Source: a virus
IMG/VR virus record: IMGVR_UViG_3300023082_000019
Span: 1-42,518 of that record
Direction: 5' to 3' (one strand)
Length of the DNA stretch: 42,518 bases
Part shown: one piece after another, positions 1-42,518 of the stretch
Layout of the letters: every line of letters starts with the position of its first letter
Numbering within the stretch: the stretch's first letter is position 1
Position numbers and translations under genes: made by a program
The notes under the pieces: model-generated
Told to the model about the DNA's origin: nothing
The model's input: only the letters and a program-made list of their open reading frames with translations
Databases searched by the model: none

Positions 1-2
1 AT

Positions 3-707
3 GTCGAGGCGCTGTGCGAAATCCCGGCCGTCTTCGAGCAACGAACCTACACCGAGCTGCTGCGCCGCGTCTGTACGTCTGTGGATCGAGCTGGCGCCGT
101 TGCAGATCCGCGCCTGTGGTCGATCCACGAGCGAATGTATGTCGCCGCGTATTACATGAGCCAGACCCGTGAAGACGGGCCGGATTTCCCGATCGGCAAG
201 GGGAATTTTCGTGACTACCTGCTGGGCGGTACCGACTACACGCCCGAGGTTGGGAACATCGCCTTTGAGTTTGAAGGCCGGGAAATGATCTACAGCCCCA
301 TGCTGGGCTACCAGGCCGAGACGATCGAAACCCTGATCGAGGGCGGCACCTTCCGCAAGACCAATTACAGCTGGTGGGCCGCCACGATGGCCGCCTGCAT
401 CCGCGGGGCCGACGAAGATCCGCTGCCCTACATCGACGATGCGCAGTACGAAACGGCGCTGCAGGCGCGAATCATGGAAGTGCGCGCGTTGAAAGATCCC
501 CAGTTTGTGGGGCTGTTCGACTGGTACCGCCAGTGCGAGCAGAAAGGCGCCCACCTGGTGTACGCCGTCACCAACCTGCATGGCGTTGTCGCCCACCAGG
601 TGAGCGAGCCAGACGCTGAAAAGGGGGTGCCAGAGTTAGCACCGGCCCGATTTCCTCCCCATTCCTGCATCAGCGAGCGAGCGCGTCAAATTATGGGATT
701 CCTATAA
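3..707 (+). CDS. Phage late protein, 5' end missing; likely upstream half of a frameshift fusion
   Basis: The frame is open from the left edge, so the true start lies outside the window; an internal GTG at 81 is only a fallback start. The visible part has about 234 residues and reads like a soluble, Trp/Tyr-rich protein (for example WSIHERMYVAAYYM and NYSWWAAT). I do not recognise the family. Its position just before the lysis genes suggests the end of the tail or virion module. The last 16 residues before the stop at 705-707 (PHSCISERARQIMGFL) look like out-of-frame sequence. The +1 frame from 640 onward reads as a good helical protein, so a +1 shift near 657-660 probably extends this product to 930. 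Confidence 0.6.
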   Translation, partial: VEALCEIPAVFEQRTYTELLRRVCTSVDRAGAVADPRLWSIHERMYVAAYYMSQTREDGPDFPIGKGNFRDYLLGGTDYTPEVGNIAFEFEGREMIYSPMLGYQAETIETLIEGGTFRKTNYSWWAATMAACIRGADEDPLPYIDDAQYETALQARIMEVRALKDPQFVGLFDWYRQCEQKGAHLVYAVTNLHGVVAHQVSEPDAEKGVPELAPARFPPHSCISERARQIMGFL

Positions 708-930
708 CGCGATCCGTGCGGACCTGGCCTTGTACTTCGGCCAAGACCTGGTGCGGTGCGGCCAGCTCACCGACGAGCGCATCAAAAAGCTTTTTGCGAG
801 CAAACCGTTCGAGAACTGGAAGAAAAACCGGGAGAACGAAGGCAAGGCCGTATCAGCGCAAATCAACCGCCTTGATTCGATGATCAAGGGCCTCTCCAAC
901 CTTGCGGAAATCATGGCGAAACGGCCGTGA
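640..930 (+). CDS. C-terminal extension read in the +1 frame (frameshift partner)
   Basis: This frame opens at 640, directly after a TAG at 637-639, and runs to a TGA at 928-930. It encodes a charged helical segment (KLWDSYNAIRADLALYFGQD, then ERIKKLF and FENWKKNREN). It has no ATG near its beginning. The first possible start, TTG at 730, has no ribosome site and would discard good coding sequence upstream. I therefore read it as the tail of the preceding protein, reached by a +1 shift. CCCC at 657-660 would let a proline tRNA re-pair perfectly with CCC. A real single-base difference or an assembly error would look the same. Confidence 0.5.
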   Translation, partial: HRPDFLPIPASASERVKLWDSYNAIRADLALYFGQDLVRCGQLTDERIKKLFASKPFENWKKNRENEGKAVSAQINRLDSMIKGLSNLAEIMAKRP

Positions 931-990
931 TTTGCGCGCAAACCCGACCCGATTCAGGGCCGATCACCGACAGAGAATAGGGGATCGATC

Positions 991-1317
991 ATGCACATCC
1001 CGGATATCAATATGGCCGCTGACTCGCAGCGTTTAATGGATTCACCCTTGGTGAAGATGGCTATAAAAGTAGCCCAATCCTTGGCCGGCGCGCTGCTATT
1101 GGCCTTCTGCCAGAGCGCGGCCACCAAGCTCGACGGTATTCAAACCTCAATCAATGGATTCAGTAAGGACATCGCCCTGGTACAGCGCGACGTTACTCAA
1201 TTCAAGTCCACCCAGGACTCCCAAACCAAAGACCTCTCGGACCTGCAGAAAACCGTGCTTCGGCAAGGTTTCGACCTTGGCCAACTACGCAAAGAGCTAG
1301 ACGCCCGTGGTCACTGA
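991..1317 (+). CDS. Small one-TM lysis-cassette protein with coiled-coil tail
   Basis: 108 residues. A GGGGAT ribosome site precedes ATG 991. One hydrophobic stretch (about residues 22-45, around AGALLLAFCQSAA) is followed by a Gln/Lys/Asp-rich helix with heptad character (about 48-105). It overlaps the next gene, a putative holin, by 11 bases, and the endolysin follows. Topology and place fit an antiholin, pinholin partner or inner-membrane spanin-like component, but no signature decides among them. The family is not recognised. Confidence 0.6.
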   Translation: MHIPDINMAADSQRLMDSPLVKMAIKVAQSLAGALLLAFCQSAATKLDGIQTSINGFSKDIALVQRDVTQFKSTQDSQTKDLSDLQKTVLRQGFDLGQLRKELDARGH

Positions 1318-1558
1318 GAAACGGCCGGGGGCCGTCAAGCGCGCGGCGCGCAGAGCCGAACCGTACAACCGCAAGTTGTTCGCCCTGAGCATGGTCAGTG
1401 ACGGCCTGGTGATGGCGTGGATCTGCCTGGATGGCCATGTCAATCCAGCGATCTACGCCGCCGTCACCATCGCGCTCAAGTCCGTGAACCTGGCAATCAA
1501 TTACCTCAGCAAAAACCCAGGGAGTGACGCCGATGGCGACGAATCCGACCACGGCTGA
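1307..1558 (+). CDS. Putative holin, two transmembrane segments
   Basis: 83 residues, GTG start at 1307 overlapping the end of the preceding gene. Two hydrophobic segments are visible, about residues 24-41 (LFALSMVSDGLVMAWICL) and 46-66. The N-terminus is very basic (KRAARRAE) and the C-terminus acidic (SDADGDESDHG), which is the usual charge pattern of small phage holins. It overlaps the endolysin start at 1533. Its inferred role is timed permeabilisation or depolarisation of the inner membrane at lysis. The class is assigned from size, topology and context only. Confidence 0.65.
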   Translation: MVTEKRPGAVKRAARRAEPYNRKLFALSMVSDGLVMAWICLDGHVNPAIYAAVTIALKSVNLAINYLSKNPGSDADGDESDHG

Positions 1559-2123
1559 GGCGTCCGCCTCGCTGAAATCGACGGGGAAGCGTAAAGGCGT
1601 GAAAGCGTTGATCGTGGCCATGGCTGTTTCAGCCGTGGGCTTTGAAGGTGTACGCCTGTCGCCCTATGACGACGGCTTGGGCATTCCCACCGTGTGTATG
1701 GGGCAGACGCTGGGCGTGAAGTTCGGCCAGCCGGCACGCACGCTTGATGAATGCTCGAGCACGCTGCTCGATCGGATTCAGGCCAACCAGGATGCGCTGC
1801 AGAAGCGTGTCGGCCCGATCCAGACGCCCACCGGGCCGATCAGTTATCTGGATCTGAGCGAAGGCGAACAATTCGCCTACAACAGCATTTACGACAACCT
1901 GGGCCCAGGCGGGAAGGGCGTCAAAGACGGCCTGTTCGCGCTCAAGTCCAGCGGCGTACCCAGCACGATGATGCGCCTGCTGCGCGCCGGCAAGCGTTGG
2001 GAAGCGTGCGAGCAAATCATGCAATGGCTTAACCCCAAGTGGATGCCCGGCATTGCCAAGCGCCGCCAGGCAGAGCTGGCGTATTGCACGCGCGACCTCA
2101 AGAAACCCTCCCTTTTCCCCTGA
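1533..2123 (+). CDS. Endolysin, GH24 lysozyme family, SAR-type N-terminus
   Basis: 196 residues from ATG 1533, which has GGAG seven bases upstream; GTG 1524 would add three residues. Residues about 20-37 form a weakly hydrophobic Ala/Val/Gly segment (VKALIVAMAVSAVGF), like a signal-anchor-release domain. The catalytic block follows at once: E38-G-V-R-L-S-P-Y-D-D-G-L-G-I-P-T53, matching the Glu, Asp and Thr of phage T4-type lysozymes. The inferred reaction is hydrolysis of the MurNAc-GlcNAc bond of peptidoglycan. With a SAR domain it would be exported by the host Sec system and activated when the membrane collapses. It overlaps the holin gene. Confidence 0.88.
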   Translation: MATNPTTAEASASLKSTGKRKGVKALIVAMAVSAVGFEGVRLSPYDDGLGIPTVCMGQTLGVKFGQPARTLDECSSTLLDRIQANQDALQKRVGPIQTPTGPISYLDLSEGEQFAYNSIYDNLGPGGKGVKDGLFALKSSGVPSTMMRLLRAGKRWEACEQIMQWLNPKWMPGIAKRRQAELAYCTRDLKKPSLFP

Positions 2124-2162
2124 TTCACCCTTAACCCAATGCTCTAAATGGAGATTATCCGT

Positions 2163-2657
2163 ATGCGTAAAATTTTGATTGGCAGCATGATCGGCCTGGC
2201 CATGGCGGCTATGGCGGCGTGCTCGACCGTTGACCACGTCGTTTCGACTGTCGGCGGCGCGGTCTACACCGATGCTTCCACCGCAGTGGCTGGCTACTGC
2301 GCCCTGGCACCAGCACAGCGAGCGGTTGCCCAGCTCGTGGTCGCCGGCAAGGTCTACAACTCCGGGCTGTGTGACATCGTCAACGGCGACACCACGCTCG
2401 ATGCGCAGCTGACGGTGGCGGTGCAGGAAAAGGCGGCGACGTTGATTGACGATGCGATCGCCAAGGCGGTGAGCGACGGCAAGCTGACTCAGGAACAGGC
2501 CGACGTGATCCAGTCGACGCGAACCCCTACGAGCACGACCCCGGCACAGCCAGTCACGCCCGCACCTGCAGCAACGCCAGCAACCACGGTAACGACCACG
2601 GCCGCAATTGATCGCAATGCCGGCGCCGAGGTCAGCCAGGTAACTGGCGATGCTTAA
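2163..2657 (+). CDS. Phage lipoprotein, lysis region
   Basis: 164 residues from ATG 2163; the in-frame ATG at 2148 would add five residues. The N-terminus is a lipoprotein signal: basic MRK, hydrophobic core, then MAAC with Cys20 as the lipidation site. The mature part has a folded region with two more Cys and a low-complexity Thr/Pro/Ala tail (about residues 125-150). A lipoprotein directly after an endolysin suggests an outer-membrane spanin-like or envelope role, but it is longer than typical o-spanins. It overlaps the next gene by eight bases. The family is not recognised. Confidence 0.7.
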   Translation: MRKILIGSMIGLAMAAMAACSTVDHVVSTVGGAVYTDASTAVAGYCALAPAQRAVAQLVVAGKVYNSGLCDIVNGDTTLDAQLTVAVQEKAATLIDDAIAKAVSDGKLTQEQADVIQSTRTPTSTTPAQPVTPAPAATPATTVTTTAAIDRNAGAEVSQVTGDA

Positions 2658-3135
2658 ACCGGGTTTTACCGAGCAGCCAATACTTCGGCCGTTTCGGTCG
2701 AAGGAATCCAACCGGCTTTTTACCCTGATGAATCAGCCCGCGTTCATCGATTCCAAGGGGGTAAGGCACGAAACAGTGAAAGGGATGTTGACGGACTTGG
2801 CCAGCATTCCGATGTTGGCCCAGGGGTATTTCGGCAACGTCGATCACCGCGGACCAGGCGCCATTCACGATGCGGGCTACATGCTGAGCAAAGTGACAGG
2901 GAAGTCGCGCGCGGAGCTGGATGTGTTGTTTGAGGAAATGTGCCTGGCGCAGGGAGCGACCTCGTTGCAAGGGCAGTTGCTGCGTACCGGGCTGGAGCTG
3001 GGCGCGTGGCACGCATGGGATCAATGCCAGGCAGCTGGCGTGACGTGGGCTGATTTTGATGTGTCAGTGCTGAGCGCTGAGGAAATCGCCGACTATCGCG
3101 TGAGATTCAATATTGCTGATATTCAACTCAGTTGA
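2650..3135 (+). CDS. DUF1353 family phage protein
   Basis: 161 residues. The segment GMLTDLASIP (about residues 45-54), followed by an HRGPGAIHDAGY block, is the hallmark of DUF1353 proteins. These are common in tailed phages near lysis or tail genes and have no settled biochemical role. His and Asp residues in the second block could bind metal. The start ATG 2650 overlaps the lipoprotein gene. The stop at 3133-3135 overlaps the small frame that follows. Confidence 0.75.
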   Translation: MLKPGFTEQPILRPFRSKESNRLFTLMNQPAFIDSKGVRHETVKGMLTDLASIPMLAQGYFGNVDHRGPGAIHDAGYMLSKVTGKSRAELDVLFEEMCLAQGATSLQGQLLRTGLELGAWHAWDQCQAAGVTWADFDVSVLSAEEIADYRVRFNIADIQLS

Positions 3136-3280
3136 TTGGCTTAGAGACGACTTCGGTTTGCCCGATCTGTACTGGCGGGCAACGCTGATGGTCTACCAGG
3201 TGCCCGTCAGGATGACAGGCAAGCTCTGGCTGGCGGATGAACACTCGCAATGGGTGTTAACCGCCACCTGGAATTTCTAA
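3113..3280 (+). CDS. Small hypothetical phage protein (TTG start)
   Basis: A 55-residue frame overlaps the end of the DUF1353 gene and stops at 3278-3280, just before the terminator. The composition is protein-like (DWLRDDFGLPDLYWRATL, VYQVPVRMTG, WVLTATWNF), unlike the shadow frames around it. The only usable start is TTG 3113 with a weak GAG upstream, so expression would rely on coupling to the gene before. The function is unknown. Confidence 0.5.
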   Translation: MLIFNSVDWLRDDFGLPDLYWRATLMVYQVPVRMTGKLWLADEHSQWVLTATWNF

Positions 3281-3293
3281 CAGGATTCAGCCA

Positions 3294-3333
3294 AAACGCC
3301 CCAATCCACTCAATGGATCTTGGGGCGTTTCTT
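3294..3333. terminator. Bidirectional intrinsic terminator
   Basis: An 11-bp perfect stem (AAACGCCCCAA at 3294-3304 with TTGGGGCGTTT at 3320-3330) has an inner ATCCA/TGGAT pairing. A T-rich tail lies on each side. It separates the rightward lysis operon from the leftward integrase gene and can serve both. Confidence 0.85.
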
Positions 3334-3342
3334 TACTCCCTT

Positions 3343-4575
3343 TCAAGCACCGACACGCAGCGAGGCCTTGGCCAGTGGCGTACGGGCGCTGGGTTTAGGC
3401 TGGACTGGACGCGGGGCGACGGTCTTTCCAATCGCAAAACGTCCCCACTTTTCCATCATGGGTTTGCGCTTTTCGAGCTGATTGCTCCGGGTATAGGTGC
3501 GAGACGTGGCGTTGCCGACGACGTGTGCCAGGCAGATTTCACACAGGTCATGCGAGAAGTCCGTCTTTTCCTGTAACCAGGTGCGGAAGGTCGAGCGGAA
3601 GCCATGCACGGTGCAATCCTGATTCATCGTCTTCATCAACCGGCGCAGCGCGTTGGGCGCAAGCGATTTACTGTGGTCGCGATTGGAGAAAATGAAATCA
3701 CTCTTGCCCCGCGTGCCGACCTCTTTGATAACGGCGAGCGCCGCATCGCTGAGCGGCACCTGGTGCAACTCTTTGCCCTTCATACGTTCGGCCGGAATGC
3801 TCCACACCGCGTGCTCAAAGTCGATTTCGTCCCAGCGCGCGCCAATCGCTTCGGCGGTGCGGCAGCCTGTCAATATAAGGAATTGGAGGCAGCGTGCAGC
3901 TCGGGAATCCTCGGCATCCAGCTTGAGCATAAAATCGGGCAACAGCACGTAGTCCATCGCCTCGAGCGGCACCGGGGCGGGCAGTACGTTAGGCATGATG
4001 TTGCGCAAATGACCCTGCCAGCGAGCCGGGTTTTCGCCCGTGCGGTGGCCCATGGCTGTGGAGTACTCCAATACTCGCTCAATTCGATTGCGCACGCGGC
4101 GAGCCGTCTCTGGCAATTCACGCCAAATTACGTCGAGCACCTTCGTCACCTGCTTGGTGTCGATATCGGCGACTGGCTTTGAGCCAATTAAGTCGAAAAC
4201 ATGGTCGCGCAAGGACGCTTCCCACTGGTGGGTGTGAGTCTGCGACCACTCTTTGCGATGGCGCTCAATGTAGGCGTTTGCATCGTCCAGAAAGGTGATA
4301 ACCGGCTGATCAGCCAAGGCTTTTTGCGCCTTCACGTCACGCGGATCGATACCTTTGCGCGACAGGAGCTTGATTTCCATCGCTCGTGCGCGGGCATCTT
4401 CAAGGGACACCTCGGGGAATTTACCCAACCCGTCGTCACGGCGCTTGCCGTTCAACGTGTAGCGTACGATCCAAGCTTTTGCCCCACCGGGAGATACCCG
4501 CAGAGACAAACCGTATTTGTCGGGATATTTAGCCGGGATGGTTATGTTTTGAATAACCTTCTGGGTGAGGGCCAT
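3343..4575 (-). CDS. int: Tyrosine site-specific integrase, P4-like
   Basis: 410 residues. The N-terminal block (residues about 5-90, with YGLSLRVSPGGAKAWIVRYT) is the DUF4102 arm-binding domain of P4-type integrases, followed by a SAM-like core-binding region. The catalytic residues are all present: R239 in TGCRTAEA, K266/K268, H324 and R327 in VHGFRSTFR, H351, and Y361 in RTYTRS. The enzyme should integrate and, with an excisionase, excise the phage DNA by DNA strand transfer. An AGGCAG ribosome site precedes ATG 4575. No excisionase was recognised. The gene points toward the lysis operon across a shared terminator. Confidence 0.95.
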   Translation of the reverse strand: MALTQKVIQNITIPAKYPDKYGLSLRVSPGGAKAWIVRYTLNGKRRDDGLGKFPEVSLEDARARAMEIKLLSRKGIDPRDVKAQKALADQPVITFLDDANAYIERHRKEWSQTHTHQWEASLRDHVFDLIGSKPVADIDTKQVTKVLDVIWRELPETARRVRNRIERVLEYSTAMGHRTGENPARWQGHLRNIMPNVLPAPVPLEAMDYVLLPDFMLKLDAEDSRAARCLQFLILTGCRTAEAIGARWDEIDFEHAVWSIPAERMKGKELHQVPLSDAALAVIKEVGTRGKSDFIFSNRDHSKSLAPNALRRLMKTMNQDCTVHGFRSTFRTWLQEKTDFSHDLCEICLAHVVGNATSRTYTRSNQLEKRKPMMEKWGRFAIGKTVAPRPVQPKPSARTPLAKASLRVGA

Positions 4576-4878
4576 AGATTGTCTGCCTTTATGCGTGTGT
4601 GTGCTGCGTAATTAAAGTGGGCGATCCGTAGCATGTGGCGGTTCCAGTTTCTAAAGCGAAAGACGATAGATTTTAAAAGTGCAGGGGAAAACATCAGGTC
4701 AATGTCTCAGATTGCGCCGGATGTTACGCGGATATTGTATCCGCGTAACATCTGCCTGTAGAGCCCACCACATAAGGGCATCCGCAAATCGCTCTGGAAC
4801 CGGTCCCACACATTGACCCCAACTGCCACATGTTCGTTTGTAGAGGGTGTCACGAGAAGGTTCAAATGCGAAGTGCCT
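4576..4878. promoter_or_regulatory. Intergenic region upstream of int (possible attP/int control)
   Basis: About 300 bp without a credible gene. It is more AT-rich than its neighbours and holds the perfect 14-bp inverted repeat described separately. It should contain the int promoter on the minus strand. attP could lie here or between 3136 and 3343. I could not identify a core sequence or a tRNA 3' end in either place. Confidence 0.4.
4721..4751. repeat. Perfect inverted repeat, full-palindrome form of the CGCGGATA motif
   Basis: ATGTTACGCGGATA (4721-4734) is followed by TTG and then its exact reverse complement (4738-4751). The arms match the phage-wide ATGTACGCGGATA motif with one extra T. 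It lies about 146 bp upstream of the int start and has no T-run on either side, so it is more likely a dimer-binding operator than a terminator. Confidence 0.8.
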
Positions 4879-5250
4879 TTACCGACGAATGGTGTAGTTT
4901 TTTTCTGGATTTGGTGAATCTTGCCATTTTAGGTACGCCAAATAGTTGTCCACCCCTTCAAATGCGTCAATCATCTGGCGGGCGCGCTGGATTTCTGACG
5001 CGTCCTTTCGGGCCTGTCTATCGGCTGCTAATGCGTTCTGGGCATATTGAATACGTTTGAAGTATTGCCCGATCTCTGTAGGCAGTTGGTAAGCGCTTAA
5101 TATCAAGATCGCTACAATTGTCAGCGCCAGGGCCTTTCTGAGCCGGCCATAAAACTTGCGAAGCACCGCATTAGCCACTCCGTCGGGTGTGTAACTGCGG
5201 TACATATAAGAGAGTGCACCGGCTAATACTAATAGTGGCAATGTGAACAT
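4879..5250 (-). CDS. Small membrane protein, two predicted TM segments
   Basis: 123 residues from ATG 5250, chosen because AGGGGAT precedes it; longer upstream frames lack a ribosome site. Hydrophobic stretches at about residues 3-14 (LPLLVLAGALSY) and 37-55 (ALALTIVAILILSAY) are separated by a basic loop and followed by a charged helical tail. It is the last gene of a leftward run. The function is unknown; superinfection exclusion is one possible role for such proteins but nothing here shows it. Confidence 0.6.
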   Translation of the reverse strand: MFTLPLLVLAGALSYMYRSYTPDGVANAVLRKFYGRLRKALALTIVAILILSAYQLPTEIGQYFKRIQYAQNALAADRQARKDASEIQRARQMIDAFEGVDNYLAYLKWQDSPNPEKNYTIRR

Positions 5251-5254
5251 ATCG

Positions 5255-5746
5255 TTATCCCCTGTATTCAAATTGAATGAGCCAGCACCACGGATTGGTG
5301 TGGGCTGGAACGTCGGGCATCGTGCTCGACCAATACTTTGCAAAAGCGTCTGCGCTGGCGTATCCGCTGGCGCCCAGCTGGTGGTCAGTGACCTGGTCAA
5401 AACGGGTGATGCCAATGCGCCGAACAATCCCCGTACCTAGCCGTGAAAACTTCTGCGCGGGAAGGGCATGGAGCAGCTCGAATGCGTTGCCGACGCGTAT
5501 AGGGGCGGTTTCGGACGCTATCAGCCCTTGCCTGAATGCCTGCTGAACAGTGCGAACCAGCGCCAGTTCGTCACCTGGTGCGATACCGGCCTGGGCCATC
5601 ACGTCCGGATCGATCACCGGCTGGGGCCGGCAAGGCACGATCACCAGGCGCACGGCGCCGGTCTGGACCTTGAGCCCGATCGCGGGTGAGAAAGCCATTT
5701 TCTGCAGGCGAAAATCCAGTTCGTGCGCATCGATCGGCGCGCGCAT
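5255..5746 (-). CDS. ASCH-like hypothetical protein
   Basis: 163 residues. The C-terminal pattern IGITRFDQVTDHQLGASGY, then a Trp (KYW) and a WCWLIQFEY strand, resembles ASCH/PUA-type proteins that bind RNA or modified nucleotides. The N-terminal part (about 1-60) has GLKVQTGAVRLVIVPCRPQP. The start ATG 5746 overlaps the stop of the upstream gene by one base (TAATG), so translation is coupled. Family assignment is by eye only. Confidence 0.5.
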   Translation of the reverse strand: MRAPIDAHELDFRLQKMAFSPAIGLKVQTGAVRLVIVPCRPQPVIDPDVMAQAGIAPGDELALVRTVQQAFRQGLIASETAPIRVGNAFELLHALPAQKFSRLGTGIVRRIGITRFDQVTDHQLGASGYASADAFAKYWSSTMPDVPAHTNPWCWLIQFEYRG

Positions 5747-6042
5747 TAGCGGCTGACCAAGGTGAAGTGCGCCGAGTCCGGGCCCAGCCCGTATTCCTCA
5801 ATAAACTGCGCTTGAAGCTCGTCTACGATGACCTTGATTGCGGCTTTGGCTTCCAGGTAGTTCATGCGCAGGTTTTTCGGGGTGCTCCAATTGGTTTCGA
5901 TGGCGTTGCCGGCGCCGTCTTTGAGTTGCACCAAAGCCGTCCAGGCCACACGCTTTTTCGGTAGGCCGGCTTTGTACTTGCCCAGCTGCTGGCCGCGGTC
6001 GCCTTCGTACCGTACGTGTTGCCCGTCGAAGATGATTTTCAT
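5746..6042 (-). CDS. Hypothetical protein, first gene of a coupled pair
   Basis: 98 residues from ATG 6042, with AAGGGAAC upstream. It is basic and compact (FDGQHVRYEGDRGQQLGKYK, then a C-terminal helix with IKVIVDELQ). It is coupled by a TAATG junction to the next gene. No domain is recognised. Its upstream region is occupied on the opposite strand by the small RNA gene at 6090-6154. Confidence 0.6.
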   Translation of the reverse strand: MKIIFDGQHVRYEGDRGQQLGKYKAGLPKKRVAWTALVQLKDGAGNAIETNWSTPKNLRMNYLEAKAAIKVIVDELQAQFIEEYGLGPDSAHFTLVSR

Positions 6043-6055
6043 CGGGGTCGTTCCC

Positions 6056-6083
6056 TTGCTAATCGAGGTCAGGTGCATATAAT
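6056..6083 (+). promoter_or_regulatory. Sigma-70-type promoter of a short RNA gene
   Basis: TTGCTA (6056-6061), a 16-bp spacer, then a consensus TATAAT (6078-6083) on the plus strand, inside a block where all genes run the other way. Transcription would start near 6090 and meet a strong terminator at 6119-6154. Confidence 0.7.
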
Positions 6084-6089
6084 GCGAGG

Positions 6090-6154
6090 CACAATTATCT
6101 GGCTGATACTTGTGGAGGAAAGCCGCGGCCCTTACGGGAAACGCGGCTTTTTTT
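6090..6154 (+). ncRNA. Candidate small RNA with loop seed complementary to phage mRNA leaders
   Basis: About 65 nt lie between a consensus promoter and an intrinsic terminator, with no start codon usable for a protein. The 5' part can fold as CACAA (6090-6094) with TTGTG (6110-6114), leaving a 15-nt loop that contains TCTGGCTGAT (6098-6107). That decamer is the exact complement of ATCAGCCAGA, found just upstream of the genes at 11060, 14837 and 39921. The pairing reaches 12 bp at 14812-14823 and 11 bp at 39901-39911. The 3' part is a terminator hairpin. The inferred role is an antisense regulator of those mRNAs. Transcription itself is not shown by sequence alone. Confidence 0.55.
6119..6154 (+). 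terminator. Intrinsic terminator of the small RNA
   Basis: The stem is AAAGCCGCG (6119-6127) with CGCGGCTTT (6142-6150), an inner GCCC/GGG pairing and a run of seven T (6148-6154) on the plus strand. On the minus strand the hairpin is followed by only three T, so it is mainly a rightward terminator. Confidence 0.85.
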
Positions 6155-6168
6155 CGTCTGGCGTTTGG

Positions 6169-7089
6169 TCAGATGCCCTGTGGCACTTCCTCACCGCCCA
6201 TGGCCTCGAACAGATCCGGAAGGAATGAACGGAAGGTCAGCATCATCAGCACAAAGCTGGCGTCCAGCTGTCCCAGTGCATCGTCACCGCCGTCATCGTG
6301 CGCCTTGTCCACCAGCAGCGACTCGAATTTCAAGCGGGTGATGGTCAGGTCATCGTCGAGCACGAACGACAGATCGGCTTTGTAGGCCAGTGACAGGCGG
6401 GTACAGACCTTGCCGGTGCTCAGGTGCAGCTTCACCTCGTCACTGGTCAGGTCTTGGCGATCGCAGCGCACCTTGCCGCCGTCCTCGTGGGTGTCGCGCA
6501 GCTCGCAGCTGTCCAGGACAAAGAAATGTTCGTTAGTGCGTTCGGTCCTGAGCCAGTCGGTCATTACTGCGGTTGGCGCTGCTTTCACAGTGACCGGGCG
6601 CACAGGCAGTGAGCCCAGTACTTCGCGCAGGGTCGACAGCAGATCCTCGGCCGCGGGATTGCTGGCGGTATTCACCAGCACCAGGCCGCGCTCGACATCA
6701 ACGGCCGCGAAGGTGACGCGGTTGCGCAGGAACGCCCGAGGTAGGAACGCCTGAACCACTTCATCTTTGATCTGGTCACGTTCCTTTTTGTAGACCTTGC
6801 GCAGCTGCTCGGCCTCGATCTTCTCGATACGGGCCTTAACTTCGTCATTGACCGCGCCGCCTGGCAGCACGCGTTCCGTCTTCTTAGCGGCTACTAAAAG
6901 ATAGCCCGAGCTAGCGTGAACTAGCGGGGCGTCCTCGCCTTTGCCAAAGGGGGCGATAAAACCGTAGGTGTTCAGTTCCTGGCTGGCGGGCTCGCGCGCC
7001 GGCTTGGTGGCCAGGGCGAGCTGGAGTGCATCAACGTCGAAGGGCAGGGCTTGGGTGAGGCGGTAGACCAGCAGGTTTTTGAAGAACAT
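6169..7089 (-). CDS. rdgC: RdgC family recombination-associated protein
   Basis: 306 residues, the normal RdgC length. It starts with the family pattern [13 protein letters not shown] and contains the typical GFIAPFG and [20 protein letters not shown] blocks and a C-terminal [16 protein letters not shown]. Known RdgC proteins form ring dimers on double-stranded DNA and restrain RecA filament activity. In a phage this would protect replicating DNA from RecA or steer recombination. It is the third gene of a leftward ssb operon and is preceded by a 60-residue gene at 7093. Confidence 0.9.
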
Positions 7090-7092
7090 GGC

Positions 7093-7275
7093 TTATCTCA
7101 AGTGCAACTGGTAGCGGGCCACGCGTTGCTGCGCGGGGGTGGGTTTGGTGTGCAGTTCCGGCGCCGGCTCGATCGGGCCGAACGCGGCCATGGCCTCAGC
7201 GATACGCCGGCGATCGGCCTCGCGGGCATTGACGGTTTTAAGGGGGTGATGCAGGTAGGTAATCGGGTGGGCCAT
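7093..7275 (-). CDS. Small hypothetical protein between ssb and rdgC
   Basis: 60 residues, ATG 7275, separated from ssb by three bases and from rdgC by three bases, so clearly one operon. It is rich in Ala, Arg and His (MAHPITYLHHPLKTV, then READRRRIAEAMAAF). No domain is recognised; an accessory role with SSB or RdgC is only guilt by association. Confidence 0.6.
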   Translation of the reverse strand: MAHPITYLHHPLKTVNAREADRRRIAEAMAAFGPIEPAPELHTKPTPAQQRVARYQLHLR

Positions 7276-7278
7276 CGA

Positions 7279-7827
7279 TCAGGCCCCCGCCAGGTAGGGG
7301 AGAGGTGCAAAAGGTATGTCGTCTGCGAACTGGTCAAAGTCCGGCGCGACACCGCCTTGTGGCCCGCTGGCGTTCTGATTGGACTGCTGCGGGCGCTGCT
7401 GGCGTGGAGCTGGTGCCTGACGCGCTGCGCTGTCCTGCTGGGATTGGCGGGGGGCTTGTTGCTGTGTGCCCTGGTCGCCTTGTGGACGGCCGCCGAGCAG
7501 CTGCAGGGTGCCTTGCATGTCGACGATGATTTCAGTCGTGTAGCGTTTGACCCCGTCCTTTTCCCATTCGCGGGTCTGCAGCTTGCCTTCGATGTAGACC
7601 TGGGAGCCCTTGCGCAGGTACTCACCGGCGATTTCCGCCACCTTGCCGAACAGTGATACCCGGTGCCATTCGGTTTTCTCGACCTTCTGGCCGGTCTGCT
7701 TGTCGGTCCACTGCTCACTGGTGGCCAGGCTCAAGTTCGTTACCGCATTGCCGTTAGGCATGTACCGCACTTCCGGATCCTGGCCGCATGTGCCCACCAG
7801 AATCACTTTGTTTACACCACGAGCCAT
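7279..7827 (-). CDS. ssb: Single-stranded DNA-binding protein
   Basis: 182 residues from ATG 7827, which has AGGCGG upstream; the longer frame to 7965 has no support. The OB-fold begins [20 protein letters not shown] and contains the family block [23 protein letters not shown] Gln/Pro/Ala-rich linker follows (about 115-160), then an acidic FADDIPF tip that binds partner proteins. Here nine further residues (APLPYLAGA) follow the tip, unlike the free DDIPF end of host SSB. It coats ssDNA in replication and recombination. It is the first gene of the leftward operon, with the ATGTACGCGGATA motif 40-52 bp upstream. Confidence 0.95.
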
Positions 7828-7866
7828 GTTCCGCCTCTCAAATACGGTTTTGTACGCTGCGCATTC

Positions 7867-7879
7867 TATCCGCGTACAT
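7867..7879 (-). promoter_or_regulatory. ATGTACGCGGATA motif upstream of ssb
   Basis: An exact copy of the 13-mer on the minus strand, followed by GAATGC, which gives a TAGAAT element that could be a -10 box. It lies in the divergent region between ssb and the gene at 7980, so it could control either or both. Confidence 0.7.
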
Positions 7880-7979
7880 TCGGGCCATACGATAAAGGTC
7901 TTTGGTGTGAATAAACAGCGCTTTGTATATCGGTGCTGTAGTATCGCTGGGAATAGCGACAGCAATTGATAAGGGCAGC

Positions 7980-8459
7980 ATGAATATCGAGATTTTTGAA
8001 GGATGCACGACAGTCGAGGAAGCCGTAGATGCCGCGCAGGCTGCGCGCCGGCATCGTTTCATCCTGTACGTGGATCTGCGCTATGACGGCGTGCGCATCA
8101 AGGCACTGAGCGCGTATTCCGAAACGGACCAGGTGAAGTTTGCCAACCAGATGAGTGTGGCGGTGAATGCGCGCAGTGGGATTCCTGAGCGCCTCAGCCG
8201 TCGCCTTGAAGACGTGCTGTCACTTCCATTCGGGTGGTTCGATCAGGATTACCCCGAGCGTGAATTACGCGGCTCGATCGCTCGAGGCACGCGCTTGGCG
8301 AGGAAACTGCGCACACACAAGTTATCGCCCAGGTTCGCGACAATCAGCGTTATGGAAATTATTTCAGGTGCGCCGTCAGGCGAGCGGGGGCTGTCAAAAG
8401 CCCTGTATTTCCGGGCTTTGGCGCATTTGGTGCCGTTGAAAAAAGACAAATCGGAGTGA
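7980..8459 (+). CDS. Hypothetical protein, possible DNA-binding regulator
   Basis: 159 residues from ATG 7980 with AAGGG upstream. The segment [20 protein letters not shown] followed by WFDQDYP resembles the end of the helix-turn-helix domain of phage repressors (RKIEKALGLPxGWxD pattern). The first helices of a normal XRE domain are not evident. It diverges from ssb, a place where a control gene is expected. The stop at 8457-8459 overlaps a further ATGTACGCGGATA copy. It may be a repressor-like or degenerate regulator. Confidence 0.55.
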
Positions 8460-8471
8460 TGTACGCGGATA
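8459..8471 (+). promoter_or_regulatory. ATGTACGCGGATA motif, start of non-coding region
   Basis: An exact 13-mer followed by AAATGC, nearly the same 17-base string as upstream of ssb (GTACGCGGATARAATGC). TAAAAT at 8469-8474 could be a -10 box. A transcript starting here would end at the terminator at 8567-8609 and encode no protein. Confidence 0.7.
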
Positions 8472-8475
8472 AAAT

Positions 8476-8610
8476 GCTTTAGACGACGTTAATGGCCGTG
8501 TGATATACAGCACGCCATATTGGATCACATCCCGTTTCTGCGCTTTTCGTCAAATTGGAGACAAAAAAAAAGAACCCGCCCCACCGACCAGGCGACTTGG
8601 GTTCTTTTTC
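8476..8610 (+). ncRNA. Possible short non-coding transcript with internal hairpin
   Basis: Between the motif at 8459 and the terminator at 8567-8609 there is no credible gene. A hairpin is visible at 8492-8518: ATGGC, a bulged C and GTG pair with CAC and GCCAT around a 10-base loop. A short RNA of about 130 nt is the simplest reading, but the promoter is inferred from the motif only. Confidence 0.3.
8563..8609. terminator. Bidirectional intrinsic terminator
   Basis: AAAAAGAACCC (8567-8577) pairs with GGGTTCTTTTT (8599-8609). Nine A precede the stem on the plus strand, giving T9 for leftward transcripts, and five T follow it for rightward ones. Confidence 0.85.
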
Positions 8611-8907
8611 CACAACTTATGAATACATTCAAGCGGATAGCCATTAGCAGGCTGTGTCGCTATGAGCACTATGGCAATGCCATAAACCTTGGATCAATAA
8701 GCTTTCCTTGCTTTCCCGGTTTCCATAGGATTCACGGGGGTCCAACGTGTTCATAGCCCGACTATACCATACGCAACGCGCGTTAACACGTTCGCGCCTT
8801 TGCGTCACTCCCACGCTTTCAACTGACCAGCCCTGCGGCTGCGTTGGCCTGTACGCGTCTTTTGCTCCACGCAACCCGCTCAAAGCACCCACACATGGAG
8901 GTGCTTT
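8610..8907. promoter_or_regulatory. Non-coding control region upstream of the replication gene
   Basis: About 300 bp without a convincing gene. It holds a small perfect palindrome TATGGCAATGCCATA (8670-8684) and a leftward promoter candidate TGTTAA (8788-8783), N16, TATAGT (8766-8761). The first GCGCG operator module is at 8775-8798. The leftward promoter would place its start at an ATG (8754), giving a leaderless 36-codon frame that ends before the terminator. Its C-terminal half (LWHCHSAHSDTAC) does not look like protein, so a non-coding RNA is as likely. Confidence 0.45.
8775..8798. promoter_or_regulatory. GCGCG operator module 1, upstream of the replication operon
   Basis: AACGCGCGTT (8775-8784, a perfect palindrome) is followed by AACACGTTCGCGCC. 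The same AACGCGCGTTA and CGTTCGCGCCTTTG strings occur in module 2 at 10970. It overlaps the leftward promoter candidate and precedes the gene at 8908, so it could be a two-way switch. Confidence 0.6.
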
Positions 8908-9915
8908 ATGAGCATCGTTCGCGCTGCAAGAAAATCTCAGTTCTACATGCTCCCGGCCTCGGTTATCGAGGACAAACGTCTGTCGTGGGCGGGGCGGGGC
9001 ATGCTGGTCTATCTGCTGAGCAAGCCGGACCACTGGCGCGTCCAGATCAAAGACCTGATCAACCAGACCAAAGAGGCGATCGGGGGGCGTTCGGGCCGCG
9101 ACAAGGTCTACAAGCTGATCAATGAACTGCGCGCTGCAGGATATCTGTACCAGGAGTTCACACGAGAGGGCGGCACCTTCCGGGGCGTTGAATACGAAGT
9201 CTCCGAAACCCCCGACCTTGAGCAGGCGGCGCGTTATGTGGCCAGCCTGGCAGTCAAATCCGAGGAACGTGGCCAGCCCGATCTGGAGCTACCGTTTCCG
9301 GAATTGCCGGAAACGGTCACACCGGATACGGCAACGCCGGTTCCGGCAAACCCGGAAACATTAGATAAGACTGAAAGAGCATTCCAGATTGAAAAAGCAG
9401 AAAAGAATACGGTTGCTCAGCTGGTGCCTGTCGAGCTGGGTGCTGACTCGATTGAAGGGCTGACTGCAGGGCAGCCGGACGACTACCCGGCCAATCCGTC
9501 GGGCAAGACCCATGATGCCTGGCAGGTCTACGCCGTCGCGTACCACATCCGTCACAAGGAATGGCCGGTCTACAACAAAACCGTAGGCAGCCTGATGGGC
9601 AAGATCGTTGACCGGATCGGCGCCAAGGCTCCACTGGCGGCTCAGTACTACGTCCGCAAAGAGAACGCCCACCAGATCGTCACCAGCTGCCACCCGCTCT
9701 CCGTTCTGCTCAAGGATTGCGAGGCCTATGCCACCAAATCCATCAAGGCCCGTCGTGTTGAGCTCAACGAGTCGCGCGCCCACCGCCCGGCGCCGGTCAT
9801 CGTCGATATCCCTTCGCAGTTCATCGCCCCCAAAACCCCCAAGGTTCCGTCAGCTGCTGCCAGTGCTGGCCTTGCCTCCCTGCGCGGTCGTAAAGCGCAA
9901 GGGGCATCAGCATGA
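8908..9915 (+). CDS. Phage replication initiator (helix-turn-helix, lambda O-like role)
   Basis: 335 residues with a strong GGAGGTG ribosome site. The N-terminal 95 residues (FYMLPASVIEDKRLSWAGRG, then YKLINELRAAGYLYQ) form a winged-helix domain common in phage replication proteins. A Pro-rich linker follows (about 125-155), encoded by five 15-bp DNA repeats. The C-terminal half (about 195-285) contains THDAWQVYAVAYHIRHKEWP and may be the helicase-loader contact. It probably binds the origin and recruits the host helicase. The gene carries its own putative origin, as lambda O does. It overlaps the next gene by four bases. Confidence 0.75.
   Translation: MSIVRAARKSQFYMLPASVIEDKRLSWAGRGMLVYLLSKPDHWRVQIKDLINQTKEAIGGRSGRDKVYKLINELRAAGYLYQEFTREGGTFRGVEYEVSETPDLEQAARYVASLAVKSEERGQPDLELPFPELPETVTPDTATPVPANPETLDKTERAFQIEKAEKNTVAQLVPVELGADSIEGLTAGQPDDYPANPSGKTHDAWQVYAVAYHIRHKEWPVYNKTVGSLMGKIVDRIGAKAPLAAQYYVRKENAHQIVTSCHPLSVLLKDCEAYATKSIKARRVELNESRAHRPAPVIVDIPSQFIAPKTPKVPSAAASAGLASLRGRKAQGASA
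9292..9412. other. Putative replication origin inside the initiator gene
   Basis: Five CCG-led repeats start at 9292, 9307, 9322, 9337 and 9352, exactly 15 bp apart: CCGTTTCCGG, CCGGAAACGG, CCGGATACGG, CCGGTTCCGG, CCGGAAACAT. The first two form a perfect inverted repeat (9292-9316). A purine-rich, AT-rich tract follows at 9361-9412. Iterons within the initiator gene followed by an easily melted purine-rich stretch is the arrangement of lambda ori. The 15-bp period also corresponds to a five-residue protein repeat, so the DNA role is inferred. Confidence 0.5.
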
Positions 9916-10319
9916 TCGCCGGCCGACACAAGACCAAGCCCGAGGAACAGTGGTGGCACGACGTGGGCGATATCTGTGGGTGCATCTGCTGCCTGCTCGA
10001 TGGCAAGCCGAGAGACTTCACATTGCCGGCGCACGTCTCGATTCACCACTGCGACGGCCGTACCAAAGCCCATGCCCATTACTTCGTGCTGCCGCTCTGT
10101 GAGGGTCATCACCAGCAAGGCACAGGCGAGAACAAGGCATTGCTGGCGGTTCACGGGAACAAGGCCCTGTTCATTGCCGAGTACGGCCGTGAAATCGAGC
10201 TGGTCGACAACTGCGTGTCGCTTGTGGAGGCGGCCGGCCGCACCGTGCCTGGCGGCGTATACGCTCTGCTGGCCAAGTGGGCAGCGCACCGCCAATACCT
10301 GGAAGCGCAAGCATGCTGA
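9912..10319 (+). CDS. Ref-like RecA-dependent nuclease
   Basis: 135 residues. The block HVSIHHCDGRTKAHAHYFVL, then PLCEGHHQ, with clustered His and Cys, is the signature of the phage P1 Ref family. These are HNH-type enzymes that cut DNA within RecA-formed displacement loops. An early CGCICC motif may bind zinc. In this phage it sits between the initiator and dUTPase genes and is coupled to both neighbours by overlaps. It suggests RecA-assisted processing of replication or recombination intermediates. Confidence 0.75.
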   Translation: MIAGRHKTKPEEQWWHDVGDICGCICCLLDGKPRDFTLPAHVSIHHCDGRTKAHAHYFVLPLCEGHHQQGTGENKALLAVHGNKALFIAEYGREIELVDNCVSLVEAAGRTVPGGVYALLAKWAAHRQYLEAQAC

Positions 10320-10519
10320 GCGACGAGAGCACGTCAAAAGCGAGCACCAAGGCCTGCAGGGGCTGCGGGAATCGCGATTTGATCCTGTTGAAGTCGTTGA
10401 GCCGCAAGCAGTGCCCTGACTGTCGCCGAGTGATCGAGTGGAAGCTCGACACCGATCAATCCCCCCTCAATGGCTCGCACCGTGCTGGCCGCCTGAAACT
10501 GGAGCAAACGAAAGCATGA
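10313..10519 (+). CDS. Small zinc-ribbon protein
   Basis: 68 residues from ATG 10313, seven bases inside the end of the ref-like gene. Two CxxC pairs (CRGCGN and CPDCRR), about 16 residues apart, form a single zinc ribbon. The basic spacing suggests nucleic-acid or protein binding. Its stop overlaps the dUTPase start as ATGA. Confidence 0.65.
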   Translation: MLSDESTSKASTKACRGCGNRDLILLKSLSRKQCPDCRRVIEWKLDTDQSPLNGSHRAGRLKLEQTKA

Positions 10520-10965
10520 ACCTTCTACGCATTGGCGAGCATGACTTGCCGCGCCCGTCCCGCCGTTACCCGACGGATCTGGGTATTGACGTACGCACGG
10601 CCGTGGCCAAGACGCTACAGCCTGGCGAGCGCTTTCGGTTCCCGACGGGTTTCGCCTATGAGTGGCCGCGTCAGCTTGGCGTGCAGGTATGGCCGCGCAG
10701 CGGGCTTGCGGACAAGCACGGTATCGACGTGCTGGCGGGGCTGGTTGATCCCTCTTACCGGGGTGAACTGCAGGTGATCCTAATCAACCACGGCCAGGAA
10801 CCTGTGGAGCTGGATGTCGGCGATCGCATTGCTCAGATAGTGCTGACACGCATCGAGCTGGCTTACCAACTACCGACCATGGACGAGCACTTTACAGAGG
10901 TCGAATCCTTTGAAACCGAGACGGTGCGTGGCTCTCAGGGGTTTGGCTCAAGCGGAAAGAATTAA
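10516..10965 (+). CDS. dut: dUTP diphosphatase, trimeric type
   Basis: 149 residues, the usual length. All five motifs are visible: I, DLGIDVRTA (21-29); II, PRSGLA (60-65); III, GLVDPSYRGE (75-84) with Asp79 and Tyr81; IV, GDRIAQIVL (102-110); V, RGSQGFGSSG (138-147). It hydrolyses dUTP to dUMP and pyrophosphate, keeping uracil out of phage DNA and supplying dUMP. The start ATG 10516 overlaps the upstream stop. It is the last gene of the replication operon; a new promoter module begins 5 bp after it. Confidence 0.95.
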   Translation: MNLLRIGEHDLPRPSRRYPTDLGIDVRTAVAKTLQPGERFRFPTGFAYEWPRQLGVQVWPRSGLADKHGIDVLAGLVDPSYRGELQVILINHGQEPVELDVGDRIAQIVLTRIELAYQLPTMDEHFTEVESFETETVRGSQGFGSSGKN

Positions 10966-10969
10966 CCGA

Positions 10970-11027
10970 AACGCGCGTTAGCGCGAACGCGCGTAAACAG
11001 GTTGGCGCGTTCGCGCCTTTGTGCAAT
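10970..11027 (+). promoter_or_regulatory. GCGCG operator-promoter module 2
   Basis: Two palindromic elements, GCGCGAACGCGC (10981-10992) and GGCGCGTTCGCGCC (11004-11017), follow AACGCGCGTT (10970-10979). TTGGCG (11002-11007) is a plausible -35 box and TGCAAT/AATCAT near 11022-11030 a weak -10. The inner palindrome falls in the promoter spacer, so a bound repressor would block polymerase. Confidence 0.6.
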
Positions 11028-11039
11028 CATTGCCGGGCA

Positions 11040-11051
11040 AATCAGCCAGAG
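11040..11051 (+). promoter_or_regulatory. Leader site complementary to the small RNA (target 1)
   Basis: ATCAGCCAGA at 11041-11050 ends nine bases before ATG 11060. Its AGAG end is the only Shine-Dalgarno-like sequence for that start, so pairing would cover the ribosome site. Confidence 0.5.
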
Positions 11052-11059
11052 TTATCGAT

Positions 11060-11416
11060 ATGCCCAACCTTCCGATTGTTTTCAGTCCTATGAGCGCCAA
11101 GTTTTTGGCCGACAGGATGCGTTTTCTGGGGAATGCCGACCTGTTGGCAGACACCTACGAATTCAACCCGCCCGAGGGGTTCAACGCTGAATCCTGGGCG
11201 GATGCCGCACAGGCGATGACCGAAGCGCTACAGACCGGCAAGGCCATCGAGCCCACGGCCTGCAATGTGGAGCTGCTGGTGGAATCGCTCGAGGGAAATC
11301 GCTTGATCGGGCTTTGTGCCGCGAACAAGCGCACGGGATTGACTGAGGTGGCCAACCTGATTGCCAGACGGCTTGAGGCGTATGTCGGGCGCCCGGTTCG
11401 GCCGGAGCTCACCTGA
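11060..11416 (+). CDS. Hypothetical protein, first gene of the module 2 operon
   Basis: 118 residues from ATG 11060, chosen over 11021 because the promoter and leader motif lie between them. The protein is mixed alpha/beta without recognised domains (LADRMRFLGNADLLADTYEF; C-terminal helix VANLIARRLEAYVG). It heads a run of coupled genes reaching 12705. TGATG coupling links it to the next gene. Confidence 0.65.
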   Translation: MPNLPIVFSPMSAKFLADRMRFLGNADLLADTYEFNPPEGFNAESWADAAQAMTEALQTGKAIEPTACNVELLVESLEGNRLIGLCAANKRTGLTEVANLIARRLEAYVGRPVRPELT

Positions 11417-11715
11417 TGGGGATTCTTGATGGCGATATCGCGCTGGGAAGTGCGGCCATCGATACCCCGATCGGCACGATGCTGTTCACCGTCAGTTCCA
11501 CGTCCAGCGTGTTGGCTGGGGAGGATGGGCGGAATTTTGTAGCGGTCGCTCACCACCCGGAATCTGGAGTGATGACGGTCGGTAAAAGCGGGAATGAGAA
11601 GGGCGCAGAAGGCTACCGCCGAGCTTGCGCGAATGCTGCCGAATCGTTGTGGTGGAGCATGCAGGAAAACACGAAATTCAAACGGATGCTCGAGGCTACA
11701 CGCTATGAAGAATGA
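11416..11715 (+). CDS. Hypothetical protein
   Basis: 99 residues, coupled by TGATG to the gene before and overlapping the next by 11 bases. Strand-rich N-terminus (IGTMLFTVSSTSSVLAG), then a basic helix with two adjacent Trp (SLWWSMQENTKFKRML). No family is recognised. Confidence 0.6.
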   Translation: MGILDGDIALGSAAIDTPIGTMLFTVSSTSSVLAGEDGRNFVAVAHHPESGVMTVGKSGNEKGAEGYRRACANAAESLWWSMQENTKFKRMLEATRYEE

Positions 11716-12349
11716 AGGAATCGACTGGGTCAGGGTGATGCGTGACCCCGAGCGTTTTGCCTTGGAGGTGGTGACCGTCGACGGTGACCAGTACATGAGG
11801 CTTGAGCACCTCCGAACGGGGCTCAAAGTCTCCATTGTGGTGGGCCTTCTTTGCGAGCAGACCCGGCTGTCGTACGAGAAAACGCTGTGTGATCAGCTGG
11901 CGTTCAAGTTCACGGACGCCAAACTGCTCGAGCACGGCAAACACCCGTTCGCCTGCCAAGTTCGTTGCGTCTACGCCAATCAGCTGCTCGAAGTGATCGC
12001 CAAACACGGGCGCCGTTTCTTCTACTGCCCTAAGACCGAACGGGTGGCGCGCCTGGTGTACGACACCAAGGTGCACCTGATCGATGCCAAGACGGGCACC
12101 AAAATCGTATTGCGCAACAACGGGAGTTGGACGGGTTTCAGCCACGGCGGAACCCTGCGCGAGCTGGTGACGATGATGCGTGACTACGTGACGAAGGGTA
12201 CCCGCATCGGGATGCACTTCATTGGCATGGAGCGCACTTTCGGCGACGGCAATATCTGGGGCTATCCCGCTGATGCCCTGCAGGCGTGCCGTGAGGCTGC
12301 GAGCCTACTGCCCATCACCACACCCCACGAAAAGGAGCGCGCAGCGTGA
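11705..12349 (+). CDS. Hypothetical protein, 214 residues
   Basis: Starts at ATG 11705 inside the previous gene. No domain is recognised. The visible traits are a mostly beta N-terminal half with paired aromatic residues (GRRFFYCPKTERVARLVYDT), a Gly-rich turn (GSWTGFSHGG) and a final helical segment. Length and steady codon use support a real gene. GTGA coupling leads into the VVA0879-type gene. Confidence 0.65.
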   Translation: MKNEGIDWVRVMRDPERFALEVVTVDGDQYMRLEHLRTGLKVSIVVGLLCEQTRLSYEKTLCDQLAFKFTDAKLLEHGKHPFACQVRCVYANQLLEVIAKHGRRFFYCPKTERVARLVYDTKVHLIDAKTGTKIVLRNNGSWTGFSHGGTLRELVTMMRDYVTKGTRIGMHFIGMERTFGDGNIWGYPADALQACREAASLLPITTPHEKERAA

Positions 12350-12705
12350 ACGGCCGTCGTGAAATTTCCCTCGAGCAGTTCCAGGCCGAGTACCTGGCAC
12401 AAGCCCCCGATCGCGAAGACGTGGTGTTTGTCTGCCCTCAGTGCAAAACGCTGCAGAGCGGTCGCGACTTCATCAACGCCGGCGTGGGCGATGAAATGGA
12501 TGATCTGGAGTTCCGCCTGGGCGTCTCGTGCCTTGGCCGCTACGTGAAAGGGGCGGGCTGTGACCTGACCTTGGGCGGCCTGGACGTGCACACCTTGTCG
12601 ATCGTCCTCCCGGACCATTCAACGGTTGCGCACTTTGAGCTGGCCAGCCCCGAAGCGGCCGCCGAGCACCGAGCGCTCCAAGCGGCGAAAGCCCTGGAAC
12701 AGTAA
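12346..12705 (+). CDS. VVA0879-type phage protein
   Basis: 119 residues, GTG start overlapping the upstream stop (GTGA). The pattern FVCPQCK at about 28-34, a short spacer, then GVSCLGRYV (about 59-67) matches the small VVA0879 family carried by many phages, with Cys residues likely binding zinc. No biochemical role is established for the family. It is the last gene of its run; a strong hairpin follows. Confidence 0.65.
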
Positions 12706-12712
12706 TTCTCAC

Positions 12713-12741
12713 CGCACGCTGGCGCCGATCGCCGGCGTGCG
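12713..12741. other. Strong hairpin between operons
   Basis: CGCACGC (12713-12719) pairs with GCGTGCG (12735-12741), continued inward by TGGCG/CGCCG with one wobble, around a CCGAT loop. No T-run follows, so it is an RNA processing or attenuation structure, or an operator for the Arc-type gene just downstream, rather than a plain terminator. Confidence 0.5.
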
Positions 12742-12770
12742 TAAACCAAATTTGTACAGGATGTTTTCCG

Positions 12771-13067
12771 ATGACCCAGAAAAATAACGCCCCTTCGCGC
12801 ACTGCTGACAAATTCGTGATGCGCCTGCCTGACGGTATGCGTCCGAGGGTCGAGGAACTGGCCAAGCTGGAACATCGCTCGATGAACAGTTTCATCATTG
12901 CAGCGGTTGAAGAAAAGATCGGCCGGGGCGAGCGCCAGGAGCTGCTGTTGAATGCGCTGCAGCTGGCGCTTAAAGGCGAGTTGCGCAATTCCGACGCGGC
13001 TCAATCCGTTGATCGCATCCTGGAGAAGCTGAAACAGGCGCTGCCAGCCTCCAAGGTGCTGCAATGA
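12771..13067 (+). CDS. Arc-family ribbon-helix-helix DNA-binding protein
   Basis: 98 residues. The N-terminal half reads [20 protein letters not shown] then [16 protein letters not shown], the beta strand and two helices of Arc/MetJ-type repressors. The C-terminal helix (about 52-95) may carry oligomerisation. Such proteins bind short operator repeats as dimers of dimers, so this is a candidate reader of one of the repeat families in this genome. It overlaps the next gene by four bases. Confidence 0.85.
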
Positions 13068-13486
13068 CGACAGAGCAGTTCATCAGGGATGCCGCGGCCC
13101 GTGGGTGGTCGCGGGCTCAGACCGGTGCCGCGCTGCAGATTTCAATGGGCAAGATGCGATTGATCCTTGAGCTGCTGCCGGATGTGGTGTGGCCGGCGCC
13201 GAACAAATCGATGCTGACCCGCCAAGCCCGTGAAGCGGCCCGCGGCCATTGCTCGCCTGCGCAACGTTCGCACCTGGCAGATATGCGGCGCCGGCAAACA
13301 CGCACCACCTATGAGGTAGGTGGGCGCACTGGCACGCTCACAGAGCTGGCAGCCTTCGCGCCGGTGCCTATCTGTACGATCCGGCGCCGCTTGAGCAAGG
13401 GCATGCCGCGTGAACTGGCATTCACCCTGCCGCCGATCCCGGCACAGCTGCGCCGCCAGGCTAAAACACTGGGTATCAGCGTATGA
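13064..13486 (+). CDS. Putative helix-turn-helix regulator
   Basis: 140 residues. Two HTH-like stretches are visible: [18 protein letters not shown] near the start (about 10-27), and a second around [20 protein letters not shown] (about 87-106) where a basic recognition helix ends in RRRL. Both fit homeodomain-like or resolvase-type DNA binding. It is coupled to the Arc gene upstream and the ASCH gene downstream (ATGA). Confidence 0.6.
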
Positions 13487-13896
13487 AGGCCCTGAGCATT
13501 CGTCAGCCGTGGGCGTGGCTGATCATCCATAGCCCGGATTTCAAGGACATTGAAAACCGCACCTGGCACACCAAGTTTCGGGGCCGATTCCTTGTACATG
13601 CCTCCGCTGGCATGACTCGCAAAGAATGGGGTGAGGCTTACCAGTTCTGTCTGGAGTCGGGTGCGATGAACCCCCCTTTCGACCTCCCTGAATACGACCA
13701 GCTGCAGCGTGGCGGCATCATCGGATCCGTCGAGCTGGTCGACAGCCTCGATACGAGCGACTCGCCCTGGTACATGGGGCAGAAAGGTTTTCTGCTGCGT
13801 GATCCCAAGCCGTTGCCCTTTACCCCCTACAAGGGGCAGCTGGGTTTCTTTGAAGTAGATCCCCAGGCGCTGGGGCTGGATGTGGCCAATGTCTGA
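13483..13896 (+). CDS. ASCH domain protein
   Basis: 137 residues with the classic opening LSIRQPWAWLII, then KDIENRTW, FRGRFLVHAS, and GGIIGSVELVD. ASCH domains bind RNA or small modified nucleotides; some members are N4-acetylcytidine hydrolases or RNases. Its catalytic or binding pocket cannot be judged by eye. The final residues overlap the start of the DUF2786 gene. Confidence 0.85.
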   Translation: MKALSIRQPWAWLIIHSPDFKDIENRTWHTKFRGRFLVHASAGMTRKEWGEAYQFCLESGAMNPPFDLPEYDQLQRGGIIGSVELVDSLDTSDSPWYMGQKGFLLRDPKPLPFTPYKGQLGFFEVDPQALGLDVANV

Positions 13897-14686
13897 ATTC
13901 GACCCTAAAGAGCTTGAGCGGATCATCCGCAAGATCAAGCATTGCCTGGCGCTGTCCCAGAGCGCCAACGAGCACGAAGCGGCGACCGCGATGCGCCAGG
14001 CTCAAAGCCTGATGCAGAAGTACCGTCTGACTGAGCTGGACGTGCACCTGAGCGATATCGGCAAGTCCGAGGCAGAGAAGGCCGCGGCCACTCGCCCGGC
14101 ATGGGAAAAGGATCTGGCGGGGCTGGTGGCGTCTGCCTTTGGCTGCAGGTCGTTCACCTTTCGCAATTGGTGCAGCAAGCGTCTGCTGGTGCTCGAGCGA
14201 TCTGTATTCGTCGGAGTGAGCCCCTCGCACGAAATCGCCAAGTACGCCTATGACACGCTGCTGACCAAGGTGACGTTCGCGCGCAAGCAGTTCATGGCCG
14301 ACATCCGTGCCGGGCGTGTGCGGCCCGCCAAGTACAGCGCCGAAACCCGTGGTAACCACTTCGCCCTGGCGTGGGTGTCGGCCGTGCATCACAAGCTTGA
14401 GGCGCTGGTGCCTGAGACGGACGAACTGACCCCGAGTGAAAGCCAGGCACTGATCGTTTCTCAGACTCAGGAAAACGCCTTGATCGATCAGTTCATGCAC
14501 CAGCTCACCAACGGCGCGGGCGTGGGGAAATCGCGCGCGGGCAAGATGGCCAAGCCTAATACGTCGGATCTGCTGGCGGGCTTTCAGGCGGGCGGTGAAG
14601 TCGAACTGAATCATGGGGTGGGTACCGCCACTGCTCAGCCGTTGGCGATTGGCCGCGGGGCACCAGAGCAGGGGAGTTTCCTGTAA
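13889..14686 (+). CDS. DUF2786 domain protein
   Basis: 265 residues from ATG 13889. The N-terminal segment (IIRKIKHCLALSQSANEHEA then AMRQAQSLMQKYRLTELD) is the DUF2786 signature found in phage and bacterial proteins of unknown function. A middle region has VGVSPSHEIAKYAYDTLL and a basic stretch. It is the last gene before module 3. It may be a DNA-associated scaffold, but nothing proves it. Confidence 0.75.
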   Translation: MSEFDPKELERIIRKIKHCLALSQSANEHEAATAMRQAQSLMQKYRLTELDVHLSDIGKSEAEKAAATRPAWEKDLAGLVASAFGCRSFTFRNWCSKRLLVLERSVFVGVSPSHEIAKYAYDTLLTKVTFARKQFMADIRAGRVRPAKYSAETRGNHFALAWVSAVHHKLEALVPETDELTPSESQALIVSQTQENALIDQFMHQLTNGAGVGKSRAGKMAKPNTSDLLAGFQAGGEVELNHGVGTATAQPLAIGRGAPEQGSFL

Positions 14687-14744
14687 GAGCCCGTAAACAG
14701 GCCCTTTCGGCGGTATTTGGCTGGGTCATAATACGCAACACAAA

Positions 14745-14802
14745 GGCGCGAACGCGCGTACGCACTAAAACAGGTTTGCGCGTACGCGCGTTCATGTATG
14801 AT
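14745..14802 (+). promoter_or_regulatory. GCGCG operator-promoter module 3
   Basis: The elements are GGCGCGAACGCGCG (14745-14758) and a perfect palindrome GCGCGTACGCGC (14778-14789). TTTGCG (14775-14780), 16 bp and TATGAT (14797-14802) form a credible promoter with the palindrome in its spacer. Confidence 0.7.
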
Positions 14803-14811
14803 GATTCGGCA

Positions 14812-14823
14812 ATCAGCCAGATA
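14812..14823 (+). promoter_or_regulatory. Leader site complementary to the small RNA (target 2)
   Basis: ATCAGCCAGATA is a 12-base exact complement of 6096-6107 in the small RNA. It lies between the promoter and the AGGAAG ribosome site of the leader peptide at 14837. Confidence 0.5.
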
Positions 14824-14836
14824 CAGGAAGCACCCC

Positions 14837-14890
14837 ATGTACACAGATATTTGCAGTCCGGCCGCCAGCGCCGGAAAGGGGGCGCGATGA
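14837..14890 (+). CDS. 17-residue leader peptide
   Basis: ATG 14837 has AGGAAG seven bases upstream and encodes MYTDICSPAASAGKGAR. Its stop overlaps the start of the 300-residue gene as ATGA (14887-14890), and that gene has no strong ribosome site other than GGGGGCG. Translation of the larger protein therefore probably depends on this leader, which is also where small RNA pairing would act. Confidence 0.55.
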   Translation: MYTDICSPAASAGKGAR

Positions 14891-15789
14891 ACGCCGCCGA
14901 AAAGCCGACCCGGCACGACTTCAACTTTTCCATGGGCGCAGAGAGCAAGCGCAAGCTGGATGACTTGATGTCGCGCTGTGGACACAACCAATTGAACCTG
15001 ACCGTCGCTCGTGCGCTGGCGCTGTTAGCGTGGGTGGAGGATCAAAGCGATTTGGGCCGCGTGGTGGGGAGCATTCGCTACGGCGACGAGCTGGACTTTG
15101 TCGAGCTTGAAGAACGCGCCGAGCTGTTGCGCCCGCGTCCGCGTCCTCACCTGGTGCCGGCCGTTGCGCCGATCGCCGAAGTGGTCGCTCCGATCGAGCC
15201 AGAGCCCGTCCCGGCGCCGGAACCCACCCCGCAACCTGAGCCAGCCCCAGCCCCAGAGCCTGCGCCTGTCGAGCCAGCCCCATTGACGGCAACGACCAAT
15301 CCGAAGCTGATGGCCCGGCCCAGGGTGGCACCCGCCCCGAGCGCGCCGCCTCGTGAGCGTTCGCGCCGCATGATGAAGCATGACGCCTACGAGCAAGACG
15401 ATAACGGCCCAATCAAAACGCTCAAGTACCTGCAAGCCAACTGCAAGGCCCGCGGCTGGCCACAACCGGTTGCATACGGCGCTCACTGCATGCCGGGCAA
15501 CCTGTACAAGCACCACGAGCAGCGCCTGAAAGAAATCATGGACAACCACCCCACGGCTACGCACTTCCGCATCGCGTTGCTTACCGAGGATCTGGCTTTT
15601 TGTTCGTACTCGCCCCAAAAGGGCTGGTGCGAATACGACGAGTCATCGGGTCGGTGGATCAAAGACATGAACCTGCACCACGGTACGTCCTGGATATATC
15701 CAGTGATCCACGCCGCCGAGTACCTACGCCGGTTTGGGAAAGAATCCCCGAACCCTCCGCAATATGACGATTCCTGCCCGAACTTCTAA
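14887..15789 (+). CDS. Two-domain hypothetical protein with Pro/Glu/Ala linker
   Basis: 300 residues from ATG 14887. The N-terminus (about 1-75) includes SMGAESKRKLDDLMSRCG, like a ribbon-helix-helix or coiled regulator. A repetitive linker (about 100-145) repeats EPxPAPEP. The C-terminal domain (about 165-300) is rich in aromatic, His and Cys residues (KARGWPQPVAYGAHCMPGNL; THFRIALLTEDLAFCSYSP). No family is recognised. Translation appears coupled to the leader peptide. Confidence 0.65.
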   Translation: MNAAEKPTRHDFNFSMGAESKRKLDDLMSRCGHNQLNLTVARALALLAWVEDQSDLGRVVGSIRYGDELDFVELEERAELLRPRPRPHLVPAVAPIAEVVAPIEPEPVPAPEPTPQPEPAPAPEPAPVEPAPLTATTNPKLMARPRVAPAPSAPPRERSRRMMKHDAYEQDDNGPIKTLKYLQANCKARGWPQPVAYGAHCMPGNLYKHHEQRLKEIMDNHPTATHFRIALLTEDLAFCSYSPQKGWCEYDESSGRWIKDMNLHHGTSWIYPVIHAAEYLRRFGKESPNPPQYDDSCPNF

Positions 15790-15791
15790 CC

Positions 15792-16097
15792 ATGACCAAC
15801 ACACAGAAAGCACTCACAGCAAAAGAGCAGCAATTCATTGAAGAAATGGAGCGCGTGCGCGGTATCGAATTCGCCCGGATCGGCATGCAGGTCGAAATGG
15901 CCGGCGATATCGGCACGATAACGGGCACCAGAAACGGAAACCTGATGGTGGCCTTCGCAAACCAGACCGCGCGCGGCGCCAAGCCTCGCAACGTCCACCC
16001 AACCTGGCGCATGAAGTACTTCGATGCTGCAGGCGTGGTCATTGCCGAGTTCAACGACAAAGGCTGCGTGTTCCGTCCAGAGAGGGCTACAGCATGA
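15792..16097 (+). CDS. Small SH3/KOW-like hypothetical protein
   Basis: 101 residues, two bases after the previous stop. The stretch GMQVEMAGDIGTITGTRNGN followed by LMVAF resembles a KOW or SH3-type barrel strand pair that often binds RNA or ribosomal partners. The assignment is weak. It overlaps the next gene by four bases (ATGA). Confidence 0.55.
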   Translation: MTNTQKALTAKEQQFIEEMERVRGIEFARIGMQVEMAGDIGTITGTRNGNLMVAFANQTARGAKPRNVHPTWRMKYFDAAGVVIAEFNDKGCVFRPERATA

Positions 16098-16597
16098 AGC
16101 ACGTACAGCGTTACACCGTGCACCCGCACCAGATGGCCAGTCACAGTGAAGGCCAGCCCCTCGGTACCGAAGATATTCCCGTGGTGCGAGCTGGGGACTT
16201 TGATCGGATCGTTGAACGGCTGATGTCCCGCGAAGCAATGCTGGCCGAGTTGCTATTCGCCCGGCCGTTACTGGTGCACGGTCCACTATGGATTGAGCGC
16301 ATCGAAGGTGTGCTGGCGGACAGTGAGCCTGCGCACTGGTCACCCGTTGAGTCGGGCTTGCCCCCTGAGGGTATTCGAGTGATCGCCGCATGCGGTACTC
16401 ACGTCCTGGGCGATTGCTTCATTGGTCAAGACACCAGCGCCAAGCTTGACCCTTTGGTCGACAAACCCTTTTCCAGCCAGCAGCTGCTCAAGTGCTGGCG
16501 TTACTGCGCCAGTCGCGAGCCGGTACCGGCGAATCTGCAGCCCACGGCCTACCGACCGTTGCCAGTCGCCCCAGTGTTCGGAGTGAAAGCCCAATGA
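16094..16597 (+). CDS. Hypothetical protein with DUF551-like segment
   Basis: 167 residues. The middle reads HWSPVESGLPPEGIRVIAAC and later CWRYC, similar to the WxxVxxxLP...V...W layout of DUF551, a common phage accessory domain of unknown role. The first 70 residues are helical and may be an added module. ATGA coupling links it to the gene at 16594. Confidence 0.55.
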   Translation: MKHVQRYTVHPHQMASHSEGQPLGTEDIPVVRAGDFDRIVERLMSREAMLAELLFARPLLVHGPLWIERIEGVLADSEPAHWSPVESGLPPEGIRVIAACGTHVLGDCFIGQDTSAKLDPLVDKPFSSQQLLKCWRYCASREPVPANLQPTAYRPLPVAPVFGVKAQ

Positions 16598-17424
16598 GCG
16601 CCAACACAGAAGAATGGACCGTCGACACCCTGAAAATCCACGTCGAGAAGGAGTTAAGCCGGGTGCTGGGCAAGGCCTGGTCGCCGTACTGCAGTATCAA
16701 TTCGCTCGTGGGTGAGCTGGAAGCCAAGCTTATCGCCACGCCTGTGCCGCCTGTGGGTGGGGAGGTTGAAGTGGTTGTTTATGCGTGCGGCCCTGAAAAT
16801 CAGCGCCAGTACGTGCAGCCAGATAACGCTTTTTACGACTGGTACTCACAGGGTGCGGTGCCACTGGTAGACCGCGCCCACGTCACCCGGCTACAGGCTG
16901 AGGTGGAACACCTGACCGTTAAATCAGCGTCTCTGGAAATGGTCCGTCATTTCTGCAAGATGAACCAGTCGGCAATTGAACAGGCCGGGCACGAAACTAT
17001 CGATGGCTTAGCAGCTGAGCGTGATCAGCTGCAATCCAAGCTGGCCGAGCTGCAAGAGCTGCTGATAGAGGCGCGCAACGTGGTGAGGTCGACGGCTGTC
17101 CTGTTGCCAGATAGTTCGTTCGCCCCGTTTAAAACCAAAGTCGATAAGGTATTGCTGCACTTGCCGTCACCCGCGGTCGATCGGATTGCGGGCTGCGCCG
17201 ATGCCGCTTGGCTGCTATACGACCGCAGGCTGTACGGCCAGCACGGCCTTCTGGTGATGGACGTGGCCACGATATTCAGCAAAGCCACTTCCTACGCTGG
17301 TTACAAAGCGCCCGAGGTGTTCTGCAAGCCTTGCGCAGGCTACGGCACTGTCAGTACGGGCATCACCGAATCCCCCACGACAATCTGCGATCCGTGCAAC
17401 GGCACAGGCAAGGTGCAGCCATGA
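16594..17424 (+). CDS. Coiled-coil protein with DnaJ-like zinc motifs
   Basis: 276 residues from ATG 16594. The N-terminal 80 residues are globular. Residues about 105-165 form a long heptad-like helix (AERDQLQSKLAELQELLIEA). The end carries CKPCAGYG and CDPCNGTG, two CxxCxGxG units as in the DnaJ zinc-binding region. This suggests a metal-binding chaperone-like or adaptor protein. It is common in such phages as a mosaic, but I know of no assigned role. ATGA coupling to the next gene. Confidence 0.6.
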   Translation: MSANTEEWTVDTLKIHVEKELSRVLGKAWSPYCSINSLVGELEAKLIATPVPPVGGEVEVVVYACGPENQRQYVQPDNAFYDWYSQGAVPLVDRAHVTRLQAEVEHLTVKSASLEMVRHFCKMNQSAIEQAGHETIDGLAAERDQLQSKLAELQELLIEARNVVRSTAVLLPDSSFAPFKTKVDKVLLHLPSPAVDRIAGCADAAWLLYDRRLYGQHGLLVMDVATIFSKATSYAGYKAPEVFCKPCAGYGTVSTGITESPTTICDPCNGTGKVQP

Positions 17425-17771
17425 TTAATCCTGATGCTACATCGATCGACGATCTGTTCCTGAGCGGCGACGGGATCTGCGCTCTATGCGGTAACGCTCA
17501 CGTCATCGTGACCAATGACCCGGTAGACCGCGATCCGGACACTGAGCCTTGCCCTTTGTGCATTCAGGAAGGCCGCCTATCAGGTGCCGGCGAGCATCTG
17601 TACAACGATCACACCCTTGAGCAGCTCAAGGAGCTGTCCAAGGTGATCGAATTCGCTGACCAAATCCAAATCAGTGGGCGGTCCGACAAGGTCACCGCAC
17701 TGCTGACCTGTGCCACCGCTGTGCCTGACCTGCTGGCGCGCATTGAATACCTGGAGCGTAAAAATGGATGA
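17421..17771 (+). CDS. Zinc-binding hypothetical protein, paralogue pair member A
   Basis: 116 residues. Two CxxC pairs (CALCGN and CPLCIQ) in the N-terminal half suggest a zinc site. The C-terminus TALLTCATAVPDLLARIEYL closely matches GALMLIAAAVPDLVKRIEEF in the next gene, so the two share a duplicated C-terminal module. The start overlaps the previous stop and the end overlaps the next gene by eight bases. Confidence 0.6.
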   Translation: MINPDATSIDDLFLSGDGICALCGNAHVIVTNDPVDRDPDTEPCPLCIQEGRLSGAGEHLYNDHTLEQLKELSKVIEFADQIQISGRSDKVTALLTCATAVPDLLARIEYLERKNG

Positions 17772-18291
17772 AATGACCCCCGACGGGCCTGGCGATGGCG
17801 ATAGCAAGTTGGTGCAGCTGATCGAGCTGGCGATTGAAGCGCTGCTGATGACCCCGCGGGCCAAGGTGCCCGGCGATCCATCAATGAGCATGCGTCAGTT
17901 GTCGATCGAGCTGCGTAAAAAGCTGTTGCCGGAAGTTGTCGAGCTGGAAGCGCTGCAAACCGCTGTGATCAGTATCAACGAGGTGCTGGCGGATCAGGAA
18001 TGGCCCCTCACACCGGGTGCAGGCCTTGGCGATCAGCTGGAGACGTGCATTCATGCCCTGCAGGGCAAGCTTGAGTTTGTACGCCAGACCTTCGACCCGC
18101 TGGGGCCTGTTCGCACCTACGGGCAAGAGCCGTTGCACCACATCAAGGATCTGGCGCTTGAGGTGCAGGACGTGACTGGCATTATCTGCGGTGGCCACCC
18201 ACGCAAAGTGGGGGCGCTGATGCTGATCGCGGCCGCGGTGCCTGACCTGGTTAAGCGGATTGAGGAATTCGAGCAAGCGCGGATGCAGTAG
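17764..18291 (+). CDS. Hypothetical protein, paralogue pair member B
   Basis: 175 residues, mostly helical, without the zinc half of its neighbour. It shares the AVPDL-RIE C-terminal module with the gene at 17421. It ends exactly where promoter module 4 begins. The function is unknown. Confidence 0.6.
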   Translation: MDEMTPDGPGDGDSKLVQLIELAIEALLMTPRAKVPGDPSMSMRQLSIELRKKLLPEVVELEALQTAVISINEVLADQEWPLTPGAGLGDQLETCIHALQGKLEFVRQTFDPLGPVRTYGQEPLHHIKDLALEVQDVTGIICGGHPRKVGALMLIAAAVPDLVKRIEEFEQARMQ

Positions 18292-18341
18292 CGCGAACGC
18301 ACGAAAGCACGTTGGCGCGTACGCGCGTTCGCGCCTATACT
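18291..18341 (+). promoter_or_regulatory. GCGCG operator-promoter module 4
   Basis: GCGCGAACGCACG (18291-18303) is followed by GCGCGTACGCGC (18315-18326, perfect palindrome) and GCGTTCGCGCC. TTGGCG (18312-18317), 18 bp and TATACT (18336-18341) make the clearest promoter of the four. The leader that follows contains an inverted repeat GAAGGCC/GGCCTTC (18343-18370) and a CAGCCA that matches only part of the small RNA seed. Confidence 0.7.
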
Positions 18342-18394
18342 GAGAAGGCCAGCCACCCCGGCCAGGCCTTCCAGTAACTCAGCAGGACGCACAC

Positions 18395-18670
18395 ATGAGC
18401 GATTCTTTCACCCAAGAGCAGTGCCGGCGCCTCGTAAACGGGATGTACCTGGTGAAAAGCCACGGCGGCTATCGCCATGCGGCCAAGCAAGCCTTCAAAG
18501 ATCACCAGGGATTCAACCCCAGCAACATGGCCGACCAGCCCGTCAATTTCCCCGCCGTCTGCCACTTCTCCTATGACAAGCAGTTCAACCAGTACCGCGC
18601 GCGTATCCATGATCTGGACACCTACCGCACCCAGCTCATTCGCCTGAAAGCCGACCTTGATCGTGTATAA
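18395..18670 (+). CDS. Hypothetical protein, first gene of the module 4 operon
   Basis: 91 residues with AGCAGGA upstream. Basic and aromatic (NGMYLVKSHGGYRHAAKQAF; FSYDKQFNQYRARIHDLD). It lies where a toxin would stand relative to the HigA-like gene, but it shows no RelE/HigB-like features by eye. No family is recognised. Confidence 0.6.
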   Translation: MSDSFTQEQCRRLVNGMYLVKSHGGYRHAAKQAFKDHQGFNPSNMADQPVNFPAVCHFSYDKQFNQYRARIHDLDTYRTQLIRLKADLDRV

Positions 18671-18700
18671 GCGGACAATCTGTCGGGTGCGGATGACCGC

Positions 18701-18719
18701 CTTTACACCATGTGTAAAG
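18701..18719. promoter_or_regulatory. Palindromic operator upstream of the HigA-like gene
   Basis: CTTTACAC, CAT, GTGTAAAG is a perfect inverted repeat that ends 29 bp before ATG 18749. HigA-type antitoxins usually repress their own promoters through such dyads, so this is a likely autoregulatory site. Confidence 0.6.
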
Positions 18720-18748
18720 ATGGCTGTTCACCATCTGGAGCATTGGCA

Positions 18749-19114
18749 ATGAACGAGGTTGATTACGTGCGAGCCACGGTGCTGCTGGACGAATTGACCG
18801 ACGGGCATGCTCTGAGCCGCGCAGAAGAACGAACCCTTGTCGCGCTTGAGGTCGATATTCTGGCCTATGAGCGGGACAGCCCACAGTTTGAGGCATTCAA
18901 CGCTTCGTTTCCGACCGCAACTCCGGTGCAGCTGCTAAAGGATGTAATGGAGACGCTGCAGCTCACAGGTTCGGATCTACCGGAAATTGGCGACGAGGCG
19001 GCCGTGGCTGAGGTTCTCGGCGGAAAACGCCCTATCAGCGACCATATGGCGGCTGCCCTGGCGGCACGCTTTCACACCAAACCGAGCGCTTTCGCACAAA
19101 CAGGTATCTGTTGA
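18749..19114 (+). CDS. HigA-like antitoxin / XRE regulator
   Basis: 121 residues from ATG 18749 (TGGAG upstream). Residues about 59-112 (TPVQLLKDVMETLQLTGSDL, PEIGD, VAEVLGGKRPI, AALAARFHTKPSAF) match the COG5499/HigA-type helix-turn-helix antitoxins. The N-terminal part (ALSRAEERTLVALEVDILAY) is the usual toxin-facing extension. No RelE/HigB toxin is seen next to it. It may be an orphan antitoxin that neutralises a host toxin, or simply a repressor. TGATG coupling to the next gene. Confidence 0.75.
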   Translation: MNEVDYVRATVLLDELTDGHALSRAEERTLVALEVDILAYERDSPQFEAFNASFPTATPVQLLKDVMETLQLTGSDLPEIGDEAAVAEVLGGKRPISDHMAAALAARFHTKPSAFAQTGIC

Positions 19115-19350
19115 TGGACAACGAGGTGAAGGAACGCGAACTAGGGCTGTGGCACGCGCTCTGTGAAGACGATCACCAGGCGGGGCACATGCCCGAGTTT
19201 CAGCACGGCGCGCTGCGCAAGCATGCCGAAGTGCTCGAGCGCCTGGGCATCATCGACGACGGTGAGCTACGCGAATTGAACGAACTGGCAGACGCCCGCT
19301 ATTCAGCCGCGGCCGAAACCATGTTCGATCGCGCGCCGATCGGCGAATAG
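19114..19350 (+). CDS. Small hypothetical protein
   Basis: 78 residues, ATG 19114 overlapping the antitoxin stop (TGATG). Acidic and helical with several His (ALCEDDHQAGHMPEFQHGAL). No domain recognised. It belongs to the antitoxin operon. Confidence 0.6.
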   Translation: MDNEVKERELGLWHALCEDDHQAGHMPEFQHGALRKHAEVLERLGIIDDGELRELNELADARYSAAAETMFDRAPIGE

Positions 19351-19353
19351 GGC

Positions 19354-19623
19354 ATGAAGTACGCGCAGGCCCTGAAAGACTACCGGACGTTGCGTGAATT
19401 AGTCGGGGGCGAGCCGGAAGATGCTGGCGAAATGCTTGAGCAGATCGCTGAGCGAATGCTGTCGAAACCGACAGAAAAGCAGGCGCTGTCTGAGCTGGGA
19501 TTGTTGATCGATATGTATTTCGACCGTGGGAGCGCGGAGGGTGCAGATATGCGAGACATGCCCGAAGCGCGCGAGATTTTCATCCGGCATGGCCTGATAA
19601 ACGAGGATGGCGAGGATGAATGA
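19354..19623 (+). CDS. Small acidic hypothetical protein
   Basis: 89 residues, three bases after the previous stop. Helical and acidic, ending in NEDGEDE. Not recognised. No strong ribosome site, so probably coupled to the upstream gene. Confidence 0.55.
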   Translation: MKYAQALKDYRTLRELVGGEPEDAGEMLEQIAERMLSKPTEKQALSELGLLIDMYFDRGSAEGADMRDMPEAREIFIRHGLINEDGEDE

Positions 19624-19644
19624 ATTAAACCGGAAGGCCTTGCC

Positions 19645-19884
19645 ATGGCCACAGTATTGATCGGCGGGGTGGAGTACGTGCCGCGCGCCCAGGTGCCAGA
19701 ATTGACAGACGAACGCTTAAAAGCCGCCCTGGGTGAGCTGGTATCAATCCAGTACTTCCGGGAAAGCCACAAGGCCGTTGCTCAAGCATGGAACGTGCTT
19801 AACGCGCTGGCGCCGGAATTGGCCGAGCTGTCGAGCCGTGACCCGCTAGCCGCTTACGAGCGAATTCGCGGGACAGACGAATAG
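19645..19884 (+). CDS. Small hypothetical protein
   Basis: 79 residues with GGAAGGCC upstream. Starts MATVLIGGVEYVPRAQVP, then a helical body. The first 20 residues resemble short phage proteins that begin with a beta hairpin and an MATV-G-VEYV pattern. The function is unknown. It ends immediately before the UmuD'-like gene. Confidence 0.6.
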   Translation: MATVLIGGVEYVPRAQVPELTDERLKAALGELVSIQYFRESHKAVAQAWNVLNALAPELAELSSRDPLAAYERIRGTDE

Positions 19885-20235
19885 ATGTCCTTTGAATTCC
19901 CTACGGGCGAGGCGATATCACTTGATGACCTGGTCAACCTACGTGGCCCAGGCACATACCTGGTGCGCGTAGAGGGTGACAGCATGCAGGGGGCCGGGAT
20001 CTTCTCGGGTGACTTGCTGGTGGTGGACAAGGCTGGCGAGGCGGTGCGGGGCAAGATCGTCATAGGCGTGATCAATGGCGAACCCATGGTCAAGCGTCTA
20101 GATTTCTCGGGCGATAACCCGGTGCTGCGATCGGAGAACCCGCGCTTCCCGCCACGCTACGTGCTCGAGGGCGAAGATTTCAGCGTGTGGGGCGTGGTGA
20201 CGCACAGCATTCGCGCCCACGAGCGCGGGGAGTGA
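19885..20235 (+). CDS. S24 peptidase-fold protein resembling UmuD'
   Basis: 116 residues. VRVEGDSMQGAGIFSGDLLV contains the nucleophile Ser33, and GEPMVKRL the general base Lys70, the dyad of LexA/UmuD proteins. The protein begins at FPTGEAISLDD, equivalent to where UmuD starts after self-cleavage (UmuD'). It therefore lacks both a DNA-binding domain and the cleavable arm. UmuD' works with UmuC in translesion synthesis and also affects RecA-driven events. No umuC is in the window. It is convergent with the LexA-boxed gene that follows. Confidence 0.75.
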   Translation: MSFEFPTGEAISLDDLVNLRGPGTYLVRVEGDSMQGAGIFSGDLLVVDKAGEAVRGKIVIGVINGEPMVKRLDFSGDNPVLRSENPRFPPRYVLEGEDFSVWGVVTHSIRAHERGE

Positions 20236-20487
20236 TCAGAAGATCAGGCGTTGGCGCTCAGTGGTCATTATCTGCAGCAGCATGTGCAGGGATATGAGAT
20301 TGCCGCCGACTTCGTCACGCCAGGCTTGGTGGGTGCTTTTGTACAGGGTGTCCATTTCCGCGATCACCCGCCGATATCGCTCGACCTCGAGCACGATGCG
20401 GCGGATGTCCGGATCGCGGTACCGGGCGTAGACGGCCCGGAGTTCATCCTGGGAGACGGGGCGAAAGGGCGGCAACTTGCTGGCCAT
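20236..20487 (-). CDS. Leftward hypothetical protein under a LexA box
   Basis: 83 residues from ATG 20487; a start at 20529 would run through the LexA box and is rejected. The sequence (LPPFRPVSQDELRAVYARYR, then VLEVERYRRVIAEMD) is a regular helical protein, and a similar kind of small protein occurs in pseudomonads as far as I recall. Role unknown; SOS induction is inferred from its operator. It is the only leftward gene in a 33-kb rightward region. Confidence 0.65.
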   Translation of the reverse strand: MASKLPPFRPVSQDELRAVYARYRDPDIRRIVLEVERYRRVIAEMDTLYKSTHQAWRDEVGGNLISLHMLLQIMTTERQRLIF

Positions 20488-20500
20488 TTGGTAATACCTG

Positions 20501-20520
20501 TACTGTTCATATATACAGCA
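20501..20520. promoter_or_regulatory. LexA (SOS) box
   Basis: TACTGTTCATATATACAGCA contains CTGT, eight bases and ACAG, the LexA consensus, with the AT-rich centre. It lies 14 bp upstream of the leftward gene and about 70 bp upstream of the rightward gene at 20591. Host LexA should repress one or both until DNA damage. Confidence 0.85.
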
Positions 20521-20590
20521 GTCTGGCATATGGCCGGTGTCGCCACCACCAATAGCCGTACGACCCGACAGCCAGCACGAGGGTTCTACA

Positions 20591-20809
20591 ATGATTCAGG
20601 TTCCAACGCGTGGCCAGGCTGAGGCGTACGCCGCTGTCAGCGCTGAACTGATCGAGGAAGGCTACGAGGATCTGCTTAACGGGGAGCCAGAAGGCGTACG
20701 GGAAGCGCTGGCCCAGATGATCCTTGAGGCGGAACAGATGATGAATCGCGCGCTGTCGCTCAAAGAGCAGCTGAATGATGCGGACGATGATGCCGCTGTA
20801 GATGACTAA
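20591..20809 (+). CDS. Small acidic hypothetical protein
   Basis: 72 residues, ATG 20591 with GAGGG eight bases upstream. Helical, ending in a run of Asp (DADDDAAVDD). It is the first rightward gene after the LexA box and may be SOS-controlled. No domain is recognised. Confidence 0.6.
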   Translation: MIQVPTRGQAEAYAAVSAELIEEGYEDLLNGEPEGVREALAQMILEAEQMMNRALSLKEQLNDADDDAAVDD

Positions 20810-20820
20810 GGGGCCCGGCC

Positions 20821-21078
20821 ATGGCGCTAATTGATACTGATCAGCTGCAACCCCAGCTCCATGCCGTGGCCGTCGCCCGGCGAGACTTCAAAGCGGCGCA
20901 AAGAGCCTTGGAGGCGCACAAGCCGGGCAAACTGGAAGAAACACTGCAGCGCATTGACATCGCGCTCCTGGTTTACAACGAAGCGCTACTCGCCCTGGGC
21001 GATCGGGTGTCCATGATGGTTGACCTTGAGCCCCCACCGCCGACCCTGACCATTGTCCCCATGGAGCCTGACCTATGA
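20821..21078 (+). CDS. Small hypothetical protein
   Basis: 85 residues. Helical, with ARRDFKAAQRALEAHKPGKL and a Pro-rich end. Overlaps the zinc-ribbon gene by four bases (ATGA). Not recognised. Confidence 0.6.
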   Translation: MALIDTDQLQPQLHAVAVARRDFKAAQRALEAHKPGKLEETLQRIDIALLVYNEALLALGDRVSMMVDLEPPPPTLTIVPMEPDL

Positions 21079-21296
21079 CCCTGATCCATCAATGCGATTC
21101 CTGCGGCTATGAAGGCCGCGTAATCGAACTGCCCGACGGCTACCTGTGCGAAAGCTGTTTTGAGCCCTACCGACAGGCGCAACAGGCCGAGCAGATTTGC
21201 CCTGAGTGCGGCCATGAGGGTGTCACCGATACGGGTATCTGCTACGCCTGCGAGGTGGCTCAGACAGCAACCACTGATGGAAGCCTGCCAGCATGA
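21075..21296 (+). CDS. Double zinc-ribbon small protein
   Basis: 73 residues with four Cys pairs: CDSCGY, CESC, CPECGH, CYAC. This is two stacked zinc ribbons with acidic linkers. Such small proteins may bind RNA polymerase, RNA or partners. Coupled to both neighbours by four-base overlaps. Confidence 0.65.
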   Translation: MTLIHQCDSCGYEGRVIELPDGYLCESCFEPYRQAQQAEQICPECGHEGVTDTGICYACEVAQTATTDGSLPA

Positions 21297-21529
21297 TCCA
21301 TTTGGTGATGGCCGTTGTTGATTATGAAGGCAGTGATCCAGTACGTGGATTCACCCAGCTGGTGGACGCTGAGGCGTTTCGGCTCAAGGTGGAGCAACAC
21401 CACGTTAAGCAGGCAGCAGCGCACGAGGAAGTGGGCGGCTGGGATCGGTGGTATCAGGCGCATCCGGCCCCGGCCTTCACGTCTGCCCATAGGTGGGAGA
21501 TTCAAAGCATCCCCCTAGACAGCGAATAA
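21293..21529 (+). CDS. Small hypothetical protein
   Basis: 78 residues, coupled by ATGA. Two beta strands (IHLVMAVVDYEG) then a helix (AEAFRLKVEQHHVKQAAAHE) and a Trp/Pro-rich end. Not recognised. Confidence 0.55.
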   Translation: MIHLVMAVVDYEGSDPVRGFTQLVDAEAFRLKVEQHHVKQAAAHEEVGGWDRWYQAHPAPAFTSAHRWEIQSIPLDSE

Positions 21530-21570
21530 TTATCTGAGCGAATCGCATAACAAACAAAAGGGAGTCCTCC

Positions 21571-21816
21571 ATGGCTGAGCCATACACCGCGCAAATCACC
21601 ATCGACATCAAGGCCACGAGCCACGAGCACGCCAATGAGCTGTGGCTGGCGGCTGTACAGCTGATCGAAACCACCACGGCCAGTGGGAGCAGCTATATCC
21701 CAGGGAAAGGGGAGGTCAGTTTCAAGATTGTCGAGACGGGCAACCCCAACGCCGGCGCGCTGCAGGTGGAATTGACCGAGCTGATGAATAAGGCGCTGCG
21801 TGGCGAGTTGAAATAA
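21571..21816 (+). CDS. Small hypothetical protein
   Basis: 81 residues with AAAGGGAG upstream. The pattern YTAQITIDIKATSHEHANEL, then KGEVSFKIVET, suggests a small beta-alpha fold. Not recognised. It has its own ribosome site after a 41-bp gap, so it can be translated independently. Confidence 0.55.
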   Translation: MAEPYTAQITIDIKATSHEHANELWLAAVQLIETTTASGSSYIPGKGEVSFKIVETGNPNAGALQVELTELMNKALRGELK

Positions 21817-21909
21817 GGGCTGAATAAACGATGGCGCCGCGCTCGATCGGCAAAATACCGCCCCGTGTTCTACAGGCAACCGGGCAATACCCACACAAGG
21901 AAACAAGTA

Positions 21910-22122
21910 ATGGCTGGTAATTCAGGCGTAGAGCATTTAATCAAAATCGCGAAGATGGCGAGCAAAAGTGGCGATGTGCACGTCGCTGCCATAGCTGCGC
22001 TGGGGGAAGCTGGCGGGCCTGCAGCACGCTCGTTTCTGATCGATGTCATTGACGACGCAGATGGTGGTAGCACCCTGCAAATCCGCGCTATCGCCGCGCT
22101 CGGTCGCGCAAGCCGCGATTAA
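21910..22122 (+). CDS. Small HEAT-repeat-like protein
   Basis: 70 residues from ATG 21910 with AAGGAA upstream. Two similar units, VHVAAIAALGEAGGPAARSF and LQIRAIAALGRAS, each look like a HEAT helix pair, a protein-interaction scaffold. The second unit is truncated by the stop. Role unknown. Confidence 0.6.
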   Translation: MAGNSGVEHLIKIAKMASKSGDVHVAAIAALGEAGGPAARSFLIDVIDDADGGSTLQIRAIAALGRASRD

Positions 22123-22141
22123 GTCACTGAAAGGAGCCCTG

Positions 22142-22393
22142 ATGCTAAGCCCGGACGAAAAAACCCAGGTACGGGTCAATGCCGCCCTGGACACCATCGA
22201 TCAGGCCGCCGACGCTCTGAAAGTCCGCTTTGCCGTGGCCTATGCCGTGGGGTATATCGATGCCCTGTGCGATGAACAGCGCATCAGTGTCGACGGCGCC
22301 GGGCTGTACCGGCAGGACGCCTATGTTCGACGTTCTGCGCGCATGGCCGCGCTGGGCGAAGTCTGGGCCGATGATCAACCGCAATTCTTGTAA
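22142..22393 (+). CDS. Small hypothetical protein
   Basis: 83 residues from ATG 22142, with AAAGGAG upstream. Helical N-terminus (VRVNAALDTIDQAADALKVR), then AYAVGYIDALCDE. Not recognised. Confidence 0.6.
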   Translation: MLSPDEKTQVRVNAALDTIDQAADALKVRFAVAYAVGYIDALCDEQRISVDGAGLYRQDAYVRRSARMAALGEVWADDQPQFL

Positions 22394-22417
22394 CGTCATC
22401 AATAGAAAGGAATCCCA

Positions 22418-22699
22418 ATGCGAACTGTTGCAGATCTGAAATTTTCCTACGCCGTGATTGGCCGACCGCAAAGCGAAGAGCAGAGCCAACGCTACACCGG
22501 GGTCGATGTGTCGATTGATGAGGTCCAGCTCGGCCGTGATACACAACTGATTATCACCCTGCATGAACCGCTGGAAGGGTTGGTCGAATTTAACCAGGTG
22601 TGGGTCACGGTCAATGGCCAAGTCCGTGAAGGGCAGGGCAGATATGACGCCGGCCGCCGCTGTCTTGTAGTGACCCTGTATCAGCATCAAGCCGAATAG
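22418..22699 (+). CDS. Small beta-rich hypothetical protein
   Basis: 93 residues, AGAAAGGAA upstream. Alternating strands (FSYAVIG; YTGVDVSIDEVQLG; QVWVTVNGQV; CLVVTLYQ) suggest a beta sandwich or barrel. No family recognised. Confidence 0.6.
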   Translation: MRTVADLKFSYAVIGRPQSEEQSQRYTGVDVSIDEVQLGRDTQLIITLHEPLEGLVEFNQVWVTVNGQVREGQGRYDAGRRCLVVTLYQHQAE

Positions 22700-22811
22700 A
22701 AAGGAACCCACCCCGATCCGGGGCAGCCAGAAGCCGGCGCCGCCGCCAGGGCCTGGCTTCCTCGCTCAGCCCCGCTCATACTGCCGCCCCCCAAATTCGT
22801 AGACGCGGCCA

Positions 22812-23402
22812 ATGAAAACAATTGTAGGGCTGGCAATTCTGGTAGTGATTGTTGCGACAGCTTTTGTCACCTTAGGCGCAGCTGAAAAGAACCACATGCT
22901 CGCTCTTGGCTTGTTGTTGGCCATGTTCTCAAGCTTGGTCACCATCGCTTTAGCCGCCATGGCAAAGATTCAGGCTGTGCGTACAGTCTTTGAACCTACT
23001 CCGGAGGTCATCGAGCGCAAGTCGTCGACCTTTACCAATATCACTGCGATACAGAGTTTCCCTACCGAGGATCACCGTGAACTCGCGTCATTGCGCCAGG
23101 ATCTGACCGCGCTGACTCAAAAACTCGGTAACGCTGAATTTCAGATTCTCTCGCTAAAAACGCACATGCGTCTGTGCTTCGACAACATTCGATACCACCG
23201 AGAAATCACACTTCCCCACGCGTTGGCAGGCCAGGCCGGCGCCCTGATCGTTTCGACTATTCTGGCGCTCATAGGGACTGTGTTGTCTGCGTTCCCCGAT
23301 GACGCGTACAGGTTGGCGCAAGCGGGTAATGGAGTACTTGTTACTGGCTGGCAAAATGTCGCGCTTTGGTTTGAAGGGTTGAGCCTTCCCGTTAAGTCTT
23401 AG
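22812..23402 (+). CDS. Membrane protein with central coiled coil
   Basis: 196 residues. Two hydrophobic helices at the start (about 2-23 and 29-53), a charged heptad region (about 85-120, LASLRQDLTALTQKLGNAEF), and a third hydrophobic helix (about 140-162). Its AT content is higher than that of its neighbours and there is no clear ribosome site, signs of later acquisition. It is the last gene before a terminator. An exclusion or envelope role is possible but unproven. Confidence 0.6.
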   Translation: MKTIVGLAILVVIVATAFVTLGAAEKNHMLALGLLLAMFSSLVTIALAAMAKIQAVRTVFEPTPEVIERKSSTFTNITAIQSFPTEDHRELASLRQDLTALTQKLGNAEFQILSLKTHMRLCFDNIRYHREITLPHALAGQAGALIVSTILALIGTVLSAFPDDAYRLAQAGNGVLVTGWQNVALWFEGLSLPVKS

Positions 23403-23493
23403 CAGCGAAGAATGCGGCGATCGGGCCTTGATACGCTGTTGGTAAGTTGGCACCCAAAAGCCGCAAGCCGAGAAACACCTACGAAACCGACAT

Positions 23494-23520
23494 AAAGCCC
23501 CTTTGCTGGGGCTTTTTTGT
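23494..23520 (+). terminator. Intrinsic terminator
   Basis: AAAGCCCC, a TTTGCT loop, then GGGGCTTTTTTG. It closes the operon ending with the membrane protein gene and precedes a new promoter region. Confidence 0.85.
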
Positions 23521-23568
23521 GCCTGAAACATCGTAAAACCCATCTATATAAACAAAACGCTATTACGA

Positions 23569-23581
23569 ATGTACGCGGATA
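23569..23581 (+). promoter_or_regulatory. ATGTACGCGGATA motif upstream of the 23618 operon
   Basis: An exact 13-mer 37 bp upstream of ATG 23618, right after a terminator and an AT-rich stretch. TATAGT follows at 23584-23589 and could be a -10 box, so the motif would lie in the promoter spacer. Confidence 0.7.
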
Positions 23582-23617
23582 GGTATAGTGCTGGCCAGGC
23601 GCTACGCGGAGTCGGTA

Positions 23618-24358
23618 ATGAGCGATTTAACCAACGTTGTCCAGTTTGCTGACCTGCAGATCGCCAGGCAGAAAGACGATTACATGCGTCAGCGCGAAGG
23701 CTGTCAGCACAAGCGAATCCTGCTCGATGACGTGGGTGACACGGTCAAGTGCCAGGACTGCAAAATGCAGGTGTCCGCGTACTGGGCGCTCAAGATGCTG
23801 GCGACCGACTGGCGCGAACAGACCAAACGGCTTGCTCGCGAAGTTGATGCGGCCAAATTGGCCACCGGACTCACGTTGCACCTCAGAGCCGCCAAGCAGG
23901 TTGAGAGCGTGTGGCGCTCCAAGCAGCTGCCGTGCTGTCCGCATTGCGATCGCGGGATCGCAGCCGATGACAATTTTGGTGGCCGCACCGTCGGCAAGCT
24001 GTTCGAGCAAGGCCTGCGCGTACGTGAAGCGGCCGAAGCCAAAGAGAAAGGTCTGATCAGGCCCAACAAGCTGTTGCCTGGCAAGCCCAAACCCATCAAA
24101 GCCCCCGCTAAGCCCCGTTCCAAGGTCAAGCCGCCACCCAAGTGGGTAGATGCACCCGCGTGGGCGCAATGGCTCACCTCGGACATCACCGGCAAGTGGA
24201 CCTGGCACCTGATCGAGCCCTTCCTGGTTGAGGGCTCGACACCCAATTACGAAAGCGGCGGCATGACTGCCTTCGCCGGTACAACCCCAGCGCCCACCGA
24301 AAGCGCCCTTATCAAACAGCAGCGCCCGCGGGCCGAATCAGAAGGCACAGCACAATGA
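23618..24358 (+). CDS. Zinc-binding hypothetical protein
   Basis: 246 residues from ATG 23618 (GGAG upstream). The N-terminus contains CQHKRILL and, 17 residues on, CQDCKM; a second pair CPHC is at about 112. The middle is a basic Pro/Lys linker (KLLPGKPKPIKAPAKPRSKV). The end has W-rich KWTWHLIEPFLVEG. It heads an operon. DNA or RNA binding is likely from composition only. ATGA coupling to the first DUF2591-like gene. Confidence 0.6.
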   Translation: MSDLTNVVQFADLQIARQKDDYMRQREGCQHKRILLDDVGDTVKCQDCKMQVSAYWALKMLATDWREQTKRLAREVDAAKLATGLTLHLRAAKQVESVWRSKQLPCCPHCDRGIAADDNFGGRTVGKLFEQGLRVREAAEAKEKGLIRPNKLLPGKPKPIKAPAKPRSKVKPPPKWVDAPAWAQWLTSDITGKWTWHLIEPFLVEGSTPNYESGGMTAFAGTTPAPTESALIKQQRPRAESEGTAQ

Positions 24359-24762
24359 TTGATGCAGTCGTCACCGTAGAAACGCAGCGCCTCGACGGCC
24401 TTGCACTGGAGTGGGCTGGCGGTACGGCCGCTGGTATGGACCTGATCGTCACCCCCACTGGAATAGAAAGCCAGCCGTGGGCGGTGAACTTTAGTCACTT
24501 CCGTATGCAGTCGTTCGCCCCGCTGACCAAACCGGAACAGATGTGGCCGCTGGTGGATGCGCACATTCAGGAATTGCGCGACTGCAGCGAGCCCGAATGT
24601 GGCTGGGCCCAGATTGCAGACGGTAAGCAGTACGTGGCCACCGTTGACCTCAACACGATCGGCATAGGTTCGTCCAAGGGCGTGGCCGTGCTGCGCGCCC
24701 TGGTGCAGTGGAAGTACGGCTACACCGTTAACGTCCCGGCCGTGCTGGTGATGCCGCAATGA
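24355..24762 (+). CDS. NinX/DUF2591-like protein, copy 1
   Basis: 135 residues. The layout LDGLALEWA at the start, then PLVDAHIQELRDC, and a final VLRALVQWKYGYTVNVPAVL matches the phage NinX/DUF2591 family, in which a WxxGGPLI-like centre and a VP-L end recur. In this copy the centre is changed to MWPLVD. The role of the family is unknown; members sit in accessory or nin regions. It is the first of three tandem paralogues joined by ATGA overlaps. Confidence 0.65.
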   Translation: MIDAVVTVETQRLDGLALEWAGGTAAGMDLIVTPTGIESQPWAVNFSHFRMQSFAPLTKPEQMWPLVDAHIQELRDCSEPECGWAQIADGKQYVATVDLNTIGIGSSKGVAVLRALVQWKYGYTVNVPAVLVMPQ

Positions 24763-25166
24763 GCCAAGCCTTCGACATGACTCCCGTTTCAGTCGACGTT
24801 CACGACCTGTCTGGCGCTGCGCTGGATTGGGCCGCGATCATGGCCACAAAGGACGTGCGCCCCACCGTCGCGCTGGGCGGCACCTACGGCCACCCCGACA
24901 GCAAGCTGTTCGTACTTGCCTTTAACAATCCGTGCTCGATGTCGACGGATTGGAAGGTGGGCGGCCCGTTGGTGGATGAACACGATATTTGCTTCAACCC
25001 CAACGACTGCACCCCGCTGGGCATTTCCGGGTATGTCGCCTGGAGCAAGCGCAACACGCTGTTGGGCATGCCTGGCAAAACCCACCTTGAGGCGGCCTGT
25101 CGCCTGCTCGTGTCGATCGCCTTTGGCACGCACGCTCAAATCCCTACTTGTTTGGTGACTGCATGA
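24759..25166 (+). CDS. NinX/DUF2591-like protein, copy 2
   Basis: 135 residues. LSGAALDWAAIMA, WKVGGPLVDEHDICF, and HLEAACRLLVSIAFGTHAQI with a final IPTCLV give a clear match to the same template as its neighbours. The N-terminal segment is longer than in copy 1. Four-base overlaps on both sides keep the three genes in one translational unit. Confidence 0.65.
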   Translation: MSQAFDMTPVSVDVHDLSGAALDWAAIMATKDVRPTVALGGTYGHPDSKLFVLAFNNPCSMSTDWKVGGPLVDEHDICFNPNDCTPLGISGYVAWSKRNTLLGMPGKTHLEAACRLLVSIAFGTHAQIPTCLVTA

Positions 25167-25678
25167 ACCTGAACACGACGCTGGTGGACGTTGCCGCCAA
25201 AGACTTGACCGGCATGGCGCTGGATCTGGCCGTTGCTGCCTTCGACAAACGCTGTGAAGGTCTGACGTGGGTGTGGGTGCCCGCTGAGAAGTCAGGCGAG
25301 GGCTACTTTGAGGGTCGCGGCCAGATCGCAAGCAACTCCCCCGAGGTTGCCTGCGCCTATATCGCCCGCCGTGGCGTTCTGGACGTGGTGCATCAGCCGC
25401 ACATGGTTGGTGTCCAGCGTTATGCCCCGTCGAGCAACTGGGCCGATGGCGGTCCCTTGATCGACGACTACCGGTTCAACATCGCCGCAAGCGGTACCGG
25501 CCCGAAAGACGATAACGGCAAAGAGCCTATCGTCGCCCTGGTCGGCACTTGGAAGGAAGAAAAAGACCGAGCCCGCGCTATGGACGCCCCGACACACCTG
25601 GTGGCTGTCTGCCGCTCGATCGTGGCCACCTACGCCGGCGATATCGTCAAGGTTCCTGCGCACCTGGTGCTGCCATGA
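25163..25678 (+). CDS. NinX/DUF2591-like protein, copy 3
   Basis: 171 residues. Shares LTGMALDLAVAAF, WADGGPLIDDYRFNI and HLVAVCRSIVATYAGDIVKV with a final VPAHLVLP. It has an extra insert of about 35 residues (SGEGYFEGRGQIASNSPEVA) not found in copies 1 and 2. The three copies are diverged, so the duplication is old or they came separately. Confidence 0.65.
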   Translation: MNLNTTLVDVAAKDLTGMALDLAVAAFDKRCEGLTWVWVPAEKSGEGYFEGRGQIASNSPEVACAYIARRGVLDVVHQPHMVGVQRYAPSSNWADGGPLIDDYRFNIAASGTGPKDDNGKEPIVALVGTWKEEKDRARAMDAPTHLVAVCRSIVATYAGDIVKVPAHLVLP

Positions 25679-25893
25679 AACCCAAACAGAAAGTAACCGT
25701 GAACGCGCTCAAGGCCGATGGTTTCACGGTCGTTGAGGTCTGCCGCGACATTGTGAGGCTGTCCAAGGGTGCGGATTCGCGCCTGGTACGTGAGGACGGC
25801 ACCCAGGTCCGCGGCCAGCACAAAGTCGTGAGCGGTAACCGTGTTGTCCAGCCAGGCCGCTATGCAGGCCATCGCATCGTTGCCGGCAAGTGA
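25675..25893 (+). CDS. Small basic hypothetical protein
   Basis: 72 residues, coupled by ATGA. Strand-rich with many basic residues (VRGQHKVVSGNRVVQPGRYA). Perhaps nucleic-acid binding. Not recognised. Confidence 0.55.
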   Translation: MKPKQKVTVNALKADGFTVVEVCRDIVRLSKGADSRLVREDGTQVRGQHKVVSGNRVVQPGRYAGHRIVAGK

Positions 25894-25904
25894 AGGTGCA
25901 GTGA

Positions 25905-26192
25905 ATGAGCTTGCCTGCGCCGCTTACCAGGACGGCCCTAACGGCCACCAACACCTACCGCCACACTTTCGTTGCTGTGTGTCCGGCCGATGGCGAATCA
26001 ATCGTCTACCAGCTGGAGATTTGCACCCAATACATGATCAGGGTCGAGCACATCCGTACGGCTACGGCGCTTATCAAGCGCGGATTTCACGAGCAGATCG
26101 CGGATGACCTATTTCAACGGTTTGGCGGCCGCCAGATCATCACAGCGGTGCATCAGGGCGTTTCCTTGGAAAGCGTGAGGGCTGACGTGTGA
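25905..26192 (+). CDS. Small hypothetical protein
   Basis: 95 residues, GGTGCAGTGA upstream. Strands near VYQLEICTQYM and a final helix. GTGA overlap with the TGT-like gene. Not recognised. Confidence 0.55.
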   Translation: MSLPAPLTRTALTATNTYRHTFVAVCPADGESIVYQLEICTQYMIRVEHIRTATALIKRGFHEQIADDLFQRFGGRQIITAVHQGVSLESVRADV

Positions 26193-26914
26193 TTCATTAC
26201 CACGGCACGCCTGTGACCGGGCAGCTTGAGGACAAAGCCAGATTCTTAGCCGGCCGCCATGCCCTTGTTCCGTTCCCCCGCCGCGATGATATGGGCGTTG
26301 TCGCTGATGTGTGCCAATCGTTTGTGTTCGATAACGGCGCTTTCAGCATCTGGACCAAAGGCGGGACGCTCGACGTAGACGGTTATACCCGCTGGGTAGA
26401 TGACTGGCACCGCCACCCAGGCTTTGAGTGGGCGCTGATTCCCGATGTCATTGATGGTGATGAAGCCGCCAATGATCGGTTACTTGCTGAATGGCCAAAG
26501 GGTCTACGCGGCGTACCCGTCTGGCACTTGCATGAATCGCTTGAGCGTCTGCAGCGGTTGGCCAGCGAATGGCAAATGGTCGCCCTTGGGAGTTCGGGCC
26601 AGTGGTCAAGCCCAGGCACCCGTCCGTGGTGGAAACGCATGGGGTCTGTAATGAACGCGGTTTGCGACGAACAGGGGCGGCCGATCTGTCGCCTGCATGG
26701 CCTGCGCATGCTGGACCCCGCTGTATTTCAGTTCTTGCCCCTGGCATCGGCTGATTCAACAAATGCCGCTGTGAACGGTGGAAGCATTAGCCGCTTTGGC
26801 ATGTACACCCCGCCAAGCGCTGGTCAGCGCAGCGCCGTTATCGCTGACCGCATTGAATCTCATAACAGCGCACCGGTTTGGCTGCGCGAAACCCAAATTG
26901 AATTGGCAATCTGA
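26189..26914 (+). CDS. TGT-fold / DpdA-like protein
   Basis: 241 residues, GTG start overlapping the previous stop. Motifs are FVFDNGAFSIW (46-55, Asp48), WALIPDVIDG (81-90, Asp86), VPVWHLHE (109-116), VALGSSGQWS (131-140), and LASADSTNA (185-193, Asp189). This layout is that of phage proteins related to tRNA-guanine transglycosylase, including the DpdA group that inserts 7-deazaguanines into DNA. No preQ0 synthesis genes are visible in the window, so any substrate would come from the host or from genes outside it. Assignment rests on motifs. Confidence 0.6.
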   Translation: MIHYHGTPVTGQLEDKARFLAGRHALVPFPRRDDMGVVADVCQSFVFDNGAFSIWTKGGTLDVDGYTRWVDDWHRHPGFEWALIPDVIDGDEAANDRLLAEWPKGLRGVPVWHLHESLERLQRLASEWQMVALGSSGQWSSPGTRPWWKRMGSVMNAVCDEQGRPICRLHGLRMLDPAVFQFLPLASADSTNAAVNGGSISRFGMYTPPSAGQRSAVIADRIESHNSAPVWLRETQIELAI

Positions 26915-26932
26915 CATACAAGGACAAGCAGC

Positions 26933-28456
26933 ATGACCGCATACAAGCCTACCCCCGAGCGTTGCGCCGAGTTGATCAAAGACCACCAGTTCACCCAACT
27001 GGCCAAGACCGACTCCGTTGAGGTGTGGCGCTGCAAGACACCGGGCACCCACTCCTACGCGTTCGACCTGACTATGTCCCGTTACGGCATGGCCATGTAT
27101 GGCGATACGGGCGCTTTGGTGTTCGACGTTGGCTCAAGCGCCGACTACGGGCTCAAGTTCCTGGCCAAAGATGACGACGACTACGTTTACGGGAAGCTGG
27201 ACCATTCGAGCCGCGAAACCGATCTGGACGAAGCCTACCTGCTCGAAATCGTGTACGGGGCAATCATCGACCTGCTGGACGAACGCGACCTGGAGCTGCC
27301 CGAGTGGTTTCCGGATACCGAGCCTATGGCCGATCGCGTCGAGCAGCTGTCGCAATGGCTGCTGGGTTCCGAATGCAAGGATGCCGAGCACAGTGCGCTG
27401 GTGGTGGCGCTGAGAGGCTGCCAAAACCTTGAGAACCGCTCTACGGCTGGCGCCTATGAGTGGCTCAGTGATCACCAGGAACTGCTCGAGCTGGGCGACG
27501 ACCTTGACTACAGCCTGGGCAAGCCCACCAATTCCGTGATGCAGCGGATCTACATGCTGCGCCACGCTGCCAAGCAGATCCTGGCGCTCAAAGAGGCCTC
27601 GCCAGAGTTGTATAGTGGTACCGAGCAGGTTGCCGTGGTGGTTTGTTCCGCTGCGCCTGGCCCAGGCGACGAATGCCGCTTTATCGAGCTGGAAGACGGC
27701 CAAGGTAAGAGCATGCGTGTTGGGGAGTGGGAATCCAGGCCTGACGGCACCGTGCAGCTAGCAATCCCACTGGGGCGTCATCAGCCTAACCCAAGCCGCA
27801 TTCTCGAGCAGGGGTTTGCTGTAAAGGCGCTGTGTGAAGAATTGCAATGTGTCCGGGGGTTCATCCTTGCGCGCCACGCCTTCGAGAACGACGAGGCAGC
27901 GATAGAGACGATGGCTGGCATAGACAAGGCGCTATCAAGCTATGCGTGGGCAATCCCTCGAATCGTGACAGAAGGCCCAGACCGCGACTGGGAGAACGAA
28001 CCGGGGGTAGTGGTGGCTCAAGGGACGATTACCTTTGCTATGCCGACCGAGCCGGCTATTGAGTACGCCTATGCCAAGGCGGCCCCCTCCGATAACTGGA
28101 GCAATGACAGCCTGGCGTCGATCGTCAGTGACAATGACCTGAAAGCGGGCGATGTCATTCAACGCGGGGTAACCAGCAAGAGCGCTGCTAGTTCGTTCCT
28201 GCCCGATATCGACGACGTGGTGAACCACATGGCCAACCAGGCGAGCAGTGAGAGCGAGTTTGCCGACCACTTCCCGGATCTGACCGACGCGCAGCAAGAC
28301 GAGCTGGATACCCTGATGGAGCCTATGCGGGCGTGGGTAGACAAGAACTGTGACGTTCGTTTCTACGAAGTGAGCAAGATCGAGCCCTACACCATCACTG
28401 ACGCTGACGTGGTGGCTGGCGAGGCATACAAGGCCCAGCTGGAGACGCTGGTATGA
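26933..28456 (+). CDS. Large mosaic hypothetical protein, 507 residues
   Basis: AAGGACAAGCAGC upstream. No known domain is clear. The acidic N-terminal third includes MSRYGMAMYGDTGALVFDVG. The middle region has CEELQCVRGFILARHAFEND. The final 70 residues (QQDELDTLMEPMRAWVDKNC; FYEVSKIEPYTITDADV) resemble the C-terminal module of several coliphage accessory proteins, as far as I recall. Uneven character suggests a fusion of accessory modules. ATGA coupling to the next gene. Confidence 0.55.
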   Translation: MTAYKPTPERCAELIKDHQFTQLAKTDSVEVWRCKTPGTHSYAFDLTMSRYGMAMYGDTGALVFDVGSSADYGLKFLAKDDDDYVYGKLDHSSRETDLDEAYLLEIVYGAIIDLLDERDLELPEWFPDTEPMADRVEQLSQWLLGSECKDAEHSALVVALRGCQNLENRSTAGAYEWLSDHQELLELGDDLDYSLGKPTNSVMQRIYMLRHAAKQILALKEASPELYSGTEQVAVVVCSAAPGPGDECRFIELEDGQGKSMRVGEWESRPDGTVQLAIPLGRHQPNPSRILEQGFAVKALCEELQCVRGFILARHAFENDEAAIETMAGIDKALSSYAWAIPRIVTEGPDRDWENEPGVVVAQGTITFAMPTEPAIEYAYAKAAPSDNWSNDSLASIVSDNDLKAGDVIQRGVTSKSAASSFLPDIDDVVNHMANQASSESEFADHFPDLTDAQQDELDTLMEPMRAWVDKNCDVRFYEVSKIEPYTITDADVVAGEAYKAQLETLV

Positions 28457-28947
28457 AACGCGCGCACCCTGTCTCAATACGCAACGGTCTGGAAATGGCC
28501 CATCAGCTGGGCAAGATCGGTCTGGAGTTCGTACCGATCCCCTCATTGGGCGTACAGGACTATTCCGACCTGGTCGACCAATTAGGTAGCCGTATGGGTT
28601 CGCTGGCGCTGCAGGCCGAGGCGGACGAAGCTGGCGCTACCGTGCCGCCGCAGCCTTCTTACCGTGACCAGATTGAAGCGATCGCATTGGAGAATGTCCT
28701 GGTCCGTACGCCGCTGTATGTGCTGCGCATGGGCACGGGCGCGATCACTAGCTACCAGGAAGCACTGGAGCACATGGTGCTGGCGCTGGCCAAGCACAAC
28801 AAGAATCTGCTGCGTGACCTGGTATCGGCTCAGATGACCAGCCCTGTGCCTGCGTCTTGGTCCATATGCAATACCTGTCGCAAGCCGATCGAGCCTGCCG
28901 GACTGACCGGCACCAAATGCGACTGCAGTGGAGCCCATCATGGATGA
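28453..28947 (+). CDS. DUF1382 domain protein with C-terminal Cys motif
   Basis: 164 residues. The first 60 (RAHPVSIRNGLEMAHQLGKI, then GLEFVPIP) match DUF1382, which is normally a stand-alone phage protein of about 60 residues. About 100 further residues follow, ending in CNTCRKPIEPAG and CDC, a probable zinc site. It looks like a fusion. Function unknown. Overlaps the next gene by eight bases. Confidence 0.65.
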   Translation: MKRAHPVSIRNGLEMAHQLGKIGLEFVPIPSLGVQDYSDLVDQLGSRMGSLALQAEADEAGATVPPQPSYRDQIEAIALENVLVRTPLYVLRMGTGAITSYQEALEHMVLALAKHNKNLLRDLVSAQMTSPVPASWSICNTCRKPIEPAGLTGTKCDCSGAHHG

Positions 28948-29275
28948 CCATAGCGAGCTGAGAGCCGAAGCCCAAGCTGCCGAGGATGCTTTGCAATACG
29001 AAATGCCGGTACCGCCGCAAGCTGTGCTGGCGCTGCTCGATGAGATAACACAGCTCAAGTCTGACCTGGCCGACGCTGACCGCCGTGCTGGCGAGGCAGA
29101 GCGAACCAAACAGGATCTGGTGGACTACAAGCGGTCCACCGAGCGCTGGCTGGAGCAGGCCAAGCTCGACGAAGGATTTCACCGTAACGACCCTTTCGAT
29201 AAGGCCTGGAGTGGCGTACGAGAGCAGCGGGACCGGTACAAGGCCCAAGCGGAGGCACTTCGCCCATGCGAATAG
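28940..29275 (+). CDS. Coiled-coil hypothetical protein
   Basis: 111 residues from ATG 28940 (GTG 28928 is an alternative). Almost wholly helical with heptads (LDEITQLKSDLADADRRAGE, AERTKQDLVDYKRST). May act as an adaptor. Overlaps the next gene by ten bases. Confidence 0.55.
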   Translation: MDDHSELRAEAQAAEDALQYEMPVPPQAVLALLDEITQLKSDLADADRRAGEAERTKQDLVDYKRSTERWLEQAKLDEGFHRNDPFDKAWSGVREQRDRYKAQAEALRPCE

Positions 29276-29877
29276 TCAATCTGGTCACGTTTCTGGCGAT
29301 GCGGCCAGGCACCGTGTTCTCAAAGTATGAACCCTGCGTGTTTGGCGAGCTGATGGTTAAGCACGATTCCAGCGGATCAACCTGTGATTTCTACTGTTCC
29401 AGCCTCACTACCGAGGTAGATAGCTCCGAGCTGGGCGAAATGGTCGATTTGTTGGAGACATCCGAGCAAACAGGTTCATCTGTGCCGCTGCACTTCAACA
29501 CGGTGTGCCGTGATGGCTTGTATGAGCAAAACCAGCTCTTTGCCGTGTGGGAGCAGAGCGACGTTGTTGGGCTCATAGATCGTCTGCAAAAGGCATTGGA
29601 CGATGGTTATGGCGATGACCAGCCTGCAGCGGATGCCGGAGAGATACGGACCATTGCAATCTGGTCTGAGGGCTACCGGGCAACGGGTGAGGCCGCTACA
29701 GCAACGCTCCACGGAGAGTTTGAGGGCAAAACCTTCTCTGACGCAGTTGAGCTGTATCTGCAGACGCTGGGGCTTGAGGATCGCGCCTATTACCACCAGC
29801 ACGATGATGGTTCGTGGTCGTGCTGGGGCTGTCGCCTGTTCGACAACGAGGCAGACGCCCGTAAAGCGTACGGTTAA
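29266..29877 (+). CDS. Hypothetical phage protein, 203 residues
   Basis: Starts MRIVNLVTFLAMRPGTVFSK then YEPCVFGELMVKHDSS, a pattern I associate with uncharacterised phage proteins. The C-terminal half (about 108-203) is a second compact region with GLEDRAYYHQHDDGSWSCWG. No catalytic motif seen. Last gene before a 99-bp gap. Confidence 0.6.
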   Translation: MRIVNLVTFLAMRPGTVFSKYEPCVFGELMVKHDSSGSTCDFYCSSLTTEVDSSELGEMVDLLETSEQTGSSVPLHFNTVCRDGLYEQNQLFAVWEQSDVVGLIDRLQKALDDGYGDDQPAADAGEIRTIAIWSEGYRATGEAATATLHGEFEGKTFSDAVELYLQTLGLEDRAYYHQHDDGSWSCWGCRLFDNEADARKAYG

Positions 29878-29944
29878 CGGCTGGCGCAAAGCCCGCCCGT
29901 AGGACGCCGACCCCGGCAATCACAATACCAACACCCCCAATCAA

Positions 29945-29965
29945 GCCCGCTGATAACCAGCGGGC
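29945..29965 (+). other. Leader hairpin upstream of the nuclease-like gene
   Basis: GCCCGCT (29945-29951) pairs with AGCGGGC (29959-29965) around GATAACC. No T-run follows. It sits directly before the GGAG ribosome site of the gene at 29977, so it may modulate its translation or mark the end of the previous message. Confidence 0.4.
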
Positions 29966-29976
29966 CGGAGACTGTC

Positions 29977-30780
29977 ATGTCCAAAATCAGAGCCATCGAG
30001 AAGGAAACCGACCTCTGTGCCGTGTTTATCAACGAGTTCAACGCTGTGCCAGGGTGGACGTGCTACCCCGAGGCTGCTGGCTTTGACGTGTTGGTGGTGC
30101 ACGAGAGTGGGCGCCAGATCGGCGTAGAGGCAAAGCTGTCGCTCAATGCCAAGGTGGCCGACCAGATCCTGCCGAACCGGGGCGACGAGTACTACGGCCG
30201 TCCGGGGCCTGACCACCGTTTGGTGATCGTCTCAAAGATCACTGACGCCAGTGCCGGCATTGCCAAAATGCTCGAGCGCTTGGGCGTTGCAGTGATGTGT
30301 ACGCGCGAAAGCTGCGACATGCAGGGGAAGTACTTCACGTTCCAACTGGATTACCAGCTGCTGCACCGGGACCGTGACCGCACCTACATGGGCGAGGAAC
30401 GCTTATTTGATTGGTGGCCGTCCGAGCGCTGCCAAGTGCCGGTGTTGGTGTCAAACCTTCCTGCAGGTGTGCCGGCGCCCGTGCGTCTCACCCCGTGGAA
30501 GGAAGCGGCATTGAAGGTCATCGCGCTGATGCGCCGTCAGGGGTTCATCACCGGCAAACAGGTGGCTAGCTACGGGATAGGCATTACCAGCTGGACACAG
30601 GGCACCAGCTCCAAGCCTGCCTGGCTGGAAAAGGGGACTGTTCGTGGCCAGTGGATCGAAACCCCGCACCTGCCTGCATTCGAGCTGCAACACCCTGAGG
30701 TCTATGCGCTGGCGGTCAATACGCTGGCCCTGGAGCTGGACAAGCCCCTGGCGTTGCCACAAGCGGAGCTGGCGCTATGA
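29977..30780 (+). CDS. PD-(D/E)XK-like putative endonuclease
   Basis: 267 residues with GGAG upstream. GFDVLVVHESGRQIGVEAKL (35-54) gives Asp37, Glu51-Ala-Lys53, the core of a restriction-endonuclease fold. The C-terminal part (about 165-265, KEAALKVIALMRRQGFITGK) looks like a winged-helix domain. It could cut phage or host DNA or act as a defence or repair nuclease. It is coupled (ATGA) to a second nuclease-like gene. Confidence 0.6.
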   Translation: MSKIRAIEKETDLCAVFINEFNAVPGWTCYPEAAGFDVLVVHESGRQIGVEAKLSLNAKVADQILPNRGDEYYGRPGPDHRLVIVSKITDASAGIAKMLERLGVAVMCTRESCDMQGKYFTFQLDYQLLHRDRDRTYMGEERLFDWWPSERCQVPVLVSNLPAGVPAPVRLTPWKEAALKVIALMRRQGFITGKQVASYGIGITSWTQGTSSKPAWLEKGTVRGQWIETPHLPAFELQHPEVYALAVNTLALELDKPLALPQAELAL

Positions 30781-31304
30781 GCCTGCGCATGTCCGAGGCC
30801 GACATCAACGCGCTGCCACCAGGCTACAAGGTCCGCGAAATGGGTGCGCCGGCGCGTAAGTCCCCACCCAGGGGCAAGGCTGGCCAAGACGAGACGCCGG
30901 CCGCTGTGCCGCCTTCTGCGACCGTCAGCAAGCCTAAGCCCACCTCGATCGAGCGTATGCAGGCCAAGGGGCGCTTGGCCAAGGGCGTGATGAATGAAAC
31001 CGAACAGCGCTACGCCACGTACCTGGATCAGCTCAGGCTTGCCGGCGACGTGCTGTGGTGGAAGTTCGAGCCCGTAAAGCTGCTGCTGGCGCCACAAACC
31101 ACGCTGACCCCTGATTTCATGGTGATGCTGGCGGATGGCGCGCTTGAAATGCACGACGTGAAGGGCGCCAAGGCGATCTACACCGACGATGCCAAGGTCA
31201 AGATGAAGCTGGCGGCAGACACCTATCCGTTCGTGTTCCGTGTCGTGTACCCGGTCAAGAAGGGCGACGGCGGCGGCTGGGATATCGAGCTGGTCCGTGA
31301 GTGA
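30777..31304 (+). CDS. DUF1064 family phage nuclease-like protein
   Basis: 175 residues. After a Pro/Lys-rich disordered start (about 25-55), the core NETEQRYATYLDQLRLAGDV, then LTPDFMVMLADGALEMHDVK, matches DUF1064, with Glu75, Asp113, Glu124 and Lys129 as the expected PD-(D/E)XK residues. Members are thought to resolve branched DNA before packaging. Position upstream of the terminase block agrees with that. Confidence 0.75.
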   Translation: MSLRMSEADINALPPGYKVREMGAPARKSPPRGKAGQDETPAAVPPSATVSKPKPTSIERMQAKGRLAKGVMNETEQRYATYLDQLRLAGDVLWWKFEPVKLLLAPQTTLTPDFMVMLADGALEMHDVKGAKAIYTDDAKVKMKLAADTYPFVFRVVYPVKKGDGGGWDIELVRE

Positions 31305-31626
31305 CCCGGCCCCAACCCCCGTGGAGCTGGCCCACGAGGCGTATCTGAATCATGTGCTGGCGTGTGGGGGCTGCTATGCCCCTACAAAACGTCATTGTAT
31401 TGTGGGACTACAGTTGCGCATCGAGTATGACGCCACCTATCTGATGGCAATATGCGATCACTCACAAAGGCGTCACAAGCTGCTGCGCGAAACGTGGCTG
31501 AATCCTGATAGAGCGGTCGCACTCAAGCAAAGGGTCATCGAGCTGCACGCCAAGTGTTTACAAGGGGCGCAGGAAGTTGGCCCCGAGACGACAACGGGTA
31601 GCGAAGATAATTCGCCAATGGCTTGA
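31297..31626 (+). CDS. Zinc-binding hypothetical protein whose end is duplicated downstream
   Basis: 109 residues, GTG start at 31297 overlapping the previous stop. CGGCYAPTKRHC and later CDHSQRRHK suggest a metal site. The C-terminal AQEVGPETTTGSEDNSPMA is encoded by DNA of which 20 bases recur at 32865-32884, where the same frame gives AQKVGPGTMPSNVESAP before a stop. The duplicate marks the edges of the regulator cassette between them. Confidence 0.6.
   Translation: MSDPAPTPVELAHEAYLNHVLACGGCYAPTKRHCIVGLQLRIEYDATYLMAICDHSQRRHKLLRETWLNPDRAVALKQRVIELHAKCLQGAQEVGPETTTGSEDNSPMA
31566..31585 (+). repeat. Direct repeat, left copy, flanking the regulator cassette
   Basis: GGCGCAGGAAGTTGGCCCCG matches 32865-32884 at 19 of 20 bases. 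Weaker likeness continues on both sides (GTGTTT before; a related reading frame to TGA after). Confidence 0.8.
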
Positions 31627-31629
31627 TAT

Positions 31630-31642
31630 ATGTACGCGGATA
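31630..31642 (+). promoter_or_regulatory. ATGTACGCGGATA motif, first of two before the XRE gene
   Basis: An exact 13-mer, followed by a further half dyad: GCGGAT (31636-31641) pairs with ATCCGC downstream. It starts 63 bp before the second copy, six DNA turns, so two bound proteins would sit on the same face. Confidence 0.75.
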
Positions 31643-31692
31643 GATTTTAATCCGCCCGAATCGCACCAGCTGACGGGTGAATACGGGTGTCT

Positions 31693-31705
31693 ATGTACGC
31701 GGATA
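31693..31705 (+). promoter_or_regulatory. ATGTACGCGGATA motif overlapping the XRE gene start
   Basis: An exact 13-mer whose first three bases are the likely start codon of the regulator gene. Binding here would block its own expression, as expected of an autoregulated repressor. Confidence 0.7.
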
Positions 31706-32448
31706 GTTTAGTGAAGGCCGATAAAGCCGAAATCGAGGCAGAAAAGGGTGCTTTGACCTCTTTCGACTCGCTTTTTGGTGAGGACGTTGATTTAGGCGTT
31801 GGTTCAGGCCCTTCCGACATGTCGCGACAGGCAGACGTTGAGTTGATGAAGATCGTCGGCCCGCGTCTGCGCCGCGCTCGCAAGTTGGCTGGCTATTCCG
31901 AGAGTGCCGCGGGGCTTGCCCTGGCACACAAGGGTGTGACCCAGATCAGCCTGTTTGAGAACGGCCACCGCGCCCCGAGCCTCAACAACCTGCGCCTGCT
32001 GTGCAACCTCTACAGCGTCACCACTGATTACGCCCTGGGCGTTCACGACGACATCACCCGTCAGCCCGAGGAAGGTAACCAGGCTGTTTTGTGCGGTGTG
32101 ATGGCCGAGGCAGTGGGTTCGCAGTTTCATCGCATGGTTGATGCGATGGCCCGTAGCAGCTCGATCATGCTGGAGGGTTTCAGTCTGGATCGGGTGTTGC
32201 TGGGCGAGGTTGCCGGGACGGTCGAGGAACTGTGTACCGCGCTGGATGTTGCGCACCGCCAGCCAGAGTTCCAAGACCTCAAAGGAGGCGCAAAGCTGGT
32301 CCGTTTGGTCGGTGAACTGCGTGACAGCATGAAGGAACAATTCAAGCGCCTGAAACGCGAACGCATGGCCCTGGACGAGCTGGAAACCGTGACCGTGAGC
32401 CCTGAGCTGATCAAGCAGAAGGTTCAGCAGCTGCTGTTTGACGTGTGA
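31693..32448 (+). CDS. XRE-family helix-turn-helix regulator, candidate phage repressor
   Basis: 251 residues from ATG 31693 (GTG 31687 adds two). After an acidic stretch of about 50 residues, PRLRRARKLAGYSESAAGLA, GVTQISLFENGHRAPS and LLCNLYSVTTDYALG form a complete XRE domain (about 54-114). The helical C-terminal half (about 135-250) has no S24 protease motif, so it would not self-cleave with RecA. Two ATGTACGCGGATA copies at its promoter make it the best candidate to bind that motif. It is flanked by a 20-bp direct repeat, as an exchangeable immunity cassette. Confidence 0.7.
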   Translation: MYADSLVKADKAEIEAEKGALTSFDSLFGEDVDLGVGSGPSDMSRQADVELMKIVGPRLRRARKLAGYSESAAGLALAHKGVTQISLFENGHRAPSLNNLRLLCNLYSVTTDYALGVHDDITRQPEEGNQAVLCGVMAEAVGSQFHRMVDAMARSSSIMLEGFSLDRVLLGEVAGTVEELCTALDVAHRQPEFQDLKGGAKLVRLVGELRDSMKEQFKRLKRERMALDELETVTVSPELIKQKVQQLLFDV

Positions 32449-32850
32449 TCACCGCATAAAAGAACGCTTTGCAGGCAGAGCGCTGTTTTATGCAGTGGGA
32501 GGTGTTACCAGCTCCCTTGCGGGAATTGGCCTACGCCCTGGTTTTAAACGCCAACCACTGCGCCAGAGTGTGTGTTGTATGAACAGGACTGACCCACCGA
32601 ATGGGTGCGTTACCCGGTCGCTCGTTGTTGGTGGTCTGCTGGAGCTGTCAGCCAGTAGCACGGCGTCTCTCACTGAAAGAGGGGGATGTGAAAAAACACC
32701 TGCAGCATGAATAACCGAGGGAGGGCGGGTGCGGTATTCGACCATGCGCGTTTTGCCAGAGACGTGCCCGAATCTGGCAGGTGGGGGAGTTACCAGGCTC
32801 CTTTGCCATGAGTCGCAACAGTGAAGGGGCCCGCGCAAGCGGGCTTTTTT
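32449..32850 (+). ncRNA. Structured non-coding region; possible antisense immunity RNA (C4-like)
   Basis: About 400 bp after the regulator gene without a credible gene, ending in an intrinsic terminator. Hairpins are visible: GGGAG...CTCCC near 32491-32511, ACCCA/TGGGT around 32592-32606, and CTCT/AGAG near 32669-32683. The string GTGGGAG..TTACCAG.CTCCYTTGC occurs twice (about 32489 and 32783). The layout recalls phage C4-type antisense immunity RNAs, but I cannot confirm the match by eye. Equally it could be a structured 3' UTR. Confidence 0.4.
32829..32850 (+). terminator. Intrinsic terminator of the regulator cassette
   Basis: GCCCGC, a GCAA tetraloop, GCGGGC and six T (32845-32850). A textbook rho-independent terminator. 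Confidence 0.9.
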
Positions 32851-32864
32851 ACAGGTGTTTCGGA

Positions 32865-32884
32865 GGCGCAGAAAGTTGGCCCCG
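32865..32884 (+). repeat. Direct repeat, right copy, flanking the regulator cassette
   Basis: GGCGCAGAAAGTTGGCCCCG, one base different from 31566-31585. The frame around it looks like a decayed end of the 31297 gene, ending in TGA at about 32917. Confidence 0.8.
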
Positions 32885-32926
32885 GCACCATGCCCAGTAA
32901 TGTAGAAAGTGCGCCTTGAGGTAGCC

Positions 32927-34012
32927 ATGCCACGTAAGCGAAATGATGACCTCCCAGCCGGGTACGCGGATAACCTATCCGCGCCCAAGGGTAAGGCCGC
33001 CACTAAGCCAGACCGTTCCCCCCGCGTTGCTAAGGTTAGCAAGCCAAAGGCCGCTGAAAAGGACACCGGGAAAGCCCCCGCAAAGGCTCGAAATTCTGCG
33101 GCACCTGCTGCTGCAAAACCTGCGGCTACGGCCGACAGCCCAGCAGCTGAAAAGCAAGGCACGACCGTCGTTAAAAACCCGATCGAGCTGAATGAAAAAC
33201 AGCTGGAAGCCTTAGCGCTTGCGCAGTTGCACGGACTTAACCCCAAGATGGCCAAGTTCGTGGACCTGTACCTGGTGAGCTACAACCAGGTGCAGTCTTA
33301 TCGTGATGCGGGCTACACCGCCAAGAACGATAACGTGGCCGCTGTCGGGGCCAGCAAGTTGCTAAAAAAGGTTAAGTACCACCCCTATTACGCGGCCCGC
33401 CAGGCTGAAATCTTCAAGCGCACCGCCGATGTGCAAAACGCGACTATTGGCGTCATCCATGCCGCCGCCTTCGCAGATCCGCGCGAAATCTCCGAGCTGC
33501 GCCGCGCGTGCTGCCGCTATTGCTATGGCATCGACAACCGCTATCAGCACACCCCGCGTGAAATGGAGCGGCGCCGGGACGAATACGACGCCAAGTTTGC
33601 CGAGGCTGAGGCCGACAACAAAGGCCACCTATTCCCCCCGTTCGACGAGCTGGGCGGCCTGGGCTACGACAAGCGCAAAGCCCCCCAGCAGGATTGCCCG
33701 GAATGCGCAGGCGAGGGCATCCAGTACACCCACTTCCACGATTCGCGCGGCTACAGCCCTGCTGCTGTAGCGCTGTACGGCGGCGTGGAGGAAACCAAAG
33801 ACGGTTTGAAGATCCGCACCGGCGACCAGAAGGCCTATCGCGAGTTGGTGGCCAAGATATTCGACCTGCATGTCGAGCCTGCTGTTGTCGTCAACAACGG
33901 CCCAGACAGCGCTGAGCTGGACGCCGCAATCATGCGCGCCCACGAGAAGACAGAAGCCGCTCGCCTGGAAATGCAGGAACGCCGGCGCCGCATTGAAGAA
34001 GGGAATCTGTGA
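32927..34012 (+). CDS. terS: Terminase small subunit (Terminase_2-like)
   Basis: 361 residues from ATG 32927 (GAGG upstream), long for the family. Residues 1-85 are a Lys/Ala/Pro-rich disordered tail. The DNA-binding core is NPKMAKFVDLYLVSYNQVQS, YRDAGY, VAAVGASKLLKKVKYHPYYA (about 105-165), typical of Terminase_2. Cys motifs CCRYC and CPEC (about 190-265) form a probable zinc insert. The end is a charged helix. It recognises the packaging site and recruits TerL. A CGCGGATA inverted repeat lies inside its 5' end. Confidence 0.85.
   Translation: MPRKRNDDLPAGYADNLSAPKGKAATKPDRSPRVAKVSKPKAAEKDTGKAPAKARNSAAPAAAKPAATADSPAAEKQGTTVVKNPIELNEKQLEALALAQLHGLNPKMAKFVDLYLVSYNQVQSYRDAGYTAKNDNVAAVGASKLLKKVKYHPYYAARQAEIFKRTADVQNATIGVIHAAAFADPREISELRRACCRYCYGIDNRYQHTPREMERRRDEYDAKFAEAEADNKGHLFPPFDELGGLGYDKRKAPQQDCPECAGEGIQYTHFHDSRGYSPAAVALYGGVEETKDGLKIRTGDQKAYRELVAKIFDLHVEPAVVVNNGPDSAELDAAIMRAHEKTEAARLEMQERRRRIEEGNL
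32965..32983. repeat. CGCGGATA-N3-TATCCGCG inverted repeat inside terS
   Basis: A perfect 8-bp dyad (CGCGGATA, ACC, TATCCGCG) 38 bp into the gene, with the same arm and 3-bp spacing as the palindrome upstream of int. It is a possible operator or roadblock site. Confidence 0.6.
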
Positions 34013-34317
34013 TGACCACCCCCTTAACTGTTTCCTCATTGGTGCCCAGCCAGGACCAGGTGCGCGAGTTGCGCCTGCGTACCGGGCTCAGCCAGCGCCA
34101 GAGCGCCACCCTGATCCACGTCAGCCGCCGTTCATGGCAGTGCTACGAGGACGGTAGCGCCAAGATCAAGCTGGGCCTGTGGGAGCTGTACCAGTTCAAG
34201 ACCGGGCAAATCTGGGCTCTCCCGTTTGCCGTCAATAAAGCAAAGGCATCGACCCGCCATCAGGGCCGCGCCGCCAACCTCACGCCGTTCAAGGCAACCA
34301 AACAGACTCAGGAGTAG
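34012..34317 (+). CDS. XRE-type helix-turn-helix protein
   Basis: 101 residues, ATG 34012 overlapping the terS stop (TGATG). VRELRLRTGLSQRQSATLIH, VSRRSWQCYEDGSAKI form the HTH (about 17-52). The remainder is basic. This small type, with an SRRSWQxYE recognition helix, is common in Pseudomonas phages near late genes. It may control the packaging and late operon. Confidence 0.75.
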   Translation: MTTPLTVSSLVPSQDQVRELRLRTGLSQRQSATLIHVSRRSWQCYEDGSAKIKLGLWELYQFKTGQIWALPFAVNKAKASTRHQGRAANLTPFKATKQTQE

Positions 34318-34321
34318 GGCA

Positions 34322-35317
34322 ATGCTCACAGCGATCGACATGATGAAAGAGAACGACACCGGTCTGCTCAAGCTCGAGCAGCTCGACGAGTTCCGCACGT
34401 ACCTGGAAGGGTGTGGCTGCAAGGTGCGTAACGGTAATAACAACACTCAGCTGCTGTTCGTGGGCACGTCGTCGGGCTGGGCGCCGATCCAGAAAGGTGC
34501 TGCCGGCACCGTTAAGACGCCGATCGCGCTGCGTGCTGTTATCTCGGACTTCCTGCAGACACCGCTCACCCGCTCGATGACCCTGGCCAAGCGCATCAGT
34601 CGCGCCAAGAAGATCCCATTGGACGCCCCGGACATCACCCAGGCCGCTGCCTCACCCGTATCAGGGCAGTCGCAGGCCATCCCGTTCGGCGCCTACCTTC
34701 CTTGTGATCCTGAGCGCGTGGCCGATGCCCCGGCTGTGGACGCTACTTACCAGGGCGACACCAGCGCACTGGTCGAGCTACTCGCCAGTAGCAGTAGCCG
34801 GCTTGCGTCACACACTCTTTGTCATATCCCAGCTGAGCCGGACGCCCATACCCATAACGTGACGCTCGATCGTGAGAACGATTCCGGGACAGCCAATTTC
34901 CGCGTAGTGCATGGCCATCGATCGATTGACCAGGACGACAATGCGTTCGCGCCTACTGATAAAGCCCTTGAGCGTGCGCGCAAGTGGCGGGAGTTCGGCG
35001 AACTGGCCCGCAACCTGGGCGCGGTCGACGTAGGCGCTTCGGGTGCGATGGTCATCATGCCGCCATCCCTTCGAGAGCTGGCGGTAACCGGGCACGGCCT
35101 CATGGTTGAAGCAGGTACAACGCCAGCACCAGCACCAGCACCAGCGCCAGCGCCAGCGGTAGACCTGCAGCACCTGGAGGATCTGCGCGACGACTTCGCC
35201 ATTCACTGTCCTTTGATCCAGTGGGAGTGCGAACCGCTGGACGCTTTCGCTGTTCGCCGATGGCAGTACGCGGACGTGATGATGAAAATTCGTGCCGCCA
35301 TGTGCGCGGATAGCTGA
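34322..35317 (+). CDS. Hypothetical protein with Ala-Pro repeat
   Basis: 331 residues from ATG 34322. The N-terminal domain (about 1-95: DEFRTYLEGCGCKVRNGNNN) is small and basic. A flexible middle contains a run of PA repeats (about 271-282), encoded by an imprecise CAGCAC repeat (35120-35157). The C-terminal helix includes DLRDDFAIHCPL. No family recognised. Its 3' end contains a one-mismatch copy of the 13-mer. Confidence 0.55.
   Translation: MLTAIDMMKENDTGLLKLEQLDEFRTYLEGCGCKVRNGNNNTQLLFVGTSSGWAPIQKGAAGTVKTPIALRAVISDFLQTPLTRSMTLAKRISRAKKIPLDAPDITQAAASPVSGQSQAIPFGAYLPCDPERVADAPAVDATYQGDTSALVELLASSSSRLASHTLCHIPAEPDAHTHNVTLDRENDSGTANFRVVHGHRSIDQDDNAFAPTDKALERARKWREFGELARNLGAVDVGASGAMVIMPPSLRELAVTGHGLMVEAGTTPAPAPAPAPAPAVDLQHLEDLRDDFAIHCPLIQWECEPLDAFAVRRWQYADVMMKIRAAMCADS
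35300..35312 (+). promoter_or_regulatory. One-mismatch copy of the 13-mer (ATGTGCGCGGATA)
   Basis: It overlaps the end of the 34322 gene and lies 16 bp before the gene at 35328, the same kind of place as the exact copies. It may be a weaker site or a coincidence. Confidence 0.4.
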
Positions 35318-35327
35318 GGGACCGTAC

Positions 35328-35501
35328 ATGCGCTGTCGGTTTTGCGACGGTGAGCGGGTCAAGTGGCGCCTAAAGGGGCGCCCCACGGCTTACACCTATT
35401 GCGAGGACTGCGGGCGCCGCAACTCTGACCGGCCTGTGAAGGCCCTTCCCCACGGGATCAACGAGTGCGCCCGCGCTCAATTACCTTTGAAGATGACGTG
35501 A
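35328..35501 (+). CDS. Small zinc-ribbon protein
   Basis: 57 residues from ATG 35328. CRFCDG and CEDCGRR, 19 residues apart, form one zinc ribbon. Strongly basic. Not otherwise recognised. Confidence 0.6.
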   Translation: MRCRFCDGERVKWRLKGRPTAYTYCEDCGRRNSDRPVKALPHGINECARAQLPLKMT

Positions 35502-35503
35502 CG

Positions 35504-35728
35504 ATGAAAACCAATCCCGCTTTTACGAATGCAGGCAGCACCCGCACCCACCCGGCCGTGGCTGTTGTGGATCTGGCCACCAACGAGCAGCTGCCCGTGG
35601 AGCTGGAGATAGGCGAGGTGCTGTGGCTCAAGTGGCCTGCGGGTGATGTCGAGCGTGTGGAGCGCCAGCAGCTGGCGCCCGAGCGCTGGCAGATACTGGA
35701 AGCCTCCCACGTCCGAGGTGCTGCGTGA
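35504..35728 (+). CDS. Small hypothetical protein
   Basis: 74 residues from ATG 35504, two bases after the previous stop; GTG 35465 would add 13 residues but lies inside the other gene. Strands TRTHPAVAVVDLATNEQLPV and VLWLKWPAGDVERV. Not recognised. GTGATG junction with the next gene. Confidence 0.5.
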   Translation: MKTNPAFTNAGSTRTHPAVAVVDLATNEQLPVELEIGEVLWLKWPAGDVERVERQQLAPERWQILEASHVRGAA

Positions 35729-36306
35729 TGTTCCTCGAGCGCGCCGACTTCGAGCACCAGTGCGGCCTGGCTGGGATCACGGATCTGGAGCACGCCGGCG
35801 ACGGCTACGCCAATCCCGCTACCCAAGCCACCTACCAGGTATGGCAGAGCGCTGCGCGTCCGCTGGGCGATGCTGGCGCCGCTCCGATCGCGTGGGTGAC
35901 CCGTCGCGCCAACAAACCCCATGGCATCAGCTATACGCGCCCACCGGGCCCAGGCTCTGACGGTTGGGACGTGAAGGTGCGCCAGGGGTGGCAAGCGCCC
36001 ATGCCGCTGTTCGTGAACGTGCCAGGCGCCAGCCCGACCGCGATGGCCATGGTGATGGAGCGCCTGCGCCAGCAAACGGCTGAGGGTTTCAACCTCGATT
36101 GGGACAAGCAGTACATAAGGGGCGAGCTGGTGCGTGCGGCCGGGTGCTACGTGCTGCAGGCGGCCGGCATTCAAGCCATCGCGTTCCAACGCTGGTGGCC
36201 ATGGCCGAACAGCCCCATCAAGCGCTGTGACGCGAACGAATCCATCACCAAGGCCGTGGCGCTGCTCATTGCAGACCGTGAGCGCCATCAGGGGACACAA
36301 ACATGA
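35728..36306 (+). CDS. Hypothetical phage protein, 192 residues
   Basis: ATG 35728 follows GTG 35725; both are possible. The C-terminal part (RGELVRAAGCYVLQAAGIQA then RWWPWPNSPIKRCDANESIT) is a pattern I have met in many phage accessory proteins and resembles an ADP-ribosyl or Nudix-free helical domain, without assigned role. ATGA overlap with the next small gene. Confidence 0.55.
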   Translation: MFLERADFEHQCGLAGITDLEHAGDGYANPATQATYQVWQSAARPLGDAGAAPIAWVTRRANKPHGISYTRPPGPGSDGWDVKVRQGWQAPMPLFVNVPGASPTAMAMVMERLRQQTAEGFNLDWDKQYIRGELVRAAGCYVLQAAGIQAIAFQRWWPWPNSPIKRCDANESITKAVALLIADRERHQGTQT

Positions 36307-36467
36307 CACAGCCACACACATTGGCCGACGCCGCGCTGGCGCGTCACCACAACCAATTGCGGGCGTTCATTGAGGTCGTGGCGGGTAAGCCGCTCACGCC
36401 ATACCAATCGGATCTGCTCGATCAGCTGCTGAGCAACTCCCCAGTCGCGCAAACCCCCGCCAAATAG
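36303..36467 (+). CDS. Small hypothetical protein upstream of terL
   Basis: 54 residues, ATG 36303 overlapping the previous stop (ATGA). It reads as a sound helical protein: ALARHHNQLRAFIEVVAGKP then LTPYQSDLLDQLLS. Its place directly upstream of terL suggests a packaging accessory, but that is only context. Confidence 0.6.
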   Translation: MTQPHTLADAALARHHNQLRAFIEVVAGKPLTPYQSDLLDQLLSNSPVAQTPAK

Positions 36468-36505
36468 CTGTCCAGACGCCCCATAGAGTGGGATCGCTGA
36501 GTAAT

Positions 36506-36518
36506 CCCCCTGTGGGGG
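36506..36518. other. Short G/C hairpin upstream of terL
   Basis: CCCCC, TGT, GGGGG lies 14 bp before the terL start, next to its AAGGG ribosome site. It has no T-run. It may damp terL translation. Confidence 0.4.
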
Positions 36519-36531
36519 CGTAAGGGATGGC

Positions 36532-38088
36532 ATGGCCAGAGCGTCAAAACAGAAGGTAGAGCGGGCAGCCATTGACGCTGACCCACGCTATCTGGCGTTT
36601 ATGGAGCGCTACGCCGCCAACATCTACGGGTTTGCGGTCGAAGTCTGTGGCATGGATGTCACCCACCAGCAAAAAGAGCTGTTCGACGAAACCAGTGTGT
36701 TCGGGGCGCGCGTCTCGGTTGCCTCGGGCCACGGTACCGGCAAAACCCGATCGTTTGGCGTGATCGGGTTCTGGCACCTGTTCTGTTACCCCAATTCCAA
36801 CACCTACATCACCGCGCCCAAGCTCAAGACGGTGCGCGAAGGTGTGTGGAAGGAAATGACCAACCTTCTGACCGAAATCAAGAAGGGGCCGCACGCCTGG
36901 ATTGCCGAATACATCGAGATTCAGGCGGAAAAGGTCTACATCAAGACCCGTTCGGCCACCTGGTTCATCACCACCCGTACAGCGCCCCGCGGCGCGCCTG
37001 AGAACCTGGCCGGTACGCACGAACGCTACCTGCTGTGGATGGCTGACGAAGCCTCGGGCATACCAGACGCTAACTTTGGTGTGATCGGTGGCGCGATGAC
37101 CGACGCCCGCAACCGATTCATCATGGCGTCACAGCCCACCCGTAACGCCGGGTTCTTCCGGGACACCCACCACAACCTGAGCAAGTACCAGGGCGGTGAG
37201 TGGACATCGCTGACATTCAGCTCCGAAGACAGCCCGCTGGTAGACGATCCGTTCATCAAGTCCAAGATCATCCAGTACGGTGGGCGCGACGAGGCCGAGT
37301 ATCAAATCAAGGTCCGGGGCATGTTCCCGACCAACTCCAGCAAATACCTGGTCAGCCGATCGGCGATCGAGCGCGTCATCGACGGCCCGCGCGTCATCCT
37401 GGAAGGCGAGGCCTACGGTCACGTCATCGTCGTCGACGTTTCGGCTGGCGTGGGGCGAGACAAGACGGTGGCCACCCACTTCAAGGTCATCGGCAATGGC
37501 GATCGCATGTCGCCCGATCGGCGCCGTGTGGAAGTGGTCGACGTGCCTGTGTACACCAGCACCGAGGACTGGACACCGGTGGCGCGCAAGGTGCTGGACT
37601 ACGCCGCGGCCTTCAACAACGTATCGATCATCGTCGACACCAACGCCATGGGTAACCAGTTCCTCAAGCGCCTGATCGAGCTGGGCAGTGGGAGCATCAA
37701 CTGCAGGGGCGTGCGCTGGGGCGAACTGCCTTTCTCCAACGAATACCGCAAGCGCTTCCTCAACCAACGTGCGCAATCGACCGTACACGCGATCGAGGCC
37801 ATCAAGGACGGCGCCATACGCTTCACCAGCAAGTACAAAAAGGATCTGCTCGACCAGGCCAGCCGTATGCCTTACCACCTGGACGAGCTGGGGCGGTATC
37901 ACATCGCCCGTAAGCAGGACATGGCGGCCGAGAACCTGCCGTCGCCTGACTTCTTCGACACCGTGTGCATGGTGTTCCTTGAAAGCGCGGAGTACGTGCC
38001 GGCGCGTGGCGAAAGCGACAGCCTGGTAGAGGACAAGCGCGAACATGCACTGAACAAGGCCAAGGCCGAACTGGCCGACCTGGTCTGA
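36532..38088 (+). CDS. terL: Terminase large subunit
   Basis: 518 residues, AAGGG upstream. The ATPase domain has Walker A ASGHGTGKT (64-72), Walker B LLWMADEAS (167-175, Asp172-Glu173) and coupling motif FIMASQP (196-202). The RNase H-fold nuclease domain has VIVVDVS (Asp302), SIIVDTN (Asp369) and PDFFD (Asp473/Asp476). It cuts concatemers and drives DNA into the procapsid. A degenerate second copy of its nuclease half follows 42 bp downstream. Confidence 0.95.
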   Translation: MARASKQKVERAAIDADPRYLAFMERYAANIYGFAVEVCGMDVTHQQKELFDETSVFGARVSVASGHGTGKTRSFGVIGFWHLFCYPNSNTYITAPKLKTVREGVWKEMTNLLTEIKKGPHAWIAEYIEIQAEKVYIKTRSATWFITTRTAPRGAPENLAGTHERYLLWMADEASGIPDANFGVIGGAMTDARNRFIMASQPTRNAGFFRDTHHNLSKYQGGEWTSLTFSSEDSPLVDDPFIKSKIIQYGGRDEAEYQIKVRGMFPTNSSKYLVSRSAIERVIDGPRVILEGEAYGHVIVVDVSAGVGRDKTVATHFKVIGNGDRMSPDRRRVEVVDVPVYTSTEDWTPVARKVLDYAAAFNNVSIIVDTNAMGNQFLKRLIELGSGSINCRGVRWGELPFSNEYRKRFLNQRAQSTVHAIEAIKDGAIRFTSKYKKDLLDQASRMPYHLDELGRYHIARKQDMAAENLPSPDFFDTVCMVFLESAEYVPARGESDSLVEDKREHALNKAKAELADLV

Positions 38089-38130
38089 CCCCGCGCCGTG
38101 CTGGCGCTCAACCACAACGAGACATCACCC

Positions 38131-38985
38131 ATGACAAGCACAGCCCCGTATCAAGCCCTACTGCAGCGCGAAACCATCGAGCATGTTATCGACGGCCCGC
38201 CCGTGATCAATCACAGCGAGGCGTGGGGGCATTTGATCACCGTGGTGGTCGCGGGCGGCCCGCGAGGGGCACACACGATAGCCACTCACATGATCGTGTC
38301 CGGATCTGGTGACCGCCTGAGCAAGGATCGCCGCCGAGTAGAAATGATCGGGATACCCCTCTACACCACCAGCAGCGCCTGGATAACGCTGGCTAGTGCC
38401 GTTGCGCGTTATATCGAAGGCCTGCCGAACGTAACCGTGGCCATTGAGAACAAGGGGAACGGCACCGAATTCCGCCATCGGTTGAGCAAGTTGGCGCCCG
38501 CTGCGCGTTGCGTGAGCGTCCAATGGGGTGACGTTAATGTCTGCCCTGCGTATGCAGCGCGTTTCAGCAATACACGGGCGCAGGCGTACGTTCATGCTGT
38601 CGAGGCCATCAAGGACCGCGCAATTCGCCTCACCAGTGAAATGGCTGACACCATCCTTTGCCAGGGTAGCGATCTGGCCTACACCTTCGATCACCGTGGC
38701 GCGTACAGGCTTGAGAGCGAAATCGAACAGCACCTTGCTGGCGTAGATCAACCCGCCGTGTGGGACTCGATAGCCATGGCGTATGTCGAAGGTCTGGACT
38801 ATCTGCCAGCGATCGAGCAAACCACCGCTGTAGATGCGTGGGGGCTCGACCTTGAACGTATCGGCAAGGACGCCCAGCGCGGGATTGGCGCCAGCTCAGG
38901 CGATACGCTGCGCCTGCTGACCGAGGTGCTCGAGCTGCGCAAGCTCAAGGCTGAGTTTGCGGCCGTTGAGTCAAGATCGCTGTAG
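38131..38985 (+). CDS. Degenerate paralogue of the terminase nuclease domain
   Basis: 284 residues from ATG 38131. It aligns by eye with residues about 271-495 of the terL product: IEHVIDGPPVI with IERVIDGPRVI, SGSGDRLSKDRRRVEMIGIP with GNGDRMSPDRRRVEVVDVP, and VHAVEAIKDRAIRLTS with VHAIEAIKDGAIRFTS. There is no ATPase part. The catalytic acids are altered: Asp302 is Val39, Asp369 is Glu106, Asp473 is Ala209, while Asp476 is kept as Asp212. It is thus probably not a nuclease. It may bind DNA or TerL and tune packaging. The extra C-terminal 55 residues are helical. Confidence 0.75.
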   Translation: MTSTAPYQALLQRETIEHVIDGPPVINHSEAWGHLITVVVAGGPRGAHTIATHMIVSGSGDRLSKDRRRVEMIGIPLYTTSSAWITLASAVARYIEGLPNVTVAIENKGNGTEFRHRLSKLAPAARCVSVQWGDVNVCPAYAARFSNTRAQAYVHAVEAIKDRAIRLTSEMADTILCQGSDLAYTFDHRGAYRLESEIEQHLAGVDQPAVWDSIAMAYVEGLDYLPAIEQTTAVDAWGLDLERIGKDAQRGIGASSGDTLRLLTEVLELRKLKAEFAAVESRSL

Positions 38986-39100
38986 TCCCCAGGCCAAAAG
39001 TGAATCAACCCAATCAACATGACGGCTGACAGCCTATAAGCGCCACAAAACGACGAATAACCGTTTTAGAGCCTCAACATAGGTGTTTTTCGTCCGAAAC

Positions 39101-39113
39101 ATGTACGCGGATA
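39101..39113 (+). promoter_or_regulatory. ATGTACGCGGATA motif upstream of the 39165 gene
   Basis: An exact 13-mer, 52 bp before ATG 39165, inside a 179-bp non-coding gap that is AT-rich upstream. It probably marks the start of a new transcription unit after the terL pair. Confidence 0.7.
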
Positions 39114-39164
39114 CTTTTTTTGGTGGCAAATTGCCGCAGTTGCCACACCTTGCGAGGTTCACAC

Positions 39165-39584
39165 ATGCAGTTCAAATGCTATGCCCACCCCGTAAACGAG
39201 GTCATTGATTCGGCCGCGTTTGTCGCATTCCGATCAGATAACAAGTACGTGATGGGCGTGCTGCCCACTGGTGATGAACGTCTGATACTCAGGCAGCACG
39301 ACGCCGGCGATTGCCCGCTGCGCACCCCGCGCAACGATTTGACCCTCAAGGCGATCGAGAAGTGCGTGCCAGGCATCTTGCGCGCCAGCCGTGACGTGCT
39401 CGTATTGGGCACCGCGGTCATTGAAGTGGTGGGCGAGGCCAGTCAGCGCCAGGTGCGCACCGTTGCCGGCGACTTCCGGCTGGCGCGCCGCCAGAACATG
39501 CGCCCATTCGAGCTGGCGTGTGCCGCCAACGCGCAGCGCGCCAATGGTCAGCCCACAGACCCTGTGAGCCATCACGCCGCATGA
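39165..39584 (+). CDS. Hypothetical protein, 139 residues
   Basis: ATG 39165 with GAGG upstream. Strand-rich core (YVMGVLPTGDERLILRQHD; VLVLGTAVIEVVGEASQRQV) and a basic tail. Not recognised. Coupled to the next gene by ATGA. Confidence 0.6.
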   Translation: MQFKCYAHPVNEVIDSAAFVAFRSDNKYVMGVLPTGDERLILRQHDAGDCPLRTPRNDLTLKAIEKCVPGILRASRDVLVLGTAVIEVVGEASQRQVRTVAGDFRLARRQNMRPFELACAANAQRANGQPTDPVSHHAA

Positions 39585-39799
39585 ACGCCATTGCCCACAC
39601 CCATCTGATCACCTGTGACGCCGAGCGCATCTTTGCCCACGCTGATGACGCCGACCAGGCAGAAACCTACGCCAGGATCGAATGTGTCGCGCTCACGTCG
39701 TCGTGCCAGGGCGAGGTGTACACGTTTGCCGATCGCAGCACCCTGACGGTCAAGGGTATGGCTATGCGTTGGAATGCGCCTGAGGCTGCCGCGCACTAA
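39581..39799 (+). CDS. Small hypothetical protein
   Basis: 72 residues, ATG 39581. HTHLITCDAERIFAHADDAD, then strands around VYTFADRSTLTV. Not recognised. Confidence 0.55.
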   Translation: MNAIAHTHLITCDAERIFAHADDADQAETYARIECVALTSSCQGEVYTFADRSTLTVKGMAMRWNAPEAAAH

Positions 39800-39840
39800 C
39801 AATCTGTAGCGTCTGACATCAACAAATACTATAAAAGATG

Positions 39841-39888
39841 TCTAGGACTAATTTAAGTGTTGCGCGGTTAGTCTAGGGCTAATAGAAT
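39841..39888 (+). promoter_or_regulatory. Promoter with paired direct repeats, methylase operon
   Basis: TTGCGC (39860-39865), 17 bp and TAGAAT (39883-39888) form a good sigma-70 promoter. TCTAGGACTAAT (39841-39852) and TCTAGGGCTAAT (39872-39883) are direct repeats 31 bp apart, three DNA turns, one upstream and one in the spacer. The dyad AGTC-TAG-G(A/G)CT in each resembles sites of small controller proteins of restriction-modification systems. The leader continues into the third small RNA target. Confidence 0.7.
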
Positions 39889-39900
39889 CAGTCCCACAGA

Positions 39901-39911
39901 TATCAGCCAGA
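39901..39911 (+). promoter_or_regulatory. Leader site complementary to the small RNA (target 3)
   Basis: TATCAGCCAGA is an 11-base exact complement of 6098-6108. It ends nine bases before ATG 39921, the same spacing as at target 1, and covers the only AGAG-like ribosome site. Confidence 0.5.
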
Positions 39912-39920
39912 GACGCCCGC

Positions 39921-40154
39921 ATGACCACTCTCACCCAACGCCAGCTCACGATCACCAGCGCCTTGCTGGACGCCATCAAGACCGAACCGACCGACTACCA
40001 GCTGGCCATGGATGCCGTAAGGCAGCTGGGCCTTATCAAGGACGGCGGATGGATGGAAGTTCGCAACCTGCTGCAGGTGCTAATGGACGAGGGCAAGGTA
40101 GCGCGCGGCCCGTTTGATCCGCGCGGCCCGGAAACCTACGTGCGGTTGATCTGA
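39921..40154 (+). CDS. Small helical protein upstream of the methylase, possible regulator
   Basis: 77 residues. ITSALLDAIKTEPTDYQLAM and WMEVRNLLQVLMDEGKVARG suggest a winged-helix arrangement. It lies between a promoter with paired operators and the methylase gene, where a controller protein is expected, but it lacks a clear XRE pattern. Not recognised. Confidence 0.55.
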   Translation: MTTLTQRQLTITSALLDAIKTEPTDYQLAMDAVRQLGLIKDGGWMEVRNLLQVLMDEGKVARGPFDPRGPETYVRLI

Positions 40155-40206
40155 TCGGCTCTCACAAAATGTCCCCCCATCACAACCAGATTCGAGAGCG
40201 CCAGCA

Positions 40207-41670
40207 ATGATCACGATGCACAACCTGAAAATCGGCGAATCAAAGTCCGTCCCGCGCGTATGGCTTGAAGGCTCGAGCCTTGAGTTCGGTGGTTTGCAGA
40301 TCGGCTCCACCTACGCCATCGACAAGCTGGAGCCGCACCGCATTGAGCTGCGCCGTGTGAGCGCCGGGCACAAGGGGCAGACCTTTCTGGTGAGCCAGCG
40401 CACCCGTGGTCGTGTCCGTCCCCTGATGGAGATTCGCAGCAATAAGTTGCGTGAGTCGTTCGAGCACATCGAGAAGGTGACGGTCACGCTGCATGACGGC
40501 TCCATCGTCATCACCGCCAACCGTCTGGACGTGAACATGGTGCGCCGCGCCCTTTCCCTGCTGAACACTTTCAGCCGCGGTCAGGAGCTGTCCGCTATGA
40601 GCGTCTTCCACGGCGGCGGCGTGCTCGACCTGGCCATGCACGATGGTCTGACTGCCGAAGGGGTTCCGGTCTACGTCAAAGCCGCTGTCGAAATGGAGGA
40701 CAAGTATCTGGCGTCCTCGCTGCGCAACAACACCAAGCTGTGGCGCGACAGCTCTGTAGCCGTTCATTCGGACATCCGGCACGTCGATTGGCCGGCGCTG
40801 GGTGAAAGCAATCTGTTTTGGGGCGGGATTCCGTGCACGGGTGCGTCAATCTCAGGCCGATCGAAGAACAAGCTCAAGGCTGCTGAAGAGCATGTCGACG
40901 CCGGCGCGCTGTTCATGGACTTTCTTGATGGCGTGAAGTCCAGCAATGCCGCGATCGTGGGCTTTGAGAACGTGCCTGAGTACCAGAGCACCGTGTCGAT
41001 GATGCTGCTGCGCGCCAAGCTGGACACGTTGGGTTACGACCTTTACGAAATGGTGCTGGACGGCAATACGTTCGGCGCAGTTGAGCGCCGTCGCCGGCTG
41101 CTGGTTCTGGGGGTCTGCCGGAGCCTCAAAACGGCCTTCGACATCAACGACGTTCTCCCAGTCAGGATCAAGGAAGCCACACTGCGCGACATCATGGAGC
41201 CGGTAGCGCTCGACTCACCCCGCTGGCGCGAGCGTAAGGGCATTGCAGCCAAAGCAATCCGCGACAAGGCCGATGGCAAGGGGTTTGCTCCCCAGCAGCT
41301 TACGGGTGACGAGGCGCATTGCGGGACTATTGGCAAGGGCTACGCCAAGTGTCGCGGGACTGAGCCGTTCCTGATCCATCCGGACAATCCAAGCTTGCTG
41401 CGCATCCTCACTCCCCTTGAGCACGGCCGCGCGAAGGGCATCCCCGAAGGTGTCGCTGATGGCCAGTCGGACACGACCATGCACGAGATTTACGGTCAGT
41501 CCGTCATCTATCCAAAGCTCAAGGCGTTAGGCGCAGCTACGGGCCGGCTGATCCGGGAGGCTGCTCTCAAGTTCACGTCCAAGCCCGTTCGGATCGTGCC
41601 TCGCAGGCCCAAGGCATTGCCGGCACCAGACATGCAATACGATTTGCCGGGGCTGGCCGCCAGCAACTGA
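40207..41670 (+). CDS. C5-cytosine DNA methyltransferase with N-terminal extension
   Basis: 487 residues. Catalytic motifs: I, SVFHGGGVLDLA (132-143); IV, GGIPCTGASISG with nucleophile Cys210 (PCT in place of the usual PCQ); VI, FENVPE (253-258); VIII, AVERRRRLLVLG (291-302); and a closing MHEIYGQSVIYPKLKALG like motifs IX-X. Residues 1-128 are an added domain (SLEFGGLQIGSTYAIDKLEP) of unknown role. It should methylate cytosine C5 using S-adenosylmethionine, most likely to protect phage DNA. No restriction enzyme partner is seen. Confidence 0.88.
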   Translation: MITMHNLKIGESKSVPRVWLEGSSLEFGGLQIGSTYAIDKLEPHRIELRRVSAGHKGQTFLVSQRTRGRVRPLMEIRSNKLRESFEHIEKVTVTLHDGSIVITANRLDVNMVRRALSLLNTFSRGQELSAMSVFHGGGVLDLAMHDGLTAEGVPVYVKAAVEMEDKYLASSLRNNTKLWRDSSVAVHSDIRHVDWPALGESNLFWGGIPCTGASISGRSKNKLKAAEEHVDAGALFMDFLDGVKSSNAAIVGFENVPEYQSTVSMMLLRAKLDTLGYDLYEMVLDGNTFGAVERRRRLLVLGVCRSLKTAFDINDVLPVRIKEATLRDIMEPVALDSPRWRERKGIAAKAIRDKADGKGFAPQQLTGDEAHCGTIGKGYAKCRGTEPFLIHPDNPSLLRILTPLEHGRAKGIPEGVADGQSDTTMHEIYGQSVIYPKLKALGAATGRLIREAALKFTSKPVRIVPRRPKALPAPDMQYDLPGLAASN

Positions 41671-41686
41671 CCACCCGTAACAGGAC

Positions 41687-41708
41687 CGAGCCCCTTCATT
41701 GGGGCTTT
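41687..41708 (+). terminator. Intrinsic terminator after the methylase
   Basis: GAGCCCC, a TTCATT loop, GGGGCTTTG. The T-run is short. The sequence after it (GCCGGTACCA) recurs after the terminator near 42422. Confidence 0.6.
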
Positions 41709-41743
41709 GCCGGTACCACCAGAACGTTGATGGAAGCCAGATA

Positions 41744-42151
41744 ATGAAGTCCAAAACCAAAGCAACACCAGTACCCGCCGAGCCGGCGCCGCCCACCCTT
41801 GAGGCGCGCGTACTGCAGCTGCTCGAGCTGATCAGCATCGAGCCCCAGACAGAAGCCGCCATGGCCCAGCAGCTGGTCGACAATGCAGCTCTGATCCACT
41901 CAATAGCAAAGGAGTGCCCAGGCCCCAGGCTGTGGTCAAACACCCGCGCCAACTGGGTTAAGTTTGTAGCCGATCTTGAGGCTGATACCGCTCCCGAGCG
42001 CCGACTGTCGATGGCGTGGCTTTACTTCCTTGAGCGCGCTGCAGAGGCACCACTGCGCGCTCACCTGAAAGGCGTTGTGCGTCTGTACATGCCCCTCATT
42101 GCGCACTACCTGCCCGAACCAACTACCTCCCCAGAAACCTCTGAAAAGTAA
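41744..42151 (+). CDS. Hypothetical protein, 135 residues
   Basis: ATG 41744. After a Pro/Ala-rich start, it is helical (LEARVLQLLELISIEPQTEA; RRLSMAWLYFLERAAEAPLR). Not recognised. It lies between methylase and the next structural gene. Confidence 0.55.
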   Translation: MKSKTKATPVPAEPAPPTLEARVLQLLELISIEPQTEAAMAQQLVDNAALIHSIAKECPGPRLWSNTRANWVKFVADLEADTAPERRLSMAWLYFLERAAEAPLRAHLKGVVRLYMPLIAHYLPEPTTSPETSEK

Positions 42152-42163
42152 GGACGCACCAGC

Positions 42164-42406
42164 ATGCCAGCACCTAAGCGCAAGACCCCCGAACAGCTCC
42201 AAGCCCAGTGCGATGCCTGGAACGCCCGACACCCCGAGGGCACGCAGATCGCGTTCGAGAACATCCGTGGCCAAGGCGCCACCCACAAGGGCAAGACCAC
42301 CAGCGAAGCCCAGGTGATGGGCGGCCATAGCGCTGTCATCTGGTTTGACGGCAAGGCCGGCGCTGTCAGCCTGGATCACATCATGGTGCTGGATGCCGTG
42401 TTGTAA
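42164..42406 (+). CDS. Small hypothetical protein
   Basis: 80 residues, TAAGGACG upstream. Starts MPAPKRKTPEQLQAQCDAWN, then a beta pair (SAVIWFDGKAGAVSLDHIMV). Not recognised. Confidence 0.6.
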   Translation: MPAPKRKTPEQLQAQCDAWNARHPEGTQIAFENIRGQGATHKGKTTSEAQVMGGHSAVIWFDGKAGAVSLDHIMVLDAVL

Positions 42407-42421
42407 GACACCATTGCTTGG

Positions 42422-42447
42422 CCAAACCCCCTTCGTTGGGGTTTTTC
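42422..42447 (+). terminator. Intrinsic terminator before the next late gene
   Basis: AAACCCC, a CTTCGTT loop and GGGGTTTTT. Same build and trailing sequence as the terminator at 41687. Confidence 0.75.
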
Positions 42448-42478
42448 CGGTACCAACAACCCATAACGAGAATCTTCA

Positions 42479-42518
42479 ATGCTAAACCGTCCAGAAAACC
42501 CGCTTCTCGCAGTCCCAA
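42479..42518 (+). CDS. Start of the next gene, cut by the window edge
   Basis: ATG 42479 with GAG upstream begins MLNRPENPLLAVP. Too short to name. After the packaging genes a portal or head gene is expected. Confidence 0.4.
   Translation, partial: MLNRPENPLLAVP

Follow-up and report, generated by a model that had tools for sequence, protein, structure and literature searches.

A candidate trans-acting antisense RNA gene beside rdgC in a family of Pseudomonas phage-plasmids, and the co-variation of its loop with phage leader sequences

Between two minus-strand genes of a virus record of 42,518 bases, analysed here in full and referred to as the window, lies a short unit on the opposite strand whose loop has its exact complement ahead of three distant operons. 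Does this locus encode an RNA that acts on the mRNAs of its own phage, or is the shared sequence a protein-binding site or a coincidence? An earlier note on this DNA had proposed an antisense RNA that co-regulates three operons, one of them the methylase operon. The anatomy of the locus, its homologues and the behaviour of loop and leaders across relatives are considered in turn.

Anatomy and homologues of the locus

The features of the locus are as follows.

5746–6042, minus strand: 98-aa gene on one flank of the small RNA, a neighbour conserved in most relatives
6056–6083, plus strand: σ70-type promoter TTGCTA-N16-TATAAT, from sequence, with promoter-like hexamers at the corresponding position of nearly all 16 homologues
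6090–6154, plus strand: predicted small RNA of ~65 nt, start inferred from the −10 box and end from the terminator
6090–6114, plus strand: 5′ stem-loop CACAA-t-TATC-UGGCU-GATA-c-TTGTG bearing the antisense loop, from the fold and from paired outer-stem changes between clades
6098–6107, plus strand: antisense seed TCTGGCTGAT, complementary to three leaders (sequence match)
6115–6154, plus strand: intrinsic terminator with GC-rich stem and U7 tail, from sequence and fold
6169–7089, minus strand: rdgC, the gene adjoining the small RNA

The promoter is the top σ70-like match on the plus strand of the first 20 kb in a consensus scan (10/12). The predicted RNA (CACAATTATCTGGCTGATACTTGTGGAGGAAAGCCGCGGCCCTTACGGGAAACGCGGCTTTTTTT) consists of the stem-loop followed by the terminator, which together fold at −30.8 kcal/mol (z = −4.7, 0/200 shuffles), and its strand is opposite to that of rdgC and of the 98-aa gene. 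Scan, fold and strands bear out the promoter and terminator that had been described around about 65 nt opposite to the neighbouring genes. The CACAA/TTGTG stem also stands, but the loop is smaller than had been thought: only UGGCU is unpaired in the predicted fold of the window RNA because UAUC/GAUA lengthens the stem. A larger open loop is predicted in clade B relatives. In the window no Rfam family scores at or above its gathering threshold and no tRNA is found, and neither a search for the exact 25-nt hairpin in viral contigs nor blastn of the RNA region against phages returned a match. Any rdgC transcript reaching the 98-aa gene would be fully complementary to the small RNA (6042–6169, minus strand) and could serve as a sponge.

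With rdgC as the lead, 27 related contigs are found. The same RNA gene lies downstream of rdgC, on the opposite strand, in 15 further records (16 with the window). A terminator with a U-tract is present on the plus strand at all 16 loci and promoter-like hexamers at nearly all (weak in G017); judged by sequence only, the small RNA is an independent transcription unit with its own promoter and intrinsic terminator. The U-rich terminator tail of the homologues is compatible with Hfq (or ProQ) binding, and no more than that. Scans of genome contigs with the 98-aa neighbour or with the first target protein (T1, below) yielded no relatives, and tblastn of the same two proteins against the phage collection gave no match.

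TCTGGC(T)GA is invariant across the homologues. The outer stem, by comparison, is replaced between clades yet remains paired: clade A has CACAA/TTGTG, clade B ACTTT/AAAGT or something close to it, G010 and G011 CCCCACC with GGGTTGGGG, and Pseudomonas atacamensis SM1 GCAAAT/ATTTGC. Both sides have changed from A-U to U-A in 6 of 13 sequences and from A-U to G-C in one. In the 13-sequence alignment 79 % of stem cells are paired, against 64 % when shuffled and 34–47 % when slid, and 14 stem cells are doubly changed against 7 when shuffled. In two relatives without the small RNA (L012 and L014) a C-terminal extension of RdgC fills the intergenic space. Two further contigs, L118 and L124, conform to the RNA pattern, but no leader matches it in the part of their sequence covered, and they were dropped as chance.

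Two of the rdgC-linked records are complete plasmids, pKF715C of P. putida KF715 (94,696 bp) and that of P. fluorescens DR133 (80,993 bp); a third plasmid, from P. atacamensis SM1 (81,190 bp), was reached through T1. The predicted RNA maps to about 93,467–93,531 on the minus strand of pKF715C (NZ_AP015032.1) and to about 38,937–39,000 on the plus strand of the SM1 plasmid (NZ_CP070504.1). RepA, a terminase small subunit, a ParA- or MipZ-type ATPase and an integrase are encoded on both pKF715C and the SM1 plasmid, and the latter additionally carries tail and baseplate genes. The family is thus best described as phage-plasmids, and homology and gene order lead us to infer that the window represents part of a Pseudomonas phage-plasmid, kin to these 80–95 kb plasmids. 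pKF715C also carries a mercury-resistance transposon with mer genes and a Tn3-family transposase (L137, 33857–43779).

Target leaders in the window and in relatives

The sites complementary to the seed and the genes behind them are listed below.

11041–11050, plus strand: target site 1, ATCAGCCAGA, ending 9 nt before the ATG of a 118-aa gene (sequence match)
11060–11416, plus strand: target gene T1, 118 aa, without a Pfam match, downstream of a dUTPase gene
14812–14821, plus strand: target site 2, ATCAGCCAGAT, a 12-nt match counting the next base, 5′ of a CAGGAAG Shine-Dalgarno sequence
14837–14890, plus strand: 17-codon upstream ORF with an ATGA overlap with the next start
14887–15789, plus strand: target gene T2, 300 aa, without a Pfam match
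39902–39911, plus strand: target site 3, TATCAGCCAGA, 11 nt, ending 9 nt before an ATG (sequence match)
39921–40154, plus strand: 77-aa gene that opens the third target operon
40207–41670, plus strand: C5 DNA methylase (PF00145), the second gene in that operon

Exact copies of ATCAGCCAGA lie at 11041, 14812 and 39902 on the plus strand and at 6098–6107 on the minus strand, four in all against 0.05 expected. The match lengths given previously for the three leaders (10, 12 and 11) are reproduced, as is the spacing of exactly 9 nt before the ATG at two of them (11041 and 39902). The sites had also been placed between promoter and start codon; their leader position holds, but the consensus scan misses the leader promoters, so that this part of the description rests on the eye. 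One correction applies at 14812, where the site precedes the 17-codon ORF, which runs into the start codon of the main gene. Translational coupling of this ORF and the main gene is probable, and a short ORF with the same ATGA overlap also precedes the main start in G001, G002 and G008.

The targets lie 5–34 kb from the small RNA locus, and the RNA is complementary to translation start regions of mRNAs encoded elsewhere. Co-folding predicts the loop helix with all three leaders, with net gains of −1.6, −10.4 and −18.8 kcal/mol; the gain is small at T1 because the T1 leader folds on itself. T1 and the methylase operon have no Shine-Dalgarno-like bases other than the AGAG with which the complementary sequence, hereafter the tag, ends.

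Fourteen genome-scale records carry three to seven leaders with the tag each, mostly in the version of their own genome, so the regulon exceeds three operons in some relatives. In the relatives the tag precedes T1 orthologues and genes for an 80-aa membrane-like protein, for a CxxC zinc-finger-like protein (T3), for ParA-type ATPases (G001 and G006) and for a large protein of 280–563 aa; in clade B it also stands before the Ref nuclease gene and before a gene whose start codon it touches. T1 and T3 are found in both clades, each bearing the tag version of its own clade. The distance from tag to ATG is mostly 8–17 nt, inside the 30S footprint, with the reservation that leader status depends on ORF calls. 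Matches to ATCAGCCAGA in L020–L026 were rejected, being in unrelated sequence with no start codon at the leader position.

Two further observations concern these regions. The Ref (RecA-dependent) nuclease gene predicted as a clade B target is located around 7309 in L008 and around 7288 in L015 (minus strand); the Ref homologue of the window (9912–10319) has no tag. Separately, 12-bp dyads (GCGCGAACGCGC and variants) occur at 10981–11016, 14746–14789 and 18315–18326, in pairs spaced by 24 or 32 bp ahead of the T1 and T2 genes and single at 18315, and the same is seen in G001, G002 and G008. They are probably operators of an unidentified phage regulator common to two of the small-RNA targets.

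Co-variation of loop and tags

The persistence of the leader motif beside an unrelated loop had been named by the earlier note as the outcome that would refute the proposal. No such case is seen in the 16 genomes with the element, whose leaders mostly complement their own loop. Four loop versions exist (ATCTGGCTGAT, TTCTGGCTGAA, CTCTGGCTGAG and TCTCTGGCGA). Where the loop is ATC..GAT (the window, G002, G003, G006 and G008), A precedes 22 of 28 TCAGCCAGA leader sites; T precedes 6 of 10 where it is TTC..GAA (G001 and G010); and C stands at 4/4 sites, one perhaps in coding sequence, where it is CTC..GAG (SM1). The six genomes with the TCTCTGGCGA loop (G004, G005, G007, G009, G016 and G017) have only two TCAGCCAGA leader sites, and most of their TCGCCAGA leader sites are preceded by A (18). 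Fisher's test gives p = 0.0017 for A vs T and 3e-12 for the TCAGCC vs TCGCC core, with sites that are not independent. The genome-by-loop matrix is nearly block diagonal at a threshold of 10 nt, and at 9 nt the real loop has 3–9 leader matches against 0.04–0.2 for shuffled loops. These statistics count orthologous leaders as independent; the loop changes amount to at least three events, not dozens.

The T1 leaders provide the cleanest test, as nothing but loop and tag varies while the gene stays constant. Across the T1 orthologues of 13 genomes the mean run with the own loop is 11.7 nt against 8.5 nt with swapped loops, and the pairing energies are −22.5 and −17.5 kcal/mol respectively (0/20,000 permutations). 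The best blind test is SM1, since it was found through the T1 protein only and the RNA gene was then located where expected: it has the new loop CTCTGGCTGAG at the predicted place, with matches of 12–15 nt to its three leaders. Conversely, G013 and G014 have neither the RNA gene nor the tag, yet have kept the T1 orthologue, and a search of both for a diverged RNA complementary to their own T1 leader (TTAGCCATYCAGGGC) found no partner. Exceptions to the pattern are the T2 leader of G001, still ATC though the loop is TTC, a few sites with a third base, and the T1 leaders of G004 and G005, which match over 9 nt only.

The predicted pairing of loop and leader is strongly supported by co-variation, and given that loop and tags change together across 16 genomes, the RNA very probably controls the tagged genes by direct pairing. 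Co-regulation of three operons, as first proposed, is supported; with transcription and regulatory outcome unmeasured and no expression data at hand, that support is comparative rather than experimental.

Mechanism, alternatives and relation to known phage RNAs

We hold it highly likely that the locus is the gene of a trans-acting antisense sRNA of a Pseudomonas phage-plasmid family, which pairs with several phage mRNAs and probably lowers their translation. A host σ70 promoter would give rise to a transcript of ~65 nt, itself inferred, made up of the 5′ stem-loop and the intrinsic terminator with its U-tail. The loop (UCUGGCUGA or UCUGGCGA) would pair with a tag of 9–15 nt in the ribosome-binding region of at least three phage mRNAs in the window and up to seven in a relative. 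Pairing near the start is expected to block initiation, an effect well established for sRNAs at large, and here it would most likely lower translation by covering the Shine-Dalgarno sequence or the 30S landing site, repression being an inference. Hfq probably assists the pairing, again by inference. Early or accessory phage operons may in this way be held down in the plasmid-prophage state, although both timing and purpose are inferred.

That the RNA pairs but activates or stabilises the mRNAs, or that the leaders are sponges of the RNA, is unlikely. The sign of regulation is not fixed by position and some sites are 5′ of a separate Shine-Dalgarno sequence, as at 14812; against this, the tag of T1 and of the methylase operon overlaps the sole Shine-Dalgarno-like bases, 9 nt before the ATG, and the clade B tag touches the start codon, where pairing would block initiation. 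A chance match of a 10-mer, with 0.05 expected in the window and co-variation in 16 genomes, is already refuted.

The remaining alternatives dispense with the antisense RNA. A phage regulator could bind the shared sequence as a DNA operator, at the rdgC-side promoter and just downstream of the target promoters; the window site does lie 14 bp after the −10 box in a 25-bp dyad, the leader sites are near probable transcription starts, and the sites of a DNA-binding protein would co-vary with each other too. Yet the sequence has one orientation relative to the gene in all target families and keeps its distance to the ATG, the leaders break the dyad (G is as frequent as T after CCAGA), and the clade B RNA site is a poor dyad. 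In five clade B records the site falls where two ORFs overlap as ATGA, not a position at which one would expect a promoter, and a U-tailed terminator, needless for an operator, follows the dyad in every homologue. We therefore give an operator little credence. Still more improbable is an RNA-binding protein with AUCAGCCAGA as its recognition sequence in leaders and rdgC mRNA alike, the antisense strand being incidental. The minus-strand transcript of the rdgC locus bears the same sense sequence as the leaders, but 57–71 nt separate this copy from the next start codon, as against about 10, the protein would have to follow the change of core between clades, and it is the plus strand that bears the terminator U-tract at all 16 loci and promoter hexamers at nearly all.

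The list of small RNAs known to be encoded by phages is short, and where targets have been identified they are mostly a single phage mRNA or host genes. The antisense RNA inferred here resembles VpdS of phage VP882, a linear plasmid phage of Vibrio, in being a trans-acting sRNA from a plasmid-like temperate phage; VpdS is ~50 nt and acts on phage and host mRNAs via Hfq (PMC12197685). Host, sequence and context differ, and no report was found for VpdS of a shared tag in several phage leaders that co-evolves with the sRNA loop. The c4 RNA of P1 and P7, likewise a phage-plasmid antisense RNA, is made from the leader of the operon that it controls. It is ~77 nt, and its loops pair around a ribosome-binding site (PMC12197685). 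Its described target is the ant mRNA only, whereas the RNA of the present family would serve three to seven operons from a separate locus with a promoter and terminator of its own. The window RNA is not encoded in the leader of a controlled operon but has its own promoter next to rdgC, and it matches no described Rfam RNA family, so that neither mark of a c4-type RNA applies. The sar RNA of P22 (68–69 nt) represses antirepressor translation by base pairing (PMC12197685); it has a single target and no common short tag in many leaders. Other phage-encoded regulatory RNAs are PreS of lambda, 24B_1 of Phi24B and the antisense RNAs of the Pseudomonas phage PAK_P4 (PMC12197685). PreS acts on host dnaN, 24B_1 is a 20-nt product and PAK_P4as15 is long and antisense in cis; for none of them has a regulon of several phage leaders been described. 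In the open-licence literature no report of the small RNA was found, the pKF715C paper being a genome announcement, and no described counterpart, in keeping with the initial view that no such case was known in these phages.

One small RNA seems to co-ordinate many operons of its own phage, in a phage-plasmid family that occurs in Pseudomonas of soil and rhizosphere. With their matching leaders, the loop variants that exist in nature are ready-made compensatory mutants, so that specificity is directly testable by swaps between relatives. A wider picture can be offered only tentatively, as possible rather than probable: a phage-plasmid RNA regulon in which three to seven operons (by member, with partition ATPase, Ref nuclease or DNA methylase) are placed under one sRNA by the tag, in which loop and tags have been recoded at least three times, in which rdgC read-through is a releasing sponge, and in which the lineage codes could act as an immunity type between co-resident relatives. 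If these codes do not cross-react, they would constitute an RNA-based identity system with a bearing on which phage-plasmids are able to coexist in one cell.

Follow-up and report, generated by a model that had tools for sequence, protein, structure and literature searches.

Tandem 8-bp box arrays as likely operators of a predicted RHH repressor in the early region of Pseudomonas phage-plasmids

The locus and its relatives

The window, which is the whole 42.5-kb virus record analysed here, is probably part of a larger element. Its early region contains a CI/Rep-like repressor gene, a replication-initiation-like gene and the gene of a 300-residue protein at 14887, in addition to four repeat modules and their associated promoters (Table 1). 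The closest annotated relative is pKF715C, a 94.7-kb plasmid of Pseudomonas putida that encodes a terminase small subunit, ParA and RepA; it was the sole match of a near-identity search among plasmids, and the corresponding search among phages gave no match. Further relatives comprise an 81-kb plasmid of P. atacamensis, an 81-kb plasmid of P. fluorescens and some dozen IMG/VR contigs between 40 and 89 kb long. As the relatives are plasmids together with IMG/VR contigs, and as pKF715C combines a terminase small subunit with ParA and RepA, we term the family phage-plasmids. Inside the phage-plasmid pKF715C, the segment L081 33857-43408 holds a Tn3-family transposase together with a mercury resistance operon.

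The sequence GGCGCGWWCGCGCGWWCG is present in 69 IMG/VR stretches, among which related early proteins are found only in those of this phage family, the others being unrelated. We sorted the relatives by the ribbon sequence of their 14887 orthologues into group I (six phages, the window included), group II (five) and group III (five).

Table 1. Features of the early region and related sites in the window
Feature	Position	Strand	Structure or relation	Basis
TGTACGCGGATA, six perfect copies	7867 (-), 8460, 23570, 31631, 31694, 39102			
CI/Rep-like phage repressor gene, 159 aa	7980..8459	+		structure matches, weak PHROG matches
Putative ~190-nt RNA	8563..8754	-	ends at conserved terminator	prediction only
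Reverse extended -10 TGGTATAGT	8761..8769	-	module 1 overlies its -35 region	conserved
Module 1	8775..8806		four 8-bp boxes AACGCGCG TTAACACG TTCGCGCC TTTGCGTC	sequence, matrix, conservation
Replication-initiation-like gene	8908..9915	+	downstream of module 1	
Module 2	10970..11025		seven contiguous 8-bp boxes	sequence, conservation, matrix
Module 2 promoter TTGGCG-17-AATCAT	11002..11030	+	covered by boxes 5-7	conserved in relatives
First gene of module 2 operon	11060-11416			
Module 3	14743..14798		seven contiguous 8-bp boxes	sequence, conservation, matrix
Module 3 promoter TTTGCG-16-TATGAT	14775..14802	+	covered by boxes 5-7	
Candidate repressor gene, 300 aa	14887..15789	+	first full gene after module 3	
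Module 4	18288..18335		six contiguous 8-bp boxes	sequence, conservation, matrix
Module 4 promoter TTGGCG-18-TATACT	18312..18341	+	spacer wholly inside boxes	

Each module is a continuous array of 8-bp boxes

Perfect GCGCGWWCGCGC sites occur in the window only at 10981, 11005, 14746, 14778, 18315 and 18323, six in total; Markov models of order 2-4 fitted to the window after removal of the modules expect 0.12-0.13. A pattern search allowing up to one mismatch gave 24 matches in the window, above every one of 100 shuffles. The palindromes are thus real and not a product of chance, in agreement with the preliminary description of this locus, which had the four modules share them; however, GCGCGAACGCGCG is exact in modules 2 and 3 only, module 4 has GCGCGAACGCACG at its place, and module 1 contains no perfect 12-mer.

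The same description had taken the repeats for paired palindromes with a second site upstream. Instead, each module consists of one continuous tandem array of contiguous 8-bp boxes of the form RYRYNWWN, mostly GCGCGWWC. Module 2 reads in frame GCGCGTTA GCGCGAAC GCGCGTAA ACAGGTTG GCGCGTTC GCGCCTTT GTGCAATC, and modules 1, 3 and 4 read alike. For all dyads of at most two mismatches, taken from the window together with the related group I sequences, 82 of the 83 spacings of at most 48 bp are multiples of 8 (8, 16, 24, 32 or 40 bp), a count that overstates independence since the 12-mer overlaps itself by 4 and two of the loci counted, L078 and L083, overlap on a single contig. The spacings of 24 and 32 bp between non-overlapping dyads are not explained by self-overlap, and autocorrelation is strongest at lag 8.

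With a matrix trained on relatives only, the four modules are the sole matches in the window; their scores (better strand per module) run from 25.7 to 37.0, and the null maximum is 11.0. In pKF715C, L076 and L078 all four modules occupy the same junctions, as modules 1-3 also do in L077/L093 and L082. Across the relatives the number of boxes and their exact bases vary, whereas position and phase are constant.

The arrays overlie the promoters of modules 2-4

The -35 and -10 hexamers that had been named for modules 3 and 4 are present as described, and module 2 has such a pair too. At these three modules both hexamers are kept in relatives and the boxes overlie the -35 and the spacer. The earlier picture of a forward promoter heading an operon fails at module 1, where the conserved promoter is a reverse one. 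A consensus promoter scan selects module 4 alone; for modules 2 and 3 the case for a promoter comes from conservation.

The transcripts of modules 2 and 3 would start with a conserved GGC(A)AATCAGCCAGA (11033-11055 and 14805-14825), which could form a small hairpin; CAGCCAGA is also found 3' of module 5 in pKF715C. The module 4 transcript would start with a GAAGGCC...GGCCTTC hairpin (18344-18376), of which pKF715C has a stronger form, GCGAAGGCCCCG...CGGGGCCTTCGC. A 17-codon leader frame (14838-14890) lies before the 14887 gene, its end overlapping the start codon of the latter (ATGA); pKF715C has a similar leader, and a short leader precedes the operon in group II.

Module 1 and a putative antisense RNA

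The core of module 1 is near-invariant in the six group I phages. A forward promoter within it was rejected, as TTAACA is conserved but a forward -10 is not. The reverse promoter would yield a putative antisense RNA of ~190 nt opposite the leader of the 8908 replication gene. This RNA is predicted to be structured, with a conserved extended -10 and a bidirectional terminator, and a shorter version is found in group II phages too. Rfam matched no RNA family in the window. The forward promoter of the 8908 gene is probably near 8510, and its Shine-Dalgarno sits in a conserved AGCACC...GGTGCT hairpin (8882-8905), which suggests translational control of 8908.

The 14887 protein has a predicted RHH domain

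The 14887 protein is composed of a predicted ribbon-helix-helix (RHH) domain (residues 9-55), a Pro-rich linker and a C-terminal domain without library match. An orthologue was found in every relative examined, a set biased toward the presence of this protein because most of its members were collected with an alignment of the protein itself. In the AlphaFold2 model, which is of moderate quality (pLDDT averages 70 and reaches 90 at no residue), the first 56 residues contain an extended segment at residues 9-16, to which the monomer gives no strand assignment, followed by two helices at residues 18-31 and 36-55. Its top VIA-align matches are all RHH proteins, namely NikR, CopASO, RelB and ParD, with NikR at a Z of 5.8 and an RMSD of 1.6 Å over 47 residues, a score within the range (<8) where common arrangements score too. 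Foldseek alone gave no match to the model at E<=0.001.

Profile recognition of the protein as RHH, Arc or CopG was negative in Pfam, PHROGs, NCBIfam and PDB sequences, as was hhalign of its N-terminus against an Arc alignment; the Arc domain PF03869, found in the 12771 protein, was not found in 14887. Small RHH domains can escape profile searches. Since the sequence profiles do not name the 14887 protein, we describe its N-terminus as predicted RHH-like, at moderate strength, and not as an established member of the fold. Superposition on NikR places residues 11, 13 and 15 on NikR residues 3, 5 and 7, which contact DNA, with residue 13 on Thr5. Altogether, the 14887 protein is the best candidate for the regulator that would bind the arrays and repress the operons behind them, ahead of the three proteins proposed in the preliminary description.

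Box sequence covaries with a ribbon residue in three clades

Group I combines the ribbon RHDFNF[ST]M with the boxes GCGCGWWC. Group II has RH[DE][IV][ML]F[ST]M, with the core TAATGACRCATTA and the boxes GCGCTTTT and RTGTAATT; group III has R[HQ][DE]I[VIT]F[ST]M, with boxes such as CGCTATTGTGAT and RTGTCATT. Despite these differing box sequences, the best period is 8 in all three clades, and an array, always of 8-bp period, precedes the RHH gene or its short operon in 16 of 16 phages. Searches with the group patterns yielded three modules in each group III record and one or two in each of group II, and reversed control patterns found zero modules in the same records. Because the array stands before the RHH gene or its operon in all 16 phages, and because in four group II phages the clade pattern matches only before the RHH operon, the comparison points to autoregulation as the common function of the arrays.

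Residue 13 of the 14887 family is Asn in group I, Met or Leu in group II, and Val, Ile or Thr in group III. It is one of 3 positions, out of 48 in alignment A3, that separate all three clades; when L079, which lies outside A3, is added by inspection, the separating positions reduce to 13 and 48. Box sequence thereby covaries with the ribbon residue predicted to contact DNA, which we take as support and not as proof of recognition by this protein, since clade structure confounds the comparison and phylogeny could explain the pattern. If the proposed control is real, the three clades offer a natural experiment on the joint change of specificity of an RHH protein and its operator at a fixed box length.

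Other candidate regulators and readings

Complete or longer group I relatives hold extra arrays, which lie before a gene for a Cys-rich 145-residue protein, near a gene of ~220-250 residues, before the module 6 gene for a 91-residue protein (a neighbour of parA in two phages) and, in one phage, before parA itself. As group I arrays precede parA and the 91-aa gene, the partition-linked operons probably belong to the regulon. The same placement would suit a different regulator, the 91-aa protein, for which the arrays could serve as operators and centromere at once, much as omega of pSM19035 acts on arrays at three promoters (PMC9499535). We rank this protein as the strongest rival because each of the five other group I phages has it and none of the group II and III records searched does. 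That distribution also tells against it, as group II and III phages carry 8-bp arrays at the module 3 position and the 91-aa protein was not detected in them; moreover, it has no library match, and pKF715C has a ParA/RHH-type partition pair elsewhere, with different direct repeats in its intergenic regions. Overall, we consider it unlikely that the arrays are sites of the 91-aa protein. The ParA/RHH genes of pKF715C are flanked by short direct repeats of AGCTACC/GATACC type (L081 19650-20060 and 21160-21470), which are probably the centromere.

The 7980 protein, one of the three regulators put forward earlier, is kept in every relative whose locus covers it, and its model (pLDDT 65) resembles the repressors PaaR2 (Z 6.0) and SPC32H Rep (Z 5.9), in line with a CI-type phage repressor. 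However, its gene is flanked by a different 12-mer, TGTACGCGGATA, which shifts gradually along with it, and although the protein is 68% identical to that of the window in L082 and 62% in L079, group I boxes are found in L082 and not in L079. Binding of the 7980 protein to the modules is thus very unlikely; its more probable targets are the separate TGTACGCGGATA sites, which are likely an operator or promoter element tied to this repressor. Their placement is conserved in relatives, with pairs 62-63 bp and 22 bp apart, and their counterpart is TGTACGGGGATA in L079 and TGTCCGGGGATA in L080. The nick motif WACTRTGAC of a wheat phage (PMC11780129) matches neither repeat.

It is highly improbable that the second earlier candidate, the Arc-type 12771 protein, is the repressor, even with its clear Arc domain, a gene within the module 2 operon and homologues in L082 and L078: no array lies directly before its gene, and PF03869 was not detected in two array-carrying group I records, G001 (51 kb) and the 81-kb G002, or in the group II and III records searched. 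The third, the XRE-like 18749 protein, is found in only one relative, which speaks against it as regulator. Finally, GCGC and CGCG are common methylase targets and some relatives encode a cytosine methyltransferase, but it is extremely unlikely that the repeats serve methylation, packaging or recombination and play no part in transcription, as the window arrays are few and lie only before operons or over promoters, isolated GCGC sites elsewhere form no arrays, and position and phase stay fixed while box number and sequence vary.

A proposed autoregulatory circuit

We propose, with a probability of roughly two in three, that the four modules are 8-bp-box operators of the autoregulated RHH repressor encoded at 14887-15789, through which it controls the early operons. 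The module 3 promoter would drive an operon whose first full gene encodes this repressor. Dimers of 14887 would fill adjacent boxes side by side, and the constant 8-bp phasing suggests that they do so cooperatively. By covering the -35 and the spacer, the bound protein would keep RNA polymerase from the promoters of modules 2-4, among them its own at module 3. At module 1 the protein would lie over the upstream portion of the reverse promoter for the putative antisense RNA and probably block that promoter too. The outcome would be a negative-feedback circuit that coordinates the early operons and, in complete relatives, the partition-linked operons too. The earlier proposal of one repressor acting by steric block and cooperative binding fits the coverage of -35 and spacer, the conserved junctions and the constant phase, with the amendment that the upstream site is not a separate one.

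A wider reading, which we put forward tentatively and hold somewhat less probable than its opposite, is that 14887 represents an undescribed RHH family with a C-terminal domain of its own, whose circuit spans the phage-plasmid, joins early operons, an antisense RNA for replication control and partition genes, and has acquired three specificities via residue 13 while keeping the 8-bp box. Our literature search found no description of regulation in this Pseudomonas phage-plasmid family. The circuit would be the first regulatory map for a family that lives as phage and as plasmid, one member of which carries mercury resistance, and would place lytic-side and plasmid-side operons under a single repressor.

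Comparison with known repressor-operator systems

NikR and AmrZ join an RHH domain to a C-terminal domain, as the 14887 protein is predicted to do, and NikR is its best structural match. However, their C-terminal domain is unrelated to that of 14887 in every search run, and we know of no tandem octamer arrays in either system. Arc of phage P22 is a small phage RHH autorepressor of early genes, with a comparable ribbon pattern, QFNLRW against DFNFSM here; it uses a single 21-bp operator, and no profile similarity between Arc and 14887 was found.

MetJ of E. coli is an RHH repressor that binds cooperatively to tandem 8-bp met boxes over promoters and regulates its own gene. The modules share with MetJ operators the tandem 8-bp boxes, their constant phase and their position over promoters, and the 14887 protein shares the RHH domain by prediction. 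They differ in the box sequence, the phage-plasmid setting, the linker and C-terminal domain and the lack of a known corepressor, and searches of Pfam, NCBIfam and PDB sequences gave no match of 14887 to MetJ. Omega (ParB) of pSM19035 is an RHH protein that acts on contiguous short repeats overlapping several backbone promoters, its own included (PMC9499535). Its repeats are 7-bp heptads that double as the partition centromere, compared to a period of 8 here, and its gene lies beside parA, whereas the 14887 orthologues are early-region genes, set apart from parA in pKF715C. By the tests run, the 14887 protein is a member of neither the MetJ nor the omega family. The candidate repressor and its boxes are undescribed, and their layout, which resembles that of known plasmid and phage repressors, most likely lets one small-fold repressor shut down its own operon and several early operons jointly.

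Follow-up and report, generated by a model that had tools for sequence, protein, structure and literature searches.

We analyzed a 42,518-nucleotide stretch of viral DNA (IMG/VR record IMGVR_UViG_3300023082_000019; the whole stretch is called the window here), in which the gene at positions 38131-38985 almost certainly encodes a paralogue of the nuclease domain in the phage's own terminase, non-catalytic and joined to a small phage tail module. This confidence covers the structural part of the explanation and is separate from that given to function. Compared by sequence, the gene is one member of a modular set of inactivated halves of the large terminase subunit (TerL) in P1-like phage-plasmids. 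Our best reading, a tentative one of somewhat less than even confidence, is that these proteins are non-catalytic TerL mimics with a putative binding role, most likely decoys for terminase-sensing defense (Avs). The fold and the parent family are known, and a recurrent set of inactivated stand-alone TerL halves was not found described in the papers searched.

Gene organization of the terminase region

The relevant features of the window are as follows.

32909..34012, + strand: terminase small subunit (PacA-position gene), upstream of terL (PHROG_51, E 3.9e-23)
34304..35317, + strand: mosaic accessory gene, in the window lacking a nuclease-half insert (fused-family profile, E 2e-13 on the C-terminal tail)
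36303..36467, + strand: 54-aa ORF, tail module of the class A ATPase half only (57-66% identity to the tail of the relatives' upstream gene)
36532..38088, + strand: intact TerL, 518 aa, P1 PacB type (PHROG_2 terminase large subunit, E 2.5e-26)
38131..38985, + strand: stand-alone, catalytically degenerate TerL nuclease half, 284 aa (blastp to TerL, AlphaFold2)
38152..38811, + strand: TerL-derived nuclease-like domain of that half, residues 8-227, triad positions V39/E106/D212
38854..38982, + strand: its C-terminal tail module, residues 242-284, non-TerL (blastp matches in L003, L015, L017, L018 and L021; predicted long helix)

The TerL of the window is 33-35% identical to P1 and D6 PacB and has Walker A (GHGTGKT), Walker B (DEA) and the acids D302, D369 and D476 all in place. 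The gene for the nuclease half begins 42 bases after the TerL stop codon on the same strand, with an ATG start (starting from the in-frame GTG at 38098, the product would be 11 aa longer), and residues 1-227 of its product align with TerL residues 264-491 at 39% identity over 228 residues with one gap (blastp, E 2e-55). The original prediction of an alignment with the C-terminal half of the adjacent TerL was thus borne out, as was the absence of the ATPase half: the ORF contains neither that half nor Walker A or B motifs and does not qualify as a functional large terminase, and in relatives a separate dead ATPase half lies upstream of terL. No second copy of the nuclease half was found elsewhere in the window with a broad profile. 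The interval between the two genes contains no promoter-like site and no convincing terminator-like site, so cotranscription of terL and the nuclease half is plausible. Farther downstream, at 40207-41670, lies a gene for a C-5 cytosine DNA methyltransferase (PF00145, E 2.7e-16) to whose N terminus a region of ∼130 residues has been added.

The last ∼43 residues of the nuclease half (ERIGKDAQRGIGASSGDTLRLL...) are not TerL derived; they match a module that opens separate genes downstream of terL in L015, L017, L018 and L021 (handles of this form denote related loci). A different tail module, at 36303-36467, is fused to a dead stand-alone ATPase half in L004, L005 and L006, and in the window that ATPase half is missing. 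We considered this ORF as a live ATPase half and rejected the idea, as it consists of the tail module only.

Database comparisons agree with the earlier statement that no described family covers this protein. The window half has no PHROG, including no match to PHROG_5902 (see below), no Pfam family above the cut-off and no match in PADLOC, which holds defense proteins and mostly not phage inhibitors. A Pfam match to Methyltransf_34 (E 0.08) was discarded as noise.

Predicted fold and catalytic residues

An AlphaFold2 model of the window half (pLDDT 86.1, from a 27-row alignment) predicts the RNase H-like fold of the TerL nuclease. Structural comparison (Foldseek, VIA-align) matched the model to E217 TerL (8dkr) with Z 20.8 over 195 residues, to Sf6 gp2 with Z about 20, to T4 gp17 with Z 16, and to the TerL nuclease domain in the Avs3 complex 8dgc with Z 11.1. 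The lack of such a fold had been named as a result that would overturn the proposal of a duplicated TerL nuclease domain; the model instead has it, and the proposal is supported by both homology and predicted structure. The window half resembles the TerL nuclease domain (Sf6 gp2, Pseudomonas phage E217 TerL and the C-terminal half of P1 PacB) in fold, in the order of secondary-structure elements and in the third acid, but differs from it in standing alone without an ATPase half, in lacking the first Asp and in having the extra tail module.

Four residue changes between TerL and the window half had been read from the sequence, and all four are correct: D302 is V39, D369 is E106, D473 is A209 and D476 remains as D212. 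Their interpretation as lost catalytic acids holds in part. When TerL is matched by profile with solved terminases, D476 falls on the third catalytic Asp of Sf6 gp2 and E217 TerL, and D473, which falls on an Asn, lies outside the triad. Of the true triad, the window half has therefore lost D302, changed D369 conservatively to Glu and kept D476, leaving the triad incomplete at V39.

The same position separates TerLs from stand-alone nuclease halves generally. In the profile alignment that had been proposed as a check, D302 is present in 25/25 aligned TerLs, whereas 0/17 aligned stand-alone halves (classes B to F, described below) have Asp there and instead carry Val, Arg, Ala or Leu. Retention of the other two acids varies, and classes B, C, E and F preserve most of the fold and surface positions such as H316, G374, R408, R413 and A423. 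Among the stand-alone ATPase halves long enough to include the Walker motifs, none has the Walker A GxGxGKT or the Walker B DE pair. We rejected a second terminase that is split yet functional, since catalytic residues are lost in both halves. It is also very improbable that the window half is a weakly active or altered nuclease in which Glu106 and Asp212 support some metal binding and nicking: two acidic triad positions do remain, and Glu stands at the second position in T4 gp17 and other known terminases, but the first Asp, on β-1, is gone from every one of the aligned copies.

Stand-alone TerL halves in Pseudomonas-type phage-plasmids

TerL-based searches of viral contigs, genome contigs and plasmids supplied the related loci, and profiles of each TerL half were then run on all frames and also on whole records. 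Where relatives are named, they come from phage-plasmids or contigs assigned to Pseudomonas putida (pKF715C), P. fluorescens, P. atacamensis and P. azerbaijanoccidentalis. Of 20 distinct Pseudomonas-type phage-plasmid records (TerL at least 63% identical to that of the window; the truncated contig L025 was left out), 17 carry one or more stand-alone TerL halves, in differing combinations, and with these profiles none was found in L009, L016 or L021. Searches with less inclusive queries recovered little: the window half alone found nothing among viral contigs, a three-row alignment returned the two known relatives only, and tblastn with the stand-alone Pseudomonas copies against 50,697 phage records gave TerLs only or nothing.

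The halves fall into six classes. Class A is a stand-alone ATPase half directly upstream of terL, present in 14 distinct records (L004, L005 = L008, L006, L007 partly, L010 = L023, L015, L018, L019, L020, L022, L024, L027, L032 and L033). In L008 and L010 it overlaps the preceding gene by four bases, an arrangement of translational coupling, and in the window and L003 its tail module alone is kept. An AlphaFold2 model of the L018 protein (pLDDT 85.1) has matches among TerL ATPase domains (4znl, E 1.8e-7). Class B is a nuclease half within an accessory gene of L010, L022, L027, L032 and L033 that is, by its C-terminal tail, the orthologue of the window gene at 34304-35317. This gene lacks the insert in L024 and is short in other relatives, so the insert was probably gained. 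Across relatives the tail of this gene is conserved and its middle replaced, the middle in the L010 group being the dead TerL nuclease half.

Class C, to which the window half belongs, is a nuclease half downstream of terL that was also recovered from L003 and L004 when the gene pair was sought in other phages, as had been suggested. Class D, known from the L010 group, is a strongly diverged nuclease half in the corresponding place (TerL profile, E 2e-8). Classes E and F, in the L017, L006, L011 and L026 records, are nuclease halves fused to unrelated modules and located either close to the gene for the small subunit or tens of kb away from terL. Nuclease halves are fused to genes of the HTH region and to small accessory modules, one of which weakly matches a transcription regulator. 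On the minus strand of L076 (3559-4830), a single protein holds a dead nuclease half between PHROG_9165 at the N terminus and PHROG_27241 at the C terminus, and its N-terminal module resembles a separate window ORF at 42164-42406. The window half is 40-47% identical to stand-alone proteins of phages whose TerL is 91% identical, and the downstream copy is absent from L005 and L006, whose TerLs are 86-90% identical.

Two further features of terL itself were observed in these records. In L009, L013, L020, L021, L028, L030, L031 and L034, terL has an insert of ∼145-350 aa inside Walker A, after about residue 69; the L009 insert is annotated as a Hint-domain homing endonuclease, and the inserts thus look like inteins at one conserved site. 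CP018759.1 (W03) carries two apparently identical full terL copies, at 13966-15516 and ∼108.2-109.7 kb, separated by ∼20 kb on the circle; they may reflect an assembly artifact or a real large duplication.

A dead ATPase half in P1-type coliphages

With an ATPase half as query, tblastn reached P1-type coli plasmids. In AP026472.1 (L101), a 364-aa gene at 4016-5110, flanked by a 264-aa gene and hxr, is recognized by the TerL ATPase profile (E 3e-30) and is 34% identical to P1 PacB over 288 aa (E 1e-50). Walker A has changed from SGHGTGKS to TPHGIGET, and Walker B from DEAS to NSEE, NSAE or NAAE in the alleles read. The gene belongs to PHROG_5902 (function unknown; 8.8e-183) and lies between ssb/isaA and the antirestriction genes hxr-ddrB-ddrA-darA. 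Like the window half, PHROG_5902 is a stand-alone, inactivated half of a PacB-type TerL and an accessory gene of a phage-plasmid; it differs in representing the ATPase half, its Walker motifs dead, in being located in the ssb-hxr region and in having another C-terminal module.

About 120 plasmid records carry the 364-aa gene (119 at 80% coverage or more, with 90-100% identity), compared with 594 that have a P1-like pacB. It is present in the P1 isolates MH422554 (16006-17100) and MH445380, in both of which the dead ATPase half is labeled "terminase large subunit," an annotation to be corrected. Laboratory P1 (NC_005856) has isaA followed by IS1 and isaB and no ATPase half. We rejected P1 IsaA as a piece of TerL, since it matches the 264-aa neighbor (97%) and not the ATPase half. 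P1-like phage-plasmids have eight hypervariable regions, isaA-IS1-isaB among them (PMC9603915), and isaA and isaB are nonessential in P1 while pacA and pacB are essential (PMC10695390). In an Escherichia albertii plasmid (NZ_CP117661.1, L112, 2001-4399), the 364-aa gene is broken by the IS4-like element ISEc60.

Selection and origin

The halves are not debris but genes on which purifying selection acts loosely, a conclusion that is firmer for close pairs than for the window copy. Nei-Gojobori dN/dS was 0.10 (L022-L033, a close pair of diverged copies) and 0.20 (L022-L027) for nuclease halves and 0.17 (L022-L033), 0.22 (L018-L020), 0.29 (L015-L018) and 0.36 (L015-L020) for ATPase halves, compared with ∼0.05-0.10 for TerL in such close pairs. 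Selection in close pairs (dN/dS about 0.1-0.4) is thus 2-5 times looser on the halves than on TerL. Seven alleles of the 364-aa coliphage gene gave 0.1-0.4 in most pairs and higher values only where changes were very few.

Class C is more diverged, with dN/dS of 0.27-0.49 and dS of 1.1-2.1, against a TerL dS of 0.45-0.50 in the same pairs, which indicates that its alleles are older than, or exchanged independently of, the neighboring TerL. The window half changes in amino acid sequence several times faster than the TerL beside it. Its own dN/dS, a rough estimate of 0.46-0.49, comes with a near-saturated dS, which makes the case for selection weaker here than in closer pairs. When evolution of the window ORF was simulated neutrally, several stops were usual and zero stops remained in 0.1-3% of runs (0.2-0.55 changes per site).

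Stand-alone nuclease halves start near a common TerL domain boundary, at about residue 264-272. A single shared origin for them was not rejected (AU p 0.116), with long branches and an unsure placement. The order in L004, in which a dead ATPase half, an intact TerL and a dead nuclease half follow one another, may mean that one terL once inserted into another at the domain linker. This row, looking as if terL had been inserted into terL, and the genomes that retain a tail only (window 36303-36467) are what recommend an account of the halves as recombination debris, decaying pieces of an older terL left behind by an incoming one. We regard that account as improbable overall. A pseudogene would be expected to show relaxed selection and broken frames, but the frames are intact and dN/dS is well under 1 in close pairs (the evidence being weaker for the window copy), the same catalytic acid has been lost while the fold is retained, the ATPase half is coupled to the preceding gene in L008 and L010, and a nuclease half has been gained in frame inside an existing gene of which L024 keeps the empty version. 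Debris may still be how the halves originated; it is an unlikely description of the close pairs.

Possible functions of the inactivated halves

We propose that the window half would act through binding and not cutting. It has a predicted TerL-nuclease-like fold with what would be an incomplete two-metal site, and since that site cannot be completed, partners that recognize TerL could be occupied without TerL's work being done. The likeliest partner would be a host AVAST (Avs) defense sensor triggered by TerL. Avs1 to Avs4 recognize the large terminase or the portal (PMC12931631), and an Avs system that stops P1 is activated by the viral terminase (PMC12799240). A soluble accessory half-TerL would compete with TerL for such a sensor, the sensor, holding half a ligand only, would fail to trigger, and the resulting arms race would yield fast divergence together with gene gain and loss. 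Our preference for a decoy follows from the recruitment and inactivation of both TerL halves, the accessory and fast-evolving nature of the genes, the position of the P1-type gene beside antirestriction genes, and the sensing of TerL by Avs systems. The window half shares the fold of the known trigger (TerL recognized by Avs1 to Avs3, and present in 8dgc), but the trigger is intact TerL. Phage decoy anti-defense proteins offer a parallel, as a putative non-catalytic mimic of a sensed protein encoded by a small, fast-evolving accessory gene, but none derived from TerL was found in the papers searched. Nor did the literature searched yield a description of TerL paralogues or decoys; it mostly excluded subscription journals and is weak evidence of absence.

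Several points weigh against a decoy: a TerL half could instead trigger the Avs sensor, the dN/dS of the window copy makes selection on it less sure, and a position beside terL fits a packaging partner equally well. It seems to us rather unlikely that a dead half is a packaging modulator that attaches to TerL, PacA, the portal or pac DNA and adjusts how headful packaging begins or finishes, perhaps by joining the TerL ring or capping it. The halves do directly adjoin terL in most relatives, the window copy is plausibly cotranscribed with it and conserved TerL-domain motifs remain, but the close relatives L005 and L006 have no downstream copy and three relatives have no half at all, other copies sit tens of kb from terL fused to unrelated modules, the halves diverge fast while TerL does so slowly, and laboratory P1 grows without its half. 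The many fused contexts, the fast evolution, the presence and absence among relatives and the lack of the P1-type half in laboratory P1 argue against an essential role in packaging, and the same wider pattern favors the decoy-type option, which the original prediction had listed last.

We find it less probable still that a dead RNase H domain was simply reused as a scaffold for binding DNA, RNA or a non-packaging host protein, as in a regulator or an anti-restriction factor. Such a role would suit the fusions with genes of the HTH region and with small accessory modules, including the weak transcription-regulator match, as well as the P1 version adjoining the dar/ddr antirestriction genes; the recruitment and inactivation of ATPase and nuclease halves in the same phages, however, points to mimicry of TerL and not to the usefulness of a single scaffold.

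Few proteins of tailed phages are as conserved as TerL, which is also a known ligand of bacterial innate immune sensors, and dead TerL halves that recur in different genes and in phages of two bacterial families are candidates either for a missing class of counter-defense proteins or for regulators of headful packaging. We class the window half as a pseudoenzyme, paralogous to a phage protein, and see a real chance that it represents a new counter-defense class. The P1 version makes either idea testable, because natural P1 types carry the gene and laboratory P1 does not. More speculatively, and with perhaps a minority chance of being right, mobile and fast-evolving inactivated TerL halves would shield P1-like phage-plasmids of Pseudomonas and Enterobacteriaceae from terminase-sensing immunity, and the copy missing from laboratory P1 may add to its sensitivity to Avs.
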